Source: Cellulomonas sp. SG140 (GTDB lineage: Bacteria; Actinomycetota; Actinomycetes; Actinomycetales; Cellulomonadaceae). Taken from it: a stretch of DNA of 64,000 bases. Shown piece after piece: positions 1 to 64,000 of this stretch (within the stretch, counting starts at the first letter, position 1; every line of letters starts with the position of its first letter). The notes beneath the pieces were generated by a model. The model made no database searches, had not been told where the DNA came from, and saw nothing but the letters and a program-made list of their open reading frames with translations. The position numbers and the translations under genes are program-made. The stretch is taken from assembly GCF_025770785.1 (NCBI RefSeq), contig NZ_JANZLA010000006.1:1-64000 (forward strand), read 5' to 3'.

Positions 1-1025
1 AGCGGAAGGGGCTGCGGCCGGGCGCCCGGCCGCTCGCCCGGCACCACGGGTGGCGTCCCGGTCGGCGTGCTGCTGGTCGGCGGCACGGTGGCAGCGCCCT
101 GCTCGCCCCGAGCGGCTGCACGCACGTCGGCCGCTGCCACGGCCCGGACGGCGCCGGTGGGCGGTCGTCCGCTGCGGCTCTGGAGCTCCCGGAGCTGTCG
201 ACGCGTCAGGACGGCGCCGGCCGCGACGGGCACCACCTCCGGAACCGCGCCCGTCTCCACCGAGGTCCAGCCGTCGTGCCCGGAGCGGGTCCGCCACCAG
301 TCCCGAGCCAGCAGACCGGCGCCGGCGAGCACGAGCAGGCCCCCGAGCACCAGGCCGGGAACGAGCCACGGCGACGAGACGACCCGCGGCCACGACATCT
401 CCAGCGTGGGGTTCACGGCGGAGCCGTCGGCGCCGATGCCGGCGACGAGGAGGCTCCATCGTCCGTCCTGGGCGTGCCACGTGAGCTGTGCCGACCCCGT
501 CCCCGTCGCCTGCGCCACCCACATGTCCGAACCTGACGGGTCCGCAGCCGGCCTCGCGGCCGTGCCCGGTGCGGCGGAGGCGCTCGCGCTCGGGGCCGCC
601 GACGCGTCGGCCGCCGTCGCCGACGGGCTCGAGCCAGCGGCGCTCCCCGACGGCAAGGCGGACGGCGACGTCGAGCCCGCAGGCGACGGCGCAGCGGACG
701 ACGCCGGGGCGGCGAGCCGCAGCGTCCGCCAGCCGGACAACCCCGACACCCGCTGGTGGGGGTCGCTGCCCACCCAGCCGGCGACGTCGGTGTCCCGACC
801 GACGGCGAGCACGACGTGGGCCCCCGCCGGAACCTGCGCCCGCACCGTGACCGGGTCTCCGCCGAGCTCGAGCACACCGGGATCCGTGACGACGAGACCG
901 GTGGTCGCCGTGGCCCGCGCGACCAGCACGTCGTCCGCGCGCCAGAGCGTCGCGGAGGCGACTGCCAGGGCGATGACGACGAGCCCCAGCAGGCCGATGC
1001 CGGACTCGATCAGTCGCTTGCGCAC
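1..1025 (-). CDS. Two-helix membrane protein, unknown function (3' end outside window)
   Basis: The gene is open from a GTG at 1025 to the left edge without a stop, giving 341 visible residues; the C-terminus is missing. GAGAGG lies just upstream of the GTG. Residues 7-26 form a signal-anchor-like helix (start MRKRLIES). A predicted outer domain follows, with a Ser/Ala/Pro-rich linker at about 107-165. A second helix spans about 219-240 (PWLVPGLVLGGLL), followed by a basic WWRTR and a Pro/Thr-rich cytoplasmic tail. It is divergent from the DivIVA-domain gene. I do not recognise the family; a wall- or envelope-associated role is only a guess. The reading frame is supported by the clear membrane topology. 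Confidence 0.7.
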   Translation of the reverse strand, partial: MRKRLIESGIGLLGLVVIALAVASATLWRADDVLVARATATTGLVVTDPGVLELGGDPVTVRAQVPAGAHVVLAVGRDTDVAGWVGSDPHQRVSGLSGWRTLRLAAPASSAAPSPAGSTSPSALPSGSAAGSSPSATAADASAAPSASASAAPGTAARPAADPSGSDMWVAQATGTGSAQLTWHAQDGRWSLLVAGIGADGSAVNPTLEMSWPRVVSSPWLVPGLVLGGLLVLAGAGLLARDWWRTRSGHDGWTSVETGAVPEVVPVAAGAVLTRRQLRELQSRSGRPPTGAVRAVAAADVRAAARGEQGAATVPPTSSTPTGTPPVVPGERPGARPQPLP

Positions 1026-1216
1026 ACACAGATCCTCTCGGACGGGACACCCAGGATAGGCGGGCCGCCCGGGACGGCCCGCTGAACGGGGTGTCCGCAG
1101 CCCGTTCGGCCCATGGGCTGCTTCACCCGTTCCGCGTATCCTGGCGCCGGGTCGCCGGCCTCGACACGTGGTCGACCGCGCCGTCGCGCGCCCATGCCCC
1201 CTGGAGGATCACGCCC

Positions 1217-3400
1217 GTGTCCGATGCCCGGCCCACCTTCCCCGTCGTCAACTTCCGCGGGTACGACCGCGACGCCGTCGACGCGCGGATCGCCGCTCTC
1301 GAGAAGGCCGTGGACGACGCCCGTTCGCAGGTCCAGGCTGCGGACGCCAAGGCGCTCCAGGTCGCCGGTGAGCTCTCCGAGGCGCACCGGCAGCTGCGGG
1401 AGGCGGAGCGGCCCACGTACTCCGGCCTCGGCTCGCGGATCGAGCAGCTGCTGCGCTCCGCCGAGGAGCAGTCGTCCGACGTCGTGACCCAGGCCAACGC
1501 CCAGGCGGCGGACTCGCTCGCGCGGGCCAAGCTCGCAGCCGGCCAGCTCCGCGCGCGCGCGGAGAACGAGGTCGCGGAGCTGCTGGCGACCGCGCGCCGC
1601 GAGGCCGAGGAGGTCCGGACGTCGGCGGCCACGGAGGCGGAGAGCCAGCTGACCGCCGCGCAGCGGAGGGCCGAGGAGCTGGTCGGCTCCGCCGAGCGCG
1701 AGGCGGCTCGGATCGCCAGTGCGATCGCCACCGAGGAGAGCGAGCGGCGCACCACCCTCGAGCGCGAGCTCGGCACGCTGCGGGCGACGGTCGAGCACGA
1801 GGCGACCCAGCTTCGGGTCGCGACGGAGCGCACCGCGAGCGAGCTGCGGGCACGCACGGAAGCGGAGACCGAGGCGCTGCGGGCCGAGGCCGAGCGCTAC
1901 GACCAGGACCTGCGCCGCGCGGCCGACGTCGAGACGACGGAGCTGCGTCAGCGCGTGGAGTCCGAGCTGGCCGCCCGGACCTCCGAGGTGGACCGGTACG
2001 CGGCACGGGTGCGCGCCGAGGCGGACGACGAGGCCGCCGCCCTGCGCCAGCACGTGGCGGACGAGGTCACGACCCTGCGCGCGTCGGCCCAGGAGTACGC
2101 CGACCAGGTGCGTTCCGCGGCGGAGCGGGACGCGGCGGCGCTGCAGCAGCGGGTCGCCGCCGAGGTGGCGGCGCTGCGGACCGAGGCCGAGCAGTACGCG
2201 TCCTTCGTGCGGGCCAGCGCGGAGCGGGAGACCGGGGAGCTGCGGGCGACGACGGCGGACGAGCTGGCGGCCGCCCGCACCGAGGCGGAGCAGGCCGTCG
2301 CGGCGCTCCGTGCGGAGGCGGCGCAGTACGCGGCGGACCTGCGGGCCCGCGCCGAGCGAGAGACGACGGAGCTGCGGGAGCGGACGCAGGTCGAGACGGC
2401 GCACCTCACCCAGGTCACCGAGCGGGAGACCACCCAGCTGCGGGAGACCACCGAGAGGGAGGCCGCCGAGCTGCGGGCGACCGCCGCACGCGAGACCGCG
2501 GAGCTGCGCGAGACCACGCGCCTGGAGGTCGAGCGGCTGCAGACCGAGGCGCGGCGGTCGATCGCCGACCTGACCGCGAACGCCAAGGCGCACGCGGACA
2601 CGCTGGTGCGGGACGCCGAGCAGCGGCTGGCGGACGCCGAGCTGGAGATCGCCTCGAAGCGGGAGGCGGCGGAGCGTGCGGACTCCGAGCGCCACGAGCG
2701 CGCTCGTGCCGAGACGGAGCGCCTGGTCGCGGACGCGGAGGCGCACGCCGCCGAGGCCGAGCAGCGGGTGGCCAAGGCTCTGGCGCAGGCCGAGAAGGTG
2801 CGGACCGACGCGGAGGCGCACGCCCGGGATCTCGTCTCGAACGCTCGCAAGAACGCCGACCGCGTCGTCTCCGAGGCCCGGGAGCACGCGGAGAAGCAGA
2901 TCTCGGACGCGATGATCGAGTCCGAGCGCGAGCGCACGTCCGCCCAGCGCCAGGTGGAGGACCTGAACCGGCAGCGGGAGTCGATCACCGGCTACCTCGA
3001 CGAGCTGCGCAACCTCCTCGGGAGCAACCCGGACCGGTCGGCGTTGGAGAAGGCCGGTCGCGTGGAGGCGGAGTTCGAGAAGAACCGTCAGGCCGCGGTG
3101 GAGCGTCCGGCTCGGAGCAGCCGGCCGGCGGCACGGGGCGCCAAGGGACGACCGGCACCGGTGTCCGCGGCTGCGACGGCGCCGGCGAGCCCGGCGGCCG
3201 ACGACGAGGCCCCGGTGGCTGCCGAGGCGGCTGCCGACGGCATCCCGGAGGGCGCGACGCCGGCCCGCGAGGCCGAGGCCGAGGGGCAGCCCGAGCCGAC
3301 CTCCGAGGCGGCCGGTGCCGAGTCCGTGGGTGACGAGGCGGTGCGCGACGAGTCGGAGGCGTCGGTGGAGTCGACCGACGCCGCATCCGCTCGCGGCTGA
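1217..3400 (+). CDS. DivIVA-domain long coiled-coil protein (Scy/FilP-like)
   Basis: 727 residues. The start is GTG 1217, with GGAGG ten bases upstream. The N-terminus (FPVVNFRGYDRDAVDARI) looks like a DivIVA-type polar-targeting segment. Residues about 40-610 are almost pure Ala/Glu/Arg coiled coil, including five 33-residue units at 228-403. The tail from about 640 is Pro/Ala/Glu-rich and probably disordered. Known relatives are the actinobacterial cytoskeletal proteins Scy, FilP and Wag31, which organise polar growth. By inference it is a cytoplasmic scaffold for growth or division. It is probably followed in the same transcript by the gene at 3406, five bases downstream. The parts resembling ATP synthase subunit b are only generic coiled-coil similarity. 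Confidence 0.85.
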   Translation: MSDARPTFPVVNFRGYDRDAVDARIAALEKAVDDARSQVQAADAKALQVAGELSEAHRQLREAERPTYSGLGSRIEQLLRSAEEQSSDVVTQANAQAADSLARAKLAAGQLRARAENEVAELLATARREAEEVRTSAATEAESQLTAAQRRAEELVGSAEREAARIASAIATEESERRTTLERELGTLRATVEHEATQLRVATERTASELRARTEAETEALRAEAERYDQDLRRAADVETTELRQRVESELAARTSEVDRYAARVRAEADDEAAALRQHVADEVTTLRASAQEYADQVRSAAERDAAALQQRVAAEVAALRTEAEQYASFVRASAERETGELRATTADELAAARTEAEQAVAALRAEAAQYAADLRARAERETTELRERTQVETAHLTQVTERETTQLRETTEREAAELRATAARETAELRETTRLEVERLQTEARRSIADLTANAKAHADTLVRDAEQRLADAELEIASKREAAERADSERHERARAETERLVADAEAHAAEAEQRVAKALAQAEKVRTDAEAHARDLVSNARKNADRVVSEAREHAEKQISDAMIESERERTSAQRQVEDLNRQRESITGYLDELRNLLGSNPDRSALEKAGRVEAEFEKNRQAAVERPARSSRPAARGAKGRPAPVSAAATAPASPAADDEAPVAAEAAADGIPEGATPAREAEAEGQPEPTSEAAGAESVGDEAVRDESEASVESTDAASARG
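1898..2425 (+). repeat. In-frame 99-bp repeats encoding 33-residue coiled-coil units
   Basis: Five diverged 99-bp units begin at 1898, 1997, 2096, 2195 and 2327. Each opens with a Tyr codon (YDQD, YAAR, YADQ, YASF, YAAD) and continues in an LR/VR..E..ELR pattern. Between units four and five sits an extra 33-bp block (2294-2326) encoding eleven residues (AVAALRAEAAQ). The period is therefore 3 x 11 residues, a hendecad rather than heptad coiled coil. Confidence 0.85.
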
Positions 3401-3405
3401 GCGCC

Positions 3406-3900
3406 GTGAACGCGCAGGGCCGGTCGCGCGACGCTCGGCACGCCGGGAGCGACGACCAGCCGCGGGGCGACGGCGCCGGTCGGACCTCCGAGGCATCGGC
3501 GTGGCGGGCGGAGCGTCGGGCCGCGGCCGCCGCCCACGCCGACGCGCTGCACCGACGTCAGAAGGCGGAGTCCGACCGCGCGCGGGCGATGCTCGCCGAC
3601 CTCGTGGCACGCGCGACCGCGCACGGTCCGGCGCCGGTGCCGCTGCGGGCGCGCAGCTTCGACGGACGGCACCGGTACCGGACCCGGCTGGCGGGCTGGT
3701 ACCTGCGGCAGGACGAGTCGCTCGCGGTCTCCACCGCAGGTGACTTCTACGTCCTGCGCGCGCCGGTGAGCCTCGCGTCCCTGTGGCGGGGCGTCGAGCT
3801 GACGCCGCAGGACCCCCCGCTGGTGCTCGGCGCCGGCGGCAAGGACGGTGAGTCGCTGGACCTCGACGTGGCGATCTCCCGCGTGCTCGGCGGCGCCTGA
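3406..3900 (+). CDS. Conserved-looking small protein downstream of the DivIVA-like gene
   Basis: 164 residues from GTG 3406, five bases after the coiled-coil gene, so almost certainly cotranscribed. The first 30 residues are polar. Residues about 30-65 are an Ala/Arg-rich helix (WRAERRAAAAAHADAL). The C-terminal half is a compact-looking domain (RYRTRLAGWYLRQ, FYVLRAPVSLASLWRG). There is no signal peptide or membrane helix. I do not recognise a family. The tight coupling suggests it works with the coiled-coil protein, for instance as a cytoplasmic adaptor, but nothing in the sequence proves that. Confidence 0.75.
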   Translation: MNAQGRSRDARHAGSDDQPRGDGAGRTSEASAWRAERRAAAAAHADALHRRQKAESDRARAMLADLVARATAHGPAPVPLRARSFDGRHRYRTRLAGWYLRQDESLAVSTAGDFYVLRAPVSLASLWRGVELTPQDPPLVLGAGGKDGESLDLDVAISRVLGGA

Positions 3901-3922
3901 CCGAACGCCTGACCGGGCCGGC

Positions 3923-4711
3923 TCAGCCGCGCTGCGCCCGTGCCACCAGCTCCCCCAGGGCCGTTGCGACGGCGGCCGGGTCCTCGACGGCAGACAGGTG
4001 CCCGACGCGCGGCACGACGACGAGCGCCGCGTCGCCGACCACCGCCATGGCACGCGCCTGCTCCACAGGCGACACCGTGTCCTCGTCGCCCACCACCACC
4101 GTGACGGGCCCGGAGAACGTCCGCAGCACCTCGGTCCGATCGGGCCGTACCGCCATCGCCCGCTGCGACCAGGCCAGCCCGCTCGGCGCCTGCTCACGCA
4201 CCCAGCCGAGCACCTGCTCGCGAACCTGCGGCCGCGCGGTCCGGGTCGTCTCGCCCAGCAACCCGTCGACCGTGGGCAGCACGGTGTCGAGCGACCGGCT
4301 GGACTCGAGCTCGTCGGCCGCCGCGAGGCGCTTGGCCGCGGCCTCCGGGGTGTCGGCGACCGCCTTGGTGTCCACGAGGCCGAGCCCGGCCAGCAGGTCC
4401 GGGTGCCGCTCGGCCATCGCCAGAGCGACGTAGCCGCCCATCGACAGGCCCACGACGACCGCGCGGCCGACACCCGCGGCCGACAGCAGACGGGCCACCT
4501 CGTCGGCGGAGGCCTCGAGCGACGGCTCAGGCAGGTCGGCGACGTACCGCGGCGTGCCCGGCAGGTCGACCAGGTGCACGGCCGCGGGGCCGGCGACGAG
4601 CTGCGCGGCCGCGGTCCACATCCGCGAGTCGAGCGGCATCCCGTGCAGCAGGACGAGGGGCAGCGCCCCGGCGTCGGACCGAACTGTGGTCAGCCCTGCG
4701 ATCGGTGTCAC
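3923..4711 (-). CDS. Alpha/beta-fold hydrolase
   Basis: 262 residues. GTG 4711 overlaps the stop of the upstream hydrolase gene (GTGA), so the two are translationally coupled. The fold signatures are the oxyanion segment LLHGMPLDSRMW, the nucleophile elbow GLSMGG, the acid GDEDTVSP and the late His in VGHLSAVE, forming a complete Ser-Asp-His triad. Soluble and without a signal peptide, it resembles the 3-oxoadipate enol-lactonase/epoxide-hydrolase type of the family. The substrate cannot be read from the sequence. Confidence 0.9.
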   Translation of the reverse strand: MTPIAGLTTVRSDAGALPLVLLHGMPLDSRMWTAAAQLVAGPAAVHLVDLPGTPRYVADLPEPSLEASADEVARLLSAAGVGRAVVVGLSMGGYVALAMAERHPDLLAGLGLVDTKAVADTPEAAAKRLAAADELESSRSLDTVLPTVDGLLGETTRTARPQVREQVLGWVREQAPSGLAWSQRAMAVRPDRTEVLRTFSGPVTVVVGDEDTVSPVEQARAMAVVGDAALVVVPRVGHLSAVEDPAAVATALGELVARAQRG

Positions 4712-5517
4712 GAGTCCTCCCCCGTCAGGTCGACGGCCGACTCCGCCTGGCTGCTCGGCCCCGCCCACGTCCGCGGCAGCGGGACAGGGACCTCCGGCGC
4801 GACGTGCGCGACGATCTCGTCCAGCACGCGGCGCACCTGGGACTCCCCCACCCACAGGTGCTTCGCCCCGTCGACGGCCACCAGATCGGCCTGCGGCACC
4901 CGGGCGAAGCGCTCACGCGCCTCCGGCGGGCGCAGGTAGTCGTCGTGCTCGGGCACCAGCACGACGAGCGGCCGGCCGAAGGACGCCCAGGCGTCGAGGT
5001 CCTGGTCGCCCGCTCTGCTCAGGGGTGGCGACAGCAGGACGGCTCCCTCCACCACGGGGTCACGCCCGTACCGCAGCGCCAGCTCGGTGCCGAACGACCA
5101 CCCCACCAGCCAGACGTGCGGCAGGTCCCGGAACTCGGCGAGCTCGAGTGCAGCCGCGACGTCGAAGCGTTCGGCCACGCCCCCGTCGAACGCGCCCTGG
5201 CTGGTGCCGCGGGGGCTCGACGTGCCGCGCGTGTTGAACCGCAGCACGGCGAAGCCGGCCAGGGCGGGCAGCCTCCACGCCGCCTTGCGCAGCACGTGCG
5301 AGTCCATGTAGCCGCCGTGCGTCGGCAACGGGTGCAGCGTGACCAGGGTGGCGCGAGGCGTCGTCGGACGGCCCTCGGCGTCCACCGGCAGGGCGAGCTC
5401 GCCCACCAGCGTCAGGCCGTCCGCCGTGTGCAGCTCGACGTCCTCCCGGTGCGCGGGCAGGACGGTCAGGGAGCGGATCGGGGCGCCGTGGGCGGTGGCG
5501 GCGGAGGTCTCGGACAT
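4708..5517 (-). CDS. Alpha/beta hydrolase (dienelactone-hydrolase/YuxL-like)
   Basis: 269 residues from ATG 5517. The N-terminal beta strands (ADGLTLVGELALP) and LHPLPTHGG lead to RFNTRGTSSPRG. The nucleophile elbow is GWSFGTEL, and the acid and His are supplied by VPEHDDYLRPPE and GAKHLWVG. The pattern LHPxPxxGG...FNxRG is typical of actinobacterial hydrolases of this group, which have no assigned substrate. The gene overlaps the next hydrolase by four bases. No Shine-Dalgarno is evident; TAGGCT seven bases upstream suggests a leaderless start. Confidence 0.88.
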   Translation of the reverse strand: MSETSAATAHGAPIRSLTVLPAHREDVELHTADGLTLVGELALPVDAEGRPTTPRATLVTLHPLPTHGGYMDSHVLRKAAWRLPALAGFAVLRFNTRGTSSPRGTSQGAFDGGVAERFDVAAALELAEFRDLPHVWLVGWSFGTELALRYGRDPVVEGAVLLSPPLSRAGDQDLDAWASFGRPLVVLVPEHDDYLRPPEARERFARVPQADLVAVDGAKHLWVGESQVRRVLDEIVAHVAPEVPVPLPRTWAGPSSQAESAVDLTGEDS

Positions 5518-5524
5518 CGTCTCG

Positions 5525-5530
5525 AGCCTA
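5525..5530 (-). promoter_or_regulatory. -10 hexamer TAGGCT, leaderless-type
   Basis: On the minus strand TAGGCT ends seven bases before ATG 5517, placing the transcript start at or next to the start codon. No good -35 is visible. Confidence 0.45.
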
Positions 5531-5592
5531 ACCGGCGGCCGCGGCGGGCACGCAGGCACCCGTCGGCCTCGGCGTCGTCGGGTGCGGCGCCG

Positions 5593-5901
5593 TCAGGCCC
5601 GGCGGGTGGGACGACGGCGACCGCGCGCCTGCCAGCACGCCGTGTGCCAGTGCCGGCGGCCCTCCACACCGTCTCCGAGCAGGTCGTCCGTCCGCCACGC
5701 GACCACGTGCGGCGTGCCCGGGGCGACCACCTGGTCGCAGCCTGGGCACCGGTACTCGCGGGGCGAGCCGGCCACGGACTGGACCGTCCACTCACCGTCC
5801 GGCGCGCTCTCGGCCGTGCGCCCGCCCGTGGCGCGCATCAGGTCCAGCTCCGGGTGGGCGGTCCCGTACGGCCGTCTCGACGATCGACGGCTGCTCGGCA
5901 T
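5593..5901 (-). CDS. Small zinc-ribbon-like conserved actinobacterial protein
   Basis: 102 residues from ATG 5901. It has a basic N-terminus (SSRRSSRRPYG), then HPELDL, a strand-rich middle and a probable metal site: CPGC with a later HWHTAC. Proteins of this length and pattern recur in actinobacterial genomes and are sometimes labelled ATP/GTP-binding, but I see no P-loop, so that label should not be transferred. CAGGAT six bases upstream of the ATG may be a -10 of a leaderless transcript. A DNA- or RNA-binding zinc ribbon is the simplest reading, but it is inference. Confidence 0.78.
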   Translation of the reverse strand: MPSSRRSSRRPYGTAHPELDLMRATGGRTAESAPDGEWTVQSVAGSPREYRCPGCDQVVAPGTPHVVAWRTDDLLGDGVEGRRHWHTACWQARGRRRPTRRA

Positions 5902-5950
5902 GCGCCCATCCTGTCCGATGCCGGCGGTTCCTCGCCCAGCGATCGGGTCC

Positions 5951-7399
5951 TCAGAGCGCGGCGGCGGCCTCCGCCGGGGGCACGGTGCCGGTGCGGACCA
6001 GCTCGGCGTACCAGCGTCCCGAGTCCTTGACCGTGCGCTCGAGCGTGTCGTAGTCGACGCGGACCACGCCGAAGCGGCGGTCGAAGCCGTACGCCCACTC
6101 GAAGTTGTCGAGCAGCGACCAGACGAAGTAGCCGCGCACGTCGGCACCGGCGTCCATCGCGGCACCCATCGCGTCGATGTGGTCGTGCAGGTACGCCACC
6201 CGGTCGGAGTCGTGCACCCGGCCGTCCGCCGAGACCTCGTCCACGAACGCCGCACCGTTCTCGGTGATGGCCAGCGGCTGGTCCGGGAACCGGTCACGGA
6301 GCTCGAGCAGCAGGTCGATCAGCCCCTGCGGGTCGATGTTCCAACCCATCGCGGTGTAGGGCCCGGGCACCGGCAGCCACTCGACCTGGTCGGCACCGAC
6401 CCACGGGCTGTGCTCGGCGGCGCGGTGGCCGTCCGGTCCGGGCTCCCCCGGCGTGACGGCAGCCGGCGCCCCGGCACGCACGAGGCCGGTGGCGTAGTAG
6501 TTCACGCCGAGCAGCGTGAGCGGGACACGGATCAGGTCCAGGTCCCCGTCCTGCACGAAGGACCAGTCGCTGATCGAGGCGGTGTCGGCGAACACCTGCT
6601 GCGGGTACGCACCGAGCAGCATCGGGCCCAGGAACACCTCGTTGGCGACCGTGTCGATGCGGCGCTTGGCCGCGACGTCCGCCGGCTCGTGGGAGGCAGC
6701 CCGCGTGACGTGCAGGTTCAGCGTCACCGAGACCGGCGTGTCCTCACCGAGGACGGCGCGCACGGAACGGGCCGCGAGACCGTGGCCGAGGTTGAGGTGG
6801 TGGACGGCGGCCAGCGCCTTGGCGTCGTCCGTCACCCCGGGGGCGTGCGCGCCGGACGCGTACCCGAGGAAGGCGGAGCACCACGGCTCGTTCAACGTGG
6901 TCCACAGGCGCACCCGGTCCCCGAGCACCTCGGCCATCCGGCGGGCGTAGTCGGCGAACCGGTAGGCGGTCTGACGGTTCGCCCAGCCGCCCTCGTCCTC
7001 CAGCGCCTGCGGCAGGTCCCAGTGGTACAGGGTCGCGACGGGCTGGATCCCCGCCTCGACCAGCCGGTCCACCAGGTCGGAGTAGAAGTCGAGGCCCGCC
7101 TGGTTGAACTCGCCGGAACCGGTCGGCTGCACCCGGGACCACGCGATCGAGAAGCGGTACGCCTGGAGACCGAGCTCGCGCATGATGGCCACGTCCTGCG
7201 GCACCCGGTGGAAGTGGTCCACGGCGACGTCACCGGTGTCGCCGTTGAGCACCCGACCCGGTGTGTGGCTGAAGGTGTCCCAGATCGACGGGCCGCGCCC
7301 ACCCTCGTGCACGCCCCCCTCGATCTGGTACGAGGCCGTCGCGGACCCCCAGAGGAAGTCGGTGGGGAACTGCCGGCCGGACGGGCGCGTGGTCGCCAT
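5951..7399 (-). CDS. bglA: GH1 beta-glucosidase
   Basis: 482 residues, the normal length for a bacterial GH1 enzyme, from ATG 7399. The N-terminal signature [14 protein letters not shown] is followed by [10 protein letters not shown]. The acid/base Glu171 lies in TLNEPW and the nucleophile Glu380 in ITENG. The C-terminal [12 protein letters not shown] is also diagnostic. There is no signal peptide, so it should hydrolyse imported cellobiose or related beta-glucosides in the cytoplasm. A CelR/CebR-like operator lies about 90 bases upstream, suggesting induction by cellobiose. The exact aglycone preference is not predictable. Confidence 0.96.
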
Positions 7400-7462
7400 G
7401 GGAATCCTCGGTCGATCGCGGGAGGGGAAGGGCCGGTCGTCGGCGACCGGGGTCGAATCGAT

Positions 7463-7468
7463 ACGATA
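7463..7468 (-). promoter_or_regulatory. Possible -10 (TATCGT) of the beta-glucosidase gene
   Basis: TATCGT on the minus strand lies about 64 bases before ATG 7399, downstream of the CelR-like box. No clear -35 at 16-18 bases was found, so this is tentative. Confidence 0.35.
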
Positions 7469-7487
7469 CACCGCTCTCCGCGAGCTG

Positions 7488-7501
7488 CGGGAGCGCTTCC
7501 A
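7488..7501 (-). promoter_or_regulatory. CelR/CebR-like operator upstream of GH1 gene
   Basis: The plus-strand sequence CGGGAGCGCTTCCA matches 12 of 14 positions of the LacI-family CelR/CebR box TGGGAGCGCTCCCA known from cellulolytic actinomycetes. Its position upstream of a beta-glucosidase makes cellobiose-responsive repression plausible. The regulator gene is not in this window. Confidence 0.65.
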
Positions 7502-7509
7502 ACCGAGAG

Positions 7510-8412
7510 TCAGGAGGCCGCGACCCCTGGGACCTCCCGACCGCGAGGGGTGCCGTGCGGCAGCAGCGCGACGGCGGTGTCGAGCAGCACCGCGACGCCG
7601 TCGTCCGCGTTGGACGGCAGCACCGCGTCGACGCTCCGCAGCACGGTCGGATGGGCGTTCGCGACCGCGAAGGAACGACCGGCCCACGCCAGCATCGGCA
7701 GGTCGTTCGGAGCGTCGCCCACCGCCCAGACGTCGCTCGCCCCGACCCCCTCCTCCGCCGCCCAGGTGGCCAGCGTGCTCGCCTTGGTCACGGCCGACGG
7801 CGACACCTCGGCCAGACCGGTCGCACCCGAGTGGGACACCACGCCCGCCTCGCCGACCGCCGCGGACAACGACCCGACGAAGGCGTCCAGGTCGACCGAC
7901 GGCGCCGCGCGCACCAGCACCTTGATCGTCCGGCCGTCCAGCGCCTCGGTGATGTCCGTGACCAGCGGACTGCCCTCGGGCACCGGATGGCTCGAGCGGA
8001 ACCCCACCTCCGCGGCGAAGCCCGTGGTGCGTTCCAGCGCGAAGCTCACCGCCGGGTCGGCACGGCGCACCCGGGCGACCACGTCGCGCACCACCTGGTC
8101 GTCGAACGTGTAGGCGTTCCGGATCGCCAACGTCGCCAGCTCGACGACAGCGGCACCGTTGGCGCAGATGGCGACGCCGCACGCACCGAGCGCGGGCGCC
8201 AGGTCCGCCAGCCACCGCGGCGGCCGCGCCGTGACGGCGACCACCCGGACACCGGCGCGGTCGCTGCGGGACAGGGCGTCCCGGGTCCTGGCCGACAGGC
8301 CGCCGTCGGGGCCGAGCAGCGTGCCGTCCAGATCGGTGGCGACCACCCGCGGCGCGCCCGTTCCGGGCGGGACGACGCCCCCGCTCGGCGCGCTGCCCAG
8401 GGGTGCGGCCAT
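7510..8412 (-). CDS. HAD-superfamily (Cof-type, class IIB) phosphatase
   Basis: 300 residues. ATG 8412 overlaps the nucS stop (TGATG), so it is translated as the last gene of the nucS end of the operon. Motif I is ATDLDGTLL with Asp27 and Asp29. Motif II is in VVAVTARPP, the conserved Lys in SAVTKAST, and motif IV is [10 protein letters not shown]. The long cap between motifs II and III is typical of the Cof/YbjI sugar-phosphate phosphatases. It is cytoplasmic and the substrate is unknown. Confidence 0.93.
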
Positions 8413-9107
8413 CAGAACAGCCGCGAGTCCACGTCGTCGACGCCCCGCAGGGCCGCGTAGTCCAGCACCAGGCAGCCGATGCCGCGGTCGGTGGCGAGCA
8501 CCCGCGCCTGGGGGCGGATCTCCTGTGCCGCGAACACCCCGCGGACGGGGGCGAGCAGCGGGTCGCGGTTGAGCAGCTCGAGGTACCGCGTCAGCTGCTC
8601 GACACCGTCGATGTCGCCGCGACGCTTGATCTCCACGGCGACGGTCCCCCCGGCCGGGTCCCGCGCCAGGATGTCCACCGGTCCGATCGCGGTCGGGTAC
8701 TCGCGCCGCACCAGCTGGTGCCCCGGCCCGAGCAGCGTGATCTGCTCCGCGAGCAGCTGCTGCAGGTGCGCCTCGACGCCGTCCTTCACCAGGCCCGGGT
8801 CCACACCCAGCTCGTGCGCCGAGTCGTGGTGCACCTCGAACAGCTCCACGACCAGGCGGTCGTCGGACTTCGCGTGCTGGACGGTCCACACCTCCTGGAC
8901 GCCGAGCGCGGCGCGCTCGTCGTCGGGCACGGAGACCGTCAGCGTGCACGGCGGGCTCATCCAGTTCAGGGGCTTGTAGGACCCGCCGTCGGCGTGCACC
9001 AGCACCGACCCGTCCGCCTTCACCACCAGCAGGCGGGTCGCCTGCGGCAGGTGCGCGTCGAGCCGTCCGCTGTACGTGGCCGTGCACGAGGCCACCACCA
9101 ACCGCAC
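8412..9107 (-). CDS. nucS: Mismatch endonuclease NucS/EndoMS
   Basis: 231 residues. The start is GTG 9107 with GGAGG five bases upstream; longer upstream starts lack this site and family support. The N-terminal DNA-binding half includes [15 protein letters not shown] and [10 protein letters not shown], characteristic of the family. The C-terminal PD-(D/E)xK nuclease core reads GPVDILA...[24 protein letters not shown]. It ends in DSRLF, similar to the clamp-interacting tail of NucS proteins. NucS makes double-strand cuts at mismatches in actinobacteria lacking MutS/MutL. The position after the ATP synthase operon and DUF2550 gene is conserved in this phylum. Confidence 0.96.
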
Positions 9108-9124
9108 CAGGACCTCCGGGGCTT

Positions 9125-9565
9125 CTAGATGACCGAGGCGGAGCGCGTCGGCGTCGCCTCGATCCACGACGTCAGCCCGGCGTACGCCTCGGGCGACATC
9201 TGCAGGTACACCTCGATCGGCGACGAGGTCTCGCCGGCCACACGGCAGCGCAGCTCCACGATGCGCGTGTGCCCGTCAGGCGACGGGACCGTCGTCCGGG
9301 AGAGCACCGCGATCCGGGGGCGGCTCCAGACGTGCCGAGCCCTGGGCAGGATCGACGCGAGCCGCCACCAGTACAGGCGGTGCACGCCGTACTGCGCGAT
9401 GCCACGCGCCCACGGCCCCTCCGGCCGGCGCGCGAGGGAGCAGGAGAAGGAGCCGAGCCGGTGCGAGAGCGTCCGTGTCCGGGACAGCCAGAGACCGGAC
9501 ACCAGCACGGCGAGCAGCAGGAGGGCGGCCAGCGCCAGGAGCGTGTCCGCCTCCAGCCCGCCCAT
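9125..9565 (-). CDS. DUF2550 membrane-anchored protein
   Basis: 146 residues from ATG 9565. One N-terminal membrane helix ([19 protein letters not shown]) precedes a basic segment ([15 protein letters not shown]). A cytoplasmic domain with [10 protein letters not shown]...YWWRL and [10 protein letters not shown] follows. This is the DUF2550 layout, found directly after atpC in many actinobacteria. Its function is unknown. It lies 12 bases downstream of atpC and 17 upstream of nucS, so it should be transcribed with both. Confidence 0.92.
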
Positions 9566-9577
9566 CCCTGCTCGCCC

Positions 9578-9853
9578 TCAGTTCCCGGCGGTGGTGGGCT
9601 CGGCGTTGTCGACGACGAGCGTCACCTGGTCCGAGTCGACGGACAGGAAGCCCCCGTCGACGTGCCACGCGAGCGCAGCGCCGCCACGCTCCTCGCGCAC
9701 CCGCACCTCACCGGCGCGCAGCAGCGACAGCACGGGCGTGTGACCCGGCAGGATGCCGATCTCGCCGTCCGCCGCCGGCGCGGTGACCTGGTGGGCCTGT
9801 CCGGACCACACCTTGCCCTCCGCGTCGACCAGGTCGACCTCGAGCTGTGCCAC
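9578..9853 (-). CDS. atpC: F1Fo ATP synthase epsilon subunit
   Basis: 91 residues, the short actinobacterial form that has the N-terminal beta-sandwich but almost no C-terminal helical hairpin. Signatures are EVDLVDAEGKVWSG, IGILPGHTPVLSLL and WHVDGGFLSVD. It is part of the F1 central stalk. The missing C-terminal helices imply that classical epsilon inhibition is weak or absent here (inference). It starts 11 bases after the atpD stop. Confidence 0.97.
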   Translation of the reverse strand: MAQLEVDLVDAEGKVWSGQAHQVTAPAADGEIGILPGHTPVLSLLRAGEVRVREERGGAALAWHVDGGFLSVDSDQVTLVVDNAEPTTAGN

Positions 9854-9864
9854 CGTGCCTCCCC

Positions 9865-12278
<2,414 letters not shown>

Positions 12279-12280
12279 CC

Positions 12281-13906
<1,626 letters not shown>

Positions 13907-13984
13907 GGTGTCTGTTCTCCTCGTGGGTCGCGCGCGTCGCGCGCGGGGTGCGTGGGCCCGGGACCGCCGGGCGGGGACGAAGGG

Positions 13985-14796
13985 TCATCCGGCGAGCTGT
14001 CGGCGGGCGTCGGCCAGGCGGGCGAGCACGGTCGAGTCGATCACGTCCGGGCCGGACTGGACGCGCAGGCCGCCGATCACGCGGGGGTCCACCACCACGT
14101 CCAGCTCGACCTGCCGTCCGAGGGCCGTCGCGAGCAGACCGGCGAGCCGGCCGCGCTGGGCGTCCGACAGCGGGGCCGCGACCGTCACGGTCGCGACGCG
14201 GTGGTGACGGCGCTCCGCGATGAGGTCGACGACGTCACCGAGCCAGGCGACGTACCGCCGACCCCGGGGGGCCGCCGCGGCACGGCGGGCGAGCAGCAGC
14301 GTCGTGGCGCTGACGTGCGACCCGAGCACGCGCTCGGCCAGGTCCGCACGAGCCTCGCCCGGCACCGACGGGTCGAACAGCGCCCGCCGCAGGTCCCGCT
14401 GCCCGGACAGGGCACCGATCACCGCGAACAGCTCCTGCTCCACCTGCTCCAGCGTGCCGGCCGACTGCGCCGCCGCCAGCACGGCCGAGGTGCCGAGCCG
14501 CTGCGCGGCGTCGGCCAGGTCGGCGTCAGCCGACCACCGCGAGCGGACCAGGTCCTGCGCGACGGCGACCGTCCGGGCGTCGGCGGCGGCCAGCAGCCGT
14601 GCCACGAGGGCGGCCTTGGCCTCCCCGGCCGCGGACGGGTCCGCCAGCACGCGGCGCAGCGACCCCGACGCGTCCAGCGCGTCGACCAGGGCGTAGAGCT
14701 CCTCGCCCAGCACGGTCGCCTGCTCCCCGGCCGCCTCGAGGACCGGCTCCCACCGGCCCTCGACCGCGTCCAGGGACGCCTGGCTCGTTCCCCGCA

Positions 14797-14797
<1 letters not shown>
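13985..14797 (-). CDS. atpH: F1Fo ATP synthase delta subunit
   Basis: 270 residues, the long actinobacterial delta with an extra N-terminal domain (about 80 residues) before the OSCP-like core. The C-terminal segment (VDPRVIGGLRVQSGPDVIDSTV) is the family signature. ATG 14797 overlaps the atpF stop (TGATG). It links F1 to the peripheral stalk. Confidence 0.97.
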
Positions 14798-15722
<925 letters not shown>

Positions 15723-16523
15723 TCAGTGCTCCGCCTCGACCGACAGGCTGATGTAGACCGCCGTCAGCACGACGAAGATGTACGCCTGCAGCGCCGCGAC
15801 GAAGACCTCGAAGGCCGTCAGCGCGAGGCTGGCCACCAGCGTCAGGGCGCCGAAGGCCTTCAGGGCGGGGGCCGCCTCGACGACGAAGTACTGGGTGGCG
15901 GCGAAGCAGAGCGCGAGCATCAGGTGCCCGGAGACCATGTTCGCCATCAACCGGATCGCCAGCGTCGCGGGCCTGATGACGAGGACCTGCAGCAGCTCGA
16001 TCGGCGTCAGCAGGATGTACATGAACCATGGCACGCCGGGCGGGAACAGGCTCGACTTCACGAAGCCGCCCAAGCCCTGGGCCTTCACCCCCGCCGAGAG
16101 GTACGTCACGTACGCCCAGACCGCCAGCAGCACCGGCAGGCCGATCAGCGACGTGCCGGCGATGTTCAGGCCCGGGATGGCGCCGGTGATGTTGAAGGCG
16201 AGGATGCCGAAGAAGACGGTCGTCAGCATCGCCGCGTAGCGCTTGCCGCGCTCGGTGCCGAGGATCTCGTTCACGACGTTGACCCGGACGAAGTCGAGGA
16301 TCATCTCGACCGCCGCCTGCGTGCGCCCCGGCACGAGCCGGGCGCGGCGGGCGACGACCACCATGAAGGTGACCAGCACCACTGCGGCGACGAGCCGCAC
16401 GAGCATGATGCGGTTGAACTCGAGCCACGTGCCCTGGAACAGCACGGGCGCCGGGAAGAAGTCGGCGATCGAGGGCGGCTCGAAACCGCCGGTCCCGCTC
16501 TGATCGGCGGCGAACGGCAGCAT
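15723..16523 (-). CDS. atpB: F1Fo ATP synthase a subunit
   Basis: 266 residues if started at ATG 16523. Membrane helices include FNRIMLVRLVAAVVLVTFMVVV and the proton-channel helix TLAIRLMANMVSGHLML, which carries the essential Arg. The C-terminal helix is ALQAYIFVVLTAVYISLS. It works with the c-ring in proton translocation. The ATG lacks a nearby Shine-Dalgarno, but an in-frame CTG at 16541 has AGGAG six bases before it, so the true start may be six codons earlier. Confidence 0.96.
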   Translation of the reverse strand: MLPFAADQSGTGGFEPPSIADFFPAPVLFQGTWLEFNRIMLVRLVAAVVLVTFMVVVARRARLVPGRTQAAVEMILDFVRVNVVNEILGTERGKRYAAMLTTVFFGILAFNITGAIPGLNIAGTSLIGLPVLLAVWAYVTYLSAGVKAQGLGGFVKSSLFPPGVPWFMYILLTPIELLQVLVIRPATLAIRLMANMVSGHLMLALCFAATQYFVVEAAPALKAFGALTLVASLALTAFEVFVAALQAYIFVVLTAVYISLSVEAEH

Positions 16524-16632
16524 GGTCGCGAGGCTGGTCAGAGCAAGCTCCTGGTGGTCGTGAGGTCGAACGGGCGCCTTCCGCAGCGGTGCGGGCAGGC
16601 CATCGGCACCCCGGCCGTCATGGATGTTGGCA

Positions 16633-16638
16633 AGCCTA
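16633..16638 (-). promoter_or_regulatory. Possible internal promoter of the atp operon (-10 TAGGCT)
   Basis: TAGGCT on the minus strand lies in the 150-base gap between the AtpI-like gene and atpB, giving a leader of roughly 100 bases. The same hexamer precedes argS and the hydrolase at 5517. The -35 is weak. Confidence 0.4.
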
Positions 16639-16677
16639 ACCCATGGTCGAAGGTCCGTTGCGCACGGTTGAGGGGGG

Positions 16678-17157
16678 TCACCGACGGCCCCCGTCACCCG
16701 GTTCGACGTACGGTACCCGCCCCGTCGAGACGGCTCGGTAGTCGAGCAGTGCGGAGCCGATGGCGCCGAGCGCCAGCACGCCCGCGAGCACCGGTGCCGA
16801 GTAGAAGTCGAGACCGCGGAGCAGCGCCAGCGCGACGATGACGACGAGCACCTTGGCCAGCCACGTGCCCATCACCACACCGGCCATCACCTGCGGCGCC
16901 GAGTGCGTGGTGCGCAGCATCGCGACGACCGTGGTGCCGGAGAACACGGCAGCGAGACCCACGCCGATCAGCGCGCCCCAGACGCCCGGCAGGCCGGAGA
17001 CGAGGGCGCCGACCAGCACACCGAGCACGGTGAGCGCGACGAGGAGCAGCACGGTGTCGCGCAGCGCGCGGCGGAAGACCGCGTCCGCTGCCGTCGGCTC
17101 CGCGGTCGGGGCCGACGGGCCGGGGTCCGGCAGCGCGCCGTCGTCAGGTGCGGTCAT
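16678..17157 (-). CDS. AtpI-like membrane protein
   Basis: 159 residues. The N-terminus (about 25) is acidic and Pro-rich. Four membrane helices follow (TVLLLVALTVLGVLVGALVSG, WGALIGVGLAAVFSG, MAGVVMGTWLAKVLVVIVAL, APVLAGVLALGAIGSALL). The position immediately before atpB and the four-helix size match AtpI, a non-essential c-ring assembly or cation-handling factor. Sequence similarity alone is weak. ATG 17157 overlaps the wecA stop (TGATG). Confidence 0.85.
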   Translation of the reverse strand: MTAPDDGALPDPGPSAPTAEPTAADAVFRRALRDTVLLLVALTVLGVLVGALVSGLPGVWGALIGVGLAAVFSGTTVVAMLRTTHSAPQVMAGVVMGTWLAKVLVVIVALALLRGLDFYSAPVLAGVLALGAIGSALLDYRAVSTGRVPYVEPGDGGRR

Positions 17158-18266
17158 CAGGGTGCCTCCGGGTGGGGGGTCGACCGGCCGCGCAGCGGGC
17201 CGAGGGTGAGGGCGACGGCGGCGAGCACGGCGATGCCGACGCCGATCAGGACGGTCGTCGTCGACCAGCGCACCAGGGCGGCGGCGCCGAACGCGAAGAC
17301 ACCGGTCCAGAGGTACATGATCGCGACCGCGCGGCGGTGCGAGTGCCCGAGCGCGAGCAGCCGGTGGTGCAGGTGGCGGCGGTCCGGGTGGAACGGCGAC
17401 TTGCCCGCGCCCACCCGGCGGACCACGGCGAGCGCCATGTCCAGCAGCGGGAGCACGAGCACCGCGAGCGGCAGCAGCATCGGCAGGTAGGCCGGGAAGG
17501 ACGCGCGCTGCGAGACGGACTGCGGGTCGATCTGCCCCGTGACGATGATCGCGGCGGCCGCCATGACGAAGCCGAGCAGCATCGAGCCGGAGTCGCCCAT
17601 GAAGATCCGTGCCGGGTACAGGTTGTGCGGGAGGAAGCCGGCGCACATGCCGACCAGGACGGCCAGCACGAGCGTCGCCAGGCTCGCGTAGTCGCCGGGG
17701 TTGGAGCCCATCGTCAGCAGGTAGCTGTACAGCAGGAACGCGCTGCCGCCGATCGCGAGGACGCCCGCGGCCAGCCCGTCGAGGCCGTCGACGAAGTTGA
17801 CCGCATTCATCGCGACGACCACCGAGAGCACCGTGACGAAGATGGAGATGCGGGTGGACCACGCCGTGACCCCGAACAGCGGCATCTGGTAGAGCAGCAC
17901 GCCCTGCCACGCCATGAAGCCGGCCGCCAGCACCTGGCCCATCAGCTTGGTCAGCCAGTCGAGGTCCCACACGTCGTCGGCCGCCCCGAGCAGCACCACG
18001 ACCGTCGCACCGCCGACGATGCCGATCAGCGGGCGGGGGTTGGCGTACACCGAGCCGAGGAAGGGCAGGCGGCTGGCGACCAGCACCGCGACGAGCAGCC
18101 CGAGGTACATCGCCGTCCCCCCCAGCCGGGGCGTGGGGACGGCGTGCACGTCCCGGTCGCGCACCGCGGTGATCGCGTGCCAGCGCAGCGCCAGCCACCG
18201 GGACAGCGGCGTCATCAGGTACGTCACTGCCGCCGTCAGCACGAGGACGAGCAGGTAGACCCTCAC
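17157..18266 (-). CDS. wecA: Undecaprenyl-phosphate sugar-1-phosphate transferase (WecA/MraY family)
   Basis: 369 residues, about ten membrane helices. The family motifs are LLGAADDVWDLDW, NAVNFVDGLDGLAAG, FMGDSGSMLLGF and the C-terminal HPDRRHLHHRLLALGHSH, which carries the substrate-binding His residues. It transfers a sugar-1-phosphate (usually GlcNAc-1-P) from a UDP-sugar to decaprenyl/undecaprenyl phosphate, starting wall polymer or arabinogalactan-linker synthesis. GTG 18266 overlaps the tsaC stop. Location before the atp operon is conserved in actinobacteria. Confidence 0.95.
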   Translation of the reverse strand: MRVYLLVLVLTAAVTYLMTPLSRWLALRWHAITAVRDRDVHAVPTPRLGGTAMYLGLLVAVLVASRLPFLGSVYANPRPLIGIVGGATVVVLLGAADDVWDLDWLTKLMGQVLAAGFMAWQGVLLYQMPLFGVTAWSTRISIFVTVLSVVVAMNAVNFVDGLDGLAAGVLAIGGSAFLLYSYLLTMGSNPGDYASLATLVLAVLVGMCAGFLPHNLYPARIFMGDSGSMLLGFVMAAAAIIVTGQIDPQSVSQRASFPAYLPMLLPLAVLVLPLLDMALAVVRRVGAGKSPFHPDRRHLHHRLLALGHSHRRAVAIMYLWTGVFAFGAAALVRWSTTTVLIGVGIAVLAAVALTLGPLRGRSTPHPEAP

Positions 18267-18931
18267 CGGGCGGGGTCCTCCCGCGCGGGCTCGTCGACGT
18301 CCGCCACCTCACGCAGCTGCTCGAGGCTGATCGAGCCGAGCCGGACGACCCGCAGGCGGTCCCCCGTCGCGTCCACGATGGTGGAGGGCACGGGGCCCGG
18401 TGTGGGGCCGCCGTCCAGGAACACCGGCACGGAGTCCCCGAGCTGCTCGGCGGCCTCCTGCGCGGTCACCGCCGACGGCTGCCCGGTCAGGTTGGCGCTC
18501 GAGACGGCGAGTGGGCCGGTGCGCCGCAGCAGCGCGAGCGCCAGCGGGTGGTCCGGCACGCGCAGGGCGACGGTCCCGTGGGTCTCCCCCAGGTCCCAGG
18601 CGAGCGACGGCTGCGCGTGCACGATGACCGTCAGCGCGCCGGGCCAGAAGGCCTCCGCCAGTGCCCGGGCCGCCTCCGGCACGTCCCGGGCGAGACCGTC
18701 CAGCGTGCGCACGTCCGGCATGAGGACCGGCGGCGGCATCTGCCGGCCCCTGCCCTTGGCGTCCAGCAGAGCCTGCACGGCGGCCGGTGTGAACGCGTCC
18801 GCCCCCACGCCGTACACCGTGTCCGTCGGCAGCACCACGAGACCACCGCGCGCCAGCGCGTTGACCGCCTCGTCGAGTGCCGGGCCCCACGCCGTGGGGT
18901 CTGTCGCGTCCAGGATCTGCTCGCCGGTCAC
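18263..18931 (-). CDS. tsaC: Threonylcarbamoyl-AMP synthase (TsaC/Sua5)
   Basis: 222 residues from GTG 18931, which overlaps the prmC stop. The YrdC-fold signatures are GLVVLPTDTVYGVGADA, the KGRGRQMPPPVLM segment, VALRVPDHPLA and SSANLTGQPS. It makes threonylcarbamoyl-AMP from threonine, bicarbonate and ATP for t6A37 modification of ANN-decoding tRNAs. The family's usual KGR..P loop is present, with MPPPV replacing the common KPL. It has only the short TsaC form and no Sua5 C-terminal domain. Confidence 0.95.
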   Translation of the reverse strand: MTGEQILDATDPTAWGPALDEAVNALARGGLVVLPTDTVYGVGADAFTPAAVQALLDAKGRGRQMPPPVLMPDVRTLDGLARDVPEAARALAEAFWPGALTVIVHAQPSLAWDLGETHGTVALRVPDHPLALALLRRTGPLAVSSANLTGQPSAVTAQEAAEQLGDSVPVFLDGGPTPGPVPSTIVDATGDRLRVVRLGSISLEQLREVADVDEPAREDPAR

Positions 18932-19911
18932 GGCCGCGAGTCTCCCACGTCGGGCCGGCGCCGCTCGTCGGGATCCGCCACGCCGGGCGGCCCGGGCCGG
19001 CCGGTGCGGCGCGCGACGAGCATCCGCGGCCGGCCGGTCAGGTCGTCCTGCGTCCGTACGTCCTGGTACCACCCCGTCGCCGTCGCCGCGTCCCGAGCGG
19101 CCTCCGCCTGGACCTCGGCGTGCTCCATCACCAGCAGACCACCGGGGACCAGCAGGCGGCCGCCCGCGCGCAGCACGGCGCGCGGCACGTCCAGGCCGTC
19201 CGCACCGCCGCCGTACAGGGCCAGGTCGGGGTCGTGGTCGCGCACCTCCGGGTCCACCGGCTCGGCGTCCGGCGGGATGTACGGCGGGTTGGCCACCAGC
19301 ACGTGCACGCGGCCGGCCAGCCCGGACAGCAGCGCGGGGTCCGCCACGTCGCCGTGCAGAGCGACCAGGTGCTCGGCGCGGGCTGCGGCGCCGTTGCGGG
19401 TGGTCAGTGCAACGGCCTGCTCGGAGAGGTCCACGCCGGTCACGCGGGCGGTCGGCACCTCGGTGGCCACCGCGACGGCGATCGCGCCCGATCCGCAGCA
19501 CAGGTCGACGACGACCGGCTCCGTCCCGCCGGCCGCCACCCGGGCGGCCTCCTCGACCGCGACGCCGGCGACCACCTCCGTCTCCGGGCGCGGCACGAAC
19601 ACCCCGGGCTCCACCGCGAGCGTCAGGTACCGGAAGCCGGTGCTGCCGACCAGGTGCTGCAGCGGCTCGCGCCGCCTGCGACGCTCCACCAATTCGGCGA
19701 ACCGCGACGCGAAGTCGGCCGGCAGCTCGGGCGGCAGGACGAGGTCGACGCGGTCCCGGCCGAGCACGTGCGCCGCGAGCGCGAGCGCGTCGTGCCGTGG
19801 GGAGGCGACCCCCGCCTCGAGCAGCAGCTGCGTCGCGGCGTCGACGAAGGGACGCAGCCCGGCGGCGCGGCCGGCGTCGGCTGCCCCGGCCGGACCGCCC
19901 TCGCGCGTCAC
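18928..19911 (-). CDS. prmC: Release-factor glutamine methyltransferase PrmC
   Basis: 327 residues from GTG 19911, overlapping the prfA stop by four bases. An N-terminal helical domain ([21 protein letters not shown]) is followed by the SAM-binding core [14 protein letters not shown]. The catalytic NPPY motif lies in [11 protein letters not shown]. It methylates the Gln of the GGQ loop of RF1/RF2. It is encoded directly after its substrate RF1. The last about 30 residues are a Pro/Arg/Asp-rich extension. Confidence 0.97.
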
Positions 19912-21008
19912 GAGGTGGCGGCCGCGAGCCGGGCCGCCTCGTCCGCGTCGATCGCCGACTGCACGACGGGCCCCAGGTCGCCGTCGAGCACGGCGTCGAG
20001 GTTGTACGCCTTGTAGCCCGTGCGGTGGTCGGCGATCCGGTTCTCGGGGAAGTTGTAGGTGCGGATGCGTTCCGACCGGTCGACCGTCCGGACCTGGGAC
20101 CGCCGCGCCTCCTGCGCGGCCGCCGCGACCTCCTCCTGACGGGCCGCCAGCAGGCGTGCGCGCAGCACGCGCATCCCCTGCTCGCGGTTCTGCAGCTGCG
20201 ACTTCTCGTTCTGCATCGAGACGACGATGCCCGTGGGTAGGTGCGTGATCCGCACCGCCGAGTCGGTCGTGTTCACCGACTGGCCGCCCGGACCGGAGGA
20301 CCGGAACACGTCGATGCGGAGGTCGCCGGGGTCGATGTCGACCTCGGACTCGTCGTCGGCCTCCGGCAGCACCAGCACGCCCACCGCCGACGTGTGGATG
20401 CGGCCCTGCGACTCGGTCACCGGCACCCGCTGCACGCGGTGCACGCCGCCCTCGTACTTCAGGTGCGCCCAGACGCCGTCCTCCGGTGCGACGGTGCCGC
20501 GCGCCTTCACGGCGAGGTGCACGTCCTTGTACCCGCCGAGGCCGGACTCGGTCGCGTCGAGCACCTGCGTCGCCCACCCCTGCCGCTCCGCGTACCGGGA
20601 GTACATCCGCAGCAGGTCGGCGGCGAACAGCGCCGACTCCTCGCCGCCCTCCCCCGCCTTGATCTCCAGGATGACGTCGCGTGCGTCGTCGGGATCGCGG
20701 GGCACGAGCACCCGCCGGAGACGCTCGGCGGCCTCCTCCGCGGCGGCCTGCAGCGCCGGCAGCTCCGCCGCGAGCTCCGCCGCCTCGCCACCCTCGGCGA
20801 GCTCCACCAGCTCAGCGGCCGCCCGCGCGTCGTCGTCGGCCGCCCGCCACGCCCGGTAGGCGCCGACCACGCGGCCCAGCTCGGCGTACCGGCGACCGAG
20901 CCTCCGCGCCTCCGCCGGGTCGCCGTGCACCGCCGGATCGGCCAGCCGGGCCTCGATGGCCGCGTGCTCGTCGAGCACCGGCTGCAGGGCGTCGAACGAC
21001 GCGCTCAT
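19908..21008 (-). CDS. prfA: Peptide chain release factor 1
   Basis: 366 residues. The codon-recognition tripeptide is PVT ([13 protein letters not shown]), which marks RF1 (UAA/UAG) rather than RF2. The catalytic GGQ is in [18 protein letters not shown] 21008 is preceded by GGGAGGTC. It is the first gene of the overlap chain prfA-prmC-tsaC-wecA-atpI. Confidence 0.99.
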
Positions 21009-21035
21009 GCGTGACCTCCCGGTCGACCGTTCACG

Positions 21036-21058
21036 CGGGGTCGCGGCGCACGACCCCG
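21036..21058 (-). other. Hairpin in the prfA leader
   Basis: CGGGGTCG (21036-21043) pairs perfectly with CGACCCCG (21051-21058) with a seven-base loop. It lies 28 bases before the prfA ATG and just after the rpmE terminator. It may be a second terminator hairpin or a leader structure. Confidence 0.4.
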
Positions 21059-21066
21059 GACAGCAC

Positions 21067-21134
21067 GACAGCGCCGGCGCCCGGGGCGGACGGCCCCGGG
21101 AGGGGCGGGTCCGCGCCGAGGCGCCGGCGCTGTC
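21067..21134 (-). terminator. rpmE terminator
   Basis: A perfect 15-bp inverted repeat (GACAGCGCCGGCGCC at 21067-21081 and its complement at 21120-21134) encloses a GC-rich insert that can itself fold (CCCGGGG...CCCCGGG). It begins seven bases past the rpmE stop. There is no U-tract, as is usual in high-GC actinobacteria. Confidence 0.75.
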
Positions 21135-21140
21135 GAGGTG

Positions 21141-21353
21141 CTAGCCCTGCTTCTTGCCGTAGCGGGCCTCGAACCGGGCCACGCGGCCACCGGTGTCGAG
21201 GATCTTCTGCTTGCCCGTGTAGAACGGGTGGCAGGCGCTGCAGACGTCGGCGTGGATCTCACCCTTGGTCACGGTGGACCGGGTGACGAAGGTGTTGCCG
21301 CACGTGCACGTCACCGTGGTGGGCACGTACTGCGGGTGGATACCAGACTTCAC
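21141..21353 (-). CDS. rpmE: 50S ribosomal protein L31, zinc-binding type
   Basis: 70 residues from GTG 21353 with AGGAG upstream. The zinc ligands are present (CTCGNTF and [10 protein letters not shown]), so this is the Cys-containing L31 rather than the zinc-free paralogue made under zinc limitation. Ends with ARYGKKQG. It has its own terminator and is divergent from the glycosyltransferase gene. Confidence 0.98.
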
Positions 21354-21512
21354 GGGGATCTCCTGTTCGGGGACGTCTCCGGGTCCGGACGCAGGTGCTG
21401 CGCCGGTGAACCGGCAGACCGACAGACAATGATGCCAGAACCACGGACCGGCCCGAAATCATCCCGCCGGACCGGCCGTCGGCCACCGGCGACCCCGCCT
21501 CCGTGCCCCACC

Positions 21513-21518
21513 TATCCT
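21513..21518 (+). promoter_or_regulatory. -10 hexamer TATCCT, leaderless-type
   Basis: TATCCT ends six bases before ATG 21525. GCGACC at 21489 is a weak -35 at an 18-base spacing. No Shine-Dalgarno fits between them. Confidence 0.5.
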
Positions 21519-21524
21519 GGGCGG

Positions 21525-22694
21525 ATGTCCGCCTCGCCCCCGTCCGACGAGGTGCGGCCGCTGACCATCGGCCTGCTGCTGGACGACGGGCTCGACCGTC
21601 CGGACGGTGTGCAGCAGTACGTGCTGGCGCTCGCCCGGCACCTGACGGCCCGGGGGCACACCGTCCACCTGGTCGCCTCGACCACCCGCCGCACGGACCT
21701 GGAGAACCTCCACGTGCTGGGCCGTCACCTCGGCGTGCGCGTCAACGGCAACGTGGTGCGGACGCCGCTGCCGGCCTCGGCCGCCTCGGTGCGCCGACTG
21801 CTCGCGCAGGTGCCGTTCGACGTGCTGCACGTGCAGCTGCCGCACTCCCCCCTGCTCACCGGGCGGGTGGTGCGGCGGGCCGCTGCCGACGTCGCCGTGG
21901 TCGGGACCTTCCTGATCCTGCCGGACTCCCGCCGCGTGGCCCTGGCCACGCGGGCGCTCGGGCTGGCGGAGCGGCGCACGCTGCGGCGGTTCCACGAGGT
22001 GATCGCCCTGTCCGAGCCGGCCGGCCAGTTCGCGCACCGGGCCTTCGGCGTGACGTCGACCGCGATCGGCATGCCGCTGGACCTGTCGGCCTTCCCGGCG
22101 GGACCCGTGCAGCCCACCGCCGGCCGGACCACCCAGATCGTCTTCCTCGGGCGGCTCGTGGAGCGCAAGGGGCCCCGGGAGCTGGTCGCGGCGCTGGCGC
22201 TGATGGAGCGCGAGCGGATGACGAGCCGGCCGTGGACCCTCACCCTGGCCGGCGGGGGGCCGCTGGTCGACGAGCTGCACCGTGCGGTGCGGACCGGTGG
22301 CCTGACGGAGAAGGTGCGCATGCCGGGGTTCGTGGCGGAGGAGGAGAAGGCGCAGCTGCTCGCCGGTGCCGGGCTCGTCGTCCTGCCCTCGACGGGCGGC
22401 GAGAGCTTTGGCATCTCGGTGGTCGAGGCGCTGGCCTGCGCCGGCGGTCCGGTGCTCGCCGGCGACAACGCCGGGTACCGCACCACGATGGCGGGCGTCG
22501 AGGAGCAGCTGGTGGACGCGCGGGACGTCCGTGCGCTCGCCCGCGCCCTGGCACGCTGGGTCGACGCGGACGACGAGGAGCGCGCCGCCGCGGTCCGGCG
22601 TCAGCGCGCGGCCGTGCACCGGTTCGACGCCGACCTGGTCATGGACCAGGTCGAGGCGGTGTACCGCCGGGCGGTGCGGGCGGCCGGTCGCTGA
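21525..22694 (+). CDS. GT4-family glycosyltransferase (PimA/PimB-like)
   Basis: 389 residues with a GT-B fold. The N-domain has GLLLDDGLDRPDGVQQYVLALARHL and the C-domain IVFLGRLVERKGPRELV. The catalytic E-x7-E lies in STGGESFGISVVEALACG-like sequence (ESFGISVVEA). No signal peptide or membrane helix is seen, so it is probably peripheral at the inner membrane face. The closest recognisable group is actinobacterial phosphatidylinositol mannosyltransferases or related lipid glycosyltransferases. The acceptor is not determinable. It converges on rho across a shared terminator. Confidence 0.9.
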   Translation: MSASPPSDEVRPLTIGLLLDDGLDRPDGVQQYVLALARHLTARGHTVHLVASTTRRTDLENLHVLGRHLGVRVNGNVVRTPLPASAASVRRLLAQVPFDVLHVQLPHSPLLTGRVVRRAAADVAVVGTFLILPDSRRVALATRALGLAERRTLRRFHEVIALSEPAGQFAHRAFGVTSTAIGMPLDLSAFPAGPVQPTAGRTTQIVFLGRLVERKGPRELVAALALMERERMTSRPWTLTLAGGGPLVDELHRAVRTGGLTEKVRMPGFVAEEEKAQLLAGAGLVVLPSTGGESFGISVVEALACAGGPVLAGDNAGYRTTMAGVEEQLVDARDVRALARALARWVDADDEERAAAVRRQRAAVHRFDADLVMDQVEAVYRRAVRAAGR

Positions 22695-22702
22695 CGCGGG
22701 GG

Positions 22703-22732
22703 CCGCCCGCACCGGCGGTCCGGTGCGGGCGG
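22703..22732. terminator. Bidirectional terminator between glycosyltransferase and rho
   Basis: A perfect 13-bp stem, CCGCCCGCACCGG / CCGGTGCGGGCGG, with a CGGT loop lies in the 45-base convergent gap. Confidence 0.8.
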
Positions 22733-22739
22733 GACGGCC

Positions 22740-24842
22740 TCAGACCGTGCGGCCGATGGTGTCCTCGAGGATGGAGGGGCCACCCGGGGTGGTCTTCTGC
22801 ACCTGCAGCAGGAACTCGACGTTCGACTTCGTCTCGCGCAGCTTGCCGAGCAGCAGCTCGATCGCCTGCTGCTGGTCGAGCGCACCGAGCACCCGGCGCA
22901 GCTTGTAGACGATCTTCAGCTCGTCGGTGGACATGAGGATCTCCTCGCGGCGGGTGCCGGACGCGTTGACGTCCACCGCCGGGAAGATCCGCTTGTCCGC
23001 CAGCGACCGGGACAGCCGCAGCTCCATGTTCCCGGTGCCCTTGAACTCCTCGAAGATGATGTCGTCCATCTTCGATCCCGTCTCCACGAGGGCCGAGGCG
23101 ACGATCGTCAGCGAGCCGCCGTTCTCGATGTTGCGCGCGGCACCGAAGAACTTCTTCGGCGGGTACAGCGCCGCGGCGTCGACACCGCCGGACAGGATGC
23201 GCCCGGAGGCCGGTGCCGCGAGGTTGTACGCGCGCGACAGGCGGGTGATCGAGTCGAGCAGCACCACGACGTCCTGACCCAGCTCGACCAGGCGCTTGGC
23301 CCGCTCGATCGCGAGCTCGGCGACGATCGTGTGGTCCGACGCCGGCCGGTCGAAGGTCGAGGCGATCACCTCTCCCTTCACCGTCCGCTCCATGTCCGTG
23401 ACCTCCTCGGGGCGCTCGTCGACGAGCACGACCATGAGGTGGACCTCGGGGTTGTTCGCGGTGATCGAGTTGGCGATCTGCTGCATGATGATCGTCTTGC
23501 CGGCCTTGGGCGGCGCGACGATGAGGCCGCGCTGGCCCTTGCCGATGGGCGCGACGATGTCGATCACGCGGGGCGTCAGCCGGGTCGGCTCGGTCTCCAG
23601 GCGCAGGCGCTCCTGGGGGTAGAGCGGCGTCAGCTTGCCGAACTCGGGCCGCTGACGCGCCTGCTCCGGCGTCAGGCCGTTGACGGTGTCGAGCCGCACC
23701 AGCGCGTTGAATTTGTTCGGCCGGTTCCCCGCCGGCGGCAGCTCGCCCTCACGGGGCTGGCGGACGGCACCGGTGATCGCGTCACCGCGGCGCAGCCCGG
23801 CCTTCTTCACCTGACCGAGGCTGACGTACACGTCGTGCGGGCCCGGCAGGTAGCCGCTGGTCCGCACGAAGGCGTAGGACTCGAGCACGTCGAGGATGCC
23901 CGCGACGGGCAGCAGCACGTCGTCCTCGGACAGCTCGACCTCGTTGTCCAGACCGAGGAGGTCCGGACCGTTGGGGCCCCGGCCGCGACCGCGCTTGCGG
24001 TCCCGGTCGCGGTAGCGGTCCCGGGACCGACGACGACGGCCGTTGCCCTCGCCCTCGTCGCCCGCGTCGGTGCGCTCGGCCTGCCCGGCCGGGCCCTGGG
24101 TGCGCTCGGTGCGCTGCTGGCGGTCGCCGCGGACGAAGCCCTCGCGCTCGTAGCGGAGGCGGTCCTGCGCCGGACGCTCGCCGCCCTGACGCTCCTGGTC
24201 GGGGCGGTCCGGACCCTCGGCTCCCGTGTCGCCCGTGGGCTCGGCTGCGCGGAGCTGCGCGCGGTCCGCCTCGTCGGCACGGACGGGCGCACCGGCGCCG
24301 CGACCGGCGCGGCGGCTGCGGCGCTCGGCGTTGACGCCGACGACGGCCTCGACCGCACGGGCCGCGCGGTCCTCGCGGTCGTCCTGGTGCGCCGTCGTCC
24401 GCGCGTCGAGCGCGGCCTCGAGGCCGGCAAGTGCGTCCTGCGCGCCACGGACCGGGCGAGCCTCCTCGTCCCCGGAGCCCAGTGGTGCGCGCGCGGGCCG
24501 CGCCGCGCGCCGGGGCGGCCGCTCCGCCCGCTCGGCCGGCCGGTCTGCGGGCTCGTCGGTGCGCTCGGGCAACGCGAGCGCTGCCGTGGTCTGGGGTGCG
24601 ACGACCGGCTCGGCGGCCACCCGCCGCGCCTCCCGCGGGCGGCTCTCCTGCGATGCCGGGCCCGCCGTGCCGCGTGCGGCGCCGATCGCCTGCACCAGCT
24701 CGCCCTTGCGCATCTTCGAGGTGCCCTTCACGCCGAGCTGGGCCGCCATGGCCTGCAGCTCGGGGAGCCGGAGGGCGGACAGCCCCCCGGAACGGGCGGT
24801 ACCGCCGGAACTCGTCACGGCGGTGTCGATGGTGTCTGTCAC
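22740..24842 (-). CDS. rho: Transcription termination factor Rho with large N-terminal insertion
   Basis: 700 residues against about 420 in E. coli Rho. GTG 24842 is preceded by GAAGG. The Rho-N helical domain ([15 protein letters not shown]) occupies residues about 20-52. Then comes an about 245-residue Arg/Glu/Asp/Ala-rich, probably disordered insertion ending in [21 protein letters not shown]. The RNA-binding OSB domain ([18 protein letters not shown]) follows, then the RecA-like motor with Walker A APPKAGKT at about 443-450. Hexameric helicase that terminates untranslated transcripts. Such insertions are known in high-GC actinobacteria. Confidence 0.98.
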
Positions 24843-25177
24843 GAAGGACCCTTCCCCCTCGTCGGGCCTCCCGACGCTCGTCGGGACGGCCGTCGCCCGG
24901 TCCGGGACCGGGCGGTGGTGGAGCCGCACGGAAGACGTTCGACGACGTCAGCTCACGTGGGCGGGGCGTTCCCGTTCGTCGACTCGTGCCGAACGTGTGC
25001 GGGGTGCTGGTGCACCGGTCCAGGCGGTCCCGACCGTGCCGGGGCCGCGAAACCGTCGCTCCTGCGATGAGGACGAGGTCCGGGGAACGTCACGATGCTA
25101 GCACCGGCGGACGTCCCGACCGGCGCGCGTCGCGCGCTGTGGACGCCCCGCGTCGGTGCTGGCAGCGGCCGTGCCGG
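24843..25177 (-). other. 335-base gap: rho promoter and long leader
   Basis: No gene is supported here. From a probable -10 at 25095 the transcript would carry about 245 untranslated bases before the rho GTG. The region is C-rich in the transcript sense in places (CACCACCGCCCGGTCCC), as expected for a Rho-loading site and rho autoregulation. No convincing terminator hairpin follows thrB. Confidence 0.45.
25095..25100 (-). promoter_or_regulatory. Possible rho promoter (-10 TAGCAT)
   Basis: TAGCAT on the minus strand fits TAnnnT; CCGGTC at 17 bases upstream is a poor -35. It lies about 250 bases upstream of rho. Confidence 0.4.
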
Positions 25178-26116
25178 TCAGCTCAGGGGGGACCGCTCGG
25201 CGACCGCCCCGCGGGGGTCCACCGGCAGGGGCAGCACCAGCCAGCCGGCCATCACGCCGCCGAACGCCGCCGCGATCGCCGCGTCCGCATCCGTGCCGCC
25301 GTCCGCCGTGCGGCGGGCCAGCACCAGCACCGTGGGTCCGGCACCGGACACCACGGCGGCGATCCCCTGCCGGCGGAGCGCTCCGACCAGCGCGAGCGAG
25401 TCCGGCATCACGGCGCGGCGGTACTCCTGGTGCAGCCGGTCCTCGGTGGCGGGCAGCAGCAGGTCAGGCCGCCGGCCGAGCGCCTCGACCAGCAGCGCGG
25501 CACGGCCGGCCTCGAACGCGGCGTCCCCGTGCGGCACCTGGGCGGGCAGCACGCTGCGGGCCGTCCGCGTCGACAGGTGCTGCGGCGGGACCACGGCCAC
25601 GGGGAGCACGTCGGGATGCACCGGCAGCCGCGCGGCGCGCACCCTCGAGTCGTCCGACCAGGCGACGGTCGCGCCCCCGAGCAGCGCGGGGGCGGCGTTG
25701 TCCGGGTGTCCCTCCATCTGCGTCGCCAGGGCGAGGCAGGTGTCGTCGTCCAGGGCACCGGGGTCGGCGATCAGGCCTCGTGCGGCCAGGATGCCGGCGA
25801 CCACCGCGGCCGCGGACGAGCCCAGACCCCGCCCGTGCGGGATGCGGTTGTGGCACACCAGGTGCAGGCCCACCTGCGAGGCGCCCACGTGGTCCAGCGC
25901 GAGACGGACCGCCCGGACCACCAGGTGCTGCTCGTCGTCCGGCACCTGGCCGGCACCCTCCCCCGAGACCTCGACCGTGGCACCCGGGGAGCCGACGGCG
26001 CGCACCTCGAGCTCGTCGTGCAGGGACAGCGCGACGCCGAGCGCGTCGAAGCCAGGACCGAGGTTCGCGCTCGTCGCGGGCACGCGGACGTGCACCCGGT
26101 CGGCGGCCAGGCGCAT
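25178..26116 (-). CDS. thrB: Homoserine kinase
   Basis: 312 residues, a GHMP kinase. Motif 1 is VPATSANLGPGFDALG. The nucleotide loop is HGRGLGSSAAAVVAG and motif 3 is VVSGAGPTVLVLA. It phosphorylates homoserine to O-phosphohomoserine, the substrate of ThrC encoded three bases upstream. The order hom-thrC-thrB is the standard actinobacterial threonine operon. Confidence 0.98.
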   Translation of the reverse strand: MRLAADRVHVRVPATSANLGPGFDALGVALSLHDELEVRAVGSPGATVEVSGEGAGQVPDDEQHLVVRAVRLALDHVGASQVGLHLVCHNRIPHGRGLGSSAAAVVAGILAARGLIADPGALDDDTCLALATQMEGHPDNAAPALLGGATVAWSDDSRVRAARLPVHPDVLPVAVVPPQHLSTRTARSVLPAQVPHGDAAFEAGRAALLVEALGRRPDLLLPATEDRLHQEYRRAVMPDSLALVGALRRQGIAAVVSGAGPTVLVLARRTADGGTDADAAIAAAFGGVMAGWLVLPLPVDPRGAVAERSPLS

Positions 26117-26119
26117 CGC

Positions 26120-27211
26120 TCAGTCCAGGCCGAGGGCGTCGGCGATGGACACGACGTCCGCCGACACGCGAACGGGCTGCACGTCGCCGCCGTCGGCGGT
26201 GCGGAGCGCCCACTGCGGGTCCTTCAGGCCGTGCCCGGTCACCGTGACGGTGATCCGCAGGCCGGCCGGGATGCGGCCAGCCTCGGACAGCGCCAGGAGG
26301 CCGGCGACCCCGGTGGCAGACGCGGGCTCGACGAACACCCCCTCCTGCGCCGACAGGAACCGGTGCGCGGCCAGGATCTGCTCGTCCGTCACGGACTCGA
26401 TGAGACCGCCGGAGGTGTCGCGCGCGTCCTCGGCCTGCGCCCACGACGCGGGGTTGCCGATGCGGATGGCTGTGGCGATCGTCTCCGGGGCGTCCACCGG
26501 GTGCCCCAGCACGATCGGCGCGGCACCGGCGGCCTGGAAGCCCCACATCGCCGGCGTGCGGCTCGCCACGGCCGGCAGGCCCGAGCCGCCGTCGAGGCCC
26601 GCGTACTCGCGGTAGCCCTTCCAGTACGCGGTGATGTTCCCCGCGTTGCCGACCGGCAGCACGTGCACGTCCGGGGCGTCGCCGAGCGAGTCGACGATCT
26701 CGAACGCCGCCGTCTTCTGGCCCTCGATGCGGTCGGGGTTGACCGAGTTCACCAGCTCGACCGGGTAGGCCTCGGCCAGCTTGCGGGCGGCGACCAGGCA
26801 GTCGTCGAAGTTGCCGTCCACCTGCAGCAGCCGGGCCCCGTGGGCGACGGCCTGGCTCAGCTTGCCCATCGCGATCTTGCCGTCCGGCACCAGCACGGCG
26901 CAGACCATGCCCGCGCGCGCGGCGTAGGCCGCGGCCGAGGCCGAGGTGTTGCCGGTCGACGCGCAGACGACGGCCTTCGCACCGCGTCCGGCCGCGGCCG
27001 AGATCGCGGTGGTCATGCCGCGGTCCTTGAACGAGCCGGTCGGGTTCATGCCCTCGACCTTGAGGTGCACCTCCGCACCGATCCGGGTGGACAGAACGGG
27101 GGCCGGAACCAGCGGCGTACCGCCCTCGGCGAGGGTGACCACCTTCTGCTGGACGTGGGCGGGCAGGCGGTCGGCGTACTCGGCGATCACGCCGCGCCAC
27201 TGGTGGGCCAT
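26120..27211 (-). CDS. thrC: Threonine synthase
   Basis: 363 residues, the short actinobacterial type. The PLP lysine is Lys62 in [10 protein letters not shown]. The phosphate-binding loop is [14 protein letters not shown] and the substrate loop [14 protein letters not shown]. It converts O-phosphohomoserine to threonine in the cytoplasm. ATG 27211 overlaps the hom stop (TGATG). Confidence 0.98.
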
Positions 27212-28524
27212 CAGGCTCCCTCGACTCGCAGGACGGACAGCACGGCGCGCACCACGGCGAGCTCCGCGATCGCGGCGACCGTGGCGCGGAGGTTCGCCTC
27301 GGACGCGACGTGCGTGGTGATCACCAGGTGCGCGGCGTCTCTGGCAGCGGGCGACTGGCGCACCGCCTCGATGGACACCTCGTGCTCGGCGAGCAGGGCG
27401 GCCACCTGGGCCAGCACGCCCGGACGGTCCTCCACGTCCAGACGCACCTGGTACCGGGCCCGGCCGGCACCGGCCGGCAGCACCGGGAGGTCCGCGTAGG
27501 ACGACTCGACGGGACCCTTGCCACCGAGCACGCGGTGCCGCGCCACCGAGACGACGTCGCCGAGCACCGCGGAGGCGGTCGGGGCCCCGCCCGCGCCACG
27601 GCCGAGGAACATCAGCTCCCCGGCGGCGTCGGACTCGACGAACACGGCGTTGAACGAGCCGCCGACCTTGGCCAGCGGATGCCCCTCCGGCACCAGCGAC
27701 GGGTGCACCTGCACCAGGACGCCGTCCCGGCCGGTCTCCTCGTCGGGCACCCGCTCGGCGATGGCGAGCAGCTTGAGCACGTGGCCGGTGCGCGCCGCCC
27801 ACGCGACGTCGTCCGCGGTCAGGGCGGTGATGCCCTCGCGACCGACGTCGTCCAGCGAGACCCGGGTGTGGAACGCGAGCGAGGCCAGGATCGCGGCCTT
27901 CGCCGCGGCGTCGTACCCCTCGACGTCCGCCGTCGGGTCGGCCTCGGCGTAGCCCAGCGCCTGCGCCTCCTTGACGGCCATGTCGAGGTCGAGACCCTCG
28001 GCGGCCATCCGGTCGAGCACGTAGTTGGTGGTGCCGTTGACGATGCCGAGCACGCGCCGCACCCCGTCGCCCGCGAGGGACTCGCGCACCGCGCGCACCA
28101 CCGGGACGGCACCGGCCACGGCCGCCTCGAAGTACAGGTCGACACCGGCGGCCTCCGCTGCCGCGTAGAGCGTCGGACCGTCCTGCGCGAGCAGCGCCTT
28201 GTTCGCGGTCACCACCGCGGCACCGTGGGCGATCGCCTCGAGGATCAGGCTGCGGGCGGGCTCGATGCCGCCCATCAGCTCGACCACCACGTCCGCCCGG
28301 CGGACCAGGGACTGCGCGTCGGTGGTGAGGAGGGCGGGGTCCACGACGGGGTCGCGCTCGGCGTCGAGGCTGCGGACGGCGACCCCGACGATCGTCAGCG
28401 GCGCCCCGACGCGTGCCGCCAGGTCGTCGGCCTGCTCGGTGAGCAGCCGGACCACCTGGGTGCCGACCACGCCGCAGCCGAGGACGGCCACGCGCAACGG
28501 TCCGGAGGTGGGCGCAGCGCTCAC
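27211..28524 (-). CDS. hom: Homoserine dehydrogenase
   Basis: 437 residues. The N-terminal NAD(P) Rossmann motif is [17 protein letters not shown]. The catalytic domain includes [14 protein letters not shown] and the family signature [19 protein letters not shown]. The C-terminal ACT domain (about 355-437, [16 protein letters not shown]) allows threonine feedback inhibition. GTG 28524 follows GGAGAGG. It reduces aspartate semialdehyde to homoserine. Confidence 0.98.
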
Positions 28525-28556
28525 GGGTACCTCTCCTCGTGGGGGTGTCGGCGCAT

Positions 28557-28562
28557 ACGATA
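28557..28562 (-). promoter_or_regulatory. Possible -10 (TATCGT) upstream of hom
   Basis: TATCGT on the minus strand lies in the 126-base lysA-hom gap, 33 bases before the GTG. The -35 is poor, so hom may instead be read through from lysA. Confidence 0.3.
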
Positions 28563-28650
28563 CGGGCCCCCGTCGCGGCGGTGTCCGGGCCGATCAGGGG
28601 TCGGGCACACCGCTCCCGGCGCCGCACGGCGACGCCCGAGACCGCGCGGA

Positions 28651-30009
28651 TCAGCCCTCGTCGAGCGCCAGCAGGTCCGCGACCGTCTCCCGGCGCAGCA
28701 GCACGCGGGCCGCACCGTCGCGCACACCGACCACCGGGGGCCGGGGCACGAGGTTGTAGGTCGAGGCCATCGACCTCCCGTAGGCCCCCGTCGCCGGCAC
28801 CGCGAGCAGGTCGCCCGCGTGCACGTCCCCCGGCAGCTGCACCTCGTGGACCACGATGTCGCCGCTCTCGCAGTGCTTGCCCACCACGCGCGCCAGCACG
28901 GGCTCCGCCCCGGACGACCGTCCGACGACCTCCGCGTGGTACCGGGCGCCGTACAGAGCTGGACGGATGTTGTCGCTCATCCCGCCGTCCACCGACACGT
29001 AGGTGCGCACCCGGCCGTCGTCGAGGCGCACCGGCTTCACGGTGCCGACCGTGTAGAGCGTCAGACCCGCCGGCCCGACGATCGCCCGGCCGGGCTCCAC
29101 CGAGAACCGCGGCAGCGCCGTCCGGGTGTCCCGCGCCGCGGCCGCCACCGCGGCTGCGACGCCGTCCGCCACCTCGTCGGTGTCCATCGGCTCCTCGCCG
29201 GGCAGGTACGCGATGCCGTACCCGCCACCGAGGTCCACCTCCTCGACCAGCACGCCGGCGCGCGCGGCGAGCTCGGCGCGCAGCTCGAGCACCCGCCGCG
29301 CGGCGACCTCGAACCCCGTCGGGTCGAGGATCTGCGAGCCGATGTGCGAGTGGATGCCGAGCAGCCGCAGCGACGGGCGGTCCAGCACCGCGAGCAGGGC
29401 GGTCATCGCCGGGCTGTCGCCGCCGGGGCCGGCCGCCATCGACAGCCCGAACTTCTGGTCCTCGTGCGCCGTGGAGATGTACTCGTGGCCACCCGCGTGG
29501 ACGCCGGTGGTCACCCGCACCATCACCGGTGCGACCAGTCCCCGCGCCGCGGCCGCCGCGGCGAGGCGGTCGATCTCCACCAGCGAGTCGGCGACCAGCC
29601 GGCCGACGCCGGCGTCGAGGGCCGCCGCGATCTCCTCGTCGGATTTGTTGTTGCCGTGCATGCCGAGGTGCTCGCCCGGCACGCCGGCCGCGAGCGCGAC
29701 GGCCAGCTCGCCGCCGGTCGCGACGTCGACGCGGAGACCCTCCTCGTGCACCCACCGCGCGACGGCACGGGACAGGAACGCCTTGCCGGCGTAGTAGACG
29801 TCCACCTCGCACCCGAGGGCGGCGAAGGCCCGCTCGAACGCGGAGCGGAAGCCCCGTGCCCGCGCGCGCAGGTCCGCCTCGTCCAGGACGTAGGCCGGTG
29901 TGCCGAACCGCGCGGCGAGCTCGTGCACGTCGACGCCCGCGACCGACAGCGACCCGTCCGCCGTCCTGGTGCTGCCGGACGACCACGGCTCCCCGAGCGG
30001 GCCGGTCAC
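28651..30009 (-). CDS. lysA: Diaminopimelate decarboxylase
   Basis: 452 residues from GTG 30009, overlapping the argS stop. The PLP lysine is Lys76 ([10 protein letters not shown]). [10 protein letters not shown], the glycine loop [21 protein letters not shown] and the C-terminal GKHCESGD catalytic Cys are all present. It makes lysine from meso-diaminopimelate and so controls the partition between wall precursor and lysine. argS-lysA adjacency is typical of actinobacteria. Confidence 0.98.
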
Positions 30010-31685
30010 ATCCGCTCCGGCGCGCTGACACCCAGCAGCGCCAGCCCGTTGGCCAGCACCTGGCGGGTCGCGTCGTTCAGCCACAGGCGCGTGCGGTGCA
30101 CGTCGGACACGTCCTCGTCGCCGAACGGCGTGACGCGGCGCTGGTCGTACCACTTGTGGTAGGCGCCGGCGAGGTCCTCGAGGTAGCGGGCGACGCGGTG
30201 CGGCTCGCGCAGCTCCGCGGCGGCGGCGACGACGCGTGGCAGCTCCGCGAGCCGGCCGAGCAGCACCGCCTCGGACTCGTGGTCCAGGAGCGAGGCGTCG
30301 AAACCGTCCTCGATGCGCACCCCCGAGTCGGCGGCGTTGCGACCGACGTTGACCGTGCGCGCGTGGGCGTACTGCACGTAGTAGACGGGGTTCTCGTTGG
30401 TCGCCTTCGCCAGCAGGTCGAGGTCGAGGTCGATCGCCGAGTCGGTCGACGAGCGGGCGAGGGCGTACCGGGCGGCGTCGACGCCGACGGCGTCGACCAG
30501 GTCGTCGATGGTGACGACCGTGCCCGCGCGCTTGCTCATCCGCACCGGCTCGCCGTCCTTGACCAGGTTGACCAGCTGGCCGATCAGCAGCTCGAGGTTG
30601 ACGTGCGGCGTGTCCCCGAAGGCGGCGCAGACGGCCATCATCCGGCCGATGTAGCCGTGGTGGTCGGCGCCGAGCATGATCACCACGCGGTCGGCGCCGC
30701 GCTCCCGCTTGTCCAGGTAGTAGGCGATGTCACCGGCGATGTACGCCGCCTCGCCGTCGGACTTGATCACCACGCGGTCCTTGTCGTCCCCGAACGTGGT
30801 GGTGCGCAGCCAGACGGCGCCGTCCTTCTCGTAGATGTGCCCGGCCTCGCGCAGCCGCTCCACGGCCCGGTCCACCGCACCCGACTCGTGCAGCGAGTCC
30901 TCGTGGAAGTAGACGTCGAACTCGACGCCGAAGTCGCGCAGCGACTGCTTGATCTCGGCGAACATCAGCTCGACGCCCCGCACGCGGAACGCCTCGGTCG
31001 CCTCGCGGTCCGGCAGCGTCCGCGGGTCCGGCTCGCCGGCCGCGAGCGCGTCGGCGACCACCTGCTCCGCGATGTCGGTGATGTACTGCCCGCCGTAGCC
31101 GTCCTCCGGGGCCTCCTCGCCCCGCGACCGCGCTACCAGCGACCGGGCGAACCGGTCGATCTGGGCGCCGTGGTCGTTGAAGTAGTACTCGCGCGTCACC
31201 GTGGCGCCCGACGCCTCGAGCACGCGCGCCAGGCTGTCCCCGACCGCCGCCCACCGCACCCCGCCGATGTGCAGCGGACCGGTCGGGTTGGCGGACACGA
31301 ACTCGAGGTTGACCGCGATGCCGTCGAACGACGTGTTGCGGCCGTACCCGGGCCCCTGGTCGACGATCGTGCGGGCCAGCTCGCCGGCGGCGGCCGCGTC
31401 GAGCCGGATGTTGAGGAAGCCCGGGCCGGCCACCTCCACAGAGGCGACGCCCGGCGTCTGCTCGAGGCGGCCCGCCAGGTCGGCGGCCAGGGCGCGCGGC
31501 GTCGCGCCGGCCTTCTTCGCCAGCTGCATCGCGACGTTGGTCGACCAGTCGCCGTGCTCGCGCTGACGGGGTCGCTCGAGGTGCACCTCGGCCGGGATCG
31601 CGGCCGGGTCGAGGGCGAGGCTGCCGTCGTCCACGGCGGCCAGGAGAGCGGCGCGCACGGCCTGCGCGAGCTGATCGGGGGTCAC
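30006..31685 (-). CDS. argS: Arginyl-tRNA synthetase
   Basis: 559 residues. The N-terminal Add1 domain (about 90) precedes the HIGH variant [10 protein letters not shown]. The KMSKS equivalent is [10 protein letters not shown]. The C-terminal DALR anticodon-binding domain ends in [17 protein letters not shown] 31685 has no Shine-Dalgarno; TAGGCT six bases upstream indicates a leaderless start. The gene for a tRNA-Arg lies 0.9 kb away on the other strand. Confidence 0.98.
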
Positions 31686-31691
31686 CGCGTC

Positions 31692-31697
31692 AGCCTA
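31692..31697 (-). promoter_or_regulatory. -10 hexamer TAGGCT, leaderless-type, for argS
   Basis: TAGGCT on the minus strand ends six bases before GTG 31685; no Shine-Dalgarno is seen in between. Confidence 0.5.
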
Positions 31698-31836
31698 CCG
31701 AGCAGCACGTGGCCGCCCGGTCGGCGTCCGGGCGGCCCGCGAGCAGCGCCCGCGCAGGTGAGGCGTCGGCAGCACGAGGGGTGAGACGTCGGACGACCGG
31801 TCCCGGGCAGGCGTCCGATGCAGGCACACTGTCCCC

Positions 31837-32493
31837 ATGGCGCGACGTACCGGTCTGATCGACAGCGCGGTCGAACAGCTGAGCTCCCGCATCGTCTCGG
31901 GCGAGTGGGGGGTGGGGACCCGGATCCCTCCCGAGCCCGCGCTGGTGGAGCTGCTCGGTGTGGGTCGCAACACCGTGCGGGAGGCGGTGCAGTCCCTGGT
32001 GCACGCCGGGCTGCTGGAGCGGCGGCAGGGCTCGGGCACGTACGTGCTGTCCAGCTCCGAGATGGCGGTGAGCATGAGCCGCCAGATCGCCGAGGCGCGC
32101 CAGCGCGACGTGATCGAGGTCCGTCGGGCGCTCGAGGTCGAGGCCGCCCGGCTCGCCGCGCGTCGCCGCACCGCCACCGACGCCGCCACGCTCGTCTCAC
32201 GTCGCGACGCCCGCTCCGCCGCCTACCTGGCCGGCGACCTCGACCAGATGGTGGAGACGGACCTCGCGCTGCACCGCGCCATCGTGGAGACGGCCGCCAA
32301 CCCCGTGCTGCTGTCCCTCTACGAGAACCTGATCGACGCGATCGGCGACAACATCCGGTTCAACTTCATCGGCGAGGACGCCCACGGGCACGACGCGCAC
32401 GACGGGCTGATCGACGCGATCGTCGCCGGCAACGACGCGCGGGCGGTCGACGAGACGTCGACGTACCTGTCCGACCTGGTCCGTGAGCAGTGA
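31837..32493 (+). CDS. GntR-family (FadR/FCD) transcriptional regulator
   Basis: 218 residues. The winged helix (LSSRIVSGEWGVGTRIPPEPALVELLGVGRN onward) with the recognition helix NTVREAVQSLVHAGLL spans about 15-70. The FCD ligand domain follows, with metal-binding His/Asp in TDLALHRAIVE and HDGLIDAI. The N-terminus is near the ATG and no Shine-Dalgarno is visible. FadR/FCD members sense organic acids or fatty acyl-CoA. There is no adjacent metabolic gene on the strand, so the target is unknown. Confidence 0.92.
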   Translation: MARRTGLIDSAVEQLSSRIVSGEWGVGTRIPPEPALVELLGVGRNTVREAVQSLVHAGLLERRQGSGTYVLSSSEMAVSMSRQIAEARQRDVIEVRRALEVEAARLAARRRTATDAATLVSRRDARSAAYLAGDLDQMVETDLALHRAIVETAANPVLLSLYENLIDAIGDNIRFNFIGEDAHGHDAHDGLIDAIVAGNDARAVDETSTYLSDLVREQ

Positions 32494-32504
32494 GCGCCGG
32501 CTGG

Positions 32505-32510
32505 TAGTCT
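32505..32510 (+). promoter_or_regulatory. Possible tRNA promoter (-10 TAGTCT)
   Basis: TAGTCT lies 60 bases before the tRNA, just after the GntR stop; GTGAGC at 32483 is a weak -35 partly inside the regulator gene. Confidence 0.35.
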
Positions 32511-32569
32511 CGGTCTCCGCGTCGCGGCGCAGCCGGAGGAGTGATCGTCCGGTTGGCTGACGGCGACAG

Positions 32570-32642
32570 GCCCGCGTAGCTCAGTGGATAGAGCGTCTGC
32601 CTCCGGAGCAGAAGGCCGCTGGTTCGAGTCCAGTCGCGGGCA
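32570..32642 (+). tRNA. tRNA-Arg (anticodon CCG)
   Basis: 73 bases with all four arms: acceptor GCCCGCG/CGCGGGC with discriminator A, D-arm with GCTCAGTGGATAGAGC and anticodon stem TCTGC/GCAGA around CTCCGGA. The T-arm contains GGTTCGAGTCC. The anticodon CCG reads CGG, a frequent Arg codon here. CCA is not encoded. Confidence 0.97.
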
Positions 32643-32646
32643 CGTT

Positions 32647-32681
32647 GAAGCCCTGGTCACCGCAGCGGTGGCCGGGGCTTC
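32647..32681 (+). terminator. tRNA-Arg terminator
   Basis: GAAGCCCTGGTCACCGC pairs with GGTGGCCGGGGCTTC around a short loop, with one or two mismatches. It begins five bases after the tRNA. Confidence 0.65.
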
Positions 32682-33008
32682 GTCGTCCGGTCGGTGGATG
32701 GCCGCCGGACCGCCGGGAGTGCGTTCGCCCGGGTGATCCTGTCGATCCCGGTCCGCGAACCGGCCCCTTGAGCGCCACTACAGGACTAGCGTCCAGATTC
32801 GTTGCGGTCCCCGCCGGACCCCCTGCCGGCGGGGGCCGCGCCATGTCCGGCCCGAGTGCCGAGCGCGGCACCGCGACGCCGGCGAACACCCCGCCGACGT
32901 CAGCGGGCGCGAGGCCACGACCGAACCGAGGGTCGGAGGGAACCGACGGTTCGACCTGACCTCCCTCAGGACCTGACGCGGCGGAGGGTCAGGCCCGCGG
33001 GCCCGGCG
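32682..33008. other. Gene-free stretch between tRNA-Arg and the LysR regulator
   Basis: I see no convincing gene. A 38-codon open frame at 32843 has no ribosome site and Pro/Arg/Thr-rich shadow-like composition. GC-rich self-complementary runs near 32990-33007 (GGCCCGCGGGCC) could terminate the LysR gene, whose 3' end is at 33009. Confidence 0.5.
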
Positions 33009-33953
33009 TCAGGCCCGCACCAGCCGCTCGTCGGCGGCCGGTCCCGTCGCAGCGGCGCTGGCGGCGACATCCGCCGCGCAGGGCTCGAGCAGCTCCAGCA
33101 GCTGGGGCGCCAGCGACGCGGCCGCCGGCGTCGGGCTGCTCACCACCGAGACGATCCACTCCGGGGTCGTGTCCTGCGGCAGGCGGACCGTGACCAGCCC
33201 CGCGGCCTGCGGCTTGGCGGCGATGTGCTGCGGCACCAGGGCGATGCCGAGGCCGCGGTGCGCCAGGTCGAGCAGCGTGTGGATGTCGTTGACCGTGCAG
33301 CGCACCCGCCGTCGCACGCCGTGCGCGTGGCAGGCCGCGTCGTTCAGCGACCGCACGCCCCACGAGTCCTGGAAGTCGATGAAGTCCTCGCCGTCCAGCT
33401 GCCCCCAGTCGACTCGGCTGCTGCCCGCCAGCCGGTGCTCGGGCGGCACCAGCAGCACGATCGGGCGCCGGTCGATCACGGTGCGGGCGACGGTAGCCAC
33501 GTGCTCCGTCGTCGCGACGAAGGCCAGGTCCAGCTCGCCGGCGCGCACCTGTCCCACGAGCTCGTGCGAGCCGGCCTGGGCGAAGTGAATGTCGACCAAC
33601 GGGTACCGGCGGTGGAACCGCTCGAGGACCGCGGGCACGTCGACGACGCCGAGGCACTGCTCGGCGCCGACCCGCAGCGAGCCGGCCAGCTCCCGCGTCG
33701 ACCGCACGACGGCGTCCCGGCCGGCGGCCGCCTGCTCGAGCATCGAGCGGGCGTACGGCAGCAGGGCCATGCCGGCGTCGGTCGGCTCGACGCGCCTGGT
33801 CGTCCGGGTGAACAACGAGGTGCCGAGCTCCTCCTCGAGCGCCTTGATCGATGCGGACAGCCCGGACTGCGAGACGCCGGAGATCGCGGCGGCGCGGGTG
33901 AACTGCTGCTCGTCGGCGAGGGCGACGAGGTGCTCCATCTGCCGCAGGTCCAT
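33009..33953 (-). CDS. LysR-family transcriptional regulator
   Basis: 314 residues. The N-terminal winged helix reads LRQMEHLVALADEQQFTRAAAISGVSQSGLSASIKALEEELG. The effector domain (about 90-300) contains LRVGAEQCLGVVDVPAVLERF and LDLAFVATTEHV. It is divergent from two aldo/keto reductase genes, with a 27-base inverted repeat in the shared region. By the usual LysR arrangement it should control those genes and itself. The effector is unknown. Confidence 0.95.
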   Translation of the reverse strand: MDLRQMEHLVALADEQQFTRAAAISGVSQSGLSASIKALEEELGTSLFTRTTRRVEPTDAGMALLPYARSMLEQAAAGRDAVVRSTRELAGSLRVGAEQCLGVVDVPAVLERFHRRYPLVDIHFAQAGSHELVGQVRAGELDLAFVATTEHVATVARTVIDRRPIVLLVPPEHRLAGSSRVDWGQLDGEDFIDFQDSWGVRSLNDAACHAHGVRRRVRCTVNDIHTLLDLAHRGLGIALVPQHIAAKPQAAGLVTVRLPQDTTPEWIVSVVSSPTPAAASLAPQLLELLEPCAADVAASAAATGPAADERLVRA

Positions 33954-33969
33954 CGGTGGCCTCTTTCAT

Positions 33970-33996
33970 GAGTGATGCTCATAACTGGCATCACTC
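33970..33996. promoter_or_regulatory. LysR-type operator
   Basis: GAGTGATG (33970-33977) and CATCACTC (33989-33996) form a perfect 8-bp inverted repeat separated by 11 bases, ending just upstream of the aldo/keto reductase -35. This spacing suits a LysR regulator. Confidence 0.7.
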
Positions 33997-34003
33997 GTAG
34001 TCG

Positions 34004-34033
34004 TTGGACTTCTAGATTAGCCCTCCCTAGGGT
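34004..34033 (+). promoter_or_regulatory. Promoter of the aldo/keto reductase pair
   Basis: TTGGAC (34004-34009), an 18-base spacer and TAGGGT (34028-34033) precede the first reductase gene by 57 bases. Confidence 0.5.
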
Positions 34034-34090
34034 CGAGGACGACGGTCCGGGACCATCGGCCGGGCCGACGACGACGAAGGGTTCTCCCTC

Positions 34091-34957
34091 ATGCAGCAGC
34101 GCACCCTCGGCCCCCGCACGGTCAGCGCGATCGGCCTCGGCGGCATGCCGATGTCCATCGAGGGCCGGCCGGACGAGGCCCGGTCGATCGCCACGATCCA
34201 CGCCGCCCTCGACGCGGGCGTGACCCTGATCGACACCGCCGACGCGTACCACCTGCACGCGGGCGAGGTCGGCCACAACGAGGAGCTGATCGCCAAGGCC
34301 CTGCGCAGCTACGGCGGGGACACCTCGGAGGTGCTGGTCGCCACGAAGGGCGGTCACCTGCGCCCGGGCGACGGCTCGTGGACCCAGGACGGCCGTCCGG
34401 AGCACCTGCTGGAGGCCGCCAAGGCCTCCGCCAAGCGGCTCGGCGTCGAGGCGATCGGGCTGTACCAGTTCCACCGGCCCGACCCGAAGGTGCCCTACGC
34501 CGACTCGATCGGCGCGATCGTGCAGCTGCTCGACGAGGGCGTGATCCAGCTCGCGGGGATCTCCAACGCGAACGTCGAGCAGATCGACCAGGCGAACGAG
34601 CTCCTGGGCGGCCGGCTGGTCTCGGTGCAGAACCAGTTCTCCCCTGCGTTCCGCTCGTCGCAGGGCGAGCTGGAGCACTGTGCGGAGCTCGGTATCGCGT
34701 TCCTGCCGTGGAGCCCGCTCGGTGGGATCACCCGCGCGGGCGAGGTGGGTTCCCGGCACGGCGCCTTCCAGCAGGTCGCGGACGCGCACGGCGTCAGCCC
34801 GCAGCAGGTCACCCTCGCCTGGGAGCTCGCGCTCGCGCCCGTCGTCATCCCGATCCCGGGGGCCTCGCGCCCGACGAGCATCCAGGACTCCGTCAAGGCC
34901 GCCGAGCTGCAGCTCTCGGCCGACGAGGTCGCGCTCCTCTCCGGCGCCGACGCCTGA
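34091..34957 (+). CDS. Aldo/keto reductase
   Basis: 288 residues. The catalytic tetrad is complete: Asp48 (LIDTADAYH), Tyr53, Lys86 (VATKGGH) and His128 (YQFHRPDP). The NADPH-binding C-terminal region reads IPIPGASRPTSIQDSV. The start ATG is preceded by GAAGGG. It is a soluble carbonyl reductase of the AKR fold. Its substrate is unknown. The next gene is a second reductase 31 bases on, and both are probably controlled by the divergent LysR protein. Confidence 0.95.
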   Translation: MQQRTLGPRTVSAIGLGGMPMSIEGRPDEARSIATIHAALDAGVTLIDTADAYHLHAGEVGHNEELIAKALRSYGGDTSEVLVATKGGHLRPGDGSWTQDGRPEHLLEAAKASAKRLGVEAIGLYQFHRPDPKVPYADSIGAIVQLLDEGVIQLAGISNANVEQIDQANELLGGRLVSVQNQFSPAFRSSQGELEHCAELGIAFLPWSPLGGITRAGEVGSRHGAFQQVADAHGVSPQQVTLAWELALAPVVIPIPGASRPTSIQDSVKAAELQLSADEVALLSGADA

Positions 34958-34988
34958 GCCGGTCCGAACCCACGGGAGAGACGCTGAC

Positions 34989-35918
34989 ATGAAGACGTTC
35001 ACCCTGCCCGGCACGGACCTGACCGTGCCCAACGTCGTGCTCGGCCTGATGCGGATCGCCGACAAGTCGGACGAGGAGATCCGCGCGCTGCTGGCCGCCG
35101 CCCGCGACGCCGGCATCACGTTTCTCGACCACGCCGACGTGTACGGCACCCGCCTGCACGAGTGCGAGGAGCGGTTCGCCCAGGCGATGCGGCTCACCCC
35201 CGCCGACCGGGACGAGCTGGTGATCCAGACCAAGGCGGGCATCGTCCGCGGTGCCGGTTTCGACTTCTCGTACCAGCACATCGTGGAGTCGGTGGACGGG
35301 TCCCTGGCGGCGCTGGGCACGGACCGCATCGACATCCTGCTGCTGCACCGGCCGGACGCGCTGGTGGAGCCCGCGGAGGTCGCGCGGGCGTTCGACGACC
35401 TCGAGGCGGCGGGCAAGGTGCGCCACTTCGGGGTGTCCAACCACACACCGGGCCAGATCGAGCTGCTGCGCCGGTACGTCGGCCAGCCGCTGGTGGCCAA
35501 CCAGCTGCAGCTGTCGCTGACGCACGCCGACATCGTCGCCCAGGGCGTGGCGATGAACATGCGGGACGAGCAGCAGTCCGTGGACCGCAGCCTCGGCGTG
35601 CTGGACTACTGCCGCCTGCACGACATCACCGTGCAGGCGTGGTCCCCTTACCAGGCGGGCTTCTTCAAGGGTCCGTTCCTCGGTTCGGCGGAGTACCCCG
35701 AGCTCAACGAGGTGATCGACCGCCTCGCGGCGGAGCACGACGTGACGCCCACGGCGATCGCGACCGCGTGGATCACCCGGCACCCGGCGCAGATGCAGGT
35801 GGTGCTGGGCACCACCCGACCGGACCGGGTGGCGGACGCCGCCGCCGGCTCGGACCTGCAGCTGACCCGTGCGCAGTGGTACGAGCTGTTCACCGCGGCG
35901 GGGTACATCGTCCCCTGA
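34989..35918 (+). CDS. Aldo/keto reductase (YdhF-like)
   Basis: 309 residues from ATG 34989 with GGGAGAG eight bases before it. The tetrad is Asp47 (FLDHADVYG), Tyr52, Lys82 (IQTKAGI) and His120 (LLLHRPDAL). The segments ARDAGITFLDHADVYG and ALGTDRIDILLLHRPDALVEP are characteristic of the YdhF subgroup. It is not a duplicate of its neighbour; the two proteins differ through most of their length. Confidence 0.94.
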   Translation: MKTFTLPGTDLTVPNVVLGLMRIADKSDEEIRALLAAARDAGITFLDHADVYGTRLHECEERFAQAMRLTPADRDELVIQTKAGIVRGAGFDFSYQHIVESVDGSLAALGTDRIDILLLHRPDALVEPAEVARAFDDLEAAGKVRHFGVSNHTPGQIELLRRYVGQPLVANQLQLSLTHADIVAQGVAMNMRDEQQSVDRSLGVLDYCRLHDITVQAWSPYQAGFFKGPFLGSAEYPELNEVIDRLAAEHDVTPTAIATAWITRHPAQMQVVLGTTRPDRVADAAAGSDLQLTRAQWYELFTAAGYIVP

Positions 35919-35936
35919 GAGGCATGACCGGCGGAG

Positions 35937-35971
35937 CCGAGCCCGGTCGGGTCCGTCCCGGCCGGGCTCGG
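35937..35971. terminator. Terminator after the aldo/keto reductases
   Basis: CCGAGCCCGG pairs with CCGGGCTCGG, extended inwards by CGGG/CCCG, 18 bases past the stop. Confidence 0.7.
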
Positions 35972-36074
35972 TCGCGCTCGGGCCGGCCGCGCACCGGTGC
36001 GCCGGGCGGCGGACGTCCGCCATGATGGCCGCGCGACGGTGCGCGCGCGCCGATGTCCCCTCGAGAGGTGCTCC

Positions 36075-38246
36075 GTGACCGTTCCCTCGCATCCCGCTCC
36101 CCCGGCGTGGACGGTGCTGCGCCGCGACGGCGTCTCCGTCGTGGTCGCCCACGAGGCGGCCGGGCTCCCCACCGTGCGGCACTGGGGCGCGGACCTCGGC
36201 GCGCTGTCCGACGAGGACCTGGCCGGCATCGACGCGGCCACGTCCCGCCAGACTCCGCCCGGTGCGCTCGACGGCGCGTGGGGCCTCACCGTCCTGCTGC
36301 AGGAGGGCGACGGCTGGCCCGGCCGCCCCGGCGTGCTGCTCACCCGAGACGGCGCACCGCTCTTCCCGCGGTGGACCGTCCGGACCGTCGACCGCCCCGT
36401 CGACCAGGACGTCGCCGGCGTCGAGGTGACCGCCGCCGCGGAGGGCCTGCTGCTGCGCACGCGCATCGAGGTGGGCGCGGGCGGCCTCGTGCTGGTCGAG
36501 CACGCGCTGACCAACGACGGACCCGGCACCGTGGAGGTCGCGTGGCTCGAGGCGACCCTGCCCGTGCCGCGGCGAGCCGACCACGTCACCACGTTCTCCG
36601 GCCGGTGGACCCGCGAGAAGGTGCCGCAGACGACGCCCATGCCGCGCGGCAGCACCACCCGCACCTCGCGACGCGGGCGTGCCGGTCACGACTCCCCGTG
36701 GGCCACGCTCGCCTCGACCGGCGCACCCCACGACCGCCACGGCGAGGTGTGGGCGGTGCACCTCGGCTGGAGCGCCGACGTCACGCACCGGCTCGACCGG
36801 CTGACCGACCACAGCACCCTGCTCGGCGCCGGCGAGCTGCTGCGTCCCGGCGAGGTCCGTCTCGGTCCCGGCGAGGAGTACCGCACGCCGGTCGCGTACT
36901 TCGCCTGGTCGGCCACGGGTCTGGACGGCGTCTCGTCCCGGTTCCACACCTGGCTGCGGGCCCGCCCGCAGCACCCCCGCACACCTCGCCCCCTCGTGCT
37001 CAACACCTGGGAGGCGGTGTACTTCGACCACGACCCGGAGCGGCTGGCAGCGCTGGCCCGCCGGGCCGCGGAGGTCGGCGTCGAGCGGTTCGTGCTGGAC
37101 GACGGGTGGTTCCACGACCGTCGCGACGACACCCGCGGCCTCGGCGACTGGGTGGTGGACCCGGCGGTCTGGCCGCACGGGCTGGAGCCGCTCGCCGAGC
37201 TGGTGCACTCCCTCGGCATGCAGCTGGGCCTGTGGTTCGAGCCCGAGATGGTCAACCTCGACTCCGACCTGGCGCGCGCGCACCCGGAGTGGCTGCTGCA
37301 CGCGCGGCCGCTCGCAGCGCCCGACGGCGTCTCGTGGCGCAACCAGCACGTGCTCGACCTCGCCGAGCCGGCGGCCTGGGAGCACGTCCACGGGCAGATC
37401 GACGCGCTGGTGAGCCGGCTCGGGATCGACTTCATCAAGTGGGACCACAACCGGGACCTCGTCGAGCCCGTGCACGCCGGCCGGCCGGGCACGCACGCCC
37501 AGACGCTCGCCACGTACGCCCTGATCGCCCGGCTCAAGGCCGACCACCCCGGCCTCGAGATCGAGTCGTGCTCGTCCGGCGGCGCCCGCACCGACCTGGG
37601 CGTCCTCGCCGTCACCGACCGGGTGTGGGCGTCGGACTCCAACGACCCCGTCGAGCGGCAGGACGTCCAGCGCTGGACGCAGCTGCTGCTGCCGCCGGAG
37701 CTGGTAGGCGGCCACGTCGGACCGCCGACCGCGCACAGCTCCGGTCGCACCATCGACCTGCCCTACCGGTTGGCCACCGCGCTGATGGGCTCGGCCGGCC
37801 TCGAGTGGGACATCGCGGGGTGCGACGAGGAGGAGACGGCAGCCCTTCGGCGGTTCGCCGCCCTGTACACGGAGCTGCGGCCGCTGCTGCACACCGGCAC
37901 CGTGGTGCACGCCGACCCGGTGGACCCGGCGCTGCGGATCATCGGCGTCGTGGCGGCGGACCGGGACGCGGCGGTGTTCACGGTCGCCACCGTGGCCTCC
38001 CTCGAGGAGTCGCTGCCCGAGCCCGTACGGCTGCCGGGTCTCGACCCCGAGCGCCTGTACCGCGTGCGGGTGCGCGACGAGATCGGTGCTGCTCAGGCCG
38101 GCTGGGTCATCCCGCCGTGGCTGTCCGCCGGCCAGGTTCGGCTGCCCGGTCGGGTGCTGAGCGAGGTCGGCCTGCAGCTGCCGGTCCTGTGGCCGTTCCA
38201 GGCGCTGGTGCTGCACCTCACCGCCGAGGAGGTGCGGCCGGCCTGA
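36075..38246 (+). CDS. GH36 alpha-galactosidase
   Basis: 723 residues from GTG 36075, preceded by GAGAGG. An N-terminal beta-supersandwich domain (about 1-300) precedes the catalytic TIM barrel. The nucleophile Asp457 lies in FIKWDHNRD and the acid/base Asp521 in WASDSNDP. ESCSSGGARTD is the diagnostic galactose-binding stretch. There is no signal peptide, so it acts on imported raffinose-family sugars or melibiose. Typical length for GH36 is about 700-730. Confidence 0.96.
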   Translation: MTVPSHPAPPAWTVLRRDGVSVVVAHEAAGLPTVRHWGADLGALSDEDLAGIDAATSRQTPPGALDGAWGLTVLLQEGDGWPGRPGVLLTRDGAPLFPRWTVRTVDRPVDQDVAGVEVTAAAEGLLLRTRIEVGAGGLVLVEHALTNDGPGTVEVAWLEATLPVPRRADHVTTFSGRWTREKVPQTTPMPRGSTTRTSRRGRAGHDSPWATLASTGAPHDRHGEVWAVHLGWSADVTHRLDRLTDHSTLLGAGELLRPGEVRLGPGEEYRTPVAYFAWSATGLDGVSSRFHTWLRARPQHPRTPRPLVLNTWEAVYFDHDPERLAALARRAAEVGVERFVLDDGWFHDRRDDTRGLGDWVVDPAVWPHGLEPLAELVHSLGMQLGLWFEPEMVNLDSDLARAHPEWLLHARPLAAPDGVSWRNQHVLDLAEPAAWEHVHGQIDALVSRLGIDFIKWDHNRDLVEPVHAGRPGTHAQTLATYALIARLKADHPGLEIESCSSGGARTDLGVLAVTDRVWASDSNDPVERQDVQRWTQLLLPPELVGGHVGPPTAHSSGRTIDLPYRLATALMGSAGLEWDIAGCDEEETAALRRFAALYTELRPLLHTGTVVHADPVDPALRIIGVVAADRDAAVFTVATVASLEESLPEPVRLPGLDPERLYRVRVRDEIGAAQAGWVIPPWLSAGQVRLPGRVLSEVGLQLPVLWPFQALVLHLTAEEVRPA

Positions 38247-38250
38247 CGGG

Positions 38251-38277
38251 CCGTTCCAGGCCGTTCCGGGCCGTTCC
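38251..38277 (+). repeat. Triplicated CCGTTCC direct repeats upstream of adhE
   Basis: CCGTTCC occurs at 38251, 38261 and 38271, exactly ten bases apart and so on one face of the helix, directly after the GH36 stop. It may be a transcription-factor array for adhE or slippage; no known box matches. Confidence 0.5.
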
Positions 38278-38316
38278 ACCGCATACATCCCAGGACCCAG
38301 GTCCCGGAACGGAGCC

Positions 38317-38334
38317 GTGACGGGTCCTCGTCAC
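38317..38334. promoter_or_regulatory. Inverted repeat upstream of adhE
   Basis: GTGACG and CGTCAC are separated by six bases, about 135 bases before the adhE start. The right side continues as TCACAA, reminiscent of a Rex half-site, but the distance between the TGA/TCA cores is ten bases, larger than expected for Rex. Confidence 0.35.
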
Positions 38335-38469
38335 AACACCTGGGACGACCGTCAGGACCTTTGCCCCGCCGGCCGGACGGACGGGCGCCCCTAGCGTCGA
38401 GATGTCGCCAAGACAGACCTCCAGCGTCGCAGGTCGACACCCATCGATACGACTAGGGGAGAACCACCG

Positions 38470-41223
38470 GTGCCATCCACCGAGAGCAGCCCGACCCCGC
38501 GCACCTCCAGCGCGCGGGACAAGAAGGTCGTCGAGACGCCCAAGGCCGCGGCCACCGTCGCGCCCGCCACCGACGACTCCGCCATCGTGGCGACGGTCGA
38601 CCAGCTCGTCGCGAACGCCACCAAGGCGCTGGCCGAGTACGCCACGTTCACCCAGGAGGACGTGGACCGCCTGGTGAAGAAGGGCGCGGTCGCCGCGCTC
38701 GACCAGCACGGCCAGCTCGCCAAGCTCGCGGTCGAGGAGACCGGGCGCGGCACCTTCGAGGACAAGGCCGTCAAGAACATCTTCGCGTGCGAGCACGTGA
38801 CCAACTCGATGGCGTCGCTGAAGACGGTCGGCGTGGTCAACGTGGACGAGATCCGCGGCATCACGGAGATCGCCGAGCCCGTGGGCGTCGTCGCCGGTCT
38901 GACCCCGGTGACCAACCCGACCTCGACGGCCATCTTCAAGTCGCTCATCTCGCTGAAGACGCGCAACCCGATCATCTTCGCGTTCCACCCGAACGCGCAG
39001 AAGTCGTCGGTCGCCGCCGCCAAGATCGTGCGCGACGCCGCGATCGCCGCCGGCGCGCCCGAGCACTGCATCCAGTGGATCGAGACGCCGTCCCTGGCCG
39101 CGACCAACGCCCTGATGAACCACCCCGGGGTGGCCACCATCCTGGCGACCGGCGGCAACGCGATGGTCCGCGCCGCCTACTCGTGCGGCAAGCCGGCCCT
39201 CGGCGTCGGTGCGGGCAACGTCCCGGCCTACATCGAGAAGACGGCCAAGCTCAAGCGGGCCGTCAACGACGTCGTGCTGTCCAAGGCGTTCGACAACGGC
39301 ATGATCTGCGCCTCCGAGCAGGCCGTGATCCTGGACGACGAGATCTACGACGCCGCTCTGGCCGAGTTCGCCGTGCTGCACGCCTACAAGGTGACGCCGG
39401 CCGAGAAGGCCAAGCTCGAGCAGTTCATCTTCGGCGTCGAGGCCGGCGGCGAGAACTGCGGCGGAGCGAAGCTGAACCCCGCCGTCGTGGGCAAGTCCCC
39501 GCAGTGGATCGCCGAGCAGGCCGGCTTCTCCGTGCCGCGGGACACCTCGATCATCCTGGCCGAGGTCTCCGGTGTCGGCCCGCACGAGCCGCTGACCCGC
39601 GAGAAGCTCGCCCCGGTCCTCGCGGTGCTGCGCGCCACCTCCACCGAGCAGGGCTTCCAGCTCGCCGAGCAGATGGTGGAGTTCGACGGCCTGGGCCACT
39701 CCGCCGCCATCCACACGCAGGACGAGGCGCTGACCGTCGCCTACGGGTCGCGCGTCAAGGCGATCCGCGTCATCTGCAACGCGCCGTCGTCGCTCGGCGG
39801 CATCGGTGACATCTACAACGCCTTCATCCCGTCGCTGACCCTGGGCTGCGGCTCGTACGGGCACAACTCCGTGTCCAACAACGTCTCGGCGATCAACCTG
39901 GTCAACATCAAGCGCGTCGGGCGGAGGAACAACAACTTGCAGTGGTTCAAGGTCCCCGCCAAGACGTACTTCGAGCCGAACGCCGTCCGGTACCTGAGCG
40001 ACATGGCGGGCATCGAGCGCGTGACGATCGTCACCGACTCGACGATGACCCAGCTCGGGTTCGTCGACAAGGTGATCGACGTGCTGCGCCGCCGGCCGAA
40101 CAACGTCGCGCTGCAGATCATCGACCAGGTCGAGCCGGAGCCCTCCGTCAAGACCGTCCAGGCCGGTGCCGCGCAGATGCGCCACTTCCGCCCCGACACG
40201 ATCATCGCCCTCGGCGGTGGCTCGCCGATGGACGCCGCCAAGGTGATGTGGCTGCTGTACGAGCACCCGGAGATCGTCTTCTCCGACCTCAAGCAGAAGT
40301 TCTTCGACGTCCGCAAGCGCGCGTTCAAGTTCCCGGTGCTCGGCGACCTGGCCAAGCTGGTCTGCATCCCGACCACCTCCGGCACGGGCGCCGAGGTGAC
40401 GCCGTTCGCGGTGATCACCGACACCGAGGCGAAGAAGAAGTACCCGCTCGCCGACTACGCGCTGACCCCGACGGTCGCGATCATCGACCCGGTGCTGACC
40501 TCGCGGATGCCCCGGTCCCTGGCCGCCGACTCCGGGTTCGACGCCCTGACGCACGCCACCGAGGCGTTCGTCGCGGTGTACGCCAACGACTTCACCGACG
40601 GCATGGCGCTGCAGGCGATCCGCCTGATCTTCGACAACCTGGCGCAGTCGGTGAACGGCGACCCGGCCGACCCGGCGACCAAGGACGCCCGGGAGAAGAT
40701 GCACAACGCGGGCACCATCGCCGGCATGGCGTTCGGCAACGCATTCCTCGGCATCGTGCACGCGATGGCGCACGTCATCGGCTCGACGTACCACCTGGTG
40801 CACGGCCGGACCAACGCCACGCTGCTGCCGCACGTCATCCGGTACAACGGCACCGTCCCGACCAAGCTGACCAGCTGGCCGAAGTACGAGAGCTACGTCG
40901 CGCCGGAGCGGTTCCAGCAGATCGCGGCGATGCTCGGCCTGCCGGCCTCGACTCCCGCCGAGGGTGTCGAGTCCTACGCGCTGGCCGTCGAGGCGCTCCG
41001 CGCCAAGGTCGGCATCCCGGCGTCCTTCCAGGCGCAGGGGGTGGACGAGCAGGAGTTCATGTCCCGGCTCGACGAGGTGGCGATGGGTGCGTACGAGGAC
41101 CAGTGCGCGCCGGCCAACCCGCGCATGCCGATGATCGAGGACATGAAGGACCTGATGACCGCGGCCTTCTACGGCACGTCGCTGGAGGACGTCCGGGGCC
41201 GCCGCGAGCAGGCCAGCGCCTGA
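38470..41223 (+). CDS. adhE: Bifunctional acetaldehyde-CoA/alcohol dehydrogenase
   Basis: 917 residues from GTG 38470 after GGGGAGAA. An about 30-residue Thr/Ala/Lys-rich N-terminal extension precedes the usual start. The aldehyde dehydrogenase half carries the thiol nucleophile Cys280 (NGMICASEQ). The linker is followed by the iron alcohol dehydrogenase half, with IIALGGGSPMDAAK, TTSGTGAEVTPF and metal His residues in GIVHAMAHVIG and HGRTNATLLPH. It reduces acetyl-CoA to ethanol and regenerates NAD+ in fermentation. AdhE assembles as spirosomes in known bacteria. Confidence 0.98.
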   Translation: MPSTESSPTPRTSSARDKKVVETPKAAATVAPATDDSAIVATVDQLVANATKALAEYATFTQEDVDRLVKKGAVAALDQHGQLAKLAVEETGRGTFEDKAVKNIFACEHVTNSMASLKTVGVVNVDEIRGITEIAEPVGVVAGLTPVTNPTSTAIFKSLISLKTRNPIIFAFHPNAQKSSVAAAKIVRDAAIAAGAPEHCIQWIETPSLAATNALMNHPGVATILATGGNAMVRAAYSCGKPALGVGAGNVPAYIEKTAKLKRAVNDVVLSKAFDNGMICASEQAVILDDEIYDAALAEFAVLHAYKVTPAEKAKLEQFIFGVEAGGENCGGAKLNPAVVGKSPQWIAEQAGFSVPRDTSIILAEVSGVGPHEPLTREKLAPVLAVLRATSTEQGFQLAEQMVEFDGLGHSAAIHTQDEALTVAYGSRVKAIRVICNAPSSLGGIGDIYNAFIPSLTLGCGSYGHNSVSNNVSAINLVNIKRVGRRNNNLQWFKVPAKTYFEPNAVRYLSDMAGIERVTIVTDSTMTQLGFVDKVIDVLRRRPNNVALQIIDQVEPEPSVKTVQAGAAQMRHFRPDTIIALGGGSPMDAAKVMWLLYEHPEIVFSDLKQKFFDVRKRAFKFPVLGDLAKLVCIPTTSGTGAEVTPFAVITDTEAKKKYPLADYALTPTVAIIDPVLTSRMPRSLAADSGFDALTHATEAFVAVYANDFTDGMALQAIRLIFDNLAQSVNGDPADPATKDAREKMHNAGTIAGMAFGNAFLGIVHAMAHVIGSTYHLVHGRTNATLLPHVIRYNGTVPTKLTSWPKYESYVAPERFQQIAAMLGLPASTPAEGVESYALAVEALRAKVGIPASFQAQGVDEQEFMSRLDEVAMGAYEDQCAPANPRMPMIEDMKDLMTAAFYGTSLEDVRGRREQASA

Positions 41224-41257
41224 CCGACTCCCCGACGGTCGCCTGACCGCGCTCGCA

Positions 41258-41295
41258 CCGACGCCCCGCCCGGCACCGTCCGGACGGGGCGTCGG
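41258..41295 (+). terminator. adhE terminator
   Basis: CCGACGCCCCG (41258-41268) pairs perfectly with CGGGGCGTCGG (41285-41295), and the inner CCGG bases can extend the stem. It lies 35 bases past the stop. Confidence 0.7.
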
Positions 41296-41397
41296 CCGTC
41301 TGCCGGCCGGTGCGACCTTCCCGCGCAGCGGGCGCGACGGCCACCGCGCGGGCAGACTGGATGGTCCGACTGCTGACCACGCACACCTGGAGGGACC

Positions 41398-41907
41398 GTG
41401 AGACCCGTCGGCACCGCCCACCGCCGCACCCGCGCAGAAGCCCTGACGGGTTTGGCGCTGGCCGGCACCCTGCTGCTCGGCACCGCCGCCTGCAGCACGG
41501 GCGACCTGAACAAGGCAGCCGCCTCCGCGACGTCGGCCGTCGCCGGGGCCAAGTCGGCGCTCGCGAGCGCCAAGCAGGCCGCCGACGACGCGGCCGCGAA
41601 GATCCAGCAGGCGAAGGACAGCCTGTCGGCCAGCGACTCGGCCGCACGGACCCAGGCCCAGACGGCGCTGGCGGCAGCCCAGAAGGCCGTCGACGAGGCC
41701 ACCACGGCGCTGCAGCAGGCCGGGACGCAGGGCTCGGCGTCCGCGAAGGACGCGCTGGCCAAGGCGAAGACCGACCTGGCCGACGCGAAGACCCAGCTCG
41801 ACGCCGCCACGGCGCAGGCGGGCGACAAGGGCAGCGCGGCCCTCGACGCGGTCCGCACCACGCTCGACGAGCTCAGCTCGAAGATCGACCAGGCGACCAA
41901 GGGCTGA
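41398..41907 (+). CDS. Ala-rich coiled-coil lipoprotein
   Basis: 169 residues from GTG 41398, preceded by GGAGGG. The basic N-terminus and hydrophobic segment (LTGLALAGTLLLGTAAC) end in a lipobox, so Cys32 should be lipidated and the protein anchored outside the membrane. The mature part is Ala/Lys/Asp/Gln-rich with regular 7- and 11-residue helical spacing (KSALASAKQAADDAAAKI), one long coiled coil. No enzymatic motif is seen. A structural envelope role, like Lpp-type spacers, is possible but unproven. Confidence 0.8.
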   Translation: MRPVGTAHRRTRAEALTGLALAGTLLLGTAACSTGDLNKAAASATSAVAGAKSALASAKQAADDAAAKIQQAKDSLSASDSAARTQAQTALAAAQKAVDEATTALQQAGTQGSASAKDALAKAKTDLADAKTQLDAATAQAGDKGSAALDAVRTTLDELSSKIDQATKG

Positions 41908-42024
41908 CGCCGTGCCCGTCCGGGCCCCGGCTCGACCCCGTGCCGCTCGGCGCGCCCGGGTGGAATCGCGCGTTCACCCGCGTGGCCCCTGGAAGTGTCA
42001 CGGGCACCTGCCGATGGTGAAGGT

Positions 42025-42150
42025 ATGACCATCCGCACCGACCCGAGCGGCCTCCCGCACCGCCGCGTGGCGTGGTGGGTCGTGTCCGCGTGGGGCTCGC
42101 TGGGCCTGCTGGTCGCGGGCGGTCTGATGGCGGCCGCCGGGGTCCGCTGA
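42025..42150 (+). CDS. Possible 41-residue single-helix membrane protein
   Basis: ATG 42025 to TGA 42150. A polar start (TIRTDPSGLPHRR) is followed by one hydrophobic helix (VAWWVVSAWGSLGLLVAGGLMAAAG). GGTGAAGG lies immediately before the ATG, rather close for a Shine-Dalgarno. The topology is sensible and codon third positions are GC-rich, but the length is too short to be certain. It lies 36 bases before the aminotransferase. Confidence 0.4.
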   Translation: MTIRTDPSGLPHRRVAWWVVSAWGSLGLLVAGGLMAAAGVR

Positions 42151-42172
42151 CCGTCCGGACCGTCCGTCGGCC

Positions 42173-42178
42173 TATCCT
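42173..42178 (+). promoter_or_regulatory. -10 hexamer TATCCT, leaderless-type
   Basis: TATCCT ends seven bases before GTG 42186 of the aminotransferase; no Shine-Dalgarno is apparent. Confidence 0.5.
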
Positions 42179-42185
42179 CGCGGGC

Positions 42186-43409
42186 GTGCACCCGCTGCCG
42201 CCCCGCTGGCGTTCCGTCGCCGCCGCCACCGGCCTGCTGGACCCGTCCGGGACCGTCCGCTCGACGGTGTTCGCGGAGATGTCGGCGCTGGCCGCACGCA
42301 CCGGCGCGATCAACCTGGGTCAGGGCTTCCCGGACGTCGACGGACCGGCCTCCGTGGCGCGGGCTGCCGCGGAGGCGATCGCGGCCGGTGCCAACCAGTA
42401 CCCGCCCGGCACCGGGATCCCGGAGCTGCGCGCCGCCGTGGTGGACCACCAGCGCCGGCACTACGGGCTGCTGCCGGACGTGGACACCGAGGTGCTGGTC
42501 ACCACGGGCGCCACGGAGGCGTTGACGGCGGCGGTGCTCGCCCTGACCGGACCGGGCGACGAGGTGGTGACGCTCGACCCCTTCTACGACTCGTACGCGG
42601 CAGCGATCGCCCTGGCCGGCGCCACGCACGTGACGGTGCCGCTGGTCCCGGGTCCGGACGGCTTCCGGCTCGACGTCGCGGCCCTGGGCGCGGCGGTCAA
42701 CGACCGCACCCGGCTGATCCTGCTGAACACGCCGCACAACCCGACCGGCACGGTGCTGACGCGTGACGAGCTCACGGCGGTGGCCGACGCGGCGGTCCGG
42801 CACGACGTGGTGGTCCTCACCGACGAGGTGTACGAGCACCTGGTGTACGACGGCGCCGTGCACGTCCCCGTCGCCACGCTGCCGGGGATGGCCGAGCGCA
42901 CGCTCACGGTGTCGTCGGCCGGCAAGACGTTGTCGTTCACCGGCTGGAAGATCGGCTGGGTGACGGGTCCGGCGGACCTGGTGACGGCCGTGCGCACCGT
43001 CAAGCAGTTCCTCACGTACGTGTCCGGCGCACCCTTCCAGCCGGCGGTGGCGTTCGCCCTGACCGACCCCGGCGTCGAGGCGTGGGTGCGGGAGCTGGCG
43101 ACGTCGCTGGCACGGCGGCGGGACCTGCTCTGCGACGGCCTGCGCGCCGCCGGGTTCGACGTGGTGGTGCCGCGCGGCACCTACTTCGTGCTGGCGGATG
43201 CCGGACCGCTCGGGTACGACGACGGCACGAGGCTGTGCCGGGAGCTGCCCGCCCTGACGGGAGTGGTGGCCGTGCCGGTCGGCGCGTTCACCCACGCCGG
43301 GTCGGCCACCGAGCGCCAGCTGCGCTCCTGGGTGCGGTTCACCTACGTCAAACGGACCGAGGTGCTCGAGCAGGCTGCCGGGCGGCTCGCACGGCTCGCG
43401 CGGGGCTGA
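42186..43409 (+). CDS. PLP-dependent aminotransferase (class I/II, DapC-like)
   Basis: 407 residues from GTG 42186. The substrate segment INLGQGFPDVDGP, the cofactor strand TTGATEALTAAVLAL, NTPHNPTGTVL and TDEVYEHLVYDG are all present. The PLP lysine is in SSAGKTLSFTGWKIGW. It resembles actinobacterial N-succinyldiaminopimelate aminotransferases (DapC) and cysteine-S-conjugate lyases; the two cannot be separated by eye. It converges on the MFS gene with a three-base gap. Confidence 0.92.
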   Translation: MHPLPPRWRSVAAATGLLDPSGTVRSTVFAEMSALAARTGAINLGQGFPDVDGPASVARAAAEAIAAGANQYPPGTGIPELRAAVVDHQRRHYGLLPDVDTEVLVTTGATEALTAAVLALTGPGDEVVTLDPFYDSYAAAIALAGATHVTVPLVPGPDGFRLDVAALGAAVNDRTRLILLNTPHNPTGTVLTRDELTAVADAAVRHDVVVLTDEVYEHLVYDGAVHVPVATLPGMAERTLTVSSAGKTLSFTGWKIGWVTGPADLVTAVRTVKQFLTYVSGAPFQPAVAFALTDPGVEAWVRELATSLARRRDLLCDGLRAAGFDVVVPRGTYFVLADAGPLGYDDGTRLCRELPALTGVVAVPVGAFTHAGSATERQLRSWVRFTYVKRTEVLEQAAGRLARLARG

Positions 43410-43412
43410 CGG

Positions 43413-44759
43413 TCAGCCGGGGACGACGGTCCAGGCCGACCCGCGCCGGTACGCCGGCGTCGCGATGGCCAGCACCAGCACCCCGAGCACCGCGGCGCTC
43501 GCCATCACCAGCGCCATCGCGCGGGCGTCTCCTCCCAGCAGGCCGGACAAGGGGCTGACCAGGCCGCCCCCGGCGGCCTGCACGGCACCGAGCACCGCCG
43601 CGGCCGTGCCGGCCATGCGCCCGTAACGCGTCAGCGCCAGAGCAGAGGCGTTGGGTGGGGCGAGGTTGATCATCGACAGCGCGAGAGCCTGCACCACGAG
43701 CAGGCCCCAGAGCCCACCAGCCCCGGTGACCGCGAGCCCCAGCAGCACCAGGGTGAGGCCGGCGAGCACCGGCTGGGCCACCCGCAGGATCCGGATCGGC
43801 GCCACCCGGCGCACCAGGGCCGCGTTCACCTGCGCACCGCCCACGAGCCCCAGGCCGTTGACCGCGAACATCAGCGCGAACTGCTGGTTGCTCAGCCCGA
43901 ACCCGACCCGGTACACGAACGGCGACGCCACCACGTAGCTCATCAGCACGGCTGAGGTCAGCCCCGGGATCAGCGCCAGGCCGACGAACTCCCGGTCCCG
44001 CACCAGCCGGCCGTACCCGGCGACCGCCACCCGCACGCCGCCGGACCGCCGCACGCTCGGCGGCAGCGTCTCGGGCAGCCGCCACCACACCGCCACCCAG
44101 AGCACCACCCCGAACACGGCCAGCGCCACGAACACCGAGCGCCAGCCCCACTGCCCGGCGATGAACCCGCCGACCGACGGCGCGAACAGCGGGGCCACGC
44201 CGATCACCAGCATCAGGCGGGAGATCAGCCGGGAGGCGTCGGCACCGACGAACCTGTCCCGGATGAACGCCATGGCCACCACGGTCGCCGCGGCGTTGAA
44301 GAAGCCCTGGACCGCGCGCAGACCGACGAGCACGCCGATCAGCGGCGCGACCGCGCAGGTCAGCGAGGTGAGCACGTGCAGCGCGACACCGACCAGCGCC
44401 GGGCGGCGGCGCCCGAACCGGTCGGACAGCGGGCCGATCACCAGCTGCCCCACGGCGCCGCCGAGCATCATCGCCGTCATGGTCAGCTGGGCGCCGGCGG
44501 CGGTGGTGTGCAAATCGCGCGCGACGTCCGGCAACGACGGCAGGTACATGTCCGTCGAGATGGCCGGCAGCGCGGTCATGAAGCCGAGCATCAGCACGTA
44601 GCGCGCGTCCGGACGGTAGACCGGCGCTGCGGGCGTGACAGCGTGCTCGGGCGGTGCGACCGTCCCGCCACCGGTGTCCGCCTCCGCCGCCGGCGCGTCC
44701 GCCGGTCGCGGCGCCGGCGGCCCGGACGGCCGTGCGGGGTTCGGGCGCGTCGAGCTCAT
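43413..44759 (-). CDS. MFS drug exporter, Bcr/CflA type
   Basis: 448 residues. A 45-residue Pro/Ala-rich cytoplasmic leader precedes twelve predicted helices. The first loop motif (LSDRFGRRRPALVG) and STDMYLPSLPDVA are typical of the Bcr/CflA DHA1 subfamily, which exports chloramphenicol-like drugs, bicyclomycin or sulfonamides. ATG 44757-44759 is divergent from the SRAP gene. The real substrate is unknown. Confidence 0.93.
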   Translation of the reverse strand: MSSTRPNPARPSGPPAPRPADAPAAEADTGGGTVAPPEHAVTPAAPVYRPDARYVLMLGFMTALPAISTDMYLPSLPDVARDLHTTAAGAQLTMTAMMLGGAVGQLVIGPLSDRFGRRRPALVGVALHVLTSLTCAVAPLIGVLVGLRAVQGFFNAAATVVAMAFIRDRFVGADASRLISRLMLVIGVAPLFAPSVGGFIAGQWGWRSVFVALAVFGVVLWVAVWWRLPETLPPSVRRSGGVRVAVAGYGRLVRDREFVGLALIPGLTSAVLMSYVVASPFVYRVGFGLSNQQFALMFAVNGLGLVGGAQVNAALVRRVAPIRILRVAQPVLAGLTLVLLGLAVTGAGGLWGLLVVQALALSMINLAPPNASALALTRYGRMAGTAAAVLGAVQAAGGGLVSPLSGLLGGDARAMALVMASAAVLGVLVLAIATPAYRRGSAWTVVPG

Positions 44760-44794
44760 GGGCCCCCATCGTCACACGCATCCGACGGCCGCCG

Positions 44795-44806
44795 CGAATC
44801 GATTCG
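44795..44806. promoter_or_regulatory. Palindrome between the exporter and SRAP genes
   Basis: CGAATCGATTCG is a perfect 12-bp palindrome in the 106-base divergent gap. It differs from the actinobacterial LexA box in core spacing (CGAA to TTCG four bases apart instead of six). The binding factor is unknown. Confidence 0.4.
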
Positions 44807-44865
44807 ATCGGCGCGTCCCGGGGCACGGCGCGCCCGTGTGGGAGGCGGGTGGCAGGGTGGGCGGC

Positions 44866-45654
44866 GTGTGCGGACGGTATGCGTCGTTCCGGGAGGACCA
44901 GGCGATCGAGGACGAGTTCGCCATCGCCACGGTGGCCGACGACGCACGGTTGCTCCCGCCGTCGTGGAACGTCGCACCGACCGACGGCGTCCGCGTGGTG
45001 GTGGAGCGGGCCGACCGCGACACCGGCGAGGTGACCCGCCAGCTCCGGGTGGCGCACTGGGGACTCGTGCCGTCGTGGGCCAAGGACCCGTCGATCGGCA
45101 ACCGGATGATCAACGCCCGACGCGAGTCGTTGGCCGACAAGCCGGCGTTCGTGCGACCCTTCGGGCTGCGCCGGGCCATCCTGCCGGCCGACGGCTACTT
45201 CGAGTGGCAGGCGCTCCCGCCGGTGCCGGGGCAGCCGAAGGCCCGCCGGCGCAAGCAGCCGTTCTACCTGCACCCGGCCGACGGCGGCGTGCTGGCGCTC
45301 GCCGGTCTCTACGAGTTCTGGAAGGACCCGTCCAAGGCCGACGACGACCCGTCCCGGTGGCTCGTCAGCGTCACGATCGTCACCCGTCCCGCGGACCCCC
45401 GCTTCGCGGCGATCCACGACCGGCAGCCGCTGCTGCTGCGACCCGAGGACTGGGACGCCTGGCTCGACCCCGCGGTGGACGGTGAGGCGGCACGCCCCCT
45501 GCTCGATGCCCCGGGGCCGGAGCTGGTGGCCACCCCGGTGTCGACGGCGGTCAACGCGGTCCAGAACAACGGGCCGGAGCTGGTGCAGCCGGTGGACCCG
45601 GACTCCGACCCGGCCGGGGACGTCGACGACAGCCAGGTGCGGGACTCCGCCTGA
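44866..45654 (+). CDS. SRAP/HMCES-type abasic-site protease (YedK family)
   Basis: 262 residues. GTG 44866 is forced by the catalytic Cys2 (after Met removal) in CGRYAS. Other conserved residues are Asn83 (RMINARRES), Glu113 (GYFEWQ) and His184 (AAIHDRQP). In this family Cys2 crosslinks to abasic sites in single-stranded DNA, protecting them from cleavage. The C-terminal about 30 residues are acidic (DSDPAGDVDD) and probably disordered. Confidence 0.95.
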   Translation: MCGRYASFREDQAIEDEFAIATVADDARLLPPSWNVAPTDGVRVVVERADRDTGEVTRQLRVAHWGLVPSWAKDPSIGNRMINARRESLADKPAFVRPFGLRRAILPADGYFEWQALPPVPGQPKARRRKQPFYLHPADGGVLALAGLYEFWKDPSKADDDPSRWLVSVTIVTRPADPRFAAIHDRQPLLLRPEDWDAWLDPAVDGEAARPLLDAPGPELVATPVSTAVNAVQNNGPELVQPVDPDSDPAGDVDDSQVRDSA

Positions 45655-45680
45655 CGCCTGACTGCGCCCCGACGCTGCCG

Positions 45681-47693
45681 TCAGGCCCGCCCCAGCGCCA
45701 CCGGTTCGACCGTCCCCAGCCCCTCGACGTCGCGTGGCGGCAGCGCGGTCAGGACGTACCGGGGGTCGTCGGCCAGCAGCGCCGCCGTGGTCGCGTCGAC
45801 CCACACGCTGCTCGGATCCGTGATGTCCGTCAGCCGGGCGGCCAGGTTGACCGAGGCGCCGAACACGTCGCCGAACCGGGACAGCACCCGGCCCCACACC
45901 ATCCCGACGCGCACCGGGGTCACGCCGCGCGCACCCTGCGTCAGGTCGTCGGGAACGGCGCCCGCGCCGTCGCCGAACCGCGCCGCGAGGCCGAGCGCGA
46001 CCTCCGCACCCGTCACGACGTCGTCGGCGACGAACAGCACGGCGTCCCCGATCGTCTTGACCACGCGTCCGCCGGCCGCCGCGACGACGTCCCGCGCGGC
46101 CGCCTCGAAGCGCTGCACGAAGGCCGACAGGTCGGTCGACCCGAGCCCCGCGGTGCGCCGCGTGAACTGCACCATGTCGGCAAAGCCGACCGCGCGCGCC
46201 AGCGGCAGGTCGGACGGGCCCGTGCCGACCTGCCGCGCCTGCCCCAGCTCGGCCCCGAAGCGCCCGCCGATCGTCGCCAGCTGGCGACGGAACGCCAGCA
46301 CCAGCTCCTGCTCGAGGACGGGGGCGATGGCGGCGAGCCGGTCGAGCACCAGCAGGCGTGCGCTCGCGTCGTCGAGCCGGTACCGGGTCGCTGCGTCCTC
46401 GACCAGGGCCTCCACCTGCCACAGGGCGAGGCGGTCGGTGGTATGCCCCAGGCCGCGCACGAGGGTGCGGACGGTCGACAGCTGCAGACCCTCGCGCCGC
46501 ACCAGGTCGACGAGGGCCCGCACCGCCTCGGCGTCGCGCTCGGTGTACGCCCGCTCGTCCGGTTCGGCGGCCGCCAGCCCGAAGGTGCGCCAGAACGTGC
46601 GGACGGACTCCTCGTCCACGCCGGCGCGCAGCGCGAGGTCACCGGCGGTCAACGTGCGCGGACCGCCGAGCAGCACCTCGTCCAGCTTGGCGACCGTCGA
46701 GTCGGCAGGAGCGGGCTCGGCCGCCACCCCGGTCGCACCGGCGGTCCGGTCGCCAGGCCCGTCCGCGACGGTCGCGGCGGGGCTCGCGGCAACCCGGCCC
46801 ACCTGTCCGCGCACGTGCAGCACGTCGCCGGCTGCCACCACGTGCTCGCCGTCCGGCCCGCCGACCACCAGGGCGCCGGTCGCGTCCAGCCGCAGCGCCG
46901 CCCCGTCGAGAACGCCGCCGCCCGGAAGCTCCACGTGCACGCGCCGGCCGAGCGTCTCGCACACGGCCGCGACCTCCGCCGCGACACCGGCGAGCGCGGC
47001 GTCCCCGTCCGCCGCCGCCCACCGGTCCACCACCTCGAGCACCGCGCTGACGACCGCGGTCAGCACGGTCTCCCGGTCGGTGTGCTGGGCGCCCGCCAGG
47101 GCGAGCGACGTCGCACTCTCCACGGGCAGCTCCGGGACCGTCTGGGAGACGTTGACGCCGATGCCGATCAGCACGGCCGCACCGGCACCGTCCGTCGCCC
47201 CGCCGGCCGTCGAGCCGCCGGGCAGCGCCACCACCTCCGTGAGGATGCCGCCGACCTTGCGGGCGGTCCCCCACCCGCCGAGCTCCGGGACGTGACCGTC
47301 CAGGTCCACCAGCACGTCGTTGGGCCACTTGAGCACCGCCGGCACGCCGGCGGTCGCCCGGAGGGCCGTCACGGCACCGAGCCCGGCCAGCAGCGGCAAC
47401 CAGCCCCACCGCTCCGGCGGCACCCCGGGCCGGAGCACGAGGGTGGCGGTCAGCGCCGCCCGCGCGGGGGTGACCCAGCTGCGTCCCGCTCGCCCGCGGC
47501 CGGCCACCTGCTGGTCCGCCACCAGGAGCGAGCGGTCCGGCCACGACTCGGGGTCGACCCGCAGCTCGTCGGCCACGGCGCTGCTGGTCGACCCGACCGC
47601 GTCCACCACCTCGACCTTCGCCAGCGGTCCCCCTGGCGTGAGCAGCAGCTCACGGAGCTCACCCCGGCGCAGCGGGGGACGGTCGGCGGTCAC
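45681..47693 (-). CDS. Fusion: biotin protein ligase (BirA) + class III adenylate cyclase
   Basis: 670 residues in one uninterrupted frame. Residues about 28-300 are a group I BirA without the HTH domain: GRGRAGR (65-71), KWPND (122-126), KVGGILTE (146-153) and a C-terminal SH3-like part (about 245-300). A Pro/Ala/Thr linker (300-335) leads to a helical MerR-like regulatory segment (336-490, [18 protein letters not shown]) like that of Rv1264-type cyclases. Then comes the cyclase domain with metal Asp506 and Asp550, adenine-selecting Lys546 and Asp609, and Asn616/Arg620. All six catalytic positions are intact. In Streptomyces the two are separate neighbouring genes, so the fusion is derived. 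Start choice (GTG 47693, or 47726) is uncertain. Confidence 0.93.
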
Positions 47694-47713
47694 CCGGCCA
47701 TCATCGTGCAGTT

Positions 47714-47726
47714 GTGGGGTCCCCAC
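47714..47726. promoter_or_regulatory. Palindrome between the BirA-cyclase gene and carboxylase beta
   Basis: GTGGGGTCCCCAC is a perfect palindrome (six-base arms around T) in the 103-base divergent region. It could be a shared operator; no match to BirA or BioQ boxes is evident. Confidence 0.45.
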
Positions 47727-47783
47727 GAGGTGCCGCGACGAACGCCGTGACGCGCCTGCACGGCACCGCGGGGACGCGACAAC

Positions 47784-47789
47784 TAGCCT
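47784..47789 (+). promoter_or_regulatory. -10 hexamer TAGCCT, leaderless-type
   Basis: TAGCCT ends seven bases before GTG 47797 of the carboxylase beta gene, with no Shine-Dalgarno in between. Confidence 0.5.
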
Positions 47790-47796
47790 TCGTCGG

Positions 47797-49446
47797 GTGA
47801 CTCAGACCGACCCCTCCGGCGCCCCACCGGCCGACCCGTCCTCGCAGGCGGACGCGCCCGATGCCGCCGCCGAGGCCTCCGGCACCGCCGCGAAGCTCGC
47901 CGACCTCGCCGCGCGTCAGCAGACCGCGATCGACGAGGCCGAGCGCACCGCCGCCGAGAAGCAGCATGCCCGCGGCAAGAAGACCGCCCGCGAGCGCATC
48001 GAGGCGCTCCTCGACCCGGGCACGTTCACCGAGATCGACGCCTTCGTCCGGCACCGGTCCACCAACTTCGGCCTGGACCGCAAGCGGGTGCCGGGCGACG
48101 GCGTGGTGGTGGGGCACGGCACGGTGGACGGCCGCGAGGTGTGCGTCTACTCGCAGGACTTCACCGTGTTCGGCGGCAGCCTCGGCGAGGTGCACGGCCA
48201 GAAGATCACCAAGGTGATGGACCTCGCCCTGCGTACCGGCGTCCCGCTGGTCGGCATCCTCGACGGCGGCGGCGCCCGCATCCAGGAGGGCGTCGCGGGC
48301 CTCACCCAGTTCGCCGAGATCTTCCGCCGCAACGTGGCGGCCTCCGGCGTGATCCCGCAGATCAGCCTGATCCTCGGCCCGTCGGCCGGCGGCGCGGTGT
48401 ACTCCCCCGCGCTGACCGACTTCATCGTCATGGCGGACGGCACGTCGAACATGTTCATCACCGGTCCGGACGTGATCCGCGCCGTCACCGGCGAGGACGT
48501 CGGCTTCGAGGAGCTGGGTGGCGCGACCACGCACAACACCCGCTCGGGCGTGGCGCACTACCTCGCCTCCGACGAGGACGACGCGATCGACTACGTCCGC
48601 GCCCTGCTGTCCTACCTGCCGCCGAACAACCTGACCGACCCGCCGTCGTTCGCCCACGAGGCCGACCTCGAGCCGACCGACGAGGACCTGGCCCTCGACT
48701 CCCTGGTCCCGGACTCCGACTCCCAGCCGTACGACATGCGGACGGTCGTCGAGGCGGTGCTCGACGCCGGCGAGCTGCTCGAGGTCCAGTCGCTGTACGC
48801 CCCCAACGTGCTGATCGGGTTCGGGCACGTCGAGGGTCAGCCGGTCGGCATCGTCGCCAACCAGCCGATGTCGATGGCGGGCACCCTCGACATCAACGCC
48901 GCCGAGAAGGCCGCCCGGTTCGTGCGGACGTGCGACGCGTTCAACGTCCCGGTGCTGACGTTCGTCGACGTCCCGGGCTTCCTGCCGGGCACCGACCAGG
49001 AGTGGAACGGCATCATCCGCCGCGGCGCGAAGCTGATCTTCGCCTACGCCGAGGCGACGGTCCCGCTGGTCACCGTCATCACCCGCAAGGCGTACGGCGG
49101 CGCCTACATCGTCATGGGCTCCAAGCAGCTGGGCGCCGACGTGAACCTCGCCTGGCCCACGGCGCAGATCGCCGTGATGGGCGCCAGCGGGGCCGTGAAC
49201 ATCCTGCAGCGCGGGGCCCTCAAGGCCGTCGAGCAGGCCGGCGGCGACGTCGACGCCGAGCGCCGGCGCCTCACCGCCGAGTACGAGGAGGCGATCGTCA
49301 ACCCGTGGGACGCCGCCGACCGCGGCTACGTCGACGCCGTGATCCACCCCTCGGCCACCCGCGCCGAGATCACCAAGGCGCTGCGTCTGCTGCGCACCAA
49401 ACGAGCCACCCTTCCGGCCAAGAAGCACGGGAACATCCCCCTATGA
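47797..49446 (+). CDS. accD: Acyl-CoA carboxylase beta subunit (carboxyltransferase)
   Basis: 549 residues. After a polar N-terminus the crotonase-like N-domain contains [13 protein letters not shown] and [14 protein letters not shown]. The C-domain contains [23 protein letters not shown] and [17 protein letters not shown]. It carboxylates acetyl- or propionyl-CoA using carboxybiotin from the alpha subunit. Its start is leaderless-type. Its stop overlaps the next gene's ATG. Alternatives are pccB or accD5 naming, which depends on substrate. Confidence 0.97.
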
Positions 49447-49982
49447 GCGAGCACGAGCACGACGAGCACGACCACGACGCCGCGTCCCACGGCAGCGACC
49501 CGCTGCGGGACGTCGACCCGACGGCGCTGCACGCGGTCGTGGACAAGATGGCCGCCGCCCTGCACTCCTACGTCGAGACGGCGGTGGGCGTGCGGGCGGA
49601 GTTCGGCGCGCACGAGGCCGACGAGGACCCGCGGGTGCTCGCCCTCGAGTCGCAGGTCGGGACGCTGAACGCCCAGCTGTACGACCTGCTGCACGAGACG
49701 CTCGGCGTGCACGCCGACCTGACCGGCATGACGTGGGACGACGACGAGCACGACGAGGAGCCGTCCGACCAGGACGTCGACACGTTCCACCTCGGCTTCG
49801 TCGTCGGGCCGCCGACCGGCGCCAGCGACCTGACGCTCGACTCGGTGCTCGACCTGGTCGACGCGGGCGGCTCCGAGCTCGCGCACAAGCTGCAGGACGC
49901 GGGCTTCCAGGTGATCGAGTGGGGCGCGTCCCGGGGTGCGCCGATGAGCTTCGGGGACGACGACGAGGACGACGAGGGGTGA
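49443..49982 (+). CDS. His/Asp-rich protein translationally coupled to carboxylase beta
   Basis: 179 residues from ATG 49443, overlapping the beta stop (ATGA) and in turn overlapping the epsilon GTG. The first 15 residues are a His/Asp/Glu cluster ([18 protein letters not shown]), and the C-terminus is also acidic ([11 protein letters not shown]). The middle is helical ([41 protein letters not shown]) followed by a small beta domain ([12 protein letters not shown]). The His cluster may bind metal. I do not recognise a family. Its place between two carboxylase subunits suggests a partner or assembly role. Confidence 0.85.
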
Positions 49983-50194
49983 CCGACACGCCTCACGTCC
50001 ACGTGGTCCGCGGGACGCCGGACGACGACGAGCTGGCGGCGCTGGTCGCCGGGCTCGTCGCGACCGCACGGTCCGACGACGCGGCCCACGAGGGCGAGCA
50101 CCCGGCCGCGTGGACGGACCGCCGGCGCACGGTGCGTCCCACTCCCGCGCCGACCCCGGGACCGGCCGCCTGGCGCTGGAGCCTGCACCCCTGA
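49979..50194 (+). CDS. accE: Acyl-CoA carboxylase epsilon subunit
   Basis: 71 residues. GTG 49979 overlaps the previous stop by four bases. The N-terminal strand (HVHVVRGTPDDDELAALVAGL) and the Trp in the end (PAAWRWSLHP) match actinobacterial epsilon subunits, which stabilise the alpha-beta complex and occur next to beta genes. The middle is a Pro/Arg-rich linker. The small size is normal for the family. Confidence 0.88.
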   Translation: MTDTPHVHVVRGTPDDDELAALVAGLVATARSDDAAHEGEHPAAWTDRRRTVRPTPAPTPGPAAWRWSLHP

Positions 50195-50244
50195 CTGCCC
50201 TGCCGGTCGACGGATTCCGCGGGTGCCCGCGCAGGGCCCGTCGG

Positions 50245-50250
50245 TAGGGT
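50245..50250 (+). promoter_or_regulatory. -10 hexamer TAGGGT, leaderless-type
   Basis: TAGGGT ends six bases before GTG 50257 of the DUF885 gene; no Shine-Dalgarno. Confidence 0.5.
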
Positions 50251-50256
50251 CGGCCT

Positions 50257-51951
50257 GTGACCGCCGAGCAGCCCACGCGCCCGCACACCCCCGTCGACGA
50301 GGTGGCCGACTCCTACGTCGACCGCTACGCCGCGCTGGACCCGCTGCTCGCCACCGAGCTCGGTGTCACCGGGCACGACGCGGAGATGACCGACCTGTCC
50401 CCCGCCGGGCACGCCGCCCGCTCCGACCTGACCCGCGAGACGCTGCAGCTGCTCGACGGCGTCGACCCGGTGGACTCCGAGGACGTGACCACCCTCGAGG
50501 CGATGTCCTACCTGCTGGGCACGGACCTGGAGCTGGACGCCGCCGGCGAGACGCTGGCCACGCTGAACAACATCGCCTCGCCCGTCCAGGGTCTGCGGGA
50601 CGTGTTCGACCTGATGGCGACCGACACCCCGGACGACTGGGCCGCCGTCGCCGCGCGGCTCGTCGAGCTCCCCGCCGCCGTCGCCGGCTACACCGAGTCG
50701 CTGCGCGCTGCCGCGGCCCAGGGACACGTCGCCGCCGCGCGGCAGGTGGCCGAGGCGGTGCGGCAGGCGCAGGAGCAGGCCGACCCGTCGTCGTCGTTCT
50801 TCCCCGGGTTCGTCGCCTCCGCGCCCGACCGGCTGGCCGGCTCGCTGCGGATCGAGCTGGAGCGCGGGGCGGCTCTGGCCGGGCAGGCCTACGCCGACCT
50901 GGCCGAGTTCCTCCGCGACCAGCTGGCACCGCTCGCCGGCGACCAGGACGCCGTCGGCCGCGACCGCTACGGCCTGCTCTCCCGGGCCTTCCTGGGCGCG
51001 ACGGTCGACCTCGACGAGACCTACGCGTGGGGCCTGGACCAGCTCGCGGCCATCACCGCCGAGCAGGAGCAGGTCGCCGCGCGGATCGCCGGACCCGGCG
51101 CGAGCGTCGACGCCGCGGTAGCCGCGCTCGACACGGACCCTGCCCGGACCCTGCACGGCACCGAGGCACTGCAGGGGTGGATGCAGCGCACCGCCGACGC
51201 CGCGATCGCGGCGCTCGACGGCGTGCACTTCGACATCCCGGCACCGCTGCGTCATCTCGAGTGCCGCATCGCGCCGACGCAGACCGGCGGCATCTACTAC
51301 ACCGGCCCCTCCGACGACCTGTCCCGGCCGGGTCGCATGTGGTGGTCGGTGCCGCCGGACGTCACCGAGTTCAACACGTGGCGGGAGCGGACCACCGTCT
51401 ACCACGAGGGCGTGCCGGGCCATCACCTGCAGGTCGGCGTCTCGGTGGTGAACCGCGAGCGGCTCAACCGCTGGCGCCGGCTGATGGCCTGGACCTCCGG
51501 GCACGGCGAGGGCTGGGCGCTGTACGCCGAGCGGCTGATGGCCGACCTGGGCTTCCTGGAGGACGACGGCGACCGCCTCGGCATGCTCGACGGTCAGCGG
51601 ATGCGCGCCGCCCGCGTCGTGTTCGACATCGGCGTGCACCTGGGCCTGCCGGCACCGGAGCAGTACGGCGGCGGGACGTGGGACGCCGACAAGGGGTGGG
51701 CGCTGCTGCGGGACAACATCCACATGCCGGAGTCGTTCATCCGGTTCGAGTGGATGCGCTACCTCGGCTGGCCGGGCCAGGCGCCGTCCTACCTGGTGGG
51801 CCAGCGGCTGTGGCAGCAGACGCGGGACCACGCCGCGCTGGCGGCCACAGCCCGCGGCGAGGTGTTCGACCTGCGCGCGTTCCACGACCACGCGCTGTCG
51901 CTCGGCTCGCTGCCCCTGCAGGTGCTGCCGGCGGCGCTCACCAGGCGCTGA
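50257..51951 (+). CDS. DUF885 metallopeptidase-like protein
   Basis: 564 residues. It is largely helical, with the metal motif YHEGVPGHHLQ and the downstream SGHGEGWALYAERLM typical of the DUF885 family (gluzincin-like fold). The second ligand segment EWMRYLGWPGQAPSYLVGQ is also conserved. No signal peptide is present, so it should be cytoplasmic. Function in any actinobacterium is unknown to me. It terminates at a hairpin shared with VKOR. Confidence 0.92.
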   Translation: MTAEQPTRPHTPVDEVADSYVDRYAALDPLLATELGVTGHDAEMTDLSPAGHAARSDLTRETLQLLDGVDPVDSEDVTTLEAMSYLLGTDLELDAAGETLATLNNIASPVQGLRDVFDLMATDTPDDWAAVAARLVELPAAVAGYTESLRAAAAQGHVAAARQVAEAVRQAQEQADPSSSFFPGFVASAPDRLAGSLRIELERGAALAGQAYADLAEFLRDQLAPLAGDQDAVGRDRYGLLSRAFLGATVDLDETYAWGLDQLAAITAEQEQVAARIAGPGASVDAAVAALDTDPARTLHGTEALQGWMQRTADAAIAALDGVHFDIPAPLRHLECRIAPTQTGGIYYTGPSDDLSRPGRMWWSVPPDVTEFNTWRERTTVYHEGVPGHHLQVGVSVVNRERLNRWRRLMAWTSGHGEGWALYAERLMADLGFLEDDGDRLGMLDGQRMRAARVVFDIGVHLGLPAPEQYGGGTWDADKGWALLRDNIHMPESFIRFEWMRYLGWPGQAPSYLVGQRLWQQTRDHAALAATARGEVFDLRAFHDHALSLGSLPLQVLPAALTRR

Positions 51952-51965
51952 CCGCCGTCCGCTGA

Positions 51966-52000
51966 CCCGGGCTGCGCGGCGGCGCCCGCCGCAGCCCGGG
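51966..52000. terminator. Bidirectional terminator between DUF885 and VKOR genes
   Basis: CCCGGGCTGCG pairs perfectly with CGCAGCCCGGG around a 13-base GC-rich loop in the 63-base convergent gap. Confidence 0.75.
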
Positions 52001-52014
52001 TGCCGGCGTACCCG

Positions 52015-52716
52015 TCAGCCGAGCAGACCGGCGCCGTACCGGATGACGATCATCGCGAGCAGCACCACGCAGAAGGCGCCGGTGACGAACCAGTCGTTGC
52101 CGGACGCGACGAACCGGCGCGCACCCGCACCAGCCGAACCCGGCAGCGCCAGGTTGCCCTCGCGGACGTTGAACCGGGTCAGACCTGCCCACACCAGCGT
52201 CGTGGTGAACGTGATCAGCAGGCACCACGGGCACAGCGCGTGGATGACGAAGTACGACTGGGTGAACAGCCACAGCGCGAACAGCAGGCCGATCGTGTAG
52301 AGCGCCTGGGCGCCGAGCATGAACCACCGGGGGAACCGGACGCCGGCCAGCAGCGCGACGGAGATGGTCAGCACCACCGACTCGAACAGGATGCCGAGGA
52401 ACGCGTTCGGGAAGCCGAGCAGCTGCGCCTGCCAGGTCCGGGCGACCGTGCCGCAGCTGATCGCGCTGCTGATGTCGCACGAGAACACTGCGCTGGGGTT
52501 CGCGGCCAGGTGCCAGGCCTCGATGGACAGCACGAAGGACGTGTAGAGCCCGAGCAGCCCGGACACGATCATCTCGATCGCGGTGCGGCGCACCCACCGC
52601 GTCGGGGCGGGAGCGAGGAGCTGCGGGTCGTCGGTCCCGTCGAGACCGACCTCGTCGTCGAGCACGTCGTCCACCTCGACGGCGTCGCCGCCGGACCCTG
52701 CGCGCGTGTGTGCCAC
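52015..52716 (-). CDS. Vitamin K epoxide reductase (VKOR) homologue
   Basis: 233 residues with five predicted helices. The loop cysteines Cys80 and Cys88 (CDISSAISC) and the active-site CPWC (Cys162, Cys165) are intact. The acidic 40-residue N-terminus is cytoplasmic. GTG 52716 follows GGAGG. In actinobacteria VKOR reoxidises the periplasmic thiol oxidase DsbA, making extracytoplasmic disulfides with quinone as acceptor. No DsbA gene is in the window. Confidence 0.95.
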   Translation of the reverse strand: MAHTRAGSGGDAVEVDDVLDDEVGLDGTDDPQLLAPAPTRWVRRTAIEMIVSGLLGLYTSFVLSIEAWHLAANPSAVFSCDISSAISCGTVARTWQAQLLGFPNAFLGILFESVVLTISVALLAGVRFPRWFMLGAQALYTIGLLFALWLFTQSYFVIHALCPWCLLITFTTTLVWAGLTRFNVREGNLALPGSAGAGARRFVASGNDWFVTGAFCVVLLAMIVIRYGAGLLG

Positions 52717-52757
52717 GGCCCCTCCCCGTCTCGTCGTGCGTCATTGTGCCCGACGAA

Positions 52758-52781
52758 CCCAGGCGCGACGGCCCGCCTGGG
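52758..52781. promoter_or_regulatory. Inverted repeat between VKOR and Maf genes
   Basis: CCCAGGC and GCCTGGG are separated by ten bases in the 137-base divergent gap. It could be an operator or a small hairpin; nothing distinguishes these. Confidence 0.3.
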
Positions 52782-52839
52782 CCCCGCACCGGGGACGAAC
52801 CGCCGGCACGGCCGCCGGGCCGCCCCGAGTCCGCGCGGC

Positions 52840-52845
52840 TACTGT
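52840..52845 (+). promoter_or_regulatory. -10 hexamer TACTGT, leaderless-type
   Basis: TACTGT ends eight bases before GTG 52854 of the Maf gene; no Shine-Dalgarno. Confidence 0.45.
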
Positions 52846-52853
52846 TCCCCAGC

Positions 52854-53492
52854 GTGACGCGCCTGCTGCTGGCCTCCGCCTCCCCCGCCCGCCGTGCCAC
52901 CCTGCGGGCGGCCGGGATCGAGCCGCTGGTGCTCGTCTCCGAGGTGGACGAGGACGCCGTGCTCACCGCCGCCGGTCCGGTTCCGCCCGCCGAGGCGGTG
53001 CTGCTGCTCGCCCGCGCCAAGGCTGAGGCCGTGCACACCGTCCTGCCGGACCGGCACCCGCGCACGCACGACCTGCTGCTGCTCGGCTGCGACTCGATGC
53101 TCGAGCTGGACGGCCAGGTGCTCGGCAAGCCGACGGACGCCGCCGACGCGGTGTCCCGCTGGGACGCGATGCGCGGCCGCAGCGGCGTGCTGCACACCGG
53201 TCACTGGCTGGTGGACGCCCGGGCGACGACGGCCGGCGGCGCCGGCCGGGCGTTCGGCGAGACCGCGTCGACCGTGGTGCACTTCGCCGACCTGTCGGAC
53301 GCCGAGGTCGCGGCGTACGTCGCCACCGGCGAGCCGCTGCTGGTCGCCGGCGCGTTCACCGTCGACGGTCGCGGGGGGCCGTTCGTCGAGCGCATCGAGG
53401 GCGACCACCACAACGTCGTCGGCCTCTCGCTGCCGCTGCTGCGCCACCTGCTGGCGCGGGTCGACGTGCCGCTGACCGACCTCTGGGCCTGA
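52854..53492 (+). CDS. maf: Maf nucleotide pyrophosphatase
   Basis: 212 residues. LLLASASPARRATLRAAGI is the Maf N-terminal phosphate-binding signature; LGCDSMLELDGQVLGKP holds the catalytic Asp; GRSGVLHTGHWLV and ERIEGDHHNVVGLSLP complete the family. It hydrolyses non-canonical nucleoside triphosphates in the cytoplasm. It lies 135 bases upstream of the carboxylase alpha gene, a neighbourhood also seen in Streptomyces. Confidence 0.96.
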   Translation: MTRLLLASASPARRATLRAAGIEPLVLVSEVDEDAVLTAAGPVPPAEAVLLLARAKAEAVHTVLPDRHPRTHDLLLLGCDSMLELDGQVLGKPTDAADAVSRWDAMRGRSGVLHTGHWLVDARATTAGGAGRAFGETASTVVHFADLSDAEVAAYVATGEPLLVAGAFTVDGRGGPFVERIEGDHHNVVGLSLPLLRHLLARVDVPLTDLWA

Positions 53493-53616
53493 CCGACCCT
53501 GCTGCTCCCGCCCCACGTGTGGGACCTGCACAACCCGGACGGCACGCGCCTTGGTGGTTCGCCCAAACCTGTCCGGCACCGCCCAGCCGCACACGTCGCC
53601 GCCGTGGACCGGGCGT

Positions 53617-53622
53617 TACGGT
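53617..53622 (+). promoter_or_regulatory. -10 hexamer TACGGT, leaderless-type
   Basis: TACGGT ends five bases before GTG 53628 of the carboxylase alpha gene; no Shine-Dalgarno. Confidence 0.45.
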
Positions 53623-53627
53623 GAGCC

Positions 53628-55421
53628 GTGCCCGCCATCACCAAGGTCCTGGTCGCGAACCGGGGCGAGATCGCCGTGCGCATCGCACGTGCCTGCCGCG
53701 ATGCCGGTATCGCCTCGGTCGCCGTCTACGCCGAGCCCGACCGCGAGGCGCTGCACGTGCGGCTGGCCGACGAGGCGTTCTCGCTCGGCGGCGCCCGTGC
53801 CGCGGACACCTACCTCGACTCCGCCAAGCTGCTCGACGTCGCCCGGCGCGCCGGCGCCGACGCCGTGCACCCCGGCTACGGGTTCCTCTCCGAGAACGCC
53901 GCGTTCGCGCAGGCCGTGATCGACGCGGGTCTGGTGTGGATCGGTCCGCCGCCCGCGGCGATCGAGTCGCTCGGCGACAAGGTGAGCGCGCGGCACATCG
54001 CGCAGCGCGCCGGAGCCCCGCTGGTGGCCGGCACGCCGGACCCCGTGTCCGGTCCGGCCGAGGTGCACGCGTTCGCCGCCGAGCACGGGCTGCCGGTGGC
54101 GATCAAGGCGGCGTTCGGCGGCGGCGGGCGCGGCCTGAAGGTCGCCCGGACCGACGACGAGATCGACGAGCTCTACGAGTCGGCGGTGCGCGAGGCGGTC
54201 GCCGCCTTCGGCCGTGGCGAGTGCTTCGTCGAGCGGTACCTGGACCGGCCCCGGCACGTGGAGACGCAGTGCCTGGCCGACCAGCACGGGACGGTCGTCG
54301 TCGTCTCCACCCGCGACTGCTCGCTGCAGCGTCGCCACCAGAAGCTGGTGGAGGAGGCACCCGCACCGTTCGTCACGGCCGAGCAGCACGACGAGCTGGT
54401 CCGCGCGTCGATCGCCATCATGCGCGAGGCGGGCTACGTCGGCGCCGGCACCTGCGAGTTCCTGCTCGCGGCGGACGGCACCATCTCCTTCCTCGAGGTG
54501 AACACCCGCCTGCAGGTGGAGCACCCGGTCAGCGAGGAGGTCAGCGGCATCGACCTCGTCCGCGAGCAGCTGCGGGTCGCTGCCGGCGAACCGCTCGGCT
54601 ACGACTCGGTCCCGACCCGCGGACACTCGATCGAGTTCCGCCTCAACGGCGAGGACCCGGCGGCCGGCTTCCTGCCCGCCCCGGGCCGGATCAGCACGCT
54701 GCGGTTCCCGTCCGGCCCGGGGGTGCGCGTCGACTCGGGAGTGGTCGAGGGCGACACCGTCTCCGGCGCCTTCGACTCGATGATCGCCAAGCTGATCGTC
54801 ACCGGCGCCGACCGCCGGCAGGCGATCGAGCGGGCGCGCCGCGCGCTGTCCGAGCTCGAGGTGGTCGGCATCCCGACGGTGGTGCCGTTCCACCGGGCCG
54901 TGCTGCAGACCGAGGAGTTCGCGCCGACCGACCCGACGCAGCCGTTCACGGTGCACACCCGCTGGATCGAGACCGAGTTCGCGGACCGCCTCGCGGCCCT
55001 CGTACCGGCGGCCCCGAGGACGACGGCCGACGACGAGGACGACGAGCCGGACGCGCTGGAGCGCGTGGTGGTCGAGGTCGGCGGCAAGCGCCTCGAGGTC
55101 GTCCTCCCGGCCGCACTGGCCGGTGGCCGCACCGGCACCCGGGGCCGCGCGGCGCTGCCGACGGCACGCCGGCCGGTGCGTCGCGCTGCGGCGGCCAAGC
55201 CGGGCGGCACCACGCTGACGTCGCCGATGCAGGGAACCATCGTCAAGGTCGCCGTCGCGGAGGGCACCCAGGTGGCCGAGGGCGACCTGGTGGTGGTCCT
55301 CGAGGCGATGAAGATGGAGCAGCCCCTGCTGGCGCACCGCGCGGGCACCGTGACGGCGCTCAGCGCCGGGGTGGGGTCCAGCGTCTCCGCCGGCACCGCC
55401 ATCTGCGAGATCGTCGGCTGA
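53628..55421 (+). CDS. accA: Acyl-CoA carboxylase alpha subunit (biotin carboxylase + BCCP)
   Basis: 597 residues. The biotin carboxylase part (about 1-450) starts [20 protein letters not shown] and has the ATP-grasp glycine loop FGGGGRGLK and [13 protein letters not shown] charged linker ([13 protein letters not shown]) leads to the BCCP domain with biotinyl Lys562 in EAMKMEQP. It is the likely substrate of the BirA domain at 45.7-47.7 kb and partner of accD and accE. It uses bicarbonate and ATP. GTG 53628 is leaderless-type. Confidence 0.97.
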
Positions 55422-55425
55422 CCGC

Positions 55426-55929
55426 GTGACGGACGCCGCGGTGCCGCCCCGTGACCGGCTGCACCGCCAGCCCGGCGACGGGTGGGTGGACTGCCGCTGC
55501 GGGCGCCGGCACTGGGGCCTGTTCGGTGCCGCCGGCCTGCTGCTGGTGCGGCGCGGGGCCGACGGGCGCCCGACGCACGTCGTGCTCCAGCACCGCGCCA
55601 CCTGGAGCGACCAGGGCGGGACGTGGGCGCTGCCGGGCGGAGCGGTCGCACCCGGGGAGTCCGCCGTGGCGGGTGCCCTGCGGGAGGCGCACGAGGAGGC
55701 CGGCATCGACCCGTCGGCTGTGGCCGTCCGAGGTGAGCACGTGCTGGCGCACCCGGACTGGTCGTACACGACGGTGTTGGCCGACGAGGCGGGGCACGTG
55801 GTGCCCGCGGTGACGGACGCCGAGAGCACGGCCGTCGAGTGGGTACCCGTCGACCGGGTGACGCAGCGGCCGCTGCTGACGGCGTTCGCGGACGCGTGGC
55901 CCGAGCTGCTGCGGCGCATCGGCGGCTGA
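55426..55929 (+). CDS. Nudix hydrolase
   Basis: 167 residues, starting four bases after the carboxylase alpha stop. It opens with a small Cys-containing region (WVDCRCGRRHWGLFGAAGLLLVR). The Nudix box is GGAVAPGESAVAGALREAHEEAGI, complete. There is no membrane segment. Proteins of this type remove oxidised or capped nucleotides; the substrate is unknown. Confidence 0.93.
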   Translation: MTDAAVPPRDRLHRQPGDGWVDCRCGRRHWGLFGAAGLLLVRRGADGRPTHVVLQHRATWSDQGGTWALPGGAVAPGESAVAGALREAHEEAGIDPSAVAVRGEHVLAHPDWSYTTVLADEAGHVVPAVTDAESTAVEWVPVDRVTQRPLLTAFADAWPELLRRIGG

Positions 55930-55996
55930 GCCCGCACGGCCTCTCGCGGTCACGCCGCCAGGTCGCCAGGCTTGTCAGCACATAGGCGGTTCCAGG

Positions 55997-56015
55997 TTAG
56001 GGTAGGCATACCTAA
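55997..56015. promoter_or_regulatory. IdeR/DtxR iron box upstream of efeO
   Basis: TTAGGGTAGGCATACCTAA agrees at 16 of 19 positions with the consensus TTAGGTTAGGCTAACCTAA. TTGTCA (55972) is a possible -35, so bound repressor would cover the promoter. Confidence 0.85.
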
Positions 56016-56056
56016 CCACCTGACGTGACCTCGCCACGTCCTCGACGAGGAGCACC

Positions 56057-57259
56057 ATGCCCCGCCGCCCCCGTGACCTGGCCCCGCTCGCCCTGACCGC
56101 CGCCGCGGCGCTGACGCTCACCGCCTGCGTGCCCCACCAGGTCGCCGCAGGCGGCCCGACGACCGCCGGGACGAGCACCGTGTCCGTCACGTCCACCTCC
56201 GACGCGTGCCGGATCTCCGCCACCGAGGCGACAGCGGGGCCCGTCACGTTCCGCGTGCGCAACGACGGTGCGGACGTGACCGAGTTCTACCTGCTCGGCT
56301 CGGACGGCCTGCGCGTGGTGGCGGAGGCCGAGAACATCGGTCCGGGGCTGTCCCGCGACCTCGTCGTGCGGCTCGAGCCGGGCACGTACCGCACGGCGTG
56401 CAAGCCCGGGATGGTCGGGGACGGGATCCAGGCCCCCTTCACGGTGGTCGGTTCGGCGGCGACGGTCGATGCGAGCCGTGCGGAGGTGCTGTCGACGGCG
56501 CAGACGTCGTACGTCGCCTACGTCCGCGACCAGACAGAGCAGCTGCTGGCGGGCACGCGCCGGTTCGCGGACGCGTACACGAGCGGCGACGACGCGGCGG
56601 CCCGCACCCTGTACGCCGCGACCCGGGTGCACTGGGAGCGCGTCGAACCGGTCGCAGAGTCGTTCGGCGACCTCGACCCGCTGCTCGACCTGCGGCAGGC
56701 CGACCTGGCCGCGGGGCAGACGTGGACCGGCTGGCACCTGCTGGAGAAGGACCTGTGGGCGCCGAGCGCCGAGGCGAACGGCGGGGCGGCATACGTGCCA
56801 CTGACCCCCGCGCAGCGTCGGTCGGCCACCGACCAGCTGGTGGGCACCACGCAGCAGCTGCTCGACCGGGTGACCGCGACGGGCTTCACGGTCGAGGCGT
56901 CCCAGATCGCGAACGGTGCCAAGGAGCTGCTCGACGAGGTGGCCACCGGCAAGGTCACCGGCGAGGAGGAGGCGTGGTCCCACACCGACCTGTGGGACCT
57001 GCAGGCGAACCTGGACGGCGCGTACGTGGCGTACCAGGTGCTCGCCGACCTGGTGCGCGCCACCGACCCCGACCTGGCCAGCGACCTCGACGAGCGCTTC
57101 CGGGCCGTCTCCGCGCTGATGGCGACGCACGGGTCCTACGACGCCGGGTTCGCCGCCTACGACTCCCTCGGCGCCGACCAGGTCAAGCAGCTGTCCGGCG
57201 CGGTGGACGCGCTGTCCGAGCCGCTGTCCCGGCTCGCGGCGACCGTGGTCGCCGCGTGA
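56057..57259 (+). CDS. efeO: Iron uptake lipoprotein EfeO
   Basis: 400 residues, ATG 56057 after GAGGAG. A lipoprotein signal ends LTLTAC (Cys25). Residues about 40-135 are the cupredoxin-like domain (VRNDGADVTEFYLL, EPGTYRTACKPGM). The imelysin/M75 domain follows, with HWERVEPVAESFGDLDP as the HxxE motif. EfeO captures ferrous iron outside the membrane for EfeU. Its stop overlaps the efeB GTG. Confidence 0.95.
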   Translation: MPRRPRDLAPLALTAAAALTLTACVPHQVAAGGPTTAGTSTVSVTSTSDACRISATEATAGPVTFRVRNDGADVTEFYLLGSDGLRVVAEAENIGPGLSRDLVVRLEPGTYRTACKPGMVGDGIQAPFTVVGSAATVDASRAEVLSTAQTSYVAYVRDQTEQLLAGTRRFADAYTSGDDAAARTLYAATRVHWERVEPVAESFGDLDPLLDLRQADLAAGQTWTGWHLLEKDLWAPSAEANGGAAYVPLTPAQRRSATDQLVGTTQQLLDRVTATGFTVEASQIANGAKELLDEVATGKVTGEEEAWSHTDLWDLQANLDGAYVAYQVLADLVRATDPDLASDLDERFRAVSALMATHGSYDAGFAAYDSLGADQVKQLSGAVDALSEPLSRLAATVVAA

Positions 57260-58617
57260 CCCGACGACCGCCGCCCGGCCGTCCCGGCGACACCACCGCG
57301 ACGGCGCCCCACGCCCTGTCCCGCCGCGCGTTCCTCGGCCTCGGGTCCGGCGTCGTCGCCGCGGGAGCGGCCGGGGTCGCCGGCTTCGGGCTCGGTCGGC
57401 GCACCGTGGTCGACCGGCCCGCAGGCTCCTCCGCAGGCGTCCACCCGTTCACCGGGACGCACCAGGCAGGGATCGTCACACCGGCTCAGGACCGCCTGTA
57501 CCTGGCCGCGTTCGACGTGACGACGACGTCCCGCGACGAGCTGGTGGGGCTGCTGCGCCGCTGGACGACGATCGCCGCGCGGCTCACGCAGGGCCTTCCG
57601 GCCGGTCCGCTCGGTCCGGTGTCGGGCGTGTACGACGCACCGCCGGACGACACCGGTGAGGCGCTCGGCCTGCCGGCGGCACGGCTGACGCTGACGTTCG
57701 GCTTCGGCCGCTCGCTGTTCGTCGGGGACCGCGCCGCGGCGCACGACCGCTTCGGCCTCGCGGCGCGGCTGCCGGACGGGCTGGTCGAGCTGCCGCACTT
57801 CGCGGGCGACGCCCTCGACCCGGCGCGCAGCGGCGGCGACCTGGTGGTGCAGGCGTGCGCCGACGACCAGCAGGTGGCGGTGCACGCCGTGCGCAACCTG
57901 TCCCGTGCGGCGTTCGGAGCCGCGTCGATCCGGTGGACGCAGCTGGGCTACGGACGCACGTCGTCCACGTCCGCCGCCCAGCAGACGCCGCGGAACCTGT
58001 TCGGCTTCAAGGACGGCACGGCGAACGTGATGGCGGAGGAGACGGACGCCCTGGCCGAGCACGTCTGGGTGCCGCCGGCCGGCGGGTGGCTCGCAGCCGG
58101 CACGTACCTGGTGGCGCGGCGCATCCGCATGAGCATCGAGACGTGGGACCGCGCGTCGCTGCGCGAGCAGGAGGCCGTCGTCGGGCGCACCAAGGGCGAG
58201 GGGGCGCCGCTGTCCGGCGGCAGCGAGCACACGGAACCGGACCTCGGGGCCACCGGCGCGGGCGGGACGCCGCTGGTCCCGCGCACGTCGCACGTCCGAC
58301 TGGCGCACCCCAGCTCCAACGGCGGCGTCCGGATGCTGCGGCGGGGGTACACCTTCACCGACGGCAACGACGCCCTCGGCCGGCTCGACGCCGGGCTGAT
58401 GTTCCTCGCGTTCGTCCGCGACCCGCGCACGCACTACGTGCCGATGCAGACGACGCTGGCCAGGTCGGACGCCATGGGTGAGTACGTGCAGCACACGGGT
58501 TCGGGGCTGTTCGCGGTGCCGGCTGGGGTTCCCGACGGCGCCCTCGTGCTCGGTGCCGACGGCACACCGGTCACCACGGGACGCAGCCCGTTCGTCGGAG
58601 AGGTCCTGTTCACCTGA
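57256..58617 (+). CDS. efeB: Tat-exported DyP-type peroxidase EfeB
   Basis: 453 residues. GTG 57256 overlaps the efeO stop. The twin-arginine signal is SRRAFLGLGSG. The peroxidase motif GFKDGTAN carries the distal Asp, and SHVRLAHP contains the likely proximal His region. EfeB is a heme protein that oxidises ferrous iron or handles heme alongside EfeUO. The Tat signal means it is exported folded. Confidence 0.95.
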   Translation: MTRRPPPGRPGDTTATAPHALSRRAFLGLGSGVVAAGAAGVAGFGLGRRTVVDRPAGSSAGVHPFTGTHQAGIVTPAQDRLYLAAFDVTTTSRDELVGLLRRWTTIAARLTQGLPAGPLGPVSGVYDAPPDDTGEALGLPAARLTLTFGFGRSLFVGDRAAAHDRFGLAARLPDGLVELPHFAGDALDPARSGGDLVVQACADDQQVAVHAVRNLSRAAFGAASIRWTQLGYGRTSSTSAAQQTPRNLFGFKDGTANVMAEETDALAEHVWVPPAGGWLAAGTYLVARRIRMSIETWDRASLREQEAVVGRTKGEGAPLSGGSEHTEPDLGATGAGGTPLVPRTSHVRLAHPSSNGGVRMLRRGYTFTDGNDALGRLDAGLMFLAFVRDPRTHYVPMQTTLARSDAMGEYVQHTGSGLFAVPAGVPDGALVLGADGTPVTTGRSPFVGEVLFT

Positions 58618-58625
58618 CTCGGCCG

Positions 58626-58644
58626 TTAGGTTAGCCTTACCTCA
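58626..58644. promoter_or_regulatory. Second IdeR/DtxR iron box, upstream of efeU
   Basis: TTAGGTTAGCCTTACCTCA agrees at 16 of 19 consensus positions. It begins nine bases after the efeB stop and 88 bases before the efeU ATG, so efeU has its own iron-responsive control. Confidence 0.85.
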
Positions 58645-58731
58645 CTGGCATTCGTTCTCGTTCCGCCCCGCTCCATGCCAGCTCCCCGCCCGCTCCACGC
58701 CCCTCCCGGGCCCGCGTCGAAGGCAGACCAC

Positions 58732-59577
58732 ATGCTCGCCAACTACCTGATCGGCCTCCGCGAAGGCCTCGAGGCCGCGCTCGTGGCCAGCATCCTGGTC
58801 GCCTACCTCGTCCGGCTCGGCCGCCGGGACCTGCTGCCGGCGCTGTGGACCGGCGTCGCCGCGGCCGTCGCCGTCTCGCTGGCGTTCGGCGCGCTGCTGA
58901 CCTTCGGACCGTCGGGACTGGCCTTCCGCGCCCAGGAGGCGGTCGGCGGCACGCTCTCCCTCGCCGCGGTCGCGCTGATCACCTGGATGGTCTTCTGGAT
59001 GGCCCGCACGGCCCGGTCGATGCGCTCGGACCTGCAGCACCGGCTCGACGGCGCCGTGGCGGCCGGGCGCGCGGCGGTCCTGGTCACCGCCCTGCTCGCG
59101 GTCGGACGCGAGGGCCTCGAGACGGCCCTGTTCCTGTGGGCGGGCGCTCAGGCGGCCGGGACGACGAGCGCCGCACCGTTGGCCGGCGCCGCCCTCGGCC
59201 TGGCCACCGCTTTGGTGCTCGGCTGGGCGCTGTACCGCGGGAGCGTGCAGCTGGACCTGCGCGTGTTCTTCGCCTGGACGGGTGCGTTCCTCGTGCTCGT
59301 CGCGGCAGGCGTGGCGGCGTACGGCGTCCACGACCTGCAGGAGGCCGGGATCCTGCCCGGCGAGGACGCGCTGGCGTTCGACGTCTCCGGTGCCGTACCA
59401 CCCGGCAGCTGGTACGGCGTGCTGCTCAAGGGCGTCCTGAACTTCTCGCCCGCGACGACGTGGCTGCAGGCCGCCGTCTGGGTCGGCTACGTCGCCGTCG
59501 TGCTGACCGCCTTCGTGCGGACCGCGGTCCCGCGGCGCGTGCGGCGCCCCGAGACCGCGGCGGTCGCAGCCGGCTGA
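58732..59577 (+). CDS. efeU: Ferrous iron permease EfeU
   Basis: 281 residues with seven predicted helices. ATG 58732 is preceded by GAAGG; longer starts lack this. Two REGLE iron-binding motifs are present, [10 protein letters not shown] in helix 1 and [10 protein letters not shown] in helix 4, as in the OFeT/Ftr1 family. It imports iron oxidised by the EfeOB partners. The gene order here is efeO-efeB-efeU rather than the usual efeU-first. Confidence 0.96.
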
Positions 59578-59584
59578 GGGCCGA

Positions 59585-59598
59585 GGCGTCGAGACGCC
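59585..59598. terminator. Short hairpin between efeU and the flavoprotein gene
   Basis: GGCGTC-GA-GACGCC lies in the 43-base convergent gap. The two-base loop is tight, so it is a weak terminator candidate. Confidence 0.35.
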
Positions 59599-59620
59599 GG
59601 GCGGTCGGTCCGGCGGAGGT

Positions 59621-61030
59621 TCAGTCCACCGGTCGGTGGTGCAGCATGCGCGCCACCTCCGCGATGGTGCCCGACATCGACGGGTACACCGTGATCGCGT
59701 CGGCCAGCTGGTCCGCCGTCATCCGGTGCGCCACCGCGAGCGTCAGCGGGAACACCTGCTCGCTGGCCCGCGGTCCGACGACGACGGCGCCCAGCACGGT
59801 CCCGCTCGAGGGGTGCGCGAACAGCTTCACGAAGCCCTCGTGCACGCCCAGCATCTTGGCGCGCGGGTTGCGCGCCAGGGGCAGGCTGCTGACCTCGTAG
59901 GGCGTGCCGGTCTCCCGCAGCCGCGCCTCGGACAGGCCGACGGTGGCGATCTCGGGCGTGGTGAAGACGTTCGCGGCCACACCCCGCAGCGACAGGGGTG
60001 CGACGGCGTCGCCGAGCGCGTGGGACATCGCGATGCGGCCCTGGGTGGCAGCGACGGAGGCGAGCGGGAGCACGCCGGTGCAGTCGCCGGCCGCGTAGAC
60101 GCCGCGCGCGGAGGTACGGGACACCTGGTCGACCAGCACGTGCCCGCCCGGCCCCAGCCGTACGCCGGCCTCCTCGAGCCCGAGCCCGGTGGTGCTGGGG
60201 ACGGAACCGACCGCGAGCAGCACGTGGGAGCCGGTCACCACCCGCCCGTCGGACAGCTCCACCTCGACACCGTCGGCCGTGCGGCGGGCCGCGACCGCCC
60301 GGGTCCGGCCGAGCACCGTCATGCCGCCGGCGGTGAACACCTGCTCGAGCAGCGCGGCGGCGTCGGCGTCCTCGCCCGGCAGCACCCGGTCCCGGCTGGA
60401 GACCAGCACCACGTCGACGCCCAGCGCGCTGTAGGCACCGGCGAACTCGGCACCGGTCACGCCGGACCCGACCACGACCAGCCGGCTCGGCAGCTCCGCG
60501 AGGTCGTACAGCTGCGTCCAGGTCAGGATGCGCTCACCGTCCGGCATCGCCTCGGGCAGCACGCGTGGTGTCGCACCGGTCGCCAGCAGCACCACGTCGG
60601 CCTCGACCACCAGGTCGTCCCGACCCGCCGGGGTCCGGACCGCCACGTGCTGGGCGTCCTGCAGCGACCCCTCGCCGAGGAGCACCCGGACGCCCTCCCG
60701 CTCCAGCCGCGCACCGATGTCCGCCGACTGGGCGGCCGCGAGCGCCTTGACCCGGGTGTTCACCGCCGCCAGGTCGATCGTCGGCCGCTGCGCCTTCGGC
60801 ACACCCACCCCGAGCTCGGGCGCCAGCGATGCCGTGGTCATCCACTCTGCCGTGGCGATCAGCGTCTTGGACGGAACCACGTCGGTCAGCACGGCGGCCC
60901 CGCCGAGCCCCGTGCGCTCCACCACGGTGACGTCGGCCCCGAGGCGCCGGGCGACCAGCGCCGCTTCGTAACCACCCGGCCCTCCGCCGACGACGACGAC
61001 ACGACCGGTCGGGACGGCAGGAGCGCTCAC
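59621..61030 (-). CDS. NAD(P)H-quinone dehydrogenase, LpdA-like flavoprotein
   Basis: 469 residues, GTG 61030. The FAD motif is [21 protein letters not shown], the NAD motif [16 protein letters not shown] and the FAD ribityl motif [10 protein letters not shown]. The dimer domain ([16 protein letters not shown]) is full length. The disulfide CxxxxC of dihydrolipoamide dehydrogenase is missing: the position reads [15 protein letters not shown]. This matches the M. tuberculosis Rv3303c type (LpdA), a menadione/quinone reductase rather than a true lipoamide dehydrogenase. It is divergent from the phosphorylase gene. Confidence 0.93.
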
Positions 61031-61089
61031 CCCCGCATTGTGCCGATGCTCGCCCGGACCCGCTCACCTGGGCACGGAGTGTCCGCCGC

Positions 61090-61095
61090 TAGCCT
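61090..61095 (+). promoter_or_regulatory. -10 hexamer TAGCCT, leaderless-type
   Basis: TAGCCT ends seven bases before ATG 61103 of the phosphorylase gene; no Shine-Dalgarno. Confidence 0.5.
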
Positions 61096-61102
61096 TCGAG
61101 CC

Positions 61103-61981
61103 ATGACCGGACCCGTGCCCGACCCCATCGCCGGCGAGACGCTCGCCACCGTCCCCGACCTGGACGACCCCGCCACCGACCCCGCGGAGGTGGCGAACGC
61201 CGCGGCCGCCGTGATCGCGGCACGAACCGGGGTGCCCCACCACGACGTGGCGCTGGTGCTCGGCTCCGGCTGGGGCGGCGCGGCGGACCTGCTGGGCGAG
61301 ACGGTCGCCGAGCTGCCGAGCCACGAGGTGCCGGGGTTCAGCCGGCCGGCCGTCGTCGGCCACACGGGCACGTTGCGGTCGGTTCGGTACGCCGCGCCCG
61401 ACGGGACGGACCGGTTCGCCCTGGTGCTCGGGTCGCGCACGCACCTGTACGAGGGTCGCGGCGTGCGCCGCGTGGTGCACGGGGTCCGCACGGCGGCCGC
61501 CACCGGCGCCCGTGCGATCGTGCTGACCAACGGCTGCGGCGGTCTCGACCCGGCCTGGGCTCCCGGCACGCCGGTGCTGATCAGCGACCACATCAACCTC
61601 ACGGCGACCTCGCCGCTGGAGGGCGCCACCTTCGTCGACCTGACCGACCTCTACTCCGCGCGGCTGCGCGCGGTGGCGCACGAGGTGGACCCGACGCTCG
61701 CCGAGGGCGTGTACGTGCAGTTCCGCGGGCCCCACTACGAGACGCCGGCGGAGGTGGCGATGGCCGGTCGGATCGGTGGCCACCTGGTCGGCATGTCCAC
61801 GACGCTCGAGGCGATCGCCGCACGCCAGGCCGGACTCGAGGTGCTCGGTGTCTCTCTGGTGACCAACGCGGCGGCCGGGATCAGCCCGGAGCCGCTGTCC
61901 CACGCCGAGGTGCTGGCCGCCGGCGCCGCGGCCGGCCCGCGGATCAGCGCGCTCCTGGCGCAGGTGGTCCGGCGGATCTGA
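61103..61981 (+). CDS. Purine nucleoside phosphorylase (trimeric, class II)
   Basis: 292 residues. [11 protein letters not shown] is the phosphate loop, [10 protein letters not shown] and TNGCGGL are conserved, and [12 protein letters not shown] near the end places it in the trimeric PNP/MTAP group. It splits purine nucleosides to base and ribose-1-phosphate in the cytoplasm. The following phosphosugar mutase can isomerise the ribose-1-phosphate, a functional pair. The gap between them is 32 bases. Confidence 0.95.
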
Positions 61982-62001
61982 CCGGCGGTGCCGGTCTGCC
62001 C

Positions 62002-62007
62002 TACCGT
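62002..62007 (+). promoter_or_regulatory. -10 hexamer TACCGT, leaderless-type
   Basis: TACCGT ends six bases before ATG 62014. CTGACC at 61978 (18-base spacing) is an acceptable -35 that overlaps the phosphorylase stop. Confidence 0.5.
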
Positions 62008-62013
62008 GGCCCC

Positions 62014-63855
62014 ATGAGCAGCGACGACGCCTGGTCCGACCTCGTCTCGCAGGTCCGGGCCTGGATCGACGACGACCCAGACCCGACCACCGCCGCGGAG
62101 CTGACGGCCCTGCTGGCCCGCGCCGAGACTCCCGAGCGGCCGGCCGCGGGCCACCGGACCGACCCGGCCCACCAGCGCGCACGGCAGGACGCCGAGATCG
62201 CCCGGGCGGAGCTCGCGGACCGGTTCTCCGGGCTGCTCGAGTTCGGCACCGCCGGTCTGCGCGGGGCGATGGGTGGCGGTCCCCACCGGATGAACCGTGC
62301 GGTGGTGATCCGGGCTGCCGCCGGCCTGGGCCAGTACCTGCTCGGTGAGCTCGAGGGGCTCACGCCGCCGCCCCGGGTCGTCGTCGGCTACGACGCCCGG
62401 CACCGTTCCCGCGACTTCGCGCTCGACTCCGTCTCGGTGCTGACGGCGGTGGGCATCGAGGCGCTGCTGCTCCCCGCGGCCCTCCCGACACCGGTCCTGG
62501 CCTTCTGCGTCCGGCACCTGGGCGCGGACGCCGGCATCATGGTCACCGCCTCGCACAACCCGGCGGCCGACAACGGGTACAAGGTCTACCTCGGGGGTCG
62601 GGTCACGGAGGACGCCGCTCGCGGTTCGCAGATCGTGCCTCCGGTCGACGCGGCGATCGCCGCGCACATCGCCCACGTCCGCTCCGTCGCCTCCGTGCCA
62701 CGCGCCGAGTCCGGCTGGCGGGTGCTCGGCACCGACGTTGTGGACGAGTACGTCGCGGCAACCCTGTCCGCCGCACCCTCGGCACCCGCCGACCTGGCGC
62801 TGGCCTCCGACCTGCGCATCGTCCTGACTCCGATGCACGGCGTGGGCGCCCGGGTCGCCACCCGGGTGCTCGCCGAGGCGGGCTTCACGCACGTGAGCCT
62901 CGTGCCGGAGCAGGCCGAGCCCGACCCGGACTTCCCCACCGTGGCGTTCCCCAACCCCGAGGAGCCCGGCGCTCTCGACCTGGCGCTGGGGCTGGCGCGC
63001 GACGAGGGCGCCGACCTGGTGCTCGCCCTCGACCCGGATGCCGACCGGTGCGCCGTCGGGGTGCTGGACCGCCGCGCCCGGTCCTTCCACGGTCCGGACA
63101 CGGCCGCCGCCGAGGGCTGGCGCGGGCTGCACGGCGACGAGACGGGGGCGCTGCTCGGCTGGTCGGTGGCGGAGGAGCTGTCCGGGCGTCCCGGTGCCGT
63201 GCTGGCCTCGTCGATCGTGTCGTCACGCCAGCTGGAGTGCATCGCCACCGACCACGGTCTCGGCTTCACCCCCACCCTGACCGGGTTCAAGTGGCTGTCC
63301 CGCGTCGAGGGGCTGGTGTTCGGCTACGAGGAGGCGCTCGGCTACTGCGTCGACCCGCAGCACGTCCACGACAAGGACGGGATCAGCGCCGCGCTCCGGG
63401 TGGCTCGTCTCGCAGCCGGCCTCAAGGGCCAGGGCCGGACGCTGCTGGACCTGCTGGACGACCTGGCGCGGCGCTACGGCCTGTACCTGTCCGGGCAGGT
63501 CGCGGCGCGCTTCGAGGACGTCGCGGGCATCGCGGCCGCCGTCGACCGGCTCCGCTCCGCACCGCCGTCACGCCTCGGCGGCTCGCCGGTGGTGCGCATC
63601 GACGACCTCGCGGCGGGCACGGACGACGACCGCGGCGGCCTGCCGCCCACCGAGGGCCTCCGCCTGCTGACCGAGGACGGCACCCGCGTCGTCGTGCGGC
63701 CGAGCGGCACGGAGCCGAAGGTGAAGTGCTACCTCGAGGTGATCGTCCCCGTCGCACCGGACGCCTCGGACGCGGACGTCACCTCGGCACGCACCACGGC
63801 ACGGTCCCGCCTCGACGTGCTCGCTCGCGAGATCAGCTCCGCGCTCGGCCTGTAG
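62014..63855 (+). CDS. Phosphohexose/phosphopentose mutase (PgmB/ManB-like)
   Basis: 613 residues, the long alpha-D-phosphohexomutase type. Signatures are LEFGTAGLRGAMGGGPHRMN, the phosphoserine motif TASHNP with Ser180, the metal loop DPDADR, GYEEALGY and the C-terminal phosphate site RPSGTEPKVK. The first about 55 residues are an acidic helical extension. Substrate could be glucose-, mannose- or ribose-1-phosphate; the context after PNP favours ribose-1-phosphate use (inference). Confidence 0.95.
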   Translation: MSSDDAWSDLVSQVRAWIDDDPDPTTAAELTALLARAETPERPAAGHRTDPAHQRARQDAEIARAELADRFSGLLEFGTAGLRGAMGGGPHRMNRAVVIRAAAGLGQYLLGELEGLTPPPRVVVGYDARHRSRDFALDSVSVLTAVGIEALLLPAALPTPVLAFCVRHLGADAGIMVTASHNPAADNGYKVYLGGRVTEDAARGSQIVPPVDAAIAAHIAHVRSVASVPRAESGWRVLGTDVVDEYVAATLSAAPSAPADLALASDLRIVLTPMHGVGARVATRVLAEAGFTHVSLVPEQAEPDPDFPTVAFPNPEEPGALDLALGLARDEGADLVLALDPDADRCAVGVLDRRARSFHGPDTAAAEGWRGLHGDETGALLGWSVAEELSGRPGAVLASSIVSSRQLECIATDHGLGFTPTLTGFKWLSRVEGLVFGYEEALGYCVDPQHVHDKDGISAALRVARLAAGLKGQGRTLLDLLDDLARRYGLYLSGQVAARFEDVAGIAAAVDRLRSAPPSRLGGSPVVRIDDLAAGTDDDRGGLPPTEGLRLLTEDGTRVVVRPSGTEPKVKCYLEVIVPVAPDASDADVTSARTTARSRLDVLAREISSALGL

Positions 63856-63905
63856 CGGCGCGAGCCTGGTCGGCCGTCCTGACGGCGGCGACGACGCAGT
63901 GCGGC

Positions 63906-63939
63906 GAGAGGGGCGGGTGCCTGCGCACCCGCCCCTCTC
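63906..63939. terminator. Strong bidirectional terminator
   Basis: A perfect 15-bp stem, GAGAGGGGCGGGTGC / GCACCCGCCCCTCTC, closed by a CTGC loop, lies 50 bases past the mutase stop and serves the convergent gene at the right edge as well. Confidence 0.85.
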
Positions 63940-63969
63940 CCGTGCCGACCTACCGACCCGTCTGCCGAC

Positions 63970-64000
63970 TCAGTACGACCCCTCGTCGGCCGTCAGACCG
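63970..64000 (-). CDS. Possible last codons of a minus-strand gene (partial)
   Basis: A minus-strand frame runs from the right edge to a TGA at 63970 and reads GLTADEGSY. It stands in a plausible place, after the shared terminator and convergent with the mutase gene, but 31 bases are too few to name it. Confidence 0.35.
   Translation of the reverse strand, partial: GLTADEGSY

Follow-up and report, generated by a model that had tools for sequence, protein, structure and literature searches.

A biotin protein ligase and a class III adenylyl cyclase encoded in one frame in Cellulomonas sp. SG140 and a few other actinobacteria

The window studied here, a stretch of 64,000 nucleotides from contig NZ_JANZLA010000006.1 of Cellulomonas sp. 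SG140 (RefSeq assembly GCF_025770785.1), contains a minus-strand frame that is open across 670 codons and whose translation joins a biotin protein ligase (BirA) to an adenylyl cyclase (Table 1). The open reading frame called mechanically starts upstream, at 47726. The second start, at 47693, was favored because this codon is GTG in SG140 and in a second fused Cellulomonas genome (G035), and ATG in a third (G027). An acyl-CoA carboxylase gene of the accD type adjoins the fused gene divergently here and in all five other fused genomes described below, which belong to two lineages; in SG140, the intergenic region between birA and accD is short (47694 to 47800). Positions 53628 to 55421 encode a biotin carboxylase that includes a biotinyl domain. 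A DUF885 gene (50257 to 51951) lies beside this carboxylase cluster; G027 and G035 likewise carry one close to the fused gene, as do two of the three fused loci of a second genus, g60.

Table 1. Features of the fused gene and the adjoining carboxylase gene in the window
Feature	Position	Strand	Basis
Fused BirA-adenylyl cyclase gene, 670 amino acids plus stop	45681..47693	-	Open reading frame and translation; orthologous unbroken frames in G027 and G035
Group I biotin ligase part (residues 1-298), lacking a DNA-binding domain	46800..47693	-	TIGR00121, PF03099, PF02237; structure match to 4xu2_A
Linker, about residues 299-332 by model, 296-336 by sequence motifs	46698..46799	-	pLDDT, junction comparison, dN/dS
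Helical cyclase regulatory domain (Ad_Cy_reg), about residues 333-487	46233..46697	-	PF16701; alignment with Rv1264 (1y11)
Class III adenylyl cyclase catalytic domain, about residues 498-670	45684..46202	-	PF00211; six conserved catalytic residues
Leaderless-type start of accD (TAGCCT, 7 nt, GTG)	47784..47799	+	Read from the sequence
Divergent acyl-CoA carboxylase carboxyltransferase gene (accD type)	47797..49446	+	PF01039, 649.8 bits

The first half of the protein is a complete-looking BirA. The fused protein scores 99.6 bits with the NCBIfam model TIGR00121 (cut-off, 83.1), and when it is scanned whole against Pfam, the catalytic domain BPL_LplA_LipB (PF03099; 48.1 bits) and the C-terminal domain BPL_C (PF02237; 26.7 bits) both exceed their curated cut-offs of 21, the combination expected of a group I biotin protein ligase. 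The biotin and ATP motifs GRGRxxR, KWPND, and K.GG.L are all present in SG140, and KWPND is invariant across 118 aligned BirA rows. There is no N-terminal helix-turn-helix, the first residue of the model aligning to residue 60 of Escherichia coli BirA (2ewn_A, 4wf2). A solved relative by sequence is the Mycobacterium tuberculosis BirA (E value, 2.4e-27), and model residues 1 to 298 superimpose on 4xu2_A with a Z score of 34.8 and an rmsd of 1.6 over 258 aligned positions at 35% identity. This part is putatively an active group I ligase that biotinylates a carrier protein.

The second half shows the features of a class III adenylyl cyclase. Guanylate_cyc (PF00211) is matched at 31.7 to 35.2 bits (31.7 on the whole protein) against a cut-off of 21.9, together with the two metal-binding aspartates, the adenine-binding lysine and aspartate, the asparagine, and the arginine. 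An earlier note, made from the letters alone, had named these as D506, K546, D550, D609, N616, and R620, and an alignment of related cyclases places all six where it put them. Five of the six do not vary among 117 distinct rows of related cyclases, of which 115 also have the asparagine. Ahead of the catalytic domain lies Ad_Cy_reg (PF16701), which scores 31.1 bits (cut-off, 28.6) on the cyclase part alone and is not reported when the whole fused protein is scanned against Pfam; among 25 aligned cyclases, only 13, SG140 included, match this family at an E value of 0.01. The same note had called this segment MerR-like and helical: the regulatory segment is real, but the resemblance to MerR is marginal; MerR_1 reaches 20.3 bits on the whole protein and 21.8 bits on the cyclase part, with a cut-off of 21.6. 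By sequence, Rv1264 is a solved relative of this half, matched across both the regulatory and catalytic parts at an E value of 1.1e-16. The cyclase part was modeled alone, as a structure search with the full model gave mostly BirA entries. Among the 50 matches then listed, the Rv1264 entries 1y10 and 1y11 were the only ones to align from the first residue of this model, and residues 1 to 340 matched 1y11 with a Z score of 23.7, an rmsd of 3.8, 319 of 340 positions aligned, and 23% identity, a Z score that is tied, among the same 50, with those of catalytic-domain entries (up to 24.4). Both the domain order and the whole-length match to the Rv1264 holoenzyme indicate a cyclase of the Rv1264 type. 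A short dimerization arm is given as the mark of class IIIc (PMC4626032). The cyclase half would form a homodimer and synthesize cAMP under the control of its regulatory domain.

The SG140 genome is 99.97% complete, with an estimated contamination of 6.25%, and the fused gene is its one match to PF00211. PF03099 has two matches, the fused gene and a protein on contig C4 that, by eye, is probably of the lipoate ligase type. Three cNMP-binding matches were found in the genome. Two of them, at C14:89167-89415 and C18:74449-74697, have identical scores on different contigs and are perhaps a duplicated or contaminating piece.

An AlphaFold2 model of the fused protein has a mean pLDDT of 88.9, and both halves are confidently modeled, in the full model as well as for the cyclase part alone. 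Stretches of at least three residues with a pLDDT below 50 are confined to the linker (300 to 323) and to loops at 163 to 167 and 577 to 581. The mutual placement of the halves is uninformative (pTM, 0.56), as only one half is represented in 48 of the 54 rows of the alignment. The linker, 34 to 41 residues long and predicted to be disordered, sits where unfused relatives carry the birA stop, a TANNNT box, and the GTG start of the cyclase. Measured between sequence motifs, it spans 41 residues in SG140 and 43 in G027 and G035, an in-frame difference. Among the three Cellulomonas genes, dN/dS (Nei-Gojobori) is 0.18 to 0.24 for BirA, 0.40 to 0.64 for the linker, and 0.06 to 0.09 for the cyclase; the corresponding values for the three genes of genus g60 are 0.25 to 0.34, 0.60 to 0.69, and 0.17 to 0.29, those for the linkers coming from few sites. 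By this measure, both enzyme parts are under purifying selection after fusion, and the linker stays open yet changes freely, a pattern more in keeping with a flexible tether than with a rigid path for signals. Predicted disorder and fast, loosely constrained evolution likewise argue against a rigid allosteric link, and signaling from domain to domain is not indicated.

The unbroken frame is shared with G027 and G035, whose proteins are 93 and 94% identical to that of SG140, and all three loci have accD, SRAP, and MFS neighbors in common. Most relatives are arranged differently. The survey of fused and separate genes that the earlier note had proposed covered 81 Cellulomonas genomes, among which three are fused and 72 have two frames: 16 with one match across both halves broken by at least one internal stop and 56 with two separate matches. 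The remainder comprises four genomes with a BirA match alone and two without a match at an E value of 1e-30. Six junctions from the group of 16 were inspected (L004 to L009), and all six have a TGA at the join. In G004, G082, G083 (67% complete), and G084, a BirA match is accompanied by no cyclase match at an E value of 1e-30, and it is possible that the cyclase has been lost in parts of the genus. Across 80 named loci, two hold both genes in one frame (L044 and L115) and 74 hold separate genes on one strand, in 72 of which at most 300 nt separate the birA stop from the cyclase domain; one has the genes on different strands, and, by the profile used, one has BirA alone and two have the cyclase alone. 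Outside the family, 22 genomes of the order gave 15 with both genes on the same strand less than 1,500 nt apart, one with the genes far apart, five with BirA alone, and one with no match. Since only three of the 81 Cellulomonas genomes are fused, fusion is not needed for function.

The junction in unfused Cellulomonas is stereotyped. The birA gene typically ends in GTGAACTAnnnT, followed by 6 to 7 nt and the GTG of the cyclase, and each of 27 such junctions (L004 to L030) has exactly one TANNNT, 6 to 7 nt ahead of the GTG (for example, TACCCT, 6 nt, GTG in L021). In the part of the cyclase frame that precedes the domain, 71 of the 74 named loci have TANNNT, 5 to 8 nt, and an in-frame RTG, as against none of 2,292 in-frame RTG codons inside both domains of the named loci, the former being a count of loci and the latter, the control, a count of codons. 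The three named loci without the pattern are L084, L117, and L121. At least L084 was probably missed because of the criterion used, as its contig equals that of L021 in length (151,259 bases). The center of the box lies about 9 to 10 nt before the cyclase start codon in unfused relatives. This is the arrangement of leaderless genes, TANNNT in M. tuberculosis being reported to center 7 to 12 bp upstream of transcript starts (PMC3898074); such boxes would be working promoters. A weaker NATNAT-type box seems, by eye, to lie 6 to 7 nt before the start of birA in relatives. A generic scan of the fused-gene region for sigma-70 promoters and terminators found nothing. The ancestral state is two tandem genes, in which a leaderless-type box and start belonging to the cyclase lay at the birA end. 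The stop near residues 300 to 335 that the earlier note would have read as a sign of error does exist in the genus, but it marks this ancestral state.

The three fused Cellulomonas junctions have neither stop nor TANNNT, and TANNNT is absent from all six fused junctions of Cellulomonas and g60. If the lost box was truly a promoter, control of the cyclase changes by necessity. The old cyclase GTG appears, by eye, to correspond to a GTC in the fused Cellulomonas, in a stretch too changed for certain placement. A separate cyclase chain could still arise in fused strains by internal initiation or proteolysis, as in-frame GTG and TTG codons persist in the Cellulomonas linker, with at most four of six matches to AGGAGG upstream, and one GTG inside the regulatory domain of G726 reaches five of six. 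An in-frame ATG in the linker of G173 has two of six Shine-Dalgarno matches and is absent there in G725 and G726.

Protein and profile searches for further fusions covered 297 and 396 genomes of the order, 394 of the class, and 366 of the phylum, in overlapping samples. Among the matches listed, further stop-free matches across both halves were found in G173, G725, G211, and G734. The single TGA counted in the profile match of SG140 was taken to be the terminal stop, the match reaching that codon. As matches were bounded by E value and few candidates were scored per genome, further distant fusions may exist. A search of a plasmid collection returned four records, in which the best-matching places correspond to the cyclase half alone. 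G173 and G725 belong to genus g60 (family f17), in which the genes are fused in all three genomes examined (G173, G725, and G726); the G725 and G726 proteins are 69 and 70% identical to that of G173, and the g60 linkers have 21 to 28 residues. Three other candidates, G560, G153, and G064, had appeared fused from equal open-frame lengths for both matches, and their DNA has two separate frames each. The 687-amino-acid frame of G211 (L133, G211:C2:3841000-3848500) was also rejected, the C-terminal part of its birA lying in another frame with its own TGA, either a natural frameshift or an assembly error. G734, a metagenome-assembled genome, gave L115 (on the same contig as L162, G734:C419), in which one frame runs across both genes (junction near locus positions 3190 to 3370): the birA stop has been lost, and TAACCT, 7 nt, and GTG are retained ahead of the cyclase. 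L115 is a candidate halfway stage to fusion and was counted as an undecided case; with its profile match split in two, it has no row in the tree described next.

In a quick tree of 51 chosen rows, each fused group forms one clade (SH-aLRT, 100), and the fewest changes needed are two. Forcing the six fused rows into one clade costs 193 log-likelihood units (p-AU, 4.08e-6), in a tree that flags long branches and, for the three rows from g60, an odd amino acid composition. G032, sister to the fused Cellulomonas in this tree, is unfused, as are the f17 rows G279, G808, and G051. A single origin is rejected by this quick tree, and the fusion apparently arose at least twice independently. A pair of enzymes for biotin ligation and cAMP synthesis that is usually encoded by two adjacent genes is thus predicted to be one protein in a few actinobacteria.

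We consider it likely that the fused gene yields one bifunctional polypeptide that ties the cell's cyclase to the expression of BirA. BirA and the Rv1264-type cyclase would be made as a single chain joined by the predicted disordered linker; BirA would go on biotinylating the acyl-CoA carboxylase carrier domain, and the cyclase would still yield cAMP as a homodimer under regulatory-domain control. The main effect would be that the only class III cyclase detected is driven by the birA promoter, in a constant 1:1 ratio, and is tethered to the biotinylation machinery of lipid synthesis. The repeated fusion of adjoining genes suggests that their products work together.

A neutral loss of the stop codon is the strongest competitor. 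Here both enzymes would work as before, co-expression would be the only effect, and the linker would perhaps be clipped after translation. The loose, predicted disordered linker, the prevalence of unfused relatives, and L115 as a plausible neutral intermediate all fit this account, but two separate fusions, one of them retained in all three g60 genomes although their proteins have diverged by about 30%, speak against it, as does the loss of the cyclase's box, if this was a promoter, and we rate it as somewhat unlikely, though a serious contender. It overlaps with the bifunctional polypeptide, as one chain is made in both cases, and the likelihoods given to the two are not meant to be exclusive.

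As to what the cyclase of the bifunctional polypeptide would respond to, oleic acid is reported to sit between the regulatory and catalytic domains of Rv1264 and to activate Rv2212 up to eightfold (PMC12505454). A pH-sensitive inhibitory domain has also been described for Rv1264 (PMC8856561), and Rv3645 is another cyclase discussed for tuberculosis (PMC9995111). Deletion of cya in Streptomyces coelicolor is reported to abolish antibiotic production (PMC7674942). From this literature, and by analogy with Rv1264 and Rv2212, a fatty acid or pH input appears likelier than bicarbonate or biotin, and the fusion would tie the capacity to make cAMP to the supply of BirA. A bolder proposal, which we hold to be doubtful, is that the fusion puts the sole class III cyclase at the biotin-dependent acyl-CoA carboxylase, where a lipid- or pH-sensing domain would report local fatty acid synthesis as cAMP. 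If so, the birA-cya-accD neighborhood of the order would be a general lipid-to-cAMP circuit, and the two fusions hard-wired versions of it.

The earlier note had instead proposed a reporter of biotin, carboxylation, or bicarbonate, in which BirA occupancy or bicarbonate drives cAMP output. The two activities are indeed physically linked, and accD adjoins the gene. However, bicarbonate-responsive cyclases of class IIIb have threonine at the position of the adenine-binding aspartate, and all 117 rows have aspartate there; the regulatory domain is of the Rv1264 type, linked to pH and oleic acid, and the linker is predicted to be disordered. We regard this proposal as very improbable. That an assembly or sequencing error joined two frames, as the contamination estimate and the possibility of such an error in the same gene pair of G211 might suggest, is hardly credible given unbroken frames at 92 to 94% identity in three genomes, an in-frame linker difference, shared neighbors, and a second fused genus. 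The covalent fusion claimed in the earlier note is upheld, and the Pfam families it named for a domain search are matched, BPL_LplA_LipB and Guanylate_cyc above cut-off and Ad_Cy_reg above cut-off on the cyclase part alone. Neither the second fusion nor the loss of the cyclase's leaderless-type start figured in that note.

The fusion connects protein biotinylation, and hence lipid synthesis, with cAMP signaling. No description of a BirA-cyclase fusion or of a link between biotinylation and cAMP was found in the open-licence papers searched, a scope that makes this a weak negative, and a search on Cellulomonas and cAMP found nothing useful. The fusion offers a testable hypothesis for the control of the Streptomyces-type cyclase. 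The locus is also a clear example of a gene with a leaderless-type start absorbed into its upstream neighbor, with L115 as a candidate halfway state.

Several known systems share parts of this architecture. The M. tuberculosis BirA (PDB 4op0, 4xu2, and 3rux) has the fold of residues 1 to 298, likewise without a DNA-binding domain, but stands alone, without a cyclase. The Rv1264 holoenzyme (PDB 1y10 and 1y11) shares the regulatory and catalytic fold across the full cyclase part, whereas its deposited chain of 407 residues is without a BirA part. LipJ (NF058673), a bifunctional lipase/adenylate cyclase, likewise joins a metabolic enzyme to a class III cyclase; its partner is a lipase, however, and the SG140 protein reaches 28.2 bits with this model (cut-off, 800), the cyclase part alone being matched. 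In S. coelicolor, judged from locus numbers, the cyclase lies near the acyl-CoA carboxylase subunit gene pccB, and SCO4927, between SCO4926 and SCO4928, is presumably birA; we take these to be separate genes there, in contrast to the one fused gene of SG140. The flanking assignments, cya as SCO4928 and PccB as SCO4926, are those reported for that organism (PMC7674942, PMC5311964).
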